From: a virus
Length of the DNA: 31,005 bases
Direction: 5' to 3' (one strand)
IMG/VR virus record: IMGVR_UViG_3300035670_000912
Span: 1 to 31,005 of that record
Part shown: positions 1-31,005 of the stretch, in pieces
Layout of the letters: each line of letters opens with the position of its first letter
Numbering within the stretch: position 1 is the first letter of the stretch
The notes under the pieces: generated by a model
What the model saw: only the letters and a program-made list of their open reading frames with translations
What the model was told of the DNA's origin: nothing
Database searches by the model: none
Made by a program: the position numbers and the translations under genes

Positions 1-128
1 GCGAAGACATCGATGTAGGGCGTGTAAATCTGGATCGCCTCACCAGCCTTCTCGGCCAGCTTGGGGATCAGAGCGGTGAACGCCGTGCATTTGCCGATGC
101 CGCCTTCGATGACGTAGGTGTTAAGCAA
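1..128 (-). CDS. Partial phage protein of unknown function (N-terminal 42 residues)
   Basis: The reading frame opens at a TTG preceded by GGGAGAGACAC, a good ribosome binding site, and runs off the left edge of the window. The visible residues begin LNTYVIEGGIGKCTAFTAL and continue to IQIYTPYIDVF. The VIEGGIGK start faintly recalls the N-terminal glycine loop of GT-B glycosyltransferases such as the heptosyltransferase family, but 42 residues are too few to assign it. It follows the tail fibre and DUF7936-like genes on the same strand, so a late or host-interaction role is possible. A methionine start is absent; TTG is the only initiator near the ribosome binding site. Confidence 0.6.
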   Translation of the reverse strand, partial: MLNTYVIEGGIGKCTAFTALIPKLAEKAGEAIQIYTPYIDVF

Positions 129-139
129 GTGTCTCTCCC

Positions 140-442
140 TTATTGCCACGGCAGGCCGTTGGCTGTTGTCGGATGCTTCTGCGCTTCGATCTGTGCAGCA
201 AGTGTGGCTTCGGTTGCATCCTTGTCAACGCCGTTAGCCCAGACCCATGCAAGCACTTCGGCCTCAGTGACCGACGCATAGGGGATGAAGCCGGGGGCGT
301 CAGGATCAGGCTGGAAGCCGACCGAGCCATAGGCATAAGCACGGTAGTCGCCGTCTGTGGCTGTCACGCGCCAATGAGCGACGGTGATCCCGCCGGTGGC
401 GATGTCATGCTCGCATTGAGCGATGGTCCAAGTTGTGGTCAT
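140..442 (-). CDS. DUF7936-like phage protein downstream of the tail fibre
   Basis: This 100-residue protein begins MTTTWTIAQCEHDIATGGI and contains HWRVTATDGDY, YGSVGFQPDPDAPGF and a C-terminal AAQIEAQKHPTTANGLPW. I recognise this pattern from a widespread small phage protein family (DUF7936), often found near tail fibre genes and of unknown biochemical role. The start was placed at the internal ATG because GGAGGACAGC lies directly before it; an ATG five codons upstream lacks such a site. Eleven bases separate it from the tail fibre stop. It may be a fibre-associated or fibre-assembly protein, which is inference from position only. Confidence 0.75.
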   Translation of the reverse strand: MTTTWTIAQCEHDIATGGITVAHWRVTATDGDYRAYAYGSVGFQPDPDAPGFIPYASVTEAEVLAWVWANGVDKDATEATLAAQIEAQKHPTTANGLPWQ

Positions 443-453
443 GCTGTCCTCCA

Positions 454-2811
454 TCAAGCCATATGCACCAGCTTTTCGCCGGTCAGTTGCTCAAGTAGGC
501 GGATTGCCTTGAGCATGTCCACGTTGATGCGCTTGCCATCGCGCTCTGAGTAGTAAGACCACGCCATCTCCTCCGATGGGCCTTCAGGGATCAGATCGAA
601 GTTATGGGGCGAAAGAGTAGTCACGTTACCCGCCTCATCTCGGACCTTCAACTCGCTGCTGGAGGATACGTCTTCGGCATAAAGCGTGATGCCGTCCGTA
701 ACGTTGCCTGTCGGTGCGGTGCCGTTGACAAGAACAAGGTTGCCCGCAGAGGCTGTGCCAGCCGTTGTCCCGCCGATAAGCAGGTTCCCGCTGCTGTCGA
801 TGCGCACACGCTCCGAACCCGCCGTCTCCACCGTAACAGTGTCAGCAGCAGGGAAGCGGATCGCCGTGTTGGTATCACCGTCGTGGATGATCTTGTCGCC
901 TACATACGCATTGCCAGAAAGGTAAAGGTCTTTGAAGCGGTTAGTTGGGAAGCCAAGGTTGATAGCGTTGTCTCTACCACCAACAGCAGTCATGCTATAC
1001 GGTCCGATGTAATCCGTGCCATCGGTCTGATAAATTAGGCCAACATCAGCGTTACCCATAGTAAGACGCAGGCTAGAGTTACTCCCAATACTCCCCACAA
1101 TGGTGCCGTCTTTAGCAAAGTCTGCAATATCACCATCAGACGTTAAGCGATTTAAGAATAGAGGATCAGTGCCATCTGCAACGAACCATGCTTTACCAGT
1201 TGGTAACAACTGTCCGCCTACAGTAGATGTGCTGCCTGCAGTCTTACCCACAAGCACGTTCCCGCTGCTGTCGATGCGCATACGTTCTGAGCCGCCAGTA
1301 TAATGCAACAAGTTGTTACCAGACGATCCGATGCGCACAGCGGATGTGCTGTTGTTTGAGGTGTCCTTAAAGGCAATAGAAGAGGATGTAACAGCCGTTT
1401 CAAACAAGCCGCTAATACTAAAGCCGCCACTAGCAGTATAGACATGAAGCTTACGGGCGGAGTCAGGACTGCTCGTCCCAATCCCTACGTTCCCGCTGCT
1501 GCCTTCCAAGAAAAAGGCGTTTGGGTCAGTGTCGCTCTCGATGCGGAAGTCAGCATCGTTACCGGCTTCGTTGAACACGGTGCCCGTTGTTGACGTTTCA
1601 AAGCCAACACCCGGAACGCGGAGACATGTGACGCTGCTGTTGCCGAGCGTGATCTCGTTGGTGGCAGTAGCGGCAGAGGCAGCGGCTGTAGCACCGATGA
1701 CGGTGAGGTTGGTGCCCGTGGTGATGGCGCAGCCTGCTCGGAAGCCAAGCGCCGTGTTGTTCATGTCCACGTTGCCGACGGGGTTTTGTGCGCGCAGCGC
1801 GTCGGTGCCAATAGCCACAGACTGATCGCCTTCGACGTTGGCGCAGAGGGCGTTGACGCCCATAGCGGTGTTTAGAGTACCCGTGGTGTTGCAGCGAAGA
1901 GCATCGCAGGCAAATGCGCTGTTAGCACTCGCCGTAGTATTTGAAAGCAACGCACGGAAGCCAAACGCGGTATTAGCGGCACCAGTTGTGTTATCTCGCA
2001 AAGCAGCGCAGCCGGAGGCGGTGTTGTTGCTGCCCGTAGTGTTGCAAAGCAGCGCGTTTACACCAGAGGCTGTGTTGTCAGACCCCGTTTCGTTATCCCG
2101 CATCGCACTAAAGCCGAAGGCAGTATTGTTACACGCAGTAGTGTTTAGCCTCAGGCTACACGCCCCCACAGAAGTGTTCAGCCGACCCGTCGTCGTACAC
2201 AGCGCAGCCTGAAAACCTACGGCTACGTTGTTCATGTCAGCATTGCCGACCGGGTTTTGGTTGCGGAGGGCGCTTTGACCAATCGCTACACTTTGATCGC
2301 CCTCTTGGTTTTCACGAAGGGCTTCACGGCCAATAGCTACGTTAAATGCCCCCGTGGTGTTTGCAACAGCCGCAGACCGCCCAACCGCAGTATTATAGCA
2401 ACCCGTCGTGTTTGAGCAAAGTGCTACGTTTCCAACCGCTACGTTTTCTTCGCCGGTTGTGTTACACAGCATCGCCTGATTACCAACTGCCGTGTTTATG
2501 CTGCCCGTCGTATTTAACCGGAGAGCGCAGGCTCCGATGGCGGTGCTGTTGCATCCCGTCGTAGTACACAGCGCAGCCTGATAGCCCACGGCCACGTTGT
2601 TCGTGCCAACAGGATAGTTCCCGTCCAGCTTGATCGTGCCGTTGACGTTGAGGCTGGTGGCCGCAGTGCTTGCGCCGATGCTCACGCCGTCGATGGTGCC
2701 GCCGTCCACGTTGATCGAGGAGATCGCGGCAGCGCCGTCCACCTTGTCGATGGCGTCGTTGATCTTCGTGCGAACAGAGGCGGCGCTCTCGCCGTTGGCA
2801 AAGGTGGGCAT
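454..2811 (-). CDS. Tail fibre / receptor-binding protein with tandem 17-residue repeats
   Basis: A 785-residue, Gly/Asn/Thr/Ser-rich protein expected to form the trimeric side or terminal fibre. Residues 1-70 form a short N-terminal region. About residues 70-385 are imperfect 17-residue repeats of the form NTAxGxxALxxNTTGxx, the kind of repeat found in phage fibres and trimeric adhesin heads. Residues about 430-740 contain the fibre motifs GNVGIGTSSP, ERMRIDSSGNVLVG and ERVRIDSSGNLLIGG. The C-terminus carries EEMAWSYYSERDGKRINVDM and a short helix. I see no S74 intramolecular chaperone domain. The start has GGAGTGACCG ahead of it. The repeat block is rich in cysteine (LLCNTTG, ALCSNTTG), unusual for a fibre. 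Its third codon positions look less GC-biased than in neighbouring genes, which could mark exchange. Two small genes, upstream and downstream, may assist assembly. Confidence 0.88.
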   Translation of the reverse strand: MPTFANGESAASVRTKINDAIDKVDGAAAISSINVDGGTIDGVSIGASTAATSLNVNGTIKLDGNYPVGTNNVAVGYQAALCTTTGCNSTAIGACALRLNTTGSINTAVGNQAMLCNTTGEENVAVGNVALCSNTTGCYNTAVGRSAAVANTTGAFNVAIGREALRENQEGDQSVAIGQSALRNQNPVGNADMNNVAVGFQAALCTTTGRLNTSVGACSLRLNTTACNNTAFGFSAMRDNETGSDNTASGVNALLCNTTGSNNTASGCAALRDNTTGAANTAFGFRALLSNTTASANSAFACDALRCNTTGTLNTAMGVNALCANVEGDQSVAIGTDALRAQNPVGNVDMNNTALGFRAGCAITTGTNLTVIGATAAASAATATNEITLGNSSVTCLRVPGVGFETSTTGTVFNEAGNDADFRIESDTDPNAFFLEGSSGNVGIGTSSPDSARKLHVYTASGGFSISGLFETAVTSSSIAFKDTSNNSTSAVRIGSSGNNLLHYTGGSERMRIDSSGNVLVGKTAGSTSTVGGQLLPTGKAWFVADGTDPLFLNRLTSDGDIADFAKDGTIVGSIGSNSSLRLTMGNADVGLIYQTDGTDYIGPYSMTAVGGRDNAINLGFPTNRFKDLYLSGNAYVGDKIIHDGDTNTAIRFPAADTVTVETAGSERVRIDSSGNLLIGGTTAGTASAGNLVLVNGTAPTGNVTDGITLYAEDVSSSSELKVRDEAGNVTTLSPHNFDLIPEGPSEEMAWSYYSERDGKRINVDMLKAIRLLEQLTGEKLVHMA
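1690..2600 (-). repeat. Tandem 51-bp (17-residue) repeats in the tail fibre gene
   Basis: The coding region contains about 15-18 tandem imperfect units, consensus NTAxGxxALxxNTTGxx. A higher-order duplication is also visible: the block starting EGDQSVAIG and leading into NPVGN occurs twice, and AALCTTTG followed by an ACxLRLNTT unit also occurs twice. Units have diverged strongly at synonymous positions, so the array is old or has been reshuffled rather than freshly expanded. Edges are approximate. Confidence 0.8.
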
Positions 2812-2827
2812 CGGTCACTCCATGATG

Positions 2828-2856
2828 AAAAGGTAGGCGGGAGCCGAAGCCCCCGC
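2828..2856 (-). terminator. Possible intrinsic terminator between tail protein gene and tail fibre
   Basis: Directly after the stop codon of the upstream gene the minus strand reads GCGGGGGC, loop TTCG, GCTCCCGC, an 8-bp stem with one G-U pair closed by a stable tetraloop. A TTTT run follows five bases after the stem. The U-tract is short and offset, so termination may be partial, which would suit reduced readthrough into the tail fibre gene. Confidence 0.5.
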
Positions 2857-3294
2857 TCACGAGATCTGGATCACGCCGTTTACCGCCGAGAAGTCGAGCG
2901 TGAAGCTGTCGCCGTCGTTCAGCGTCAGGCTCAGGCCGTAGTCGTAGTAGCCGATCAGCGGATCAGCCGGCGAGGTCACGGTGTCGTCGTAGAGGTAGAC
3001 ATAGCGGAACGGGCCGACATCGCCGCCGCTGGCCGAGAGCGTGATGTCCGCCAGCACCAGCTTGTAGGTGCCGCCGCTCTGCGTCGAGGAGGTCGTCGTC
3101 ACGTTGCGGCTTGAGCAGTTGGTGTAGCTGACCTCGGTCACGTTCGCGAGGACGCCATTGCCGTCGGCGGTCGGGTTGCTGGACTCCGAGCCGGGCGCCG
3201 TGTTGCTGAGAGCGACGACGATCTGATCGCTTTCGAGGTCCATGTTGTGAACAGCGTTCAGAACGAAGTCGTTCACCTTGTTGAAAGTAGCCAT
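2857..3294 (-). CDS. Putative virion/tail-associated structural protein
   Basis: A 145-residue beta-rich protein starting MATFNKVNDFVLNAVHNMDL. It includes DQIVVALSNTAPG, SYTNCSSRNVTTTSSTQSGG and GPFRYVYLYDD. Proteins with this layout are common in phages and usually lie between tail tip and fibre genes; I know no experimentally fixed function. The ATG is preceded by GGAGACCATCG. A hairpin with a TTCG loop immediately follows the stop. It is probably a minor structural or fibre-attachment component, judged from position and composition only. Confidence 0.7.
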   Translation of the reverse strand: MATFNKVNDFVLNAVHNMDLESDQIVVALSNTAPGSESSNPTADGNGVLANVTEVSYTNCSSRNVTTTSSTQSGGTYKLVLADITLSASGGDVGPFRYVYLYDDTVTSPADPLIGYYDYGLSLTLNDGDSFTLDFSAVNGVIQIS

Positions 3295-3343
3295 CGATGG
3301 TCTCCTAGTTGTGAGGTGCGCGCGCGCGGCAGTCTACACGATT

Positions 3344-3712
3344 TTACATTGGCGGGATAGGCCACGCAGGATCACGGGGGTCGGTGGTGTTCGCAGGCAG
3401 ATCACGCAGCGCCTGCCGGTAGGAGGCCCATGCGGCGCGGTCTACGGGCGCGTCTGGGGCTTGCGTCCAGTCGCAGGCGGATAGGCGACGATTGCGCTCC
3501 CGACGCAATTCCGGCCACGTCTCGGCGATCTCGGTCGCGTCGATTTCGGATTGCGTGAACGAGACGACTTGACCATCGACATAGCGCGAGAAGCGGTCGT
3601 GATTGCCTTCCGCCCAATGCCCGCCTTCCGGGATCATCAGCGGATCAAGATCGCCGGATGTCGTGAAGGTTCCTGACCATGAGCCATCCGCGTGATAGAT
3701 GGTGAACTGCAT
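3344..3712 (-). CDS. Tail fibre assembly chaperone-like protein (Phage_tail_APC type)
   Basis: This 122-residue protein has a short beta-rich N-terminus (MQFTIYHADGSWSGTF). Its C-terminal half matches the phage tail assembly chaperone pattern: RRERNRRLSACDWTQAPDAP, then DRAAWASYRQALRDLPANT and WPIPPM. The RNxxLxxxDWTxxxD and WxxYRQALRDLP motifs are the family signature (Phage_tail_APC, DUF4376-like). Such proteins help fold or attach tail fibres. It starts two bases after the J-like gene stop, so it is probably translated with it. The family match is strong; which virion protein it chaperones is not shown. Confidence 0.8.
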   Translation of the reverse strand: MQFTIYHADGSWSGTFTTSGDLDPLMIPEGGHWAEGNHDRFSRYVDGQVVSFTQSEIDATEIAETWPELRRERNRRLSACDWTQAPDAPVDRAAWASYRQALRDLPANTTDPRDPAWPIPPM

Positions 3713-3713
3713 A

Positions 3714-6700
3714 TCAAGCCTCCATCACTAGCGCGGCAACGACGCCTTGGACGGTGGCAGTGCCGCCGCTTGAGCCACGATGAGTGACGTTGAACCCGAC
3801 CGTCCCCGATGTGCTGGTTGTCGTGCCGGTGGAAACATAGGTCTGCGGCTCTTCGATGCCAGAAGCGCCTTCCAGCAGCCAGCCCTCGTTCGATGTGGTA
3901 TAGTCTAGCGTAACGCTTGTCCCTGTTGCCGCGACTTCGACATAAGGGCTATCCGCGCTCGAATAGCCTGCAAGCTGCATGATGACCATCAGTTTCGTGC
4001 CGCTTTTCACGCCGCTGAAAGAGACGGTGTAAGTGGCCGTTGCGTCCTTGCTAATGTTGGCGCTGATCGAGGTCGAGTTCGCCACCGCAAGACCCGGCAA
4101 GCGATCCGCCGAGATTGTGCCAGCCGTGATGTCAGTCGCGTTCAGCGTTCCCCGGATCGTCGCGTTCTGGAACTCTGCCGTGCCCGTGTCGCGCGTGATC
4201 TTCCAGCCAGATGTGCCAGCAACGTAGTTGTCAGACTGAATTGTGCCGCTGATCTTCGCGCTTGTGATGGCAGCATTCTGAATCTTCGCATTAGAGATAA
4301 GAGCATCGCCGATCTGCGCGACCTGCGTGATGATCCCGCTCGTTGCAAGCAGACCGCCAGTGATCGTGTTCGCCACAATCTTGTCGCCGGTGATGGTGCT
4401 ACCTGCGATGTTAGTGGCGGTGATTGTGTTGGACGCGATCTGCGTTGCGGTAATCGTGCCGGAAACGATGTTGCTCGCGGTCAGAGTGTTCGCTGCGATC
4501 TTGTCGCCGGTGATCGTCCCTGCCGCAATGTCGCCGGCTACGATGGCACCAGCCGCGATGTTGCCGGCCTGCACCGCTCCTGCCGCGATCTTGCCTGCGA
4601 TCACAGCCCCTGCGTTGATCTTGGCTGAGGTGACCGCATTAGAGGAAATCTTCGTCTCGGTGATGGCGCTCGTTGCGATCTTGGCCTCTGTCGCAGCGCC
4701 AGTAGCCAGCTTTGCCTCTTCGACCGCCGCGTTGGCGATCTTCGTGGTCGTCACAGCATTGGCCGCGATCTGCGCTTCGCTGATGGTGCCCGTCAGATCA
4801 ACAGTCGGAACAGCCGCAGTCCATGCCGAGCCGGTCCAGCGATACAACTTGTTGTCGGTCGTCAGGAAGACCAGTCGCCCTTGAAAGTTGCCCGTCATGG
4901 GCAGGCTCGCCACGATCTCAGGCGCCGAAAGGCCGGCGTCCTGAAACAGCCCCTTGATGCCGTTCTCGAAGTCCTCGTCGCTGATGTAGACCGCGTTGGT
5001 CGTGACCTCGATCCAGCTAGACCAGTCCGAGGGCCGATCCATCACATAGCGCCCTCGCACCTCGTAGACTGTCGAAGGCAGGATGCCGTCCGAGACGACC
5101 GCAAAGCCCTCTCGCGCGCTGAAGACGCCATAGAAGATCACCGCCGCGCTGACCTTGAGCCGGATCTCGATCTGCACAAACTCTGCATCGAGCGCAGAGG
5201 TGCCCGTCCACGCAACACTGATCGCCGGGCGTCGATCCAGCCCAAGCCCGTCCTTGAGCGTCAGAGCCGTTGCCGTGAAGCCCTCGACGAGCTGCGCTGC
5301 GGGCGCCGTCAGACCTGTATCGCTAGCAGGCGTTGCCGGGTCTTGGCCCGAGGTCCAGTTGTAGTCCGCGCTGTCGCGCTCGCGGACGTAGACCTCCTGC
5401 AAGAGCGACATCGGGCGATCAACGAGTTCGATCACCTCGAACAACTTCGTCGTGTAGCCGTTGCGGGCCGATGTCCAGGAGATCGTGTCGAGCGGCTCGA
5501 GGATGGCGGCAGATGGCGGCAAGACGATGCGGTGAGTGCGGAAGCGCCGGTTGTCCTCGATGTAGCCGTTCATCAACTGCTCGACCTGCTGGATGTAAGG
5601 GCAAGCCGGAAAGGTCATCTCGATCGGCAGGCGACGCCCGCCGTCTTCTGTCTCCCACGTCGCGTTGTAGATCGGCGGCGCCTCGCGCGGGTTGTAGAGG
5701 CTGACCGGCTCGGGATAGGTGCCGGTGATCGCGTTGTAGGTCTGCTCGAGGCCGGGGAACGGCAAGAACTCCTGCGGGTCGGTGATGACGATGAGGTCGT
5801 CCGTGATGCTGAGAACCGACGCGGCAGGAGCGCCGACGCGAATGCGGAAGATCCCGCCATACTCACTGACTTGGCCGTGGCAGACCTTGAGCAACTCGTC
5901 GATCACATCAGAAGGCGATGCGCTGACATCCACCTCGAAGCCGGCGCGGTAGGTCTTGCGGCTGCCGATCAGAACATCGCAGGCGTTCATCGCCGCGGCC
6001 CAGTTGCTGTAGGGCAGATCGTCCGCGGTCATCTCGCCGCCGTAGATCGAGCCATCAGGCAGTTCGATCCCGCGCATGATGTTGTAGATCATCACCGCCG
6101 GGTTGTCGCTGAACGCCCATGTCGATTGGTCGTTGAACCGCTGCGAGCCTGATCCGCCTGCGGTAGTGTCTGCCCGAGGATCGTAGAGCGGAATGCCCGT
6201 GATCTCAAAACGCACGCTCGGGAGGTTGTTGAACAGTTCGCGGTTGTAGAGGAACGTCATCACCGCATAGGCCGTGTCCGTCCCGATCGCCGTCGAGGTC
6301 CAAGGGCGATCCGGGTGCGAGGCATACTTGGCGACGAGCATAGCATCGGCTGCCGTCTGCGTGCCGTCGTAGAACTTGACCCACGCATGATCGGTCGCGC
6401 TGACCCGGAACTTCAGCAGCGGGTCGCCGTAGTCAGGATCTGCCGTCGTGTCGAGCGCGGAATAGTCGTCGTTGACGATCACGCGACTGAGAGCCACGCC
6501 GGGGAAGTCGCTGATCTGGATGATGTAGTTGAGATAGGCGTTCGGCGTCTCGCCCGATGCGCCGTGGCTGTAGGGAGGTGCGACAAGATGCCCCGCCGTC
6601 GCGTAGGTGCCGATGATGAACTTCTGCGCGGTCGTCCCGCCGGTCGTCGTGACATCGGTCTGGATGCCGGTCTGCCGGATCTTCGGTTTCGGAGCAAGCG

Positions 6701-6860
6701 CACGAGCCAGTAGGGACAGGCCGACCGATAGCGCAGCGTTGACGATGAAGCTGTTGAACACCGACGCAGCCGCGAAGGCAGAGACCGCCGCATAGGCGCC
6801 AGAGATCGCCGTGCCGATCGCCGTGAATGTTGCCGCGATTGCTGCTGCGACCTGTGGCAT
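3714..6860 (-). CDS. Tail tip attachment / host specificity protein (J-like, GTA gp15-like)
   Basis: At 1048 residues this is the largest gene here and lies directly after the tail peptidase gene, where lambda J and GTA gp15 lie. Residues 1-75 are hydrophobic and alanine-rich (AIGTAISGAYAAVSAFAAA, ALSVGLSLLARALAPKPK). The typical hub sequence follows: TTGGTTAQKFIIGTYATAG, ALSRVIVNDDYSALD and FNNLPSVRFEITGIPLYDPR. Residues about 250-520 contain the baseplate hub-like core (AVMIYNIMRGIELPDGSIYG, VSEYGGIFRIRVG). A fibronectin-like segment lies near 545-640. A 10-residue repeat array covers about 690-840, followed by a beta-rich C-terminal tip. Start and upstream stop share one base (TAATG), so translation is coupled. 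It should form the central tail spike contacting the cell; the repeat and tip are the likely host-specific parts. Confidence 0.9.
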   Translation of the reverse strand: MPQVAAAIAATFTAIGTAISGAYAAVSAFAAASVFNSFIVNAALSVGLSLLARALAPKPKIRQTGIQTDVTTTGGTTAQKFIIGTYATAGHLVAPPYSHGASGETPNAYLNYIIQISDFPGVALSRVIVNDDYSALDTTADPDYGDPLLKFRVSATDHAWVKFYDGTQTAADAMLVAKYASHPDRPWTSTAIGTDTAYAVMTFLYNRELFNNLPSVRFEITGIPLYDPRADTTAGGSGSQRFNDQSTWAFSDNPAVMIYNIMRGIELPDGSIYGGEMTADDLPYSNWAAAMNACDVLIGSRKTYRAGFEVDVSASPSDVIDELLKVCHGQVSEYGGIFRIRVGAPAASVLSITDDLIVITDPQEFLPFPGLEQTYNAITGTYPEPVSLYNPREAPPIYNATWETEDGGRRLPIEMTFPACPYIQQVEQLMNGYIEDNRRFRTHRIVLPPSAAILEPLDTISWTSARNGYTTKLFEVIELVDRPMSLLQEVYVRERDSADYNWTSGQDPATPASDTGLTAPAAQLVEGFTATALTLKDGLGLDRRPAISVAWTGTSALDAEFVQIEIRLKVSAAVIFYGVFSAREGFAVVSDGILPSTVYEVRGRYVMDRPSDWSSWIEVTTNAVYISDEDFENGIKGLFQDAGLSAPEIVASLPMTGNFQGRLVFLTTDNKLYRWTGSAWTAAVPTVDLTGTISEAQIAANAVTTTKIANAAVEEAKLATGAATEAKIATSAITETKISSNAVTSAKINAGAVIAGKIAAGAVQAGNIAAGAIVAGDIAAGTITGDKIAANTLTASNIVSGTITATQIASNTITATNIAGSTITGDKIVANTITGGLLATSGIITQVAQIGDALISNAKIQNAAITSAKISGTIQSDNYVAGTSGWKITRDTGTAEFQNATIRGTLNATDITAGTISADRLPGLAVANSTSISANISKDATATYTVSFSGVKSGTKLMVIMQLAGYSSADSPYVEVAATGTSVTLDYTTSNEGWLLEGASGIEEPQTYVSTGTTTSTSGTVGFNVTHRGSSGGTATVQGVVAALVMEA
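4300..4795 (-). repeat. 30-bp (10-residue) tandem repeats in the J-like gene
   Basis: About 15 successive units follow a period of ten residues: AGAVQAGNIA, AGAIVAGDIA, AGTITGDKIA, ANTLTASNIV, SGTITATQIA and related forms. At DNA level the units are imperfect 30-bp repeats built around GCGATCTTG-like segments. The pattern predicts an extended, regularly turning stalk before the C-terminal tip and is a natural site for unequal recombination. Limits are approximate. Confidence 0.85.
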
Positions 6861-7240
6861 TAGCGCACCTCAAAGGCCCTGTCGGCCTGCTCAAGCATCA
6901 CGACCCCGAAGCCCGTCTCGCGCAACACAAAAACATGCTCGCCCGCAACGATGCCCAGAGCCTCTCCAATGACCGCCAGATCGCCGATCTGCGCGAAGGC
7001 AGGATGGATCTCGGGGAAGTGAGCAGCCACCATTGCGACGTGATCCTCGTAGCCCTGAGCCGCGATCAGCTTCTGGCCCGCCTTCATCGTCTTGTAGCGG
7101 CCGCGGTATTCCTTGGCGAGATCCCGGCCCGTCGAGACCTTGACCCACTCCGCAGCGCAGAGGGCGCAGTCCCACTCGCCAGGCTTGAACGCGCGCGACT
7201 GGTTTTCCGAGATGAACGCTTGCAGCAGCCCCGGCTTCAT
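6860..7240 (-). CDS. DUF6950-like, probable NlpC/P60-type tail peptidase
   Basis: A 126-residue protein starting MKPGLLQAFISENQSRAFKP. It contains EWDCALCAAEWVKVSTG, YRGRYKTMKAGQKLI, a histidine-bearing middle (EDHVAMVAAHFPEIHPAF) and GDLAVIGEALGIVAGEHVFV. A WDC start, a central His and a GDL strand match the truncated NlpC/P60-like DUF6950 family, which occupies the place of GTA gp14 and lambda K. The cysteine after WD would be the nucleophile, cutting peptidoglycan during DNA entry. The start was chosen because its ATG overlaps the upstream stop as ATGA. The longer in-frame alternative extends into the upstream gene and is unlikely. Confidence 0.75.
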   Translation of the reverse strand: MKPGLLQAFISENQSRAFKPGEWDCALCAAEWVKVSTGRDLAKEYRGRYKTMKAGQKLIAAQGYEDHVAMVAAHFPEIHPAFAQIGDLAVIGEALGIVAGEHVFVLRETGFGVVMLEQADRAFEVR

Positions 7241-7851
7241 TCCTGCGGCACCTCCATGCCCTCGCGCTTCTCGCCCCACCAGACGCCGACCTGGCCGCTG
7301 ATGTCCGCATAGGCGCGAAAGGTATCTGTTGCCGACCTCTCGCGCATCGCCGCATCGGAGCGATAGAGCGCCAGCGGCTTCGTCAGCGCCCTGGCCGCAC
7401 TCGCGACCGAGATCACCGCCCTGCTATCCTCGCCGCTCGTCAGCTTCACGCCGTTGACCCAGCCCTTCATCACCCGATAGGGCGTGCCGACGAGCGAGCC
7501 TGTGGAGAGGCTGAACAGCGCGCGGTGCATCTCGACCGCGGCAAGGCGCGCATCATAGGTCCGCAGCAGTTCCTCGACCTGCGGGCTGATCCCGCTCATC
7601 GTGATCTGGTGGATGCGGACAGTTAGCCCGACGCCTGCGGTGATCGGCTCGATGTCGAGCAGGCTTCCTGCCCCGTAGTAGGTCCGCGATGTGCCGATCG
7701 TGAAGTTCTGGTGGTCGTCGCCGTTCCAGATCCCGATCGTCTCGGCAGCACCTGTGGATCGGTTGCGAGCCGTGAACCAGACAAGATGCCGCGCCACGAT
7801 CCCGTCGAGCGCATCGATGTAGGTTTGCGTGGAGCCGTCGTAAACGCGCAC
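7237..7851 (-). CDS. Tail hub/tip assembly protein (position of GTA gp13, lambda L)
   Basis: A 204-residue protein starting at GTG with AGGTGATCC just upstream. Visible segments are YIDALDGIVARHLVWFTARN, GIWNGDDHQNFTIG, GLTVRIHQITMSGISPQVEE and LLRTYDARLAAVEMHRALF. The GxTVRIxxIxxSGIS and YDARLAxVEIHR blocks are typical of a phage tail tip protein family related in position to DUF2163/GTA gp13. It lies between the distal tail protein and the peptidase, three bases after the preceding stop. It probably forms part of the hub ring linking tube and central spike. The homology is from pattern memory and the exact family name is uncertain. Confidence 0.65.
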   Translation of the reverse strand: MRVYDGSTQTYIDALDGIVARHLVWFTARNRSTGAAETIGIWNGDDHQNFTIGTSRTYYGAGSLLDIEPITAGVGLTVRIHQITMSGISPQVEELLRTYDARLAAVEMHRALFSLSTGSLVGTPYRVMKGWVNGVKLTSGEDSRAVISVASAARALTKPLALYRSDAAMRERSATDTFRAYADISGQVGVWWGEKREGMEVPQE

Positions 7852-7854
7852 GGA

Positions 7855-8511
7855 TCACCTCAGCGTCTGAATGAACTCGAACGACATGCCCTCGGTGTAG
7901 GTCCTGACCGTCGTGCCGTAGCTGACGCCCTGGAGCAGCACCGCCTTGCAGATCGGCTTGACGAGCGTCACCGTCGCATCAACCGCAGCCCCGGAGCGGA
8001 TGAGCGGCGTCACTTCGAACTCGGGCGTCACGCCTGAGCCATTGGCCGTCGCTGCTTCAACCACCCGGTGGAGGGCATATCGCGTCGGGCTGCTGCCGTA
8101 GGTGAACGAGAGCATGTCGCCGACCGAGATCACATAGCTAGCTGGCAGGCCCTTGAGGCTCAGCTGCCGGTTGTCCACGTTAAGCGAGTTGATCAGCACT
8201 GTGTTCGCGCCGAGCGTTGAGCCGGTCGGATCTAGCTTCGGGCCGACGCGCCGAGGATCGCGGGCGAGGAACGATGAGCCAGGCCGCTTGAGAACGCTCA
8301 CCAGCGCCTCGATCGCCTGCGCGTCAGCATGGGTGCGAGGAACAAGGTTGAGCGTCCCGCGCCACAGCGAGGCGCCCAGAGATGCCTTGAGGATCGTGCC
8401 GTCGGCCATCTGGCTCGTCTCAATGGGCAGCGTGTCCTCGAAGGTGCAGGATGCCACACCGAGCGTGTCGTAGAACGCCGCAAGCGAGAGCGGGAATGTG
8501 AGCGCAGTCAT
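7855..8511 (-). CDS. Distal tail protein (position of GTA gp12, lambda M)
   Basis: A 218-residue beta-rich protein, first gene after the tape measure, in the usual slot of the distal tail protein. Segments include MTALTFPLSLAAFYDTL, LWRGTLNLVPRTHADAQAIE, VLKRPGSSFLARDPRRVGP, GDMLSFTYGSSPTRYALHRV and a C-terminal TYTEGMSFEFIQTLR. The WxGxLxL and closing SFEFIQ strands are typical of distal tail or DUF2460-like proteins. Its ATG overlaps the tape measure stop as ATGA. It likely forms the ring at the end of the tail tube. The assignment rests mainly on synteny. Confidence 0.65.
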   Translation of the reverse strand: MTALTFPLSLAAFYDTLGVASCTFEDTLPIETSQMADGTILKASLGASLWRGTLNLVPRTHADAQAIEALVSVLKRPGSSFLARDPRRVGPKLDPTGSTLGANTVLINSLNVDNRQLSLKGLPASYVISVGDMLSFTYGSSPTRYALHRVVEAATANGSGVTPEFEVTPLIRSGAAVDATVTLVKPICKAVLLQGVSYGTTVRTYTEGMSFEFIQTLR

Positions 8512-10097
8512 CCGACCCTCCGAGGATCAGCCGCGACGCGGCGCTGCGTGGCCGGCGCGACGAGACGATCATACTGCTGGATGCCAGCCTGCACCACCTG
8601 GACGGCGACGCCCTGCGCCTCTGTCCGCACGCGCGTTGCGAAGCCCGGCGCCTCCTCGACGATCACGCGCACCATCCCAGCCGCTCCGCCGCGCGTGTGG
8701 TCGATCACCGTCTCGTTAGGGTGAAGGATAGCCGGGAAGCCACCTCGGCCGTCTATGCCCCCACTGCGAGGTCCTGAGCCGGTAAAACCGCCGCCTTCCA
8801 TCGATGGCGTGCGGAAGAAGCTGAAGCCGCCGAACAGCGACATGAACGCGCGCTCGGCGAACATCGCAGCCATTGACGCAGCCAGTTGGCTTAGAGCCTG
8901 CTTCGCCGTTGTTGCTCCAGTCACGAAGTTGACGAACGCGTTCTTCGCCGCCACGCCTATGCTGTTGAGCGATGTCTCGACATCGGCGGCATCATCTCCA
9001 ACGCCTTGCAGCGCAGAGGAGACGGTGCGCGCTGCGGCTGCGGTATCTTGCAGCGGCTTGGTCAGCCCCTCTGGCCGCATCGGCGGTATCAAGATGCCGC
9101 CCGGAGGCTGGAAGCCCGGCGAGGGATCGGCCGGCGAAAAGCCCGCCGGGTTCTCCATCAACGCGCGGTCGATGGCCTGTTGCATCCGCGCGTTGAAAGC
9201 CTCCTCGAGCGTCATGGAACCGGGGGGGCCTAGTGACGGAGGCCCGTCGATCACTGTCGTCGGAAGCGTGGCGGGCGGGCGGTTCTGAAATAGCCGATTG
9301 GCCGCCGCATCAAGATCGCCGCTCATCCTGTTGAACTCGATGATCGGCTCGAAGAAGCTGCGAACGGCAGAGGTGAGATTGGCGATCTGCTCGGTCACAG
9401 TCACAAGGATCGGTCCGAGTTCAATGATCGCCGTCTTAAGGTTCTGCCCGATGACGGTAGTCATCAGGTCAAACTGCGCGTTTGCTTCCTTGGCCTTCGC
9501 GATCGCCTGCTCATCAAGGATGATTCCCATCTCGCGGGCTTTGTCGATCATCTCCTGCATGGCCGCGGCGTTGTTTTCAAACGCGCCGACGAGGATCGTG
9601 GCGTCGTTGGCGAGCGCCTCCATGTAGAAGGTCATGTCGTCCTGAGCAACATTGGCACGCCGCAGCGCGTCGATATACGCGCCCAGCTTCTGCTCCGAGG
9701 ACAGATCCGCAAACTGAGCGGCAGTCAGCCCGACTTGCGGCGCGATCTTCTCGAAGAAGTCAGCAAGCGGCCCGGCGCCGGTCTGCATGTAGTCGCCGAA
9801 CTTGTCGTTCACATCCTTCAGGATGTCGGCCAGCTTGTCCTGCTCAACTCCGAACTGCCGCACACCAATTGCGAGTTCTTGAAACCGCTCGACGCTGATG
9901 CCGGCCAGCTTCGACAGGTTGTCGAGTTGCGCTGTAGCCCGTAGCGTATCTCGCACCAAGCCGATCGTCAGAGCGCCGCCGACCGTGATCGCGACGTTGC
10001 GGGCGAAGTCCTTCAGCTTCCCTTGGGTGGCGCCAATAGCCCGATCTAGCTGCCCGGTGTCAGCGCCTATGCGAACTCGGAGATCGGGGAGCGCCAT
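8508..10097 (-). CDS. Tail tape measure protein
   Basis: A 529-residue, helix-rich protein located between the tail assembly chaperones and the tail tip genes. The N-terminus (LRVRIGADTGQLDRAIGATQ) is the classic tape measure start. It is followed by a hydrophobic helix (VAITVGGALTIGLV), a long helical region with LSKLAGISVERFQELAIG, and a second hydrophobic stretch near residues 400-435 (NAFVNFVTGATTAKQALSQL, AFMSLFGGFSFF). The C-terminus has GGFTGSGPRSGGIDGRGG and FPAILHPNETVIDH, the usual tape measure ending. Length sets tail length; at about 1.5 angstroms per residue it predicts a short siphovirus tail of roughly 80 nm. The ATG lies inside the end of the second chaperone frame, as in many phages. 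Confidence 0.9.
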   Translation of the reverse strand: MALPDLRVRIGADTGQLDRAIGATQGKLKDFARNVAITVGGALTIGLVRDTLRATAQLDNLSKLAGISVERFQELAIGVRQFGVEQDKLADILKDVNDKFGDYMQTGAGPLADFFEKIAPQVGLTAAQFADLSSEQKLGAYIDALRRANVAQDDMTFYMEALANDATILVGAFENNAAAMQEMIDKAREMGIILDEQAIAKAKEANAQFDLMTTVIGQNLKTAIIELGPILVTVTEQIANLTSAVRSFFEPIIEFNRMSGDLDAAANRLFQNRPPATLPTTVIDGPPSLGPPGSMTLEEAFNARMQQAIDRALMENPAGFSPADPSPGFQPPGGILIPPMRPEGLTKPLQDTAAAARTVSSALQGVGDDAADVETSLNSIGVAAKNAFVNFVTGATTAKQALSQLAASMAAMFAERAFMSLFGGFSFFRTPSMEGGGFTGSGPRSGGIDGRGGFPAILHPNETVIDHTRGGAAGMVRVIVEEAPGFATRVRTEAQGVAVQVVQAGIQQYDRLVAPATQRRVAADPRRVG

Positions 10098-10254
10098 TCG
10101 TCTGTTCCATCCACTCTAGCAGTTCTTGCGCCTCGGTCTCGCTTAGGCCCCGCTTCGTCTTCTTCGGCGCCAGCGTTTCCAGTAACCACCAGAAGTGCCG
10201 CGGGCGCATGTTCCAGAACTCACTCGGCGCCAAGTGTAGCCCTGTGACCGCCAC
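10060..10254 (-). CDS. Tail assembly chaperone, second frame (T part of a G/GT pair)
   Basis: This frame encodes MAVTGLHLAPSEFWNMRPRH, then FWWLLETLAPKKTKRGLSET and EAQELLEWMEQTN. The LxPSEFWxMRPRHFW motif resembles the TAC_6/GTA rcc01693-like tail chaperones. A GTG could start it on its own, giving 64 residues, but no good ribosome binding site precedes that GTG. A -1 shift on the A AAA AAG site at the end of the upstream frame enters this frame exactly, giving a 183-residue fusion (109 + 74). I infer that the product is made mainly as this fusion, as lambda gpGT is. It overlaps the tape measure start by 38 bases. Confidence 0.75.
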   Translation of the reverse strand: MAVTGLHLAPSEFWNMRPRHFWWLLETLAPKKTKRGLSETEAQELLEWMEQTNGAPRSPSSHRR

Positions 10255-10268
10255 CTGATAAGCGGTCT

Positions 10269-10610
10269 TTACGAAGCGGTCTCCTTTTTTCCCTCTTCTC
10301 CCCCGGCGTCAAAGGCGCCGTCCATCAGCATCACCGTCAGCATCGTGATCGCTTGGCCCGCAGATCCATTCGCCTTGCCCGCGCGCATCTCGGCCATGAA
10401 GTGCTTCCAGATTTCCTGATCTGTCACCTTCGCGCCGGCGAAGCGGAGCATCGTGCCGTAGACCCGCGCGATCTTGTGGAAGTTCGGACGCATCGCCAGA
10501 TCGGGGAGATCGGTGATCGGGATGATGTCCTCGACCTGCTCCCCGATCTGGAACGCCTTATCCTCAGGGATCACATACTCCCTGCCTTGCCACTCCAGCG
10601 TGATCTGCAT
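10269..10610 (-). CDS. Tail assembly chaperone (G-like)
   Basis: A 113-residue acidic, helical protein starting MQITLEWQGREYVIPEDKAF, with FHKIARVYGTMLRFAGAKVT and WKHFMAEMRAGKANGSAG, ending GGEEGKKETAS. Its size, place between the major tail protein and the tape measure, and the frameshift site at its end identify it as the G-type chaperone that coats the tape measure during tail assembly. Its ATG overlaps the preceding major tail protein stop (TGATG). The small amount of fusion product made by slipping should recruit tail tube subunits, by analogy with lambda. Confidence 0.85.
   Translation of the reverse strand: MQITLEWQGREYVIPEDKAFQIGEQVEDIIPITDLPDLAMRPNFHKIARVYGTMLRFAGAKVTDQEIWKHFMAEMRAGKANGSAGQAITMLTVMLMDGAFDAGGEEGKKETAS
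10284..10290 (-). other. Programmed -1 ribosomal frameshift site (A AAA AAG)
   Basis: On the minus strand the chaperone G frame reads GAG GGA AAA AAG GAG ACC GCT TCG TAA. The heptamer A AAA AAG sits in the exact X XXY YYZ phase, five codons before the stop. Sliding back one base continues GGA GAC CGC TTC GTA into the downstream T frame with no stop. A purine-rich stretch resembling a Shine-Dalgarno stimulator (GGGGGAGAAGAGGG) lies just upstream. Downstream, GACCGC at 10267-10262 can pair with GCGGTC at 10251-10246 around a 10-base loop, and a second GACCGC at 10281-10276 could compete. The heptamer and frame relation are seen directly; slippage itself is inferred from lambda-type G/GT genes. 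Confidence 0.85.
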
Positions 10611-10999
10611 CAGTCGGCCGTGAAGGTGACGGTGCCGCTCGACTGGATGTTGGCCGTGAAGGTGACCGCATCCGCCATCTGGCCCGTGATCGCGAAGCTG
10701 CTGAGGAACCAGTCGCCGCTGAAGTCGCCGATCCCGTTGACCTCGACAGTGTAGGCCGCGAGCAGACCAGACCCGGAGCCGACCGCAACCGCGATCAACG
10801 TGCCATCCGTCAGCACGCCCTCAACGTCTGCATCGACCGAGCGCGCGCCGACCTCGGCGAGCATCGTGCGCCAGCCAGCATCGGTGATGTCGGTGATGTC
10901 GATCGGCGTGTTGTTGATCGTCAGGTTGGTCGTGCGAGCGCCGGCCACAGCCGTGCCGCCCTTCTTCATAATCATCTGCCGTCCAGATTGAGCAGCCAT
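10610..10999 (-). CDS. Major tail protein paralog, short form (TP901-1 family)
   Basis: A 129-residue protein that is a clear paralog of its upstream neighbour. Both carry VAGARTxNL, IDxTDxxDAGWRTxLAE, a VDADVEGVLT/ITADVEGVLT block and ITGQMADAVTFT/LTGQMADAVTFT. This is the tail tube fold of TP901-1 and GTA gp9-type proteins. It consists of the tube domain only, ending NIQSSGTVTFTAD. The start is an ATG followed by AAQSGRQMIMKKGGTAVAG. The short form may build most of the tube while the longer neighbour is a decorated or minor subunit, or the reverse; the sequence cannot settle this. Confidence 0.88.
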   Translation of the reverse strand: MAAQSGRQMIMKKGGTAVAGARTTNLTINNTPIDITDITDAGWRTMLAEVGARSVDADVEGVLTDGTLIAVAVGSGSGLLAAYTVEVNGIGDFSGDWFLSSFAITGQMADAVTFTANIQSSGTVTFTAD

Positions 11000-11008
11000 T
11001 TACGCCTC

Positions 11009-11671
11009 CTAAGCGGTGATCGGGCCGACGGTGTTGCTGATGCCGACGACCGAGCCGAACGTCTCCGTCGCGGTGACCAGGCAGCGGATGGTGGCCCCCA
11101 CATCGCCCGCCTGTAGAACATAGGTTGCAGAGGTGGCCCCGGAGATGTTGCCGAAGCCCGCGCCGGTGTCGCGCTGCCACTGCCGCGTGTAGCTTGGCGA
11201 CCCGGTCCACGTCCCATTCGAGACCGTCAGCGTCTGGCCCTGCTGCGTCGTGCCGGTGATCGCAGGCGCCACGGTCGGGATCAGGAAGCCCAGCAGCTCG
11301 CCGCTCTCGAGCGTCCCGGTGAACGTCACCGCGTCGGCCATCTGCCCCGTCAGCGCCACGTTGGTCAGGAAGAAGTCCCCGGCGATGAGGCCGATGTTCT
11401 CGATCTCGACGCTGTGATCTGCAAGCAGGCTCGACCCCGCGCCGACCGAGACAGTCAGCAGCGCATCCGTGGTCAGCACGCCCTCGACATCCGCGGTGAT
11501 CGTCCGCGACCCGGCCTCGGCTAGGAGCGTGCGCCAGCCGGCATCGTCCTTGTCGGTCACGTCGATCGCCTGCGCCGCGATGGCGAGGTTGTCCGTGCGC
11601 GCGCCAGCGACCGGCACTGCCGACATGCCGGAGAGTTGCCTAATCCTGATCTTGCGTCCTGATTTCGCCAT
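11009..11671 (-). CDS. Major tail protein paralog with C-terminal Ig-like domain
   Basis: At 220 residues this is the tube domain (about 1-128) plus an extra C-terminal domain (about 130-220). The extra part contains PAITGTTQQGQTLTVSNGTW, RQWQRDTGAGFGNISGATSA and VGATIRCLVTATETFGS, which is the Ig-like fold often attached to phage surface proteins. Such domains decorate virions and can bind cell-surface or mucus glycans weakly. The ATG follows GAGGATGTC, and a 33-bp gap ahead of it contains an extended -10-like element. It shares the tube motifs VAGARTDNL, DDAGWRTLLAEAG and MADAVTFTG with the next gene, so one arose by duplication with gain or loss of the Ig domain. Confidence 0.88.
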   Translation of the reverse strand: MAKSGRKIRIRQLSGMSAVPVAGARTDNLAIAAQAIDVTDKDDAGWRTLLAEAGSRTITADVEGVLTTDALLTVSVGAGSSLLADHSVEIENIGLIAGDFFLTNVALTGQMADAVTFTGTLESGELLGFLIPTVAPAITGTTQQGQTLTVSNGTWTGSPSYTRQWQRDTGAGFGNISGATSATYVLQAGDVGATIRCLVTATETFGSVVGISNTVGPITA

Positions 11672-11689
11672 GACATCCTCGCTCGCCGA

Positions 11690-11698
11690 GTTATAGCA
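11690..11698 (-). promoter_or_regulatory. Possible extended -10 promoter before the major tail proteins
   Basis: The minus strand reads TGCTATAAC in the short gap before the Ig-bearing major tail protein, a TGN plus TATAAC extended -10. No convincing -35 is present. A transcript from here would have a leader of about 10-12 bases. A similar element, TGATATAAC, precedes the prohead protease, which strengthens the idea slightly. No experimental support. Confidence 0.3.
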
Positions 11699-11704
11699 CG
11701 AGCC

Positions 11705-12127
11705 TTAGCCCAAGTATAGAACGCGGAACAGCATCACCGCATGGGTCGTCTTGCCGTCCGGGTCGTCGATGATCGTCACGCTCTCGAGGTCGGTGTCGAT
11801 GTGCGTTGTCCCGGTGATGCTCAGAGGCTGATGCCGGAGCCGCGTGTCGATTGCGTCGCAGATCTCCTTGAGGTCGAGCATTGACCGCTTGCGCGCCCAG
11901 ACATCAAGCTGCACGATCACGTCCCCGCCATCGACCGACTTGGTGTCATATGGGCCGAGCGTGTCCTGGCCGAACGAGACGAAAGGAAAATACTTGTCCG
12001 CGCCGCTGTCGATCTGCTGCGGAACGGTCGTGAAGATCGAAGGCGAATATTCCGCGCTCAACAGGCTCGTCACCGAGGCATCGTTGATGCGCGTGTAGAT
12101 CGCCTGCTGGAGCGCCTTCATTCTCAT
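11705..12127 (-). CDS. Tail terminator / completion protein (DUF3168)
   Basis: A 140-residue protein starting MRMKALQQAIYTRINDASVT. It contains YSPSIFTTVPQQIDSGADKY, FPFVSFGQDTLGPYDTKS and VIVQLDVWARKRSMLDLKEI, then LESVTIIDDPDGKTTHAVML and FRVLYL. The PFVxxG, LDVWxRxxS and final VxxFRxLY strands are the DUF3168 signature. The family (GTA gp8, lambda U-like) caps the tail tube and joins it to the head. The ATG overlaps the preceding stop as ATGA. Confidence 0.85.
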   Translation of the reverse strand: MRMKALQQAIYTRINDASVTSLLSAEYSPSIFTTVPQQIDSGADKYFPFVSFGQDTLGPYDTKSVDGGDVIVQLDVWARKRSMLDLKEICDAIDTRLRHQPLSITGTTHIDTDLESVTIIDDPDGKTTHAVMLFRVLYLG

Positions 12128-12558
12128 AGCGCGGCCTTCCTGATCGCCTCACGGATGCGGTCGTTGAACTTGGCGCGGTTCTCCTGCACCGAGGGCACCC
12201 ATGCCGGGCGCGGGCGCATCTTCATCGTGCCGAACTCGAGATAGTAGGCATACGCCAGGCTGCTGCCGACTGTCGCGCTCATCCTGCCGCGGCGGTAGTA
12301 GATCGACGAGACGAGGCGCCCTGTGTCGGTTGCGGGCGGCTGGCCCGGCGCCGAGGCGCGATGCACACGATTGGGCCGGGTCTTGTTGTAGACCTCGCCC
12401 GTCTTTGGCCCGCGCTGGATCTTCTTCTTCACCGTCCGATCGACATCAAGCGCCGTCGCGTTGATCGCGCGATCAAGAAGCCGCTCGAACTTCGCGCCAT
12501 ACCGCCGCAGCGCAGCGCGGACCTCGGCCTCGTTCTCGACCTCCATCCGCACGGTCAT
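12124..12558 (-). CDS. HK97 gp10-like head-tail connector / tail component
   Basis: A 144-residue basic protein starting MTVRMEVENEAEVRAALRRY. It contains INATALDVDRTVKKKIQRGP, ASAPGQPPATDTGRLVSSIY and AYAYYLEFGTMKMRPRPAWV. The SAPGxPPxxDTGxLxxSI and YAxxxEFGTxxMxxRPFxxPA-like motifs define the HK97 gp10 family, a neck or tail-completion component. The start is the internal ATG that overlaps the upstream stop as ATGA; an earlier in-frame start would add 12 arginine-rich residues from the neighbour's coding region. Confidence 0.88.
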   Translation of the reverse strand: MTVRMEVENEAEVRAALRRYGAKFERLLDRAINATALDVDRTVKKKIQRGPKTGEVYNKTRPNRVHRASAPGQPPATDTGRLVSSIYYRRGRMSATVGSSLAYAYYLEFGTMKMRPRPAWVPSVQENRAKFNDRIREAIRKAAL

Positions 12559-12899
12559 GTCGCCACCCCGCGCTCGACTTCGATCTCGAGCCACTTGTCG
12601 GCGAACTCGACGTTGTTGATGAAGCGGATGTTGTGCCGAACGCCACGGATCAGGACCGCATCGCGCTCGCTGATCTTGTCGGTGTATCGCACAGTGACAC
12701 GCAGCCGCGCCGTGCCCTCGACGCGATCCGCGCCAAACCGCTCGCCGCCGCTTGATGACCTGACATGCCCGCGCTCAGGCGAGCCGACGATCTTCGCCCA
12801 GGTCTCCGTGAAGCCGCCAGCACTATCCGACGCACGCGTGACCCGCTGGAACGTGAGCGGCTCCTTGAGCATCCCGGCGTTGTAGTCGCAGCACTTCAT
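12555..12899 (-). CDS. Phage head-tail adaptor (SPP1 gp16-like head closure)
   Basis: A 114-residue protein beginning MKCCDYNAGMLKEPLTFQRV. It contains DSAGGFTETWAKIVGSPERG and RLRVTVRYTDKISERDAVLI, then RGVRHNIRFINNVEFADKWL. The MxxGxLxxxxxFxR start, DxxGGxxxxW, and RYxxxIxxxxxxxxxGxxxxI arrangement match the head-tail joining family PF05521. It should close the connector after packaging and receive the tail. It overlaps both neighbours by ATGA junctions, typical of stoichiometric neck genes. Confidence 0.85.
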   Translation of the reverse strand: MKCCDYNAGMLKEPLTFQRVTRASDSAGGFTETWAKIVGSPERGHVRSSSGGERFGADRVEGTARLRVTVRYTDKISERDAVLIRGVRHNIRFINNVEFADKWLEIEVERGVAT

Positions 12900-13663
12900 G
12901 TCGGGATCACCTCCACGCCCTCGAATGCGACGCAGACATCGATCGTCCCAGAGTCCGACTTGCCGAGGAAGCCGTAATCCGTCAGCGCCGGCAGCCTGAT
13001 CGGAGGATCGTAGACAAAATCGTTCACGCCCTCGACTGTCGGAAACTCCTCAAGCAGAAGCATCCCGCTGTAGGGCGCCGCGGTTTGAAGGATGTTCTCG
13101 CGCTTGAACATCACGAGGTTGGACTTGTTCCCCGCCCCGACCTGCACACGGACGTTGCTGATGAGCAGCGTGCGATTGCGCGGAACGCTGAACGCGCCGA
13201 TCTCGGCCTCGCCGCGCGGGATGTCGGTATCAGGAATTGTCGCCCAATCCGTCCCGCCCGCGCCGTTCTCGATCACGATCGACGCGGCATGAGACTGCGC
13301 TGACTGCGTGGCGTATGTCCCAGAAGCCGAGACAAAGGCCTCAAACAGCCGGATGAACTGCTTCGTCGTGGGGCTGCTTGCCGATGCGCCAGCCGTCGCC
13401 ACCGTGTCCGAGATGAGATCGCCGTTGGCATCAAGGCCGATCAGCGTCACCGCCCGCGCGCCGGTGCCCGCTGCGGTGTCGTTTGCGTTGCCGCCCGACT
13501 TGACCCTGAGCGTCGTAGCAGAGCCGACCTGCGGCGTGCGGTAGATCCCGCCCCGCGCGATAGGCGCAAATGTCGCGCCGACCGCAGTGTTGCGGCCGAA
13601 CTGACGCACGACGCGGCCGCCAGGGATGCCCCGCGCGATGTCGAGCGTCGTCGGAAAACTCAT
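12896..13663 (-). CDS. Virion structural protein of unknown role in the neck gene cluster
   Basis: A 255-residue beta-rich protein starting MSFPTTLDIARGIPGGRVVR. It includes LRVKSGGNANDTAAGTGARA and VTLIGLDANGDLISDTVATA, then GASASSPTTKQFIRLFEAF and a C-terminal FLGKSDSGTIDVCVAFEGVE. The KSGGNxNDTAAGTGARxVxxxGLD block is one I recognise from virion proteins of many marine and alphaproteobacterial phages, with no function fixed to my knowledge. Lying among head-tail connectors, it may be a neck, capsid-attached or whisker-like protein. The start is set by the ATGA overlap with the upstream gene. Confidence 0.8.
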   Translation of the reverse strand: MSFPTTLDIARGIPGGRVVRQFGRNTAVGATFAPIARGGIYRTPQVGSATTLRVKSGGNANDTAAGTGARAVTLIGLDANGDLISDTVATAGASASSPTTKQFIRLFEAFVSASGTYATQSAQSHAASIVIENGAGGTDWATIPDTDIPRGEAEIGAFSVPRNRTLLISNVRVQVGAGNKSNLVMFKRENILQTAAPYSGMLLLEEFPTVEGVNDFVYDPPIRLPALTDYGFLGKSDSGTIDVCVAFEGVEVIPT

Positions 13664-14340
13664 ATCCGCGTCACCTTGTATTCGCCGACGGCAGACTGCG
13701 CGCCAGACTTCTGCATCGCCTCGACAGGATCGCACCCGTCCCCGCGATGGGCGTAGAGGTATGCGGCAAGAGACCGCACCGCACGGCGCAGCGTCCGGGG
13801 AACACTCGCAGCCGTCGAGCCATAGCCCGAGGTGTAGACGATCTGGATGGCGTTGGTCGGGCGCAGAGCGATCGGCCAGGTGGCGCCGAACTTGAGGCCC
13901 ATGCGCCCCGGCATCTGCTGCGTGTCGATGTCGAAGGTGTTGGCGATCGTCACCGCTGCCGAGTTGCTGTCCTCGTCAAACACCGTCACGCTGTCCACCG
14001 AGATCAGCGGATAGACCGGCAGCTTGACCCATGCCGCGCCACGAGGCCCGTAAAGCATCGACGGATGCCCTTCACGAACTCCGTCCCACCACTGCGAAGA
14101 TCCGGCAGGCCATTGGTCGATCGTCATGCGCCACTGTTGAGAAATCAAGGCCAGCCCACTCGACTGCTCGATCTGCTCCCGCGCCTCGGCGAGGAGGTCA
14201 TAGAGGATGTCGTCGTCGCCGCTGTCGGTGATCGCAAGATGCGTCTTCAACTCCGCGATCGTGACCGGCTCGACGGCAGGCTGCACGATGCGGACGTTGC
14301 CGCGCTGCTGATAGAGCGAGACGGGTTCACGCAGCGCCAT
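13660..14340 (-). CDS. Head-tail connector, gp6-like
   Basis: A 226-residue protein starting MALREPVSLYQQRGNVRIVQ. The N-terminal helical part contains PAVEPVTIAELKTHLAITDS and DDDILYDLLAEAREQIEQSS, the hallmark of gp6-like (HK97 gp6, SPP1 gp15, GTA gp6) connectors. A central beta-rich region has QWRMTIDQWPAG and VKLPVYPLISVDSVTVFD. The C-terminus returns to helices with AVRSLAAYLYAHRGDG. It should form the ring below the portal. Its ATG overlaps the upstream stop as TGATG with GGAGGAAG ahead. Confidence 0.88.
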   Translation of the reverse strand: MALREPVSLYQQRGNVRIVQPAVEPVTIAELKTHLAITDSGDDDILYDLLAEAREQIEQSSGLALISQQWRMTIDQWPAGSSQWWDGVREGHPSMLYGPRGAAWVKLPVYPLISVDSVTVFDEDSNSAAVTIANTFDIDTQQMPGRMGLKFGATWPIALRPTNAIQIVYTSGYGSTAASVPRTLRRAVRSLAAYLYAHRGDGCDPVEAMQKSGAQSAVGEYKVTRI

Positions 14341-14537
14341 CACTTCCTCCGCTTGGTCTCTTTGACCGCTACGACCTTCCGCTCCTCGACGGGATCGAAC
14401 ATCCGGCAGGCGGCATGGCACTCGAGCGCCGCCTCAGCGATCTTTCCCTCGACGATAGTGCCTTCGGGATAGGTGATGATCGTATGCCCCTCTGGCGCCA
14501 TGCGGAAGCCTTGGGGAGCCGTGATCTTCGCGCGCAT
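14340..14537 (-). CDS. Small protein in the head-completion cluster, unknown
   Basis: A 65-residue protein, MRAKITAPQGFRMAPEGHTI then ITYPEGTIVEGKIAEAALEC, ending in lysine and arginine (KETKRRK). A short beta-rich start and an AAxxxxAA helix recall small proteins commonly encoded next to gp6-like connectors. The start follows GGAGGGATTG. The sequence between the preceding stop and this ribosome binding site is occupied by a long hairpin, so its expression may be controlled by RNA structure. Function unknown. Confidence 0.75.
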   Translation of the reverse strand: MRAKITAPQGFRMAPEGHTIITYPEGTIVEGKIAEAALECHAACRMFDPVEERKVVAVKETKRRK

Positions 14538-14547
14538 CAATCCCTCC

Positions 14548-14594
14548 TGATCTTAGTGACGCAGCCGAGCGAACCCGGCTGCGCTAGAAGATCA
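14548..14594 (-). promoter_or_regulatory. Long intergenic hairpin between capsid-associated protein and connector genes
   Basis: On the minus strand CGCAGCCG (14583-14576) pairs perfectly with CGGCTGCG (14567-14560) around an 8-base loop. An outer stem TGATCTT (14594-14588) pairs with AAGATCA (14554-14548) across a small internal loop. The outer stem contains the upstream stop codon and ends immediately before GGAGGG, the next gene's ribosome binding site. There is no U-run, so this is more likely an RNA processing or stability element than a terminator. Confidence 0.6.
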
Positions 14595-15035
14595 GGTAGC
14601 AGTCACAGCCGTGCCGACGAAGGTCGTCTCGGCGCGGTGCGGCTTGTTGAGGATCGCGTAGACATCAACCGTCGCATCCGAGCCGGTCGTGCCGACCGCG
14701 TTGAGGCGGACGTAACGCTTCGACCCTTTGTAGCCGATGCCGCCGATCACCTTGTTGTCGTCCGCATCCGCGGTGACAGTCAGGGCGATGACGCCATCAA
14801 CAGAGTCCGCAGCGACGATCGCAGCCGCCGAAGAAGCGGTGGTCGCGTCGCTGTGCTGCGCCGTGACGGTGAAGCCCGAAGCAGTGCCGGCGTCGGTCAC
14901 GGTGTTGGTCTTCAGGACGAGTGTGCAGGCATCGAAGCCGCGCGTGTCGACCCAGCTAGAAGCCGCAGGCGTCTCACCCGAGAGCGTCACGGCCCCGAGG
15001 AAAACGACCTGCTTGTTGTTGATCATGTCACGCAT
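14592..15035 (-). CDS. Putative capsid-associated (decoration-like) protein
   Basis: A 147-residue Ala/Thr/Val-rich, beta-rich protein starting MRDMINNKQVVFLGAVTLSG. It includes SWVDTRGFDACTLVLKTNTV, YKGSKRYVRLNAVGTTGSDA and TVDVYAILNKPHRA. It follows the major capsid gene and has an excellent ribosome binding site (AAGGAGTTCTAGA), suggesting high expression. Small beta proteins with a WVDTxGFxxCTxV motif are common next to capsid genes in phages and are thought to be capsid decoration or virion proteins. Assignment to decoration is inference from position and expression signals. Confidence 0.7.
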   Translation of the reverse strand: MRDMINNKQVVFLGAVTLSGETPAASSWVDTRGFDACTLVLKTNTVTDAGTASGFTVTAQHSDATTASSAAAIVAADSVDGVIALTVTADADDNKVIGGIGYKGSKRYVRLNAVGTTGSDATVDVYAILNKPHRAETTFVGTAVTAT

Positions 15036-15064
15036 TCTAGAACTCCTTCTCTCTGCGTGGTGGA

Positions 15065-15088
15065 CGGGGCGGCAGGATCACCGCCCCG
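15065..15088 (-). promoter_or_regulatory. Hairpin just downstream of the major capsid gene
   Basis: CGGGGCGG and CCGCCCCG form an 8-bp perfect stem around an 8-base loop, seven bases beyond the capsid stop codon. No U-run follows on the minus strand, so a complete terminator is unlikely. It may protect the 3' end of the abundant capsid message or partly attenuate downstream transcription. Confidence 0.5.
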
Positions 15089-15095
15089 CTTAGGC

Positions 15096-16373
15096 TCACG
15101 CGGTGAACTCGATCAGCTTGATAGCCTCGAAGTTGACCACATCGCCGCCGACGCGCTTCGTCGTGTAGAACTCGACGTAGGGCTTCGACGAGAACGGATC
15201 GCGCAGCGTGCGGATGCCGATCCGATCGACGATCTGATAGGCCTCGCGCATGTCGCCAACCGCGATCGACAGGCTGTCCGTCGCCGGATCAGGCATGTCC
15301 TCGAACGACGCGACCGGGTAGCCGAGCAGCGTCGCGGGCTGGCCCGCTGCGATGCCGGGCGACCAGACATAGGCGCCGTCGGTGTCCTTCAGCTTGCGCG
15401 TCAGGGTGGTCGTGGCGCGGTTCATGAACCACGTCGCGTTCGCGCGATACTGAGCCTTGAGGCCGTAGAGCGCGTTGATGAGAACATCACCACCGTTCGG
15501 AGCAGCGGCAAATGCGCCGTTGACGCCGGTGATGAAGCGCTCGATCGTGCCAGGCAGCGTGGTGCCGCTGGCGTAGGTCAGGAAGCCGCGCGGACGATTG
15601 ATGCCCGAGCCGGTGACAAACGCGGTCGCTTCGTCGCGGGCGAACTTCTCCGCGACCTTGCCGGCGAGCCACGCTTCCATGTTGATCTCGGCGTCGTCGA
15701 GCAGCTTCTGAGTAGCCGTCGGCTTCGCGTAGAGTTCATGGGTCGGAATGCGCCACTTGCCAAGCTGCGGCGTGTTGGTCTCGGTGCGGCTGTCGGTTTC
15801 GCCGACCCAGCCCGAGGACGCCTCGTTGAGGTCGAACAGACCCTCGAGCGCGTCGGTCGAGATCACCTGCACCGAGGCATAGGCGCGCATCGGCGAGGTC
15901 TCGAACACCTTCATCACGATCCGCCCGGAGAGGTCCGGGTTGACCACATAGCCGCCATCGGGATCGGTGCCGACCGAGAGAGCCTTGATCTCGTCCGACG
16001 ACAGAGCCTGATCGCCCTTCCGCATGTAGGTCTGGAAGGCCGACTTGTAGGCGTCGAGCTGCGCGTTGCCAAAGTCATGCACGTCGGTGCCGCGGCGACG
16101 CATGTTGTTGCGCGCCCAGGCCAGTGCCTTGGCATCGAGATCGACGACATCGCCCGACGCATCGGTGACGACGCGCGAAGCACGCTTCGCAGCGAGAACC
16201 GCCTCGTCGGCGATCTTCTGCGCGGCGTCCATGTCCGCTTCGATCTTCTTCAGCTTCGCCTCGAGAACGGCGTCGTGCTTCTGCTGGTTCGCGTCGTGGG
16301 TCTGCTTGAACTCCTCGAACGCCTTATTGATCTGCTCGACCGCAGCGACGGCCGCTTTGATTTCCTCAGCCAT
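15096..16373 (-). CDS. Major capsid protein, HK97 family
   Basis: A 425-residue HK97-fold capsid protein. Residues 1-125 are a helical, charged delta domain (AAVEQINKAFEEFKQTHDAN, EAKLKKIEADMDAAQKIADE), the internal scaffold normally removed by the protease. The mature part begins near SVGTDPDGGYVVNPDLSGRI, followed by SSGWVGETDSRTETNTPQL, an AxxEFxxxxxxAFVTGSGxxRPRGFL region, the A-domain stretch TWFMNRATTTLTRKLKDTDG, LLGYPVASFEDMPD and a C-terminal RVGGDVVNFEAIKLIEFT. The start at ATG GCT GAG has GGAGACGATCA upstream, embedded in the last codons of the protease, which overlaps by 8 bases. An in-frame extension upstream of this start is arginine-rich shadow sequence. Confidence 0.95.
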   Translation of the reverse strand: MAEEIKAAVAAVEQINKAFEEFKQTHDANQQKHDAVLEAKLKKIEADMDAAQKIADEAVLAAKRASRVVTDASGDVVDLDAKALAWARNNMRRRGTDVHDFGNAQLDAYKSAFQTYMRKGDQALSSDEIKALSVGTDPDGGYVVNPDLSGRIVMKVFETSPMRAYASVQVISTDALEGLFDLNEASSGWVGETDSRTETNTPQLGKWRIPTHELYAKPTATQKLLDDAEINMEAWLAGKVAEKFARDEATAFVTGSGINRPRGFLTYASGTTLPGTIERFITGVNGAFAAAPNGGDVLINALYGLKAQYRANATWFMNRATTTLTRKLKDTDGAYVWSPGIAAGQPATLLGYPVASFEDMPDPATDSLSIAVGDMREAYQIVDRIGIRTLRDPFSSKPYVEFYTTKRVGGDVVNFEAIKLIEFTA

Positions 16374-17469
16374 TGATCGTCTCCTTGAGTTTGCTGAGTT
16401 GCGACAAAAGGGCTGAAAGCCCCGATGAAGCCTCGTCATCAGCATCCCGCTGGTTGGCGATGGCTTTGAAGCCGTGCGAGGTGATCGCAGCGGCCTCCTT
16501 GCGGCTGTATCCTGCATCCCGCAGGAACGCCTCAAACTCTCGCTCGGTCGTGATCGACTTGACCGCCGTCACCTTGGCATCCGGCAGCATCGGGAAGGTG
16601 ACGAGCGATACCTCGAACAGATCGACCTCCGTCAGCTTGCGAACCCGGCCATTCGCCTCCGGCACCGCCTCGATCGTCCGATAGCCGATGGACATGCTGT
16701 CGATGGCCCCAGCCTTGAGCAGCGCCATAGCCTCACGGCCCTTCTGCACGTCCTTGAGCAGCCGGCCCTTGACGTAGAGGCCGCGCTCGTCCTCGCGGAT
16801 CTCGTCCCAGATGCCAATCGGCTCGGCCATGTTGTGCTGCCAGAGCATCTTCACCTTGCGCCCGGAGCCGAGAGACTTGGCGAAGGCGCCGCGCTCGACG
16901 ACATCCATGCCCTGATCGACGACGCCGAAGACGCTGGCGTAGCCCTCGAAGATCCCGTCCTCGTCAGGCTCGCGCTTGATCTCGAGCGCCACGTTGAACC
17001 GCTGCATCTCGCTCATCTGCTTCTCATCCTCTTGCCGCCCGATCCGCTCTGCCCATGTGCGCCCCGGATCACCGCCCCACAAGTCCCACGCGATCCGCCA
17101 CGCGCCAGGCCCGCCGTCCGGCTCCTTTGCGTCGTATTGCTCAGAGCGCAGCGCGCCGTGCCGAGCGAAGAACGACCGCATCCGAGCCACCGTCTCGGCC
17201 GAAAGGTTGGCGCGGTTTGCGATGTCCCTCGCTCGCGCTACGCCGACCTCCGTGCCGCCTCGACCGTATTCCCGACGCCACTCAAGGGCACGCTCTGCCA
17301 CCCTCGCCATAGCCTCGGTCGGCTGATACCCGTCTTGCTTGCCCTCCCAGAACGAGACGCAGACAGCGTATCGCTGCGCCTCGTCCGGGAAGTCGTCCAC
17401 GGCTTCTGCGTCGCCCATGCAACGACCTAGAAACTCGTCCCGACCTTCATCTGCAAACGGTGTCGGCAT
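16366..17469 (-). CDS. Prohead protease (HK97 S78/U35 family) with N-terminal extra module
   Basis: The protease core covers about residues 152-310: RFNVALEIKREPDEDGIFEG, YASVFGVVDQGMDVVERGAF and KVKMLWQHN. Likely catalytic residues are H212 (QHN), S260 (SMSIGY) and E286 (FEVSLVTFPM), matching the His-Ser-acid arrangement of the family. The C-terminal part (EFEAFLRDAGYSRKEAAAIT) is a helical tail. Residues 1-145 are an unusual extension with DEAQRYAVCVSFWEGKQDGY and GRGGTEVGVARARDIANRAN, then LSAETVARMRSFFARH, a module I recognise from other phage head proteins. The full start follows GGGGCAAAG. An internal ATG at 17016 has AGAGGA upstream and would give the bare 216-residue protease. It cleaves the capsid delta domain during maturation. 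Confidence 0.92.
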   Translation of the reverse strand: MPTPFADEGRDEFLGRCMGDAEAVDDFPDEAQRYAVCVSFWEGKQDGYQPTEAMARVAERALEWRREYGRGGTEVGVARARDIANRANLSAETVARMRSFFARHGALRSEQYDAKEPDGGPGAWRIAWDLWGGDPGRTWAERIGRQEDEKQMSEMQRFNVALEIKREPDEDGIFEGYASVFGVVDQGMDVVERGAFAKSLGSGRKVKMLWQHNMAEPIGIWDEIREDERGLYVKGRLLKDVQKGREAMALLKAGAIDSMSIGYRTIEAVPEANGRVRKLTEVDLFEVSLVTFPMLPDAKVTAVKSITTEREFEAFLRDAGYSRKEAAAITSHGFKAIANQRDADDEASSGLSALLSQLSKLKETING

Positions 17470-17493
17470 CTTTGCCCCGATTGTCCCTGCCCG

Positions 17494-17502
17494 GTTATAT
17501 CA
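17494..17502 (-). promoter_or_regulatory. Possible extended -10 promoter before the prohead protease
   Basis: The 50-bp gap before the protease contains TGATATAAC on the minus strand (TGN plus TATAAC), flanked by CCCGG and CCGGG arms that could form a small hairpin or binding site. No clear -35 is seen. A start point about seven bases downstream would leave a leader of about 18 bases before the ATG. It would allow extra transcription of protease and capsid genes. Confidence 0.35.
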
Positions 17503-17519
17503 CAGCCGGGAACATGCCG

Positions 17520-18299
17520 CTAGTCATCGACGATGTAGCCCACGGCGCAGCGGCAGTTGATGGTTTCGTCGGGTGGTCCATCAGGATCGCCGGGGAACAT
17601 TAGCCGCGCACCACCGACGCGGAAGGCGCTGTCCATCGGGACGATCTGCCCATTGGCCCTGTCGTGGGTAGGTCTGGTTCTGCTGTCTTCGGCCGAGATC
17701 CACTCTTTCGATAGAGGGAGGCCGGTCTCCTTCGCTGCCGCCTGGCTGCCGTAATTCGCCGCCGAATGCGTCTCCGTTCTTGCGATCGTAACTGCCCTGA
17801 TAATCGATACCTGTCGTGCTTGGTCCAAGATCCGGTCTGCAATAGTCGGGACAGCCTCGCCTTCCTCATATCCCCTCCGCACTGCCGAGACGATGCGATT
17901 GCGGGTCGTTTCGCTGACGCTAGTGATCCGCTGTCGGATAGTCTCGTTGGAAATGTAGCGCAGAGCAAGCAGGGTCATCGTCTGGGCGAAGTCTTTCGTC
18001 TCGAGCCTGTGGCCGAGCGACTTGCCCTGCTCGACGATGCGGCTGCCGAAGGTCACCATGCTCGCGATCGCCATCGACTGGTAGATCTCCGTCAGCCGCT
18101 CAAGGTGGGCGGCGTCGGGCGGCACCTCGCCAGTGAAGCGATAGACCTCGACCATCTCGCGGATGGCGCGGTCGATCTCGCTGGCGATGCGCGAGCGGAA
18201 CTCTCGCTCAAGCCGATCAAGCAGCCGGTTCTGGCGCCGCAGTTCGCGCGAGCGGTTACGATCGAGGAGGCGTCTTGCCACTTGCCGTCTCCAGCCCAT
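17520..18299 (-). CDS. MuF-like minor head / head morphogenesis protein (SPP1 gp7 family)
   Basis: About 259 residues. The N-terminal half is helical and basic (RRLLDRNRSRELRRQNRLLD). The C-terminal domain carries the MuF signature: AVTIARTETHSAANYGSQAA, LPLSKEWISAEDSRTRPTHD and FPGDPDGPPDETINCRCAVG. The RTET, DxRxRxxHxxxxG and INCRC motifs are diagnostic of PF04233. These proteins bind the portal and enter or line the head early in assembly. The start is uncertain: ATG at 18299 overlaps the portal gene by 44 bases, while a GTG ten codons further in has GGAG seven bases upstream. Confidence 0.9.
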   Translation of the reverse strand: MGWRRQVARRLLDRNRSRELRRQNRLLDRLEREFRSRIASEIDRAIREMVEVYRFTGEVPPDAAHLERLTEIYQSMAIASMVTFGSRIVEQGKSLGHRLETKDFAQTMTLLALRYISNETIRQRITSVSETTRNRIVSAVRRGYEEGEAVPTIADRILDQARQVSIIRAVTIARTETHSAANYGSQAAAKETGLPLSKEWISAEDSRTRPTHDRANGQIVPMDSAFRVGGARLMFPGDPDGPPDETINCRCAVGYIVDD

Positions 18300-19524
18300 A
18301 GGCAAGCGCCTTTAGATCTGTCACGAGAGGCTCGGTCGCCATGCCGAGGCTGATCTCGGTGGACGGCACGAGCAGGACATCGCCGCCCTCGATTGGTTCA
18401 AACCCCTTCATGGCGCGGCGCTCGTTGATCGTCAGGTCTTTGGATGCGTCGGCCATCTGCCAGAGCGCCATCCGCTTGTCGACGATCGCCGGCACCTGGT
18501 CCATGTCCGGGCGCAACTCGACGCCGAAGGACTCGCCGAGCCAGGCGTTCCAGTCGCCCGCGATCATGTCCACCAGCGGGACGATCGTGTCTTCCCAGAA
18601 GGCCAGCCGCGCCTCCTGGTAGTTCGAGTAGGTGTTGTCTCCGGGGATGCCGAGAAGCTGCGGAGGCACGCCAAACGCGAGCGCGATGTCGCGGGCTGAG
18701 GAAGACTTGGCCTCGATCACGCCCATGTCAGCAGGCGAGAGGCCCATCTGCTCCCAGCTTAGGCCGCCCTCGAGCAGCATCGGACGACCGGCGTTGCGGG
18801 CGCCGGCGTATTGCTCCTCGATCTGCGCCTTAAGCCGGTTGAAGTTGTCGCTAGACAACTCCTGCCCGTCCTTCGTCGTCAAGGCACCAGACGGCCGCGC
18901 CGAGTTCTGGAGCAGCGCCTGCATCCACGCCATCGCCTCGTTGTGCTGGTCGATTGCGTAGGACGCCGCCTCGACCGGGCTGAGGCCATACCAGTCGTGC
19001 GAGGGGTTGAACATCTTCAGGTGGCGCACGTCGCTGTCGAGCGTCTGCGGATCGACGGGGAACGTCACCTTCTGGTTGTTTGCGGTGTAGATGTAGGACT
19101 GCGGATAGCCCGACGGGCCGGGGACGATCTTCATGCGGTCAGGGCGAAGCTGGTAGAGTTCGCGCGGCTGCCCGCCGACGACCACCCGCTCCTCGTAGCC
19201 GTTCCCTGCGATCAGGAGATAGGACACCTTCGCCCGCATGTAGCCGGCGCCCGACTGCATCGGGTTGGGGTTCTCGATGAGTTGCAGCAGCGGATGCTCG
19301 ATCAACTCCGTTTCGCCGCGAAAGATCGTCCACCGAACCGAGGCCACGGCGTCCGCGATCTTGTTGATCGCCTGAAACGCGATCACGTTCTTGCGATAGG
19401 CTTCGTCGGCGAATTGCTTGTAGTCTCTCTCGGACCAAGCCGGGTGGCCTGGCGTCATCACGAGCGCGCCACCCACGGCGCTTTCCTTCACGGCGTCGCG
19501 CCGGAATAGGCGGGAGAAGATCAT
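18256..19524 (-). CDS. Portal protein, HK97 family
   Basis: A 422-residue portal starting MIFSRLFRRDAVKESAVGGA. Diagnostic segments are AFQAINKIADAVASVRWTIF, HPLLQLIENPNPMQSGAGYM, LLIAGNGYEERVVVGGQPRE, a YGLSPVEAASYAI helix and DIALAFGVPPQLLGIPGDNT followed by YSNYQEARLAFWEDTIVPLV. The FGVPPQLLG plus YxNxxEAxxxFxxxTxxPL pattern is typical of HK97-type portals (PF04860). It forms the dodecameric DNA channel. The ATG lies after AAGGACGCTTGCG; an upstream in-frame start would add 11 residues without a better ribosome binding site. The gene follows terminase with a gap that holds a possible -10 element. Confidence 0.93.
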   Translation of the reverse strand: MIFSRLFRRDAVKESAVGGALVMTPGHPAWSERDYKQFADEAYRKNVIAFQAINKIADAVASVRWTIFRGETELIEHPLLQLIENPNPMQSGAGYMRAKVSYLLIAGNGYEERVVVGGQPRELYQLRPDRMKIVPGPSGYPQSYIYTANNQKVTFPVDPQTLDSDVRHLKMFNPSHDWYGLSPVEAASYAIDQHNEAMAWMQALLQNSARPSGALTTKDGQELSSDNFNRLKAQIEEQYAGARNAGRPMLLEGGLSWEQMGLSPADMGVIEAKSSSARDIALAFGVPPQLLGIPGDNTYSNYQEARLAFWEDTIVPLVDMIAGDWNAWLGESFGVELRPDMDQVPAIVDKRMALWQMADASKDLTINERRAMKGFEPIEGGDVLLVPSTEISLGMATEPLVTDLKALAYGLETASGKTPPRS

Positions 19525-19560
19525 CGCAAGCGTCCTTGCAAGACTGCGCTGAGGCAAAGT

Positions 19561-19569
19561 AGCATATCA
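19561..19569 (-). promoter_or_regulatory. Weak extended -10-like element before the portal gene
   Basis: The terminase-portal gap contains TGATATGCT on the minus strand, resembling the TGN plus TATAAC elements seen before the protease and major tail genes. CGCCC and GGGCG arms flank it upstream. It is the weakest of the three matches and has no clear -35. Confidence 0.2.
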
Positions 19570-19581
19570 CGCCCCCTCGTG

Positions 19582-20820
19582 CTATAGGGCGCGGATGTTA
19601 GGCCGGCCAGTGGTCGAGAAGGCAAGATCCGTCACGGCCCAGACCATCGCATCAAGCCGGTCGGGCGATCCGTCGCCCATGAAGCCCTGCGCCGTCATCT
19701 GCATCATCTGATCCTCGAGCCGCGGCATCTGCGCTGCGTGCGTCACTCGGCCCTGCTCGTAGAGCGCAGCGATCGGCTCGGCGCGGACGGCCTTGCCCTT
19801 TGATGCGGTGACCATCTCGACGTTGGCGAAGCGGTCCGAGGTCTTGATGATGCTCTCGACCATATCCCCGCCGAAGTTGCGCTCGGCCACGATCTTGTCG
19901 GCCTTGTGGTGGTGGTAGCGTTCAATCACCATCCGACCCCAGCCAGCCGGGCCGAGGCTGCACGACGCATCCTCAAGGATGTAGAACCGCCCATCGATCC
20001 CCTTGCCTGCCACAACGATGCCGATCTCGTCTCCGCCGCCTGACGGGTCAACGCCCACGACGATCCGCTGCATCTGCGGCGCTTGTCCGCGAAGGATCAT
20101 CTCGCGCGTCCAGATCGCGCCGTCGATGTCCTCGAGGATCTCGGCGAACAACTCCTGCCGGCCGAGGCGGGTGCCCTCGTATTTGTCGCGCAGAGCAGCG
20201 AGCGCGGTTGGCGCCAGGTTGGCCGCGTTGTCGAATGTCGAGCCGCGAGTGACAATCGTGCCGAGGCCATTGAGCAAATCACGGATGACCTTCGTCGGGC
20301 GGGGCGTCGTCGTTGCGACAAGCTGCGGGTTTTCCCCTAGGCGCAGACCGAAGGCCAGTTGATCGAAGGCCTCGGGATAGGTCCAGGCTGCCAACTCATC
20401 GCACCACGCTCGATGGAACTGCGGCCCGCGCAGACGATCAGGTGTGTCGGCTGAGAAGCCGCGGATCAGCGCGCCGTTGGTGAGCCTGATCTCCTGCCGG
20501 CTGCGGTTGTATTCGGCGACGAGTTCATGCGGGATGCACGCCATGAGGCCTGAGACGCCCTCGAAGCATGTGCCCCTAACGTCGTTGAACGTCGGCGCCA
20601 CGACGGCGATCTGCGCGTTGGGATTGCAGGCGGCATACCATGCGACATCTTCAGCACCCGTGCGGGTCTTGCCGAAGCCACGACCTGCAAGGACGAGCCA
20701 CGCGCGCCAGTCGCCCTTAGGCGTGATCTGGTTGGGCCGGGCCTGGGAGAGCCACTTGGTCCGCGCTATCGCTGTCGGCGATCTTTGCAGCGAGGACATC
20801 AAGTGCTTGTCGAAGATCAT
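19582..20820 (-). CDS. terL: Terminase large subunit
   Basis: A 412-residue packaging motor. The ATPase half has Walker A LAGRGFGKT (residues 44-52), Walker B RAWCDE (137-142) and the coupling motif ATTTPRP (169-175). The nuclease half begins IVVGVDPSGGGDEIGIVVAG with D258 as a likely metal ligand, continues with ERNFGGDMVESIIK and ends with DGSPDRLDAMVWAVTDL, which provides the last acidic residue. The sequence resembles GTA-type and related headful terminases, so headful packaging is possible but unproven. The ATG follows AGGAGATGACCG and lies 104 bases inside the small subunit gene. A second Met at residue 8 could also start the protein. Confidence 0.95.
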   Translation of the reverse strand: MIFDKHLMSSLQRSPTAIARTKWLSQARPNQITPKGDWRAWLVLAGRGFGKTRTGAEDVAWYAACNPNAQIAVVAPTFNDVRGTCFEGVSGLMACIPHELVAEYNRSRQEIRLTNGALIRGFSADTPDRLRGPQFHRAWCDELAAWTYPEAFDQLAFGLRLGENPQLVATTTPRPTKVIRDLLNGLGTIVTRGSTFDNAANLAPTALAALRDKYEGTRLGRQELFAEILEDIDGAIWTREMILRGQAPQMQRIVVGVDPSGGGDEIGIVVAGKGIDGRFYILEDASCSLGPAGWGRMVIERYHHHKADKIVAERNFGGDMVESIIKTSDRFANVEMVTASKGKAVRAEPIAALYEQGRVTHAAQMPRLEDQMMQMTAQGFMGDGSPDRLDAMVWAVTDLAFSTTGRPNIRAL

Positions 20821-21154
20821 CGGTCATCTCCTGCGTGATCTTGACCGCGCCGCCGTCGGCCCCGGTGATCTCGGTGCGGTTGGTCTCGCGCCAGCCTGCC
20901 TGCGTCTTGAGGAAGAAGATCATGCACGCTGTGTCGCCCTTGCGAGCCTTGTCGATCAGGTTCGATGCAACGGCACCGATCGCCCGAGCCTTGCCTCTTT
21001 TATACCGCAAGGCCGCTTCCTCGTCGCGATCTAAGATCGCGGCTAGGGTTGGGCGGCTGATGCCGAGATAGTCGGCGATCTGGTCTTGCGTGAGATACTG
21101 AGCGAGCGCCTCAAGCTGGACGCGCTCGTCGCTGGTAAGGACGCGGGTTACCAT
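20717..21154 (-). CDS. terS: Terminase small subunit
   Basis: A 145-residue DNA-binding protein. Residues 20-45 form a helix-turn-helix (YLTQDQIADYLGISRPTLAA), followed by DEEAALRYKRGKARAIGAVA, SNLIDKARKGDTACMIFFLK and TQAGWRET. The RGxAxAxxxVAxxLxxxAxxGDxxAxxFxLKxxAGW pattern is the small terminase signature. It should recognise the packaging site and regulate the large subunit. Its ATG shares a base with the Mom-like stop (TAATG). The C-terminal 35 residues overlap the large subunit gene in another frame, an unusually long overlap. Confidence 0.92.
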   Translation of the reverse strand: MVTRVLTSDERVQLEALAQYLTQDQIADYLGISRPTLAAILDRDEEAALRYKRGKARAIGAVASNLIDKARKGDTACMIFFLKTQAGWRETNRTEITGADGGAVKITQEMTDDLRQALDVLAAKIADSDSADQVALPGPAQPDHA

Positions 21155-21852
21155 TATGCGGCCTCTCCTGATGATGGAGCGTGCGGGTCAGTGCTGCCCT
21201 GCCGCTGTGCCGACTGGTCGTCGGTCATCGCCTGCTTCGCACGCTTGGGATATGGCTTCGCGAGCGGAAGTATGCGCGCCCGCATGTCGTCGTCAAGTGG
21301 CATGAGGTAGCGGTGCTTGCCGGGCGTCGTGACAATCTTGCATTCACTTGGGCGCACCGTCTTGCGCTTTGCTCCCTGCTGAATGTTCCAGCCCTTCTCA
21401 CTAACTTGCCTACTGTGTAGTCGCTTGTCGTTGTGCCAGTATTCTTTCCCGCTTGCTGTGTTGCCGACAAAGACCCAGTTGCCAGCCTGATACACGCCGC
21501 CGTGATGACCGTATTGCGGATCGGCGAACGATACGATCAACCTGAGTTCAGGACTATTGCGCCTTAAAAATTGCACCGCGAGCCTGACTATCCTTGACAC
21601 GGGGGCATCATGCTTGCCCAACGCTATGCGGGTCAGCTCGCACCCCTCTGCTTGCGTCAGGCCATAGGGCGACATCAGGTTCGATGATGCTCCGCGCGAG
21701 AAGATGACAACACCGATGAACTTGTCACACTCCCAGACGCCGATCTTAACTAAAGGCGGCACAGGAACGCTCTTGCTGTAGTGCCAATTCTCGCAGGCAT
21801 ACTTGGCCGCCTCGTGAGTGGCCCAATCGATGCGAAGATCAGCCTTGCCCAT
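21154..21852 (-). CDS. mom: Mom-family DNA modification protein
   Basis: A 232-residue member of the phage Mu Mom family, a GNAT-related fold that converts certain adenines in phage DNA to a bulky carbamoylmethyl-type derivative resistant to many restriction enzymes. Key segments are ACENWHYSKSVPVPPLVKIG (H24, Y25), VVIFSRGASSNLMSPYGLTQ, ELTRIALGK (E72), FADPQYGHHGGVYQAGNWVF and a downstream KRKTVRPSECKIVTTPGKHR with HRYLMPLD. The WHYSK, SPYG, CELTR and SFADPxxGHxGxxYQAxNW motifs define the family. The extended C-terminus after about residue 200 (KQAMTDDQSAQRQGS) is likely disordered. It overlaps the ParB-like gene by 14 bases and is coupled to the small terminase, placing modification just before packaging. 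Confidence 0.88.
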   Translation of the reverse strand: MGKADLRIDWATHEAAKYACENWHYSKSVPVPPLVKIGVWECDKFIGVVIFSRGASSNLMSPYGLTQAEGCELTRIALGKHDAPVSRIVRLAVQFLRRNSPELRLIVSFADPQYGHHGGVYQAGNWVFVGNTASGKEYWHNDKRLHSRQVSEKGWNIQQGAKRKTVRPSECKIVTTPGKHRYLMPLDDDMRARILPLAKPYPKRAKQAMTDDQSAQRQGSTDPHAPSSGEAA

Positions 21853-22369
21853 GTTCGCGCAGATCCCACTCTTCGCCGCAGTGCGGGCATTTGACCATCT
21901 TCGGTGCGAGTTCGTCTAGCTTGCCTTGATCGTCTTCGGTGCCAGGCTCGAAGTTGACATCTGACCCGATGCGCGCGATCTCGTCCGGGTCGAAACCGAT
22001 CACGTCTAGGTCGAAGCCCATCTCGCGCAGGTCGTCGAACTCAAGCGCAAGCAACTCGTCATCCCACTCGGCGAGTTCCGCGACCTTGTTCACCGAGAGC
22101 CGGAACGCCTTGACCTGCGCGTCGGTCATGTCGTCGGCGAGGATGACTGGCACCTCGGCAAGGCCCAGCTTCTTCGCCGCCTTGAGGCGCAGATGCCCAT
22201 CGACGACGAGGCCGTCGCTCTTGGCTACAATGGGCACGCGGAAGCCGAACTCGCGAATGGCCGCTGCAACGCGATCCACGGCGTGGTCGTTCTTGCGCGG
22301 GTTGCGGGCGTATTCGATCAGGCGATCGATCGGCCACGTTTCAAACGCTAGGGGGATGGATGCTGACAT
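21839..22369 (-). CDS. ParB-like N-terminal domain protein with C-terminal CxxC
   Basis: A 176-residue protein. Residues 5-100 are the ParB/Srx-like domain: ETWPIDRLIEYARNPRKNDH, VDRVAAAIREFGFRVPIVAK, DGLVVDGHLRLKAAKKLGLA and VILADDMTDAQVKAFRLSVN. The DGHLR box is the conserved nucleotide-binding motif. Unlike chromosomal ParB there is no central HTH. Residues 100-150 form a WDDELLALEFDDLREMGFDL helix region common in phage ParB-like proteins. The C-terminus holds CPHCGEEW (C161, C164), half of a zinc ribbon. Such proteins often neighbour DNA methyltransferases in phages; here the neighbour is Mom. The start has GGAGCCGCCTACG upstream and overlaps the DUF1937 gene by 29 bases. A role in modification or DNA recognition is inference. 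Confidence 0.85.
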   Translation of the reverse strand: MSASIPLAFETWPIDRLIEYARNPRKNDHAVDRVAAAIREFGFRVPIVAKSDGLVVDGHLRLKAAKKLGLAEVPVILADDMTDAQVKAFRLSVNKVAELAEWDDELLALEFDDLREMGFDLDVIGFDPDEIARIGSDVNFEPGTEDDQGKLDELAPKMVKCPHCGEEWDLREHGQG

Positions 22370-22715
22370 CGTAGGCGGCTCCGCGGGGGACGACGTAGAA
22401 GATCGGGATCTTGGCATCGATGCTCCATTGTATCTCGTAGGCTACACCTTGACTATCGCGCCAGCCAGGGAGGCAAAGCACATATAGCATGTCGCACTTC
22501 TTGAGGACAGTGCGGTTCCACTCGAGCCACGCCATCGCGTTGCCGGGGAGATGGTTACGCTGGCCGACCTCGTGCCAGAGGGCGATCGGGGAGATGGGCA
22601 TGATGATGCCCTTGCGCCAGAGCCATGCGGCGAAGTCACCGGCAGCGAGCGCGCGGGCGTCCTGCGTCGTTGTGTCCGGGTGGGAGTAGGGCGATGAGAT
22701 GAAGGCGAGCATCAT
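22341..22715 (-). CDS. DUF1937 protein, nucleoside deoxyribosyltransferase-like
   Basis: A 124-residue protein starting MMLAFISSPYSHPDTTTQDA. It has WLWRKGIIMPISPIALWHEV, then WLEWNRTVLKKCDMLYVLCL and PGWRDSQGVAYEIQWSIDAK. The SPYSHxD start, the CDxLYVLxLPGWxxSxGVxxE motif and overall size fit DUF1937, a branch of the nucleoside 2-deoxyribosyltransferase-like fold. The glutamate of VAYEI aligns with the catalytic Glu of that fold. It lies directly upstream of the ParB-like and Mom genes. A role in base or nucleotide handling for DNA modification is possible but unproven. The first ATG overlaps the previous stop (ATGA); a second ATG follows immediately. Confidence 0.82.
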   Translation of the reverse strand: MMLAFISSPYSHPDTTTQDARALAAGDFAAWLWRKGIIMPISPIALWHEVGQRNHLPGNAMAWLEWNRTVLKKCDMLYVLCLPGWRDSQGVAYEIQWSIDAKIPIFYVVPRGAAYDVSIHPPSV

Positions 22716-23383
22716 TCTTCCCCGAACACATCGCGCATGATCTTGCGTGCGCTCTCTGCCGAGCATCTCGGCTCATACGGCTCGGGCGGCCTCGCTTTGC
22801 TTTCGAGCGAGTGGATCACCGCGTGGCGCGCGCGCGTCATCCGCTCAAGATCCGGCTCAAGGTCCGCCCATGTCGGGAAGAACTTGTGCGATCGCCTGAG
22901 CAGGACATCGTAGAGGATGTCGGCCGGATAGCGTTGCAGCCGAGCGACGTAGGCACCGATGCGAAGCATCTCGGCGAAGTCGTCGTCGTTGCGCTTGGCG
23001 GTGATGACCGACAACTCGGCGAGCCAGCCCTCGATCATCTCCTGCGTCGCCGGCGCCAAGGCCTTCCTGAAGTCGTCGCAGACCTTCTTGATCTGCTCCG
23101 GATCACCGCGGACGGTGGCGCCCCGGAACACGCTCTGGACCGGCAGCGGCCTGCCCTTGTCATCGCGCGGGAAGCGATGCTCATAGATGATGTCCAAGTC
23201 GACGTTGCGCGACGATGCTCGCGAGACTAGTGCCTTTTCGACCTGATAGGGGCTGCGGCTGACCAGCCACTCCACGACCCGCAAATCGCTTTGCGTTACC
23301 AAGCCATGTTCGCCATGCGGCGTTCCAGTCTCTGAAGGAACTCCCGCGCGCGAGATGATAGTCTCGGAATCGATCTGCTTCAT
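22712..23383 (-). CDS. Replication-region protein, possible helicase loader, unknown
   Basis: A 223-residue helical protein starting MKQIDSETIISRAGVPSETG. Middle segments are EQIKKVCDDFRKALAPATQE and MIEGWLAELSVITAKRNDDD, then RLQRYPADILYDVLLRRSHK, FFPTWADLEPDLERMTRARH and AVIHSLESKARPPEPYEPRC. The FFPTWADLEPxL motif occurs in phage proteins encoded just after a lambda O-like initiator, the usual place of a helicase loader. No AAA motifs are present, so a DnaC-like ATPase is excluded. The start is uncertain: AGGAGATCAACC precedes the ATG used here, which forces a 203-base overlap with the initiator gene; a TTG about 31 codons later would shorten the overlap by about 90 bases. Confidence 0.75.
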   Translation of the reverse strand: MKQIDSETIISRAGVPSETGTPHGEHGLVTQSDLRVVEWLVSRSPYQVEKALVSRASSRNVDLDIIYEHRFPRDDKGRPLPVQSVFRGATVRGDPEQIKKVCDDFRKALAPATQEMIEGWLAELSVITAKRNDDDFAEMLRIGAYVARLQRYPADILYDVLLRRSHKFFPTWADLEPDLERMTRARHAVIHSLESKARPPEPYEPRCSAESARKIMRDVFGEE

Positions 23384-23870
23384 GGTTGATCTCCTCATGG
23401 GTGAAGCCGCGCTCCTCTGCGTCGGCGATGTTCTTCTCGGACGGGCACCATTCATCGGGAAGCGACATCGCTCGCGAGGGCTTCCTCTTCTCTGGTTCAT
23501 TTCCTTGGTTAATCATTCCAAGGTTAAGGATAGGAAAATTCTGCCGGGGGGGATCGGAAATATTTTCCGGGGGGATAGGAAATATTTTCCGATCAGGCTC
23601 GACCAGCTTGAGCGTGTAGCCGTTCGATGTCTTGGAGCCGTTCTCGCGCGTTCGATGCGTCACGACGAGCAGGCCGGCCTCGACTAGCGTATCGATCTGC
23701 ATCCTCACGGCGCGGTCGGTCATCTCGCACAACTCGGCGAGGCGCTTGTGGCTGGGGAAGCACTCGCCGGTCTCGCCGTTGTGATGATCGGCGATCCAGT
23801 AGAGGACGATCTTCGCTGCGGGCTTGAGGCCAGTTTGTCGCATGGCAAGCGCGGTCATGTAGTGACTCAT
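23181..23870 (-). CDS. Replication initiator, lambda O-like (HTH plus DnaT-like domain)
   Basis: A 229-residue protein. Residues 1-90 hold a winged helix of the replication initiator type: LKPAAKIVLYWIADHHNGET, CFPSHKRLAELCEMTDRAVR and LVEAGLLVVTHRTRENGSKT. Residues 93-115 are a proline-rich linker (DRKIFPIPPENISDPPRQNF) whose DNA consists of three iterons. Residues 137-195 resemble the DnaT/phage C-terminal module (PDEWCPSEKNIADAEERGFT, RDYHLARGSSFRDWNAAWRT), expected to contact the helicase machinery. The arrangement, with DNA-binding domain, ori-containing linker and protein-binding domain, is the same as in lambda O. It starts at an ATG with AGGTGGCGCC upstream, coupled by ATGA to a tiny upstream frame. 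Confidence 0.88.
   Translation of the reverse strand: MSHYMTALAMRQTGLKPAAKIVLYWIADHHNGETGECFPSHKRLAELCEMTDRAVRMQIDTLVEAGLLVVTHRTRENGSKTSNGYTLKLVEPDRKIFPIPPENISDPPRQNFPILNLGMINQGNEPEKRKPSRAMSLPDEWCPSEKNIADAEERGFTHEEINHEADRFRDYHLARGSSFRDWNAAWRTWLGNAKRFAGRGVAGQPQPLSGRKGTSLASIVAQRRLGHHL
23528..23594. repeat. Three tandem iterons, candidate replication origin
   Basis: Three adjacent 22-23-bp units occupy the initiator's linker-coding DNA. Each starts GGAT; the second and third contain the palindrome GGAAA-TAT-TTTCC, and the first a diverged GGAAAATTCTGCC. Units one and two end in G-runs and the third in CGATC. A CCTTGG/CCAAGG inverted repeat and a doubled GGTTAA lie next to them at about 23501-23528. 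Iterons inside an initiator gene are the organisation of the lambda and lambdoid origins. The repeats are seen directly; origin function is inferred. Confidence 0.78.
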
Positions 23871-23917
23871 GGCGCCACCTTGCGCGGCAAAAGTCGGTTG
23901 TGGTATATCTTCGGCAT
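23867..23917 (-). CDS. Possible 16-residue leader peptide before the initiator
   Basis: A short frame encodes MPKIYHNRLLPRKVAP and stops with an ATGA overlap on the initiator start. GAGGAG lies nine bases before its ATG. It may serve to couple ribosomes into the initiator. The same frame extends upstream as an arginine-rich shadow of the DnaA-like gene, so this could be chance. Confidence 0.35.
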   Translation of the reverse strand: MPKIYHNRLLPRKVAP

Positions 23918-23982
23918 GTGGCGAATCTCCTCTTCGCTGCTCTGGGCGGGTTGAGCGTTCGCGCGCTCCCCGCCCGTCTTCT

Positions 23983-24231
23983 TTAACACATCTCGTCGAT
24001 GCGCGAAAGCCTGTAGACGGTTGTAAAATCGACGCCCAGCGCCTCGGTGATCTCGGGCCGGGTGAAGCCGTCGAGCATCGCCGTGCGGACGTAGTGCCAC
24101 CGCCCGCGCATGATCTTGTCGCTGCGCCGCCGCGGGTGGCCTCGAAGCGGCACGCCGTAGATCGCCTCGAAGTCCTCGAGCAGCGCCTGGAGATGGGCCT
24201 TGCGGCCTGCCTCGTCGGTGGGTATCTTCAT
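23983..24231 (-). CDS. Small DnaA C-terminal-like DNA-binding protein
   Basis: An 82-residue protein, MKIPTDEAGRKAHLQALLED then FEAIYGVPLRGHPRRRSDKI. Residues 34-76 follow the pattern of the DnaA domain IV and related phage HTH proteins: RRRSDKIMRGRWHYVRTAML, DGFTRPEITEALGVDFTTVY. The RxRxxxxxRxxxxY block, the TRPEI helix and GVDFTTV correspond to the DnaA-box-reading helix-turn-helix (GRDHTTV in DnaA). No ATPase domain is present. It lies two genes upstream of the initiator, so it may bind origin or promoter DNA or mimic host DnaA. GGGAGG precedes the ATG at a longish 9-base spacing. An intrinsic terminator of opposite orientation lies just upstream. Confidence 0.8.
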   Translation of the reverse strand: MKIPTDEAGRKAHLQALLEDFEAIYGVPLRGHPRRRSDKIMRGRWHYVRTAMLDGFTRPEITEALGVDFTTVYRLSRIDEMC

Positions 24232-24259
24232 CTTGCAAGTCCTCCCTGTTGCACCAACT

Positions 24260-24286
24260 GCCCTCGGCTTCGGCCGGGGGCTTTTT
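24260..24286 (+). terminator. Strong intrinsic terminator on the plus strand, antisense to the operon
   Basis: The plus strand reads GCCCTCGGC, TTCG, GCCGGGGGC, then TTTTT: a 9-bp stem with one G-U pair, a stable tetraloop and a U-run directly after it. It points rightward, while all genes on both sides run leftward. Read on the minus strand the same hairpin has no U-run and should not terminate. It therefore acts on antisense transcripts. The U-run touches the stop codon of the VRR-NUC gene. Confidence 0.8.
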
Positions 24287-24585
24287 CATGAGATCGTCCC
24301 TCGCAGCGCCCCGATTGCCTGAAGCGCCGCCTGCACGTTGTTCACGACCGCAGCGCGCCCGCGCCATCGCTCGTGCCAGATCACCTGATCCTCGGTCAGC
24401 TTCTGCGCCGAGGGCACCTTCGAGCCGTCCTTGACCTCGAGCAAATAGTTGACGCCGCCGTAGCCGACGAGGAGATCAGGGCAGCCCTTGCCGACGGCGT
24501 GGAGCAACTCGACGCTGGCGCCGACCGCCCGGAGCGCCTCGACGATGTAGCGTTGATTGGCGTCAACCTTCGCTGCGCGTCTCAT
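24286..24585 (-). CDS. VRR-NUC-type endonuclease
   Basis: A 99-residue single-domain nuclease starting MRRAAKVDANQRYIVEALRA. The catalytic core is GKGCPDLLVGYGGVNYLLEV with VKDG following: D37, E50 and K52 form the PD-(D/E)xK site. KVPSAQKLTEDQVIWHERWR follows, the usual VRR-NUC or Holliday-junction-type ending. The family acts on branched or structured DNA. In the replication gene group it may resolve recombination intermediates. Its ATG overlaps the upstream frame's stop as ATGA; no other strong ribosome binding site is seen, so it probably depends on coupling. Confidence 0.88.
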   Translation of the reverse strand: MRRAAKVDANQRYIVEALRAVGASVELLHAVGKGCPDLLVGYGGVNYLLEVKDGSKVPSAQKLTEDQVIWHERWRGRAAVVNNVQAALQAIGALRGTIS

Positions 24586-24724
24586 GTCTGAGGATCTCCA
24601 TCGTTACCGCCCGCAGGCTCGCGTCGATCATCGCCGCCCGCTTGCGCTGCCGCAACATCCTCGCGCGGTTGCCAAGATCGATCAGTCGCTCGCGTCGGAA
24701 ACGCAAGTGCCCAATCTCGCTCAA
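24563..24724 (-). CDS. Alternative or overlapping frame, helical basic peptide
   Basis: In the frame one base on from the zinc protein, the DNA encodes LSEIGHLRFRRERLIDLGNR, then ARMLRQRKRAAMIDASLRAV and TMEILRHETRSEG. About 79% of third positions are G or C by my count, against about 43% in the zinc frame over the same stretch, so this frame looks like the coding one here. It could be the C-terminal half of the zinc protein after a +1 shift, or a separate gene from TTG at 24724. An ATG at 24844, coupled to the XRE stop, also opens this frame but gives a poorly coding start. Confidence 0.4.
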   Translation of the reverse strand: MSEIGHLRFRRERLIDLGNRARMLRQRKRAAMIDASLRAVTMEILRHETRSEG

Positions 24725-24842
24725 CCTCGCTTCGATGCTCGGAGCAGGCCCAGACGTAGCCGCCTCTGGTTCGCTGCGAAGCTGGCCCCGGCTGCGAGTA
24801 TCCCCAGCAGCCCGGCCGCTTGCAGACCCGACATGGCCCCAC
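24582..24842 (-). CDS. Small putative zinc-binding protein
   Basis: An 86-residue frame starting at GTG: MGPCRVCKRPGCWGYSQPGP then YVWACSEHRSEVERD. The pattern CxxCxxxxC followed by WACSEH offers Cys/His ligands for one zinc, as in short proteins of alphaproteobacterial phages. The stop overlaps the nuclease start as ATGA, supporting translation to the end. However, the second half (ALAFPTRATDRSWQPREDVA onward) loses the GC-rich third codon positions that the first half shows, while another frame gains them. So the second half may belong to an overlapping gene or a frameshifted product. The only initiator available is GTG, two bases after the ATG that overlaps the XRE gene stop. Confidence 0.6.
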   Translation of the reverse strand: MGPCRVCKRPGCWGYSQPGPASQRTRGGYVWACSEHRSEVERDWALAFPTRATDRSWQPREDVAAAQAGGDDRREPAGGNDGDPQT

Positions 24843-24843
24843 A

Positions 24844-25014
24844 TCACTCGCCCCTCAGATAGTCGGAGAGCGTCAAGATCGTTGAAAGGTAGACGTTTTT
24901 CACCTTGCCCGCCTTGATCTGGCCGAGCGTGTTGCGGTTGATCCCGGTCGCCTCGGACACGCGGCAGAGGTTGCGGTCCTGGAGCCGGGCGGTGATTTCT
25001 TCGAGCGTAAGCAT
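24844..25014 (-). CDS. Small XRE-family transcription regulator (Cro-like)
   Basis: A 56-residue protein, MLTLEEITARLQDRNLCRVS then EATGINRNTLGQIKAGKVKN and VYLSTILTLSDYLRGE. It is a bare five-helix XRE domain with the HTH at CRVSEATGINRNTLGQIKAG, similar to small phage regulators with the L(K/Q)DRNLxxVxxxTGxxxNTLxxI pattern. AGGAGAGACC precedes the ATG. It is the first gene of the leftward operon and faces the recombination operon across a 78-bp gap containing repeated TTGCAC half-sites. It probably acts as the switch between the two arms, like Cro. Confidence 0.85.
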   Translation of the reverse strand: MLTLEEITARLQDRNLCRVSEATGINRNTLGQIKAGKVKNVYLSTILTLSDYLRGE

Positions 25015-25036
25015 GGTCTCTCCTGTGATTTTGCGC

Positions 25037-25074
25037 TTGCACAGTTGCACACGCCGCTTTAAGGTGCAAGCACC
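25037..25074. promoter_or_regulatory. Divergent control region with repeated TTGCAC operator half-sites
   Basis: The gap between the XRE gene and the ERF gene holds TTGCAC at 25037-25042 and 25045-25050 and its inverse GTGCAA at 25064-25069. The last lies in a perfect palindrome, GGTGC-AA-GCACC, at 25063-25074. This is the only stretch where the two operons diverge, so both promoters must lie here. I could not fix -35 and -10 elements with confidence. The repeats are the likely binding sites of the XRE protein. Confidence 0.6.
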
Positions 25075-25092
25075 AAAAACAAGGAGGACGAC

Positions 25093-25653
25093 ATGAAGAC
25101 GATAGCAGCCGCGTTGGCCCGCGCGCAGATGAATATGGGCAAGGCACTGAAGCAGTCGGCGAACCCGGCGTTCCGCTCGAAGTATGCCGACCTCGGCAAC
25201 GTGATGGACGCCTGCCTGCCTGCGCTGAATGAAGCAGGCATCGCGCTGATCCAGCCGACCGGCGAGGACGCCCACGGGCGCTTCGTCGAGACGATCCTGA
25301 TCCACGGCGAGAGCGGCGAGAGCCTCTCTTGCCGGGTGCCGCTGATCGTGGCGAAGAACGACATGCAAGGCTACGGCTCGGCGGTGACCTATGCCCGCCG
25401 CTACGGGCTCATGGCGATGGCAGGCATCGCGCCAGAGGACGACGACGGGAACGCGGCAGCGAAGGCGCCGCCGAAGGACGAGCCGAAGAAGCCGATGTCG
25501 GTCGAGCAGTTCGACGAGATCAGCGCGCTGATCGAACAGACCGAGGCCAACGAGGAGAAGCTGTGCGCCTACATGAAGGTGCAGGCGCTTCACGATCTCG
25601 ACGCAGCAGGCGCGGAGCATGTGCTGGCGCTTCTCCGCAAGAAGGCGAAGTGA
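25093..25653 (+). CDS. ERF-family single-strand annealing recombinase
   Basis: A 186-residue protein starting MKTIAAALARAQMNMGKALK. It has QSANPAFRSKYADLGNVMDA, LPALNEAGIALIQPTGED and KNDMQGYGSAVTYARRYGLM. The NPxFxSKYAxLxxVxxAxxPxLxxxGI block and GSAxTYxRRYxL are diagnostic of ERF (PF04404). A Pro/Lys-rich hinge (AAAKAPPKDEPKKP) separates a C-terminal helical tail (MSVEQFDEISALIEQTEANE, AEHVLALLRKKAK). It anneals complementary single strands in phage recombination. AAGGAGGACGAC precedes the ATG, the strongest ribosome binding site of this arm. It is paired with the exonuclease gene immediately after it. Confidence 0.93.
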   Translation: MKTIAAALARAQMNMGKALKQSANPAFRSKYADLGNVMDACLPALNEAGIALIQPTGEDAHGRFVETILIHGESGESLSCRVPLIVAKNDMQGYGSAVTYARRYGLMAMAGIAPEDDDGNAAAKAPPKDEPKKPMSVEQFDEISALIEQTEANEEKLCAYMKVQALHDLDAAGAEHVLALLRKKAK

Positions 25654-25654
25654 C

Positions 25655-26260
25655 ATGGAGCAGCGCACAGAGGAATGGTTCGCGGCCCGCTTGGGCCGTG
25701 TCACCGCCAGCCGCATCGCCGATGTCGTCGCCAAGACGAAGACCGGCTACGGCGCAGGCAGGGCGAACTACATGGCCGAGTTGGTCTGCGAGAGGCTGAC
25801 CGGCCAGCGCGCCGAGGGCTTCACCTCGAAGGCGATGCAGCACGGCACCGACACCGAGCCACGCGCGCGGGCCGCATACGAACTGCTGACGGGCGCCTCG
25901 GTCGTCGAGGTGGGCTTCATCGCCCGCGACGACATGGCCGCTGGTGCCTCGCCTGACGGCCTTGTGGGCGAGGATGGGCTGATCGAGATCAAGTGCCCCA
26001 ACACCGCGACCCACATCGACTATCTCATCAAGGGATCGGTGCCGGGGAACTACGCCTTGCAGATGCAGTGGCAGATGGCCTGCACGGGTCGCAAGTGGTG
26101 TGATTTCGTCAGCTTCGACCCGCGCCTGCCGGTCGATCTGGAGATGTGGGTGAAGCGGGTGGATCGGGACGAGACCCTGATCGCCGACCTTGAGGCCGAG
26201 GTGCGAAAGTTCCTCGGCGAGTTGGACGAGATGATGGACAAGCTAGGGAGGCTCAAGTGA
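25655..26260 (+). CDS. YqaJ-like exonuclease (lambda Exo family)
   Basis: A 201-residue nuclease starting MEQRTEEWFAARLGRVTASR. The TEEWFAARLGRVTAS start, KAMQHGTDTEPRARAAYELL helix, and SPDGLVGEDGLIEIKCPNTA core are diagnostic of the YqaJ viral recombinase family (PF09588). Metal ligands are the D of SPDG and the E of IEIKCP with K as catalytic base; E in TEPRA is a further ligand. LQMQWQMACTGRKWCDFVSF follows. It degrades one strand to give substrates to the annealing protein. It starts one base after the ERF stop, so the two are co-translated. Confidence 0.93.
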   Translation: MEQRTEEWFAARLGRVTASRIADVVAKTKTGYGAGRANYMAELVCERLTGQRAEGFTSKAMQHGTDTEPRARAAYELLTGASVVEVGFIARDDMAAGASPDGLVGEDGLIEIKCPNTATHIDYLIKGSVPGNYALQMQWQMACTGRKWCDFVSFDPRLPVDLEMWVKRVDRDETLIADLEAEVRKFLGELDEMMDKLGRLK

Positions 26261-26511
26261 CGAGATACGATCTACTCAGCCCGAGGCAGGGCAAGGACGG
26301 CAAGACGCGGTGGTTCAAGGTCGGAGCCGCGTTCCCGCGCGACAAGGGCGGGTTCTCGCTGGTCTTCGATGCGCTGCCGCTGCCCGACAAGGAAGGCCGC
26401 GTGCAGTTGCTGATGAGCGAGCCGAAGCCGCGCGAGGATGCAGGCTATCCCGGCCCCGCTGATCGACCTGCGATGCCGGGCGGCTTCGAAGATTCAGAGA
26501 TCCCCTTCTGA
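26257..26511 (+). CDS. Small protein with an SSB-like C-terminal tip
   Basis: An 84-residue beta-rich protein, GTG start in a GTGA overlap with the exonuclease. Sequence: MTRYDLLSPRQGKDGKTRWF, then KVGAAFPRDKGGFSLVFDAL and PLPDKEGRVQLLMSEPKPRE. The rest is a Pro/Gly linker ending FEDSEIPF. Similar short proteins follow recombination genes in many phages and have no assigned function that I know of. The acidic end with IPF matches the C-terminal tip by which bacterial SSB recruits partner proteins. With no SSB gene in the window, it may act as a single-strand-binding or partner-recruiting factor. The strands before the linker do not clearly form an OB fold. Confidence 0.75.
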   Translation: MTRYDLLSPRQGKDGKTRWFKVGAAFPRDKGGFSLVFDALPLPDKEGRVQLLMSEPKPREDAGYPGPADRPAMPGGFEDSEIPF

Positions 26512-26521
26512 GGAGTGACAC

Positions 26522-26749
26522 ATGGAAATGCTTCAGCAAATCATCGAGCGCATCGAAGGGCTGCTCGTTGAAAAGGACAGGACGCAGGAACTGATCCGCG
26601 AGGCCTTTGCCGAGGCCAAGGCGGCTGGCTTCGACACGAAGGTGCTTCGCAAGGTGATCGCGCTGCGGGCGATGGACCCGGACGAGCGCGCCGAGCAGGA
26701 GGCGATCATCGCGATGTATCTCGCGGCACTGGAGGGCGAAGATGATTGA
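26522..26749 (+). CDS. GapR-like / DUF2312 nucleoid-associated protein
   Basis: A 75-residue protein, MEMLQQIIERIEGLLVEKDR, then TQELIREAFAEAKAAGFDTK and VLRKVIALRAMDPDERAEQE. The RIExLxxEKxxxxxxIxxxxAEAKAxGFDxKxLRKVIxLRxxxxxExxExE pattern is that of GapR (DUF2312), an alphaproteobacterial protein that clamps overtwisted DNA ahead of forks and supports topoisomerases. The phage copy could help replication or control host chromatin. GAGGAG lies ahead of the ATG. It is close to full length for the family. Confidence 0.85.
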   Translation: MEMLQQIIERIEGLLVEKDRTQELIREAFAEAKAAGFDTKVLRKVIALRAMDPDERAEQEAIIAMYLAALEGEDD

Positions 26750-26966
26750 GATCAACGAGCACATCGCCGAGCGCGCTCTCTGGGCAGAGGTAGCCTGCAC
26801 AAGCATCATCGACGTGATCGAGGCCGGAGACACCATCCGCGGCATCCGCAAGGACGAAGACGGCAACCTGCACATCTTGGTCGAGGCTGGCGGTGCCGAG
26901 GAAATGATCTCCGTGCAGGCGATCCTCGACCTCGCCGACCTGATCCGCCGCGAGCCGCTACGGTGA
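26742..26966 (+). CDS. Small acidic protein, unknown
   Basis: A 74-residue acidic protein: MIEINEHIAERALWAEVACT, SIIDVIEAGDTIRGIRKDED and GNLHILVEAGGAEEMISVQA. A helix, a short beta hairpin and a final helix (AILDLADLIRREPLR) are predicted by eye. It overlaps the GapR-like stop by 8 bases and NinB by GTGA, so it belongs to the recombination operon. I do not recognise a family. Confidence 0.75.
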   Translation: MIEINEHIAERALWAEVACTSIIDVIEAGDTIRGIRKDEDGNLHILVEAGGAEEMISVQAILDLADLIRREPLR

Positions 26967-27370
26967 CCTACACCATCCGACTCACCGGCCCGACACAGCG
27001 CGCCTATGCCAAGCGCCTGATCGACGCGGCGCCAGACTATGCGATGGTCACGGTGAAGGCGGGTGATCGCACCCTCGAGCAGAACGCGATGATGTGGTCG
27101 CTGCTGACCGACATCAGTCGCGCGAAGCCCGAGGGGCGACAGTGGCCGCCCGAGACGTGGAAGGCGGCCTTCATGTTCGCTCTTGGGCATCAGATACAAT
27201 TTGCGGACGGGCTGGATGGGTCTGGCCCGTTCCCGCTCGGCTTTCGATCGTCGAAGCTGTCGAAGCCGCAGATGTCGCTGCTGATCGAATACATCCTCGA
27301 ATACGGCGCCCGCCACGGAGTGACCTTTGAGCAGGATCGTTCACCCGCGCCCCTTCGGCTTGAAGCCTGA
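26963..27370 (+). CDS. ninB: NinB-like recombination protein
   Basis: A 135-residue protein with a GTG start overlapping the previous stop. Segments: MTYTIRLTGPTQRAYAKRLI, GDRTLEQNAMMWSLLTDISR, WPPETWKAAFMFALGHQIQF, PFPLGFRSSKLSKPQMSLLI and EYILEYGARHGVTF. RTxEQNxxMWxxLxDI, and SSKLxxxxMxxLIExIxxxGAxxGV are diagnostic of NinB (PF05772, lambda Orf), which binds single-strand DNA and helps load the annealing system over SSB. Its neighbours, ERF and YqaJ, fit this role. Confidence 0.92.
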   Translation: MTYTIRLTGPTQRAYAKRLIDAAPDYAMVTVKAGDRTLEQNAMMWSLLTDISRAKPEGRQWPPETWKAAFMFALGHQIQFADGLDGSGPFPLGFRSSKLSKPQMSLLIEYILEYGARHGVTFEQDRSPAPLRLEA

Positions 27371-27623
27371 GAAGGCCAAGCGCGACCCAGACCACATGGC
27401 GCGGGTCGCGCAGCTTCCCTGCGTGATCTGCGGCCGATGGCCCGTAGAGGTCCACCACTGCATCCACGACCGCTACGGACAGAGGCGGTCGCCCGACACC
27501 GAGACGATCCCGCTCTGCCGCGATCATCATCAGCTTCTGCACGCAGACAAGCGAGCCTGGCGCGAGGCGCACGGGCCGGATCACGGCTTCCTGCCGGAGG
27601 TGTTGGCGGCTGTTGCAAAATAA
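27327..27623 (+). CDS. DUF968-like Cys/His zinc protein, possible HNH-type nuclease
   Basis: A 98-residue protein: MSRIVHPRPFGLKPEKAKRD, then LPCVICGRWPVEVHHCIHDR, TIPLCRDHHQLLHADKRAWR and AHGPDHGFLPEV. C32, C35, H43, H44, C64, H67 and H68 form the Cys/His set of the DUF968/HNH-like family, which includes the P1 Ref-type recombination nucleases. The start is a TTG with GGAG five to six bases upstream, inside the NinB gene (44-base overlap). It is probably a Holliday junction or recombination-assisting nuclease. The catalytic reading is inferred from the family. Confidence 0.82.
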   Translation: MSRIVHPRPFGLKPEKAKRDPDHMARVAQLPCVICGRWPVEVHHCIHDRYGQRRSPDTETIPLCRDHHQLLHADKRAWREAHGPDHGFLPEVLAAVAK

Positions 27624-27722
27624 TTTGCTCGATGGTGCGAATTGCTGCTTGCATATGCTGCCCGAGGCTGTATGGTGATTTGCATAGAGCAACGGGCAGA
27701 CGCCCACAGAGGAGAGACCGAG

Positions 27723-27893
27723 ATGACCCCGACCTTCCAGATCTTCGCCACCGACGGCTTCGGTAAGGGCTTCTTCTGCTTCACATGGTGCCGCGACGCC
27801 GCCTCTGGCATCGCTCGCGCCAAGGCAGACGCGATCCACTTCGGCCGCACCGATCTGCGCGACTTCCGCGCGATCCCGATCGCCGACGAATGA
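27723..27893 (+). CDS. Small conserved-type phage protein, unknown
   Basis: A 56-residue protein: MTPTFQIFATDGFGKGFFCF, then TWCRDAASGIARAKADAIHF and GRTDLRDFRAIPIADE. The start follows GGAGAGACCGAG. A 99-bp gap, AT-rich by comparison (27624-27722), separates it from the DUF968-like gene and may hold a promoter, although I could not identify a convincing one. No family recognised. Confidence 0.7.
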   Translation: MTPTFQIFATDGFGKGFFCFTWCRDAASGIARAKADAIHFGRTDLRDFRAIPIADE

Positions 27894-27904
27894 GGGAGAG
27901 ACAG

Positions 27905-28078
27905 ATGCCACGCAACGATTTCCAGCAGAACCTCGACGAGGATTGGATCGACTTCCGCCGCGAGGTCTGCGACCTCTACGACCGCAAGCCTGACCTGACC
28001 ATCGCGCAGGTCGCCCGCATCTTTGGCGCCGACTTCGATGATGTGAAGCGCGCGCTGATGCAGGGAGATCGCAGATGA
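27905..28078 (+). CDS. Small protein with helical C-terminus, unknown
   Basis: A 57-residue protein: MPRNDFQQNLDEDWIDFRRE, then VCDLYDRKPDLTIAQVARIF and GADFDDVKRALMQGDRR. The second half could form a helix-turn-helix (LTIAQVARIFGADFDDVKRA), as in very small DNA-binding proteins. GGGAGAGACAG precedes the ATG. It is coupled to the next gene by ATGA. Confidence 0.7.
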   Translation: MPRNDFQQNLDEDWIDFRREVCDLYDRKPDLTIAQVARIFGADFDDVKRALMQGDRR

Positions 28079-28227
28079 CCGAGATCGACACCCTCAAGAG
28101 CAAAATCGCCAAGCAGCGGTCGGAGATCGCCCGCCTCGAGCACAAGGTGGCCGAGTTGGCGCTCGACAAGTTGCAAATGCACCGCGACATTCTGGCGCTG
28201 AAGATCAAACTGGAGGAGCAAGCATGA
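28075..28227 (+). CDS. 50-residue coiled-coil protein, unknown
   Basis: This short gene reads MTEIDTLKSKIAKQRSEIAR, LEHKVAELALDKLQMHRDIL and ALKIKLEEQA. The heptad pattern of I, L and V suggests one continuous coiled coil, so it is probably a small dimer. It overlaps both neighbours by ATGA junctions, which supports that it is translated in spite of its length. Confidence 0.75.
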   Translation: MTEIDTLKSKIAKQRSEIARLEHKVAELALDKLQMHRDILALKIKLEEQA

Positions 28228-28502
28228 TCGACCAATGGGTGGAGCGACACGTCGTCCTCGACGGCGGGATGTATGAGGAGCAGGACGCGACCGCGTGCTT
28301 CTACGTCAGGCCGCACGATCACGCGATCGAGATCGAGACGATCAGCATAGACGGCTGCATTTATCACGCGAGCATCATCGAGAAGCACATCGGCAAGGAG
28401 CGGATGGCCGAGATCATCAAGCGCGCCGAGGCGTGGTGGGACGACGACGGCTATCGCGCTTGGCGGTCGAACAACGAGTGGAATGGAGCGCGATATGCGT
28501 GA
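28224..28502 (+). CDS. Phage protein of 92 residues, unknown
   Basis: Starts MIDQWVERHVVLDGGMYEEQ with ATFYVRP-like strands (DATACFYVRPHDHAIEIETI) and a C-terminal helical part containing HIGKERMAEIIKRAEAWWDD and DGYRAWRSNNEWNGARYA. It has many acidic and aromatic residues. GAGGAG precedes the ATG, inside the preceding coiled-coil gene. It overlaps the next gene by 8 bases. No family recognised. Confidence 0.75.
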   Translation: MIDQWVERHVVLDGGMYEEQDATACFYVRPHDHAIEIETISIDGCIYHASIIEKHIGKERMAEIIKRAEAWWDDDGYRAWRSNNEWNGARYA

Positions 28503-28656
28503 GGATCTAGGGCGGATGGCGCAGCACTTCGAGCGGCTGCAAGACGAACCGACGAAGCCGAACCTGCGTTGCTTGATCGCGGGCGCAGCGGCCGGCGCGC
28601 TCGGGATCACCGTGCTGCCGTGGCTCGCGGCGATCATCATCTCGGGAGGCTGGTGA
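28495..28656 (+). CDS. 53-residue single-pass membrane protein, unknown
   Basis: The gene reads MREDLGRMAQHFERLQDEPT, KPNLRCLIAGAAAGALGITV and LPWLAAIIISGGW. The first 23 residues are charged and amphipathic; the rest is one hydrophobic segment with small residues (LIAGAAAGALGITVLPWLAA). It could insert in the inner membrane with the N-terminus inside. It is not holin-like enough for a lysis assignment, but that cannot be ruled out. It is joined to both neighbours by overlaps (8 bases and TGATG). Confidence 0.7.
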   Translation: MREDLGRMAQHFERLQDEPTKPNLRCLIAGAAAGALGITVLPWLAAIIISGGW

Positions 28657-28865
28657 TGCTAGGCTACATCAACTACTACGCAGACGGCACGACGAGTAAG
28701 CTGTGCGTGTCGCGTAAGGTCGCCGACCAGACTGCGAAGCGCATCAGCAAGCCCTTGCTTGGCGATCCCCGCAAGGCTGTCTGGGTCGTCGATCACAACT
28801 ACAACGGCGACATCATCAAGATCACGGCAGAGCCTATCGTGCAGCCTTGGGAGCGCCAACCATGA
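28656..28865 (+). CDS. Small phage protein, unknown
   Basis: A 69-residue basic protein: MLGYINYYADGTTSKLCVSR, KVADQTAKRISKPLLGDPRK and AVWVVDHNYNGDIIKITAEP. It has a beta-alpha-beta-like order by eye. The ATG shares a base with the membrane protein stop, with GGGAGGCTGGTG just before, so it is translationally coupled. No family recognised. Confidence 0.72.
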   Translation: MLGYINYYADGTTSKLCVSRKVADQTAKRISKPLLGDPRKAVWVVDHNYNGDIIKITAEPIVQPWERQP

Positions 28866-29185
28866 CGGAAGCACAGCTAGGAGAACTCATGCGCGCTCAG
28901 GCCCGCAGAGAAGGCCACAGAGGCCGCTTGCCCGATATGCACTCGCCTGCATCGTGGCAAAACGAAGAGGCCCAGGAACGCAAGGAGGCGCTCGAGGAGG
29001 CCATCTATCAAACGATGTGCGCGAAAGGCCGGTCGATGCTGATGCAGGAGATCGTCACCGCGATTGACGAGACCAAGCGCGACGCGATCCAGAACGCCGT
29101 GCGCCGCATGAAGACCCGCGGCGTGATGAAGACCATCCTCGAAAGCCGAGGCGGCAAGAGCGCGGTAGTGTGGAGGCTCGCATGA
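28862..29185 (+). CDS. Putative winged-helix protein
   Basis: A 107-residue protein: MTEAQLGELMRAQARREGHR, then EALEEAIYQTMCAKGRSMLM, QEIVTAIDETKRDAIQNAVR and RMKTRGVMKTILESRGGKSA. The second half looks like a winged helix (QEIVTAIDETKRDAIQNAVR as the helix pair, then VMKTILESRGGKSAVVWRLA as the wing). It may be a small DNA-binding regulator. Overlaps by ATGA with both neighbours. Confidence 0.7.
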   Translation: MTEAQLGELMRAQARREGHRGRLPDMHSPASWQNEEAQERKEALEEAIYQTMCAKGRSMLMQEIVTAIDETKRDAIQNAVRRMKTRGVMKTILESRGGKSAVVWRLA

Positions 29186-29391
29186 ACCTCATCGTGCTAA
29201 CAGTCGTCGCAAGCATCAACGCCGACACCGGCTATGTCGGGATCTACAAGGACATGGAAGAATGCAAGGACATGCAGACCATCTACATCGAACACCTCGA
29301 CCCCAGCGCGATCATGGTCTGCGATACGGTGACCAGATTTCAGCCGGTGCTGATCCCGCCGCCGAGGCCCGCCGGATTGAAGCGGCCGTGA
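29182..29391 (+). CDS. Small protein with hydrophobic N-terminus, unknown
   Basis: A 69-residue protein: MNLIVLTVVASINADTGYVG, IYKDMEECKDMQTIYIEHLD and PSAIMVCDTVTRFQPVLIPP. The N-terminal hydrophobic strand is too short for a clear signal peptide. Two cysteines (EECKD and MVCDT) could pair if the protein were exported. Coupled to the previous gene by ATGA. No family recognised. Confidence 0.68.
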   Translation: MNLIVLTVVASINADTGYVGIYKDMEECKDMQTIYIEHLDPSAIMVCDTVTRFQPVLIPPPRPAGLKRP

Positions 29392-29441
29392 TCGAGGCGT
29401 TCAGGATCGTTTTCAGGAAGATCGAGGAGGGAAAGCTGTGA
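29388..29441 (+). CDS. Possible 17-residue peptide overlapping its neighbours
   Basis: A GTG overlapping the preceding stop opens VIEAFRIVFRKIEEGKL, ending in a GTGA overlap with the next gene. It could only keep ribosomes attached across the gap that carries the next ribosome binding site (GAGGAGGG). There is little evidence beyond the two overlaps. Confidence 0.3.
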   Translation: MIEAFRIVFRKIEEGKL

Positions 29442-29731
29442 GCGAAGCACCGAAACGGATTTGGGCATTTCAAGATGGGCCGCTGGTTGGATATTTCGTC
29501 GGGCAAAGCCCCGGCGAAGGTGCTTACGCCGTCGAATACATCCGCGCCGATCTGGTGGAGGCTGCGATCAAGCGGGCGCTGGAGGGGGCGGCATCACTAG
29601 CGCAAAACGCCTACCTTGTTCCGCCCGATGGCGGATCACCCACAGAAGCTGAAGAAGCCGTATGCCTAGCCGCCGCAGACTACATAAGCGCCCTCGACCC
29701 CGCGCAGTTCATTGAGGAGGAGAAGGGATGA
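29438..29731 (+). CDS. Phage protein of 97 residues, unknown
   Basis: Starts at GTG after GAGGAGGGAAAGCT: MSEAPKRIWAFQDGPLVGYF, VGQSPGEGAYAVEYIRADLV, then AAIKRALEGAASLAQNAYLV and a tail ending ALDPAQFIEEEKG. The EYIRADLVEAAIKRALE segment recalls small phage proteins that have an EYVRADL motif. Its first and last residues (MSEAP, QFIEE) are shared with the next gene. Function unknown. Confidence 0.72.
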   Translation: MSEAPKRIWAFQDGPLVGYFVGQSPGEGAYAVEYIRADLVEAAIKRALEGAASLAQNAYLVPPDGGSPTEAEEAVCLAAADYISALDPAQFIEEEKG

Positions 29732-30081
29732 GCGAAGCACCTTGCCTATGGCCGCATGGAACCTGCGCCTGCTACGCGCAAGAAGCCGTGAAGCCGGATT
29801 ACGCTGGCCGCGTTTGGATGCACTGTGACGAAGGCTTGAACCTGTCGAAGTCGAGCATGTCGCGCTTCATCATGTTCTGCCTGACAAACCGCGTCGAGAT
29901 CGGCTCTGTCCACCCGTTCAACCCTGCGTTTCCACGGAGCCATGTATCAGCGGCGGTTCGCATTCACCCCGACCTGATAGAAGCGTTTGAGGTCGAGACT
30001 GGCGGCAAGTTACGCGAGCCTCCGCGCCTATCGCTAAACGCCAGCACCCCCGAGCAGTTCATTGAGGAGCCGAAGCCATGA
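29728..30081 (+). CDS. Phage protein of 117 residues, unknown
   Basis: Begins MSEAPCLWPHGTCACYAQEA, with KPDYAGRVWMHCDEGLNLSK and SSMSRFIMFCLTNRVEIGSV, and ends SLNASTPEQFIEEPKP. Six cysteines are spread through the first half. The two ends match those of the preceding gene at DNA level although the middles are unrelated, as if a new middle had been inserted between conserved flanks. No family recognised. Confidence 0.72.
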   Translation: MSEAPCLWPHGTCACYAQEAVKPDYAGRVWMHCDEGLNLSKSSMSRFIMFCLTNRVEIGSVHPFNPAFPRSHVSAAVRIHPDLIEAFEVETGGKLREPPRLSLNASTPEQFIEEPKP

Positions 30082-30503
30082 CCAAGAAGAATTGCCCGCT
30101 GGGCGAGGACTGCGACCTGACGCTTGCGTGGATGATGGGCGCGGATGACGCGCGCGACAGGACGAAGGCGAGGATCGAGGAACTTGAGCGCATCTTATCT
30201 TCAAGCCCCTGCGAAATAGCAGCGCACAGCAACAGCCTGACAGAGTATATGTTTCACTGGGAGGGACGCGCGTTGGATGCAGAGGCCAAGCTGGCGAAGG
30301 CGGTGGAGGCGCTGGAAGGTTGCATGATCGGCGGCAACCATCTGGTGACTTGGCTGCCCGAGAACCACCTGCCTGCCGATACAGACCCGCTTGCCGCGCT
30401 TGTCAGGCATGGCGCTGGCGTATCACACGACATCTGGTGCTGCTGGAGGTCGATCATGCAGGCCCGCGCCACCCTCGCAGAACTGAAGGGAGACAAGCCA
30501 TGA
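30078..30503 (+). CDS. Phage protein of 141 residues, Ead/Ea22-like layout, unknown
   Basis: Starts MTKKNCPLGEDCDLTLAWMM, with ARDRTKARIEELERILSSSP and GRALDAEAKLAKAVEALEGC, ending TLAELKGDKP. The AEAKLAKAVEALEG helix is typical of modular early phage proteins that mix short conserved helices. Its start overlaps the previous stop by ATGA. No function assigned. Confidence 0.72.
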   Translation: MTKKNCPLGEDCDLTLAWMMGADDARDRTKARIEELERILSSSPCEIAAHSNSLTEYMFHWEGRALDAEAKLAKAVEALEGCMIGGNHLVTWLPENHLPADTDPLAALVRHGAGVSHDIWCCWRSIMQARATLAELKGDKP

Positions 30504-30790
30504 CCGAAGACAACGACGCCCGCCTTCGTATTCTTGCCCGCGCCGCCGAACTGACAGGCGGTGATCGGCAGGAGACCTACGGCCAGCCGTGGGTGAACCT
30601 CGAGCGGATCGCCGAACTGTGGACCGTCTATCTCGACTGCGGCGTGACCCTAAAGGCAGAGTCCGTCGCGTGGATGATGGTGCTGCTCAAGATGGCGCGA
30701 ACCGATAGCGGTTTGCCCTATCACGAAGACAACTACATCGACGCCGCAGCATATGCCGCAATTGCCGGGGAGTGCAGGAAGAATGAGTGA
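30500..30790 (+). CDS. DUF6378-like phage protein
   Basis: A 96-residue helical protein: MTEDNDARLRILARAAELTG, GDRQETYGQPWVNLERIAEL and WTVYLDCGVTLKAESVAWMM, then VLLKMARTDSGLPYHEDNYI and DAAAYAAIAGEC. The R(Q/K)xTYGxxxxNxxxIAxLW, MMxLLKxAR and DNYxDxxxYAA motifs match DUF6378, a common family of phages with unknown activity. The arrangement resembles all-alpha MazG-like pyrophosphatases, but the acidic metal motif is incomplete. Coupled to its upstream gene by ATGA. Confidence 0.82.
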   Translation: MTEDNDARLRILARAAELTGGDRQETYGQPWVNLERIAELWTVYLDCGVTLKAESVAWMMVLLKMARTDSGLPYHEDNYIDAAAYAAIAGECRKNE

Positions 30791-31005
30791 GGACCTAACA
30801 AAGCGGCTGCGCGATCTCGCAGATCATGCCGCCTATGAGCCTGACATGCACCACACCGCAGCAGATCAGATCGACGAGCTCCGCCGCGAGATCCAAGACC
30901 TGCGCCGCCAGATCGACTATTGGCGCGACGAAAGCAAGAAGTGGCAGACGCTGTGGGAGCAAGCAGCCAATCGAGTGATGCAGCTTGACCCCGCCTTCGA
31001 CGCGG
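30783..31005 (+). CDS. Partial coiled-coil phage protein
   Basis: Starts in an 8-base overlap with the DUF6378-like gene and runs off the right end. Visible residues include MSEDLTKRLRDLADHAAYEP, DMHHTAADQIDELRREIQDL and RRQIDYWRDESKKWQTLWEQ. The ADxIxxLRxEI helix followed by a long coiled coil is typical of modular early phage proteins. Function unknown. Confidence 0.75.
   Translation, partial: MSEDLTKRLRDLADHAAYEPDMHHTAADQIDELRREIQDLRRQIDYWRDESKKWQTLWEQAANRVMQLDPAFDA

Follow-up and report, generated by a model that had tools for sequence, protein, structure and literature searches.

A probable replication origin within a phage initiator gene, with dyad iterons that covary with the DNA-reading helix

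In lambda and the Stx phages (933W, P27), iterons and an AT-rich tract occupy the middle part of gene O (PMC7466680), and dimers of lambda O bind inverted repeats (PMC5043065). The staphylococcal plasmid pSK41, of the RepA_N type, carries four Rep boxes inside rep, in the linker-coding region, and the winged helix-turn-helix (wHTH) N-terminus of its initiator resembles DnaD (PMC5703833). RepC of the repABC plasmids has its origin within its own gene, where silent mutations abolish replication, and repC is without iterons (PMC3155836). Here we describe a comparable arrangement in a phage sequence of 31,005 nt (IMGVR_UViG_3300035670_000912), which was analysed over its whole length and is called the window below; the features of the locus are collected in Table 1.

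Table 1. Features of the initiator locus, in positions of the window
Feature	Position	Strand	Evidence and remarks
Replication initiator gene, 229 aa	23181..23870	-	HTH_36 match, PHROG families, AlphaFold2 model
Winged HTH (HTH_36)	aa 13-68
Disordered linker	aa 93-129
Helical C-terminal domain	aa ~130-197
Recognition helix, codons 51-58	23697..23720	-	Top mutual information of 90 columns; helix 52-64 in model
Iteron 1 (first in gene order)	23578..23590	.	Dyad GGAAA-TAT-TTTCC, centre 23584; L001 protein identical
Iteron 2	23556..23568	.	Dyad GGAAA-TAT-TTTCC, centre 23562; 22 bp from iteron 1, shifted frame
Iteron 3	23533..23545	.	Degenerate dyad GGAAA-ATT-CTGCC (GGAAAATTCTGCC), centre 23539
Second element, candidate unwinding or helicase-loading region	23494..23527	-	Coding strand TTAACCTTGGAATGATTAACCAAGGAAATGAACC
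C-terminal domain, DnaT-like WNAAWRTWLGN	23280..23483	-	PHROG 1408 and 3992; Pfam DnaT E 0.007, below cutoff
Next gene, overlapping initiator 3' end	22712..23383 (extent to 23500)	-	Start codon uncertain; lambda P-equivalent position

The encoded protein matches HTH_36 (PF13730) in Pfam with an E-value of 1.4e-14 (54.1 bits against a family cutoff of 25), as do 18/18 diverse family members. Its N-terminus matches PHROG families of replication initiation or O-like proteins (phrog_1032, 270, 391 and 8540), the profile of phrog_391 ('replication initiation O-like') with E 6.3e-18 over residues 1-133; these function labels rest on annotation by similarity, and we know of no description of the target sites of these families. 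In an AlphaFold2 model built from 18 homologues, the winged helix is confident, the C-terminal helices are fairly confident and the linker has a pLDDT <50, the disordered residues 93-129 corresponding to the DNA stretch that holds the iterons and the AT-rich element. Among solved folds DnaD-N is the closest and Rep-DNA chains score lower, the similarity being moderate; no PDB relative was found by sequence. The DnaT-like nature of the C-terminal domain claimed in the original prediction is weak in Pfam and better backed by the phage (PHROG) families. The DnaT-like domain probably contacts the helicase or its loader; in most relatives an unrelated YPRK...TWLNGERW domain stands in its place.

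The next gene gave no Pfam or PHROG match, and the Pfam and PHROG scans of flanking genes showed neither a helicase nor a P-type loader. A counterpart of the next gene is present at the equivalent place in L003, and in several relatives this downstream gene seems to share up to about 200 nt with the 3' end of the initiator gene (L003, 3371-4159; L006, 3503-4012). Elsewhere in the window, the minus-strand gene at 21154-21852 strongly matches the Mom DNA-modification family (E 2.6e-41) and adjoins a ParB_N-like gene (21839-22417), and a 785-aa tail-region protein (454-2811, minus strand) is rich in CNTTG..NTA-type repeats and gave no match in Pfam.

A repeat finder located three units at 23528-23546, 23551-23569 and 23573-23591, spaced by 23 and 22 bp. 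The dyad core GGAAATATTTTCC occurs in two exact copies (23556-23568 and 23578-23590), and no further copy with up to two mismatches was found in the whole window, where 0.12 matches are expected. The third unit lies 23 bp from the second, which restores the frame of iteron 1. The array is the top three-copy repeat of the whole 31 kb, scoring 37/45 against 32 in the best of 40 dinucleotide shuffles, and at most 34 was reached in 60 protein-preserving synonymous-codon shuffles of the window gene. The runner-up three-copy repeat, at 21978 with a 21-bp period, lies inside the ParB-like gene. The original prediction of three tandem units of 22-23 bp is thus confirmed by the repeat finder, the shuffles and the whole-window scan, and their placement in the linker DNA of the initiator gene agrees with the disorder of the encoded residues in the model. 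A perfect palindrome had also been claimed for the core, which holds for the arms GGAAA/TTTCC, but the 3-base spacer TAT is itself non-palindromic and the third unit is degenerate.

Scans of viral contigs yielded 63 close relatives and then several hundred further loci, partly overlapping, from which a core set of 86 genes remained after removal of redundancy. No cellular relatives came out of a genome scan with a single protein, and an alignment scan found only three in cellular genomes, L145, L146 and L147 (Donghicola, a Rhodobacterales bin and Thalassobacter); since the only cellular relatives found lie there, Rhodobacterales are the likely hosts of this initiator family. Isolated relatives include the Rhodobacter capsulatus phages RcKemmy and RcOceanus. 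The triple array is present in every core linker examined, so that the comparison of linker DNA proposed with the original prediction turned up no core homologue without it. The dyad centres are exactly 22 and 23 bp apart in 76/86 core genes, which places unit 2 in a reading frame different from that of units 1 and 3. Core DNA identity between units 1 and 2 is 83% and the identity of the encoded peptides 10%, which indicates that the repeats are DNA sites and that selection acts on the DNA; the peptides of units 1 and 3 are 68% alike. In the first set of core genes, the array beats every synonymous-codon shuffle in 51/53 and ties with the highest in the other two. No triple repeat was found in Salmonella phage SI8, and no significant triple in 22/48 more distant initiators, so that outside the core family in-gene iterons, as judged from these genes, are common but not universal. 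Two initiators obtained via another query, L382 (repeat GGAAAAATATCC) and L344, have tight three-copy arrays with 22/23 or 23/22 spacing; because they share this spacing, the geometry may reach past the core family.

The repeat sequence varies among homologues, and the three copies within one gene vary together, giving half-site types GGAAA, CGCA, GGCA, TGCA, GTTGC/GTCGC, GTCAA, GTAAA, GTTCG and others. The half-site of each gene was taken as the consensus of its six half-sites and compared with 90 N-terminal protein columns in 75 genes, 11 of the 86 being omitted for weak or uncertain dyad placement or truncation. Residues 56, 57, 51 and 53 rank first in mutual information with the half-site, and they sit on the recognition helix of the model or its cap residue. 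When other variable nucleotides of the gene were used as a control, at most two of the top four columns fell in the helix in 300 draws. Half-site distance correlates with these four residues at a rho of 0.80 versus 0.19 with the remaining N-terminal domain, the partial correlations being 0.80 and 0.085. The four columns were initially picked on the same data, which was addressed by held-out and a-priori tests: columns chosen on half of the genes predict the other half with a mean rho of 0.69, and with the helix fixed beforehand the partial Mantel r is 0.69, a value reached in 0/2000 permutations. The best 8-residue window is 50-57, with a median of 0.04 elsewhere. Among 37 sister pairs, the half-sites differ by at least three bases in 4/6 with a differing helix versus 0/31 otherwise. 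Glu56 occurs with CGCA in 21/21 genes and Arg56 with GGA in 10/11, and Gln56 mostly with GGCA. The DNA-reading helix and the repeat thus appear to change together, almost residue by base, and the distinct initiator/iteron pair guessed in the original prediction extends across the family. A phylogenetic artefact as the cause of the covariation was ruled out by the background-distance, held-out and sister-pair tests.

The DNA of L001, which is of the window type, is 92% identical to that of L004 over codons 1-40, 48-70% over codons 41-115 and 93-97% over codons 116-229. The swapped block starts before the recognition helix, spans the helix, the wing and the iterons, and stops at the last iteron, and by these identities the window gene and L004 differ by a natural swap of a specificity cassette. 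In further pairs the C-termini are 80-95% identical and both helix and half-site differ. A published parallel is the staphylococcal plasmid pPR9, in which an HTH_36 (pfam13730) N-terminus stands on a pSK41-type C-terminus (PMC5703833). One recombination event would exchange target and reader together, since both are part of the same gene, and so keep the pair matched.

An AACC-led element lies 3' of the iterons in every one of the 75 aligned homologues, irrespective of iteron type. Its consensus is TAACCTTGKAA, followed 15 bp further by TAACCTTGGAA in nearly all of the 75 genes, and the distance from the third dyad centre to the start of the element is exactly 14 bp in 61/75. Its codons are strongly biased (Gly GGA 100/100 versus 25% elsewhere, Leu CTT 86% versus 18%, Val GTA 92% versus 20%), and since these synonymous sites are frozen, the DNA itself is constrained. 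Reading of the element by the variable helix seems unlikely, because it is common to all iteron types; its role is likely unwinding or helicase loading. In the window a TTCC[TT/AA]GGTTAA pair (23501-23512 and 23516-23527) is found here, which alone is not unusual given the window composition but is conserved as DNA among the homologues. At scales of 30, 50 and 100 bp, DNA stability across the window is lowest in stretches that begin at 23488-23510, so that the proposed check of local melting places the stability minimum at the array and the AACC element. The earlier suggestion that CCTTGG/CCAAGG and GGTTAA form part of the unwinding region gains support from this minimum and from the conservation at the DNA level. 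GC skew is uninformative for the origin, because genes switch direction near 25 kb and this confounds it.

Several distant initiators with an HTH_36 domain, among them those of Vibrio, Klebsiella, Salmonella and Pseudanabaena phages, also have AACC clusters 3' of their iterons, and the AACC excess over a synonymous null in 48 further genes is significant but patchy (p 5e-4). Clusters of three to eight AACC motifs within 60 nt, often with a 12-15 bp period, were observed in the linker DNA of L322, L323, L326, L334, L347, L358, L393, L396 and L398 and of the named phages L403, L406, L407, L410 and L148. Those of distant initiators are possibly a shared unwinding or loading motif.

The array is very probably the replication origin of the phage, embedded in the gene of its own initiator and working through the following steps. 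Dimers of the N-terminal winged-helix domain would bind the three dyad iterons, and the dyad symmetry and the covariation are consistent with this putative dimer binding. Residues 51, 53, 56 and 57 would read the outer bases of the half-site, about -7 to -3 from the dyad centre. Binding to the iterons is proposed to strain the adjacent AT-rich AACCTTGG element, which would then open, and the C-terminal domain, alone or together with the product of the next gene, would recruit the host DnaB helicase.

The same sites might serve as an operator, by which the protein controls transcription of its own gene while replication starts elsewhere. The covariation indicates that the protein reads the sites and is silent on the purpose of the reading, and the absence of another copy of the iteron core from the window fits this reading as well. 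The sites lie mid-gene, however, and not at a promoter, they border on the least stable DNA in the window and on an AT-rich element conserved as DNA, their layout matches those of ori-lambda and pSK41, and the protein belongs to replication-initiation families in PHROG; an operator is hence judged unlikely. The covariation might also reflect nothing but inherited linkage, the linker and the helix travelling together without contact, as they are adjacent in one gene and are swapped as a block. This is very unlikely, since the rest of the N-terminal domain is equally linked and yet predicts the half-site poorly, the signal is located on the recognition helix, and proteins with the same four residues in diverged backgrounds share half-sites (on average 0.58 of 6 positions differ, in 31 pairs). 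It is extremely improbable that selection for a repeated linker peptide, for protein reasons, produced the repeats as a side effect: the similar peptides of units 1 and 3 would agree with it, but unit 2 is read in another frame, the linker scores above the protein-preserving shuffles and is predicted to be disordered, and this origin of the repeats was rejected by the frame test.

Each gene of the family carries a DNA-binding protein together with its probable target, and therefore every sequenced phage provides one natural protein-DNA pair. Such pairs supply data on a recognition code of winged helices at the level of residues, the origins of uncultured phages might be predicted from sequence alone, and a change in the specificity of initiator and origin without mismatch would be explained. 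The odd repeated peptides in the linkers of phage initiators are likely shadows of DNA sites. A broader proposal, which is tentative and somewhat doubtful, is that HTH_36 phage initiators are self-addressed cassettes exchanged between phages, in which a few helix residues set the half-site by a readable code, and that the unvarying AACC-repeat element (12-15 bp period; looser in phages of unrelated hosts and missing in lambda) is a common signal for single-strand capture or helicase loading.

The locus resembles those of lambda and the Stx phages in having dyad iterons midway along the initiator gene and then an AT-rich tract, and its protein is predicted to resemble lambda O in having a DNA-binding N-terminus, a linker and a partner-binding C-terminus (PMC7466680, PMC5043065, PMC6022878). 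The lambda-like position of the iterons within the gene, as originally predicted, matches the layout of the annotated lambda record, whose iterons were detected, as a positive control, by a comparable repeat scan. Lambda has four iterons spaced by 20/24/23 bp and the Stx phages have six, whereas the window has three spaced by 22/23 bp and of another sequence, and lambda has no AACC cluster after its iterons, the place where the HTH_36 family has its element. Comparison with lambda O gave an hhalign probability of 5% over 15 columns, and no Phage_rep_O match was found in Pfam. The description 'lambda O-like' is thus supported by the layout and the PHROG label but not by detectable homology, and the system is therefore classed as working like lambda O/ori and not as a member of that family. 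O/ori specificity differs among lambda, phi80 and 82 (titles cited in PMC6022878), so that type-specific pairs are not new in principle. With pSK41 and other RepA_N initiators the locus shares sites in the linker-coding DNA of the initiator gene and a wHTH N-terminus; these are plasmid systems, whereas the window is from a phage. The window initiator shows moderate fold similarity to DnaD-N and Rep-DNA chains, and a RepA_N domain is absent from its Pfam result at E <= 1. RepC is likewise an alphaproteobacterial initiator with the origin within its own gene and differs in that repC is without iterons; the RP-C match of the window initiator in Pfam (E 0.0045) is below cutoff. A literature search, for which subscription papers were mostly beyond reach, found no paper describing the helix/half-site code or the AACC element. 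As far as we can tell, what is new relative to these systems is the size of the natural series, the covariation at the level of residues, the frozen 22/23 geometry, the boundaries of the cassette and the invariant AACC element.
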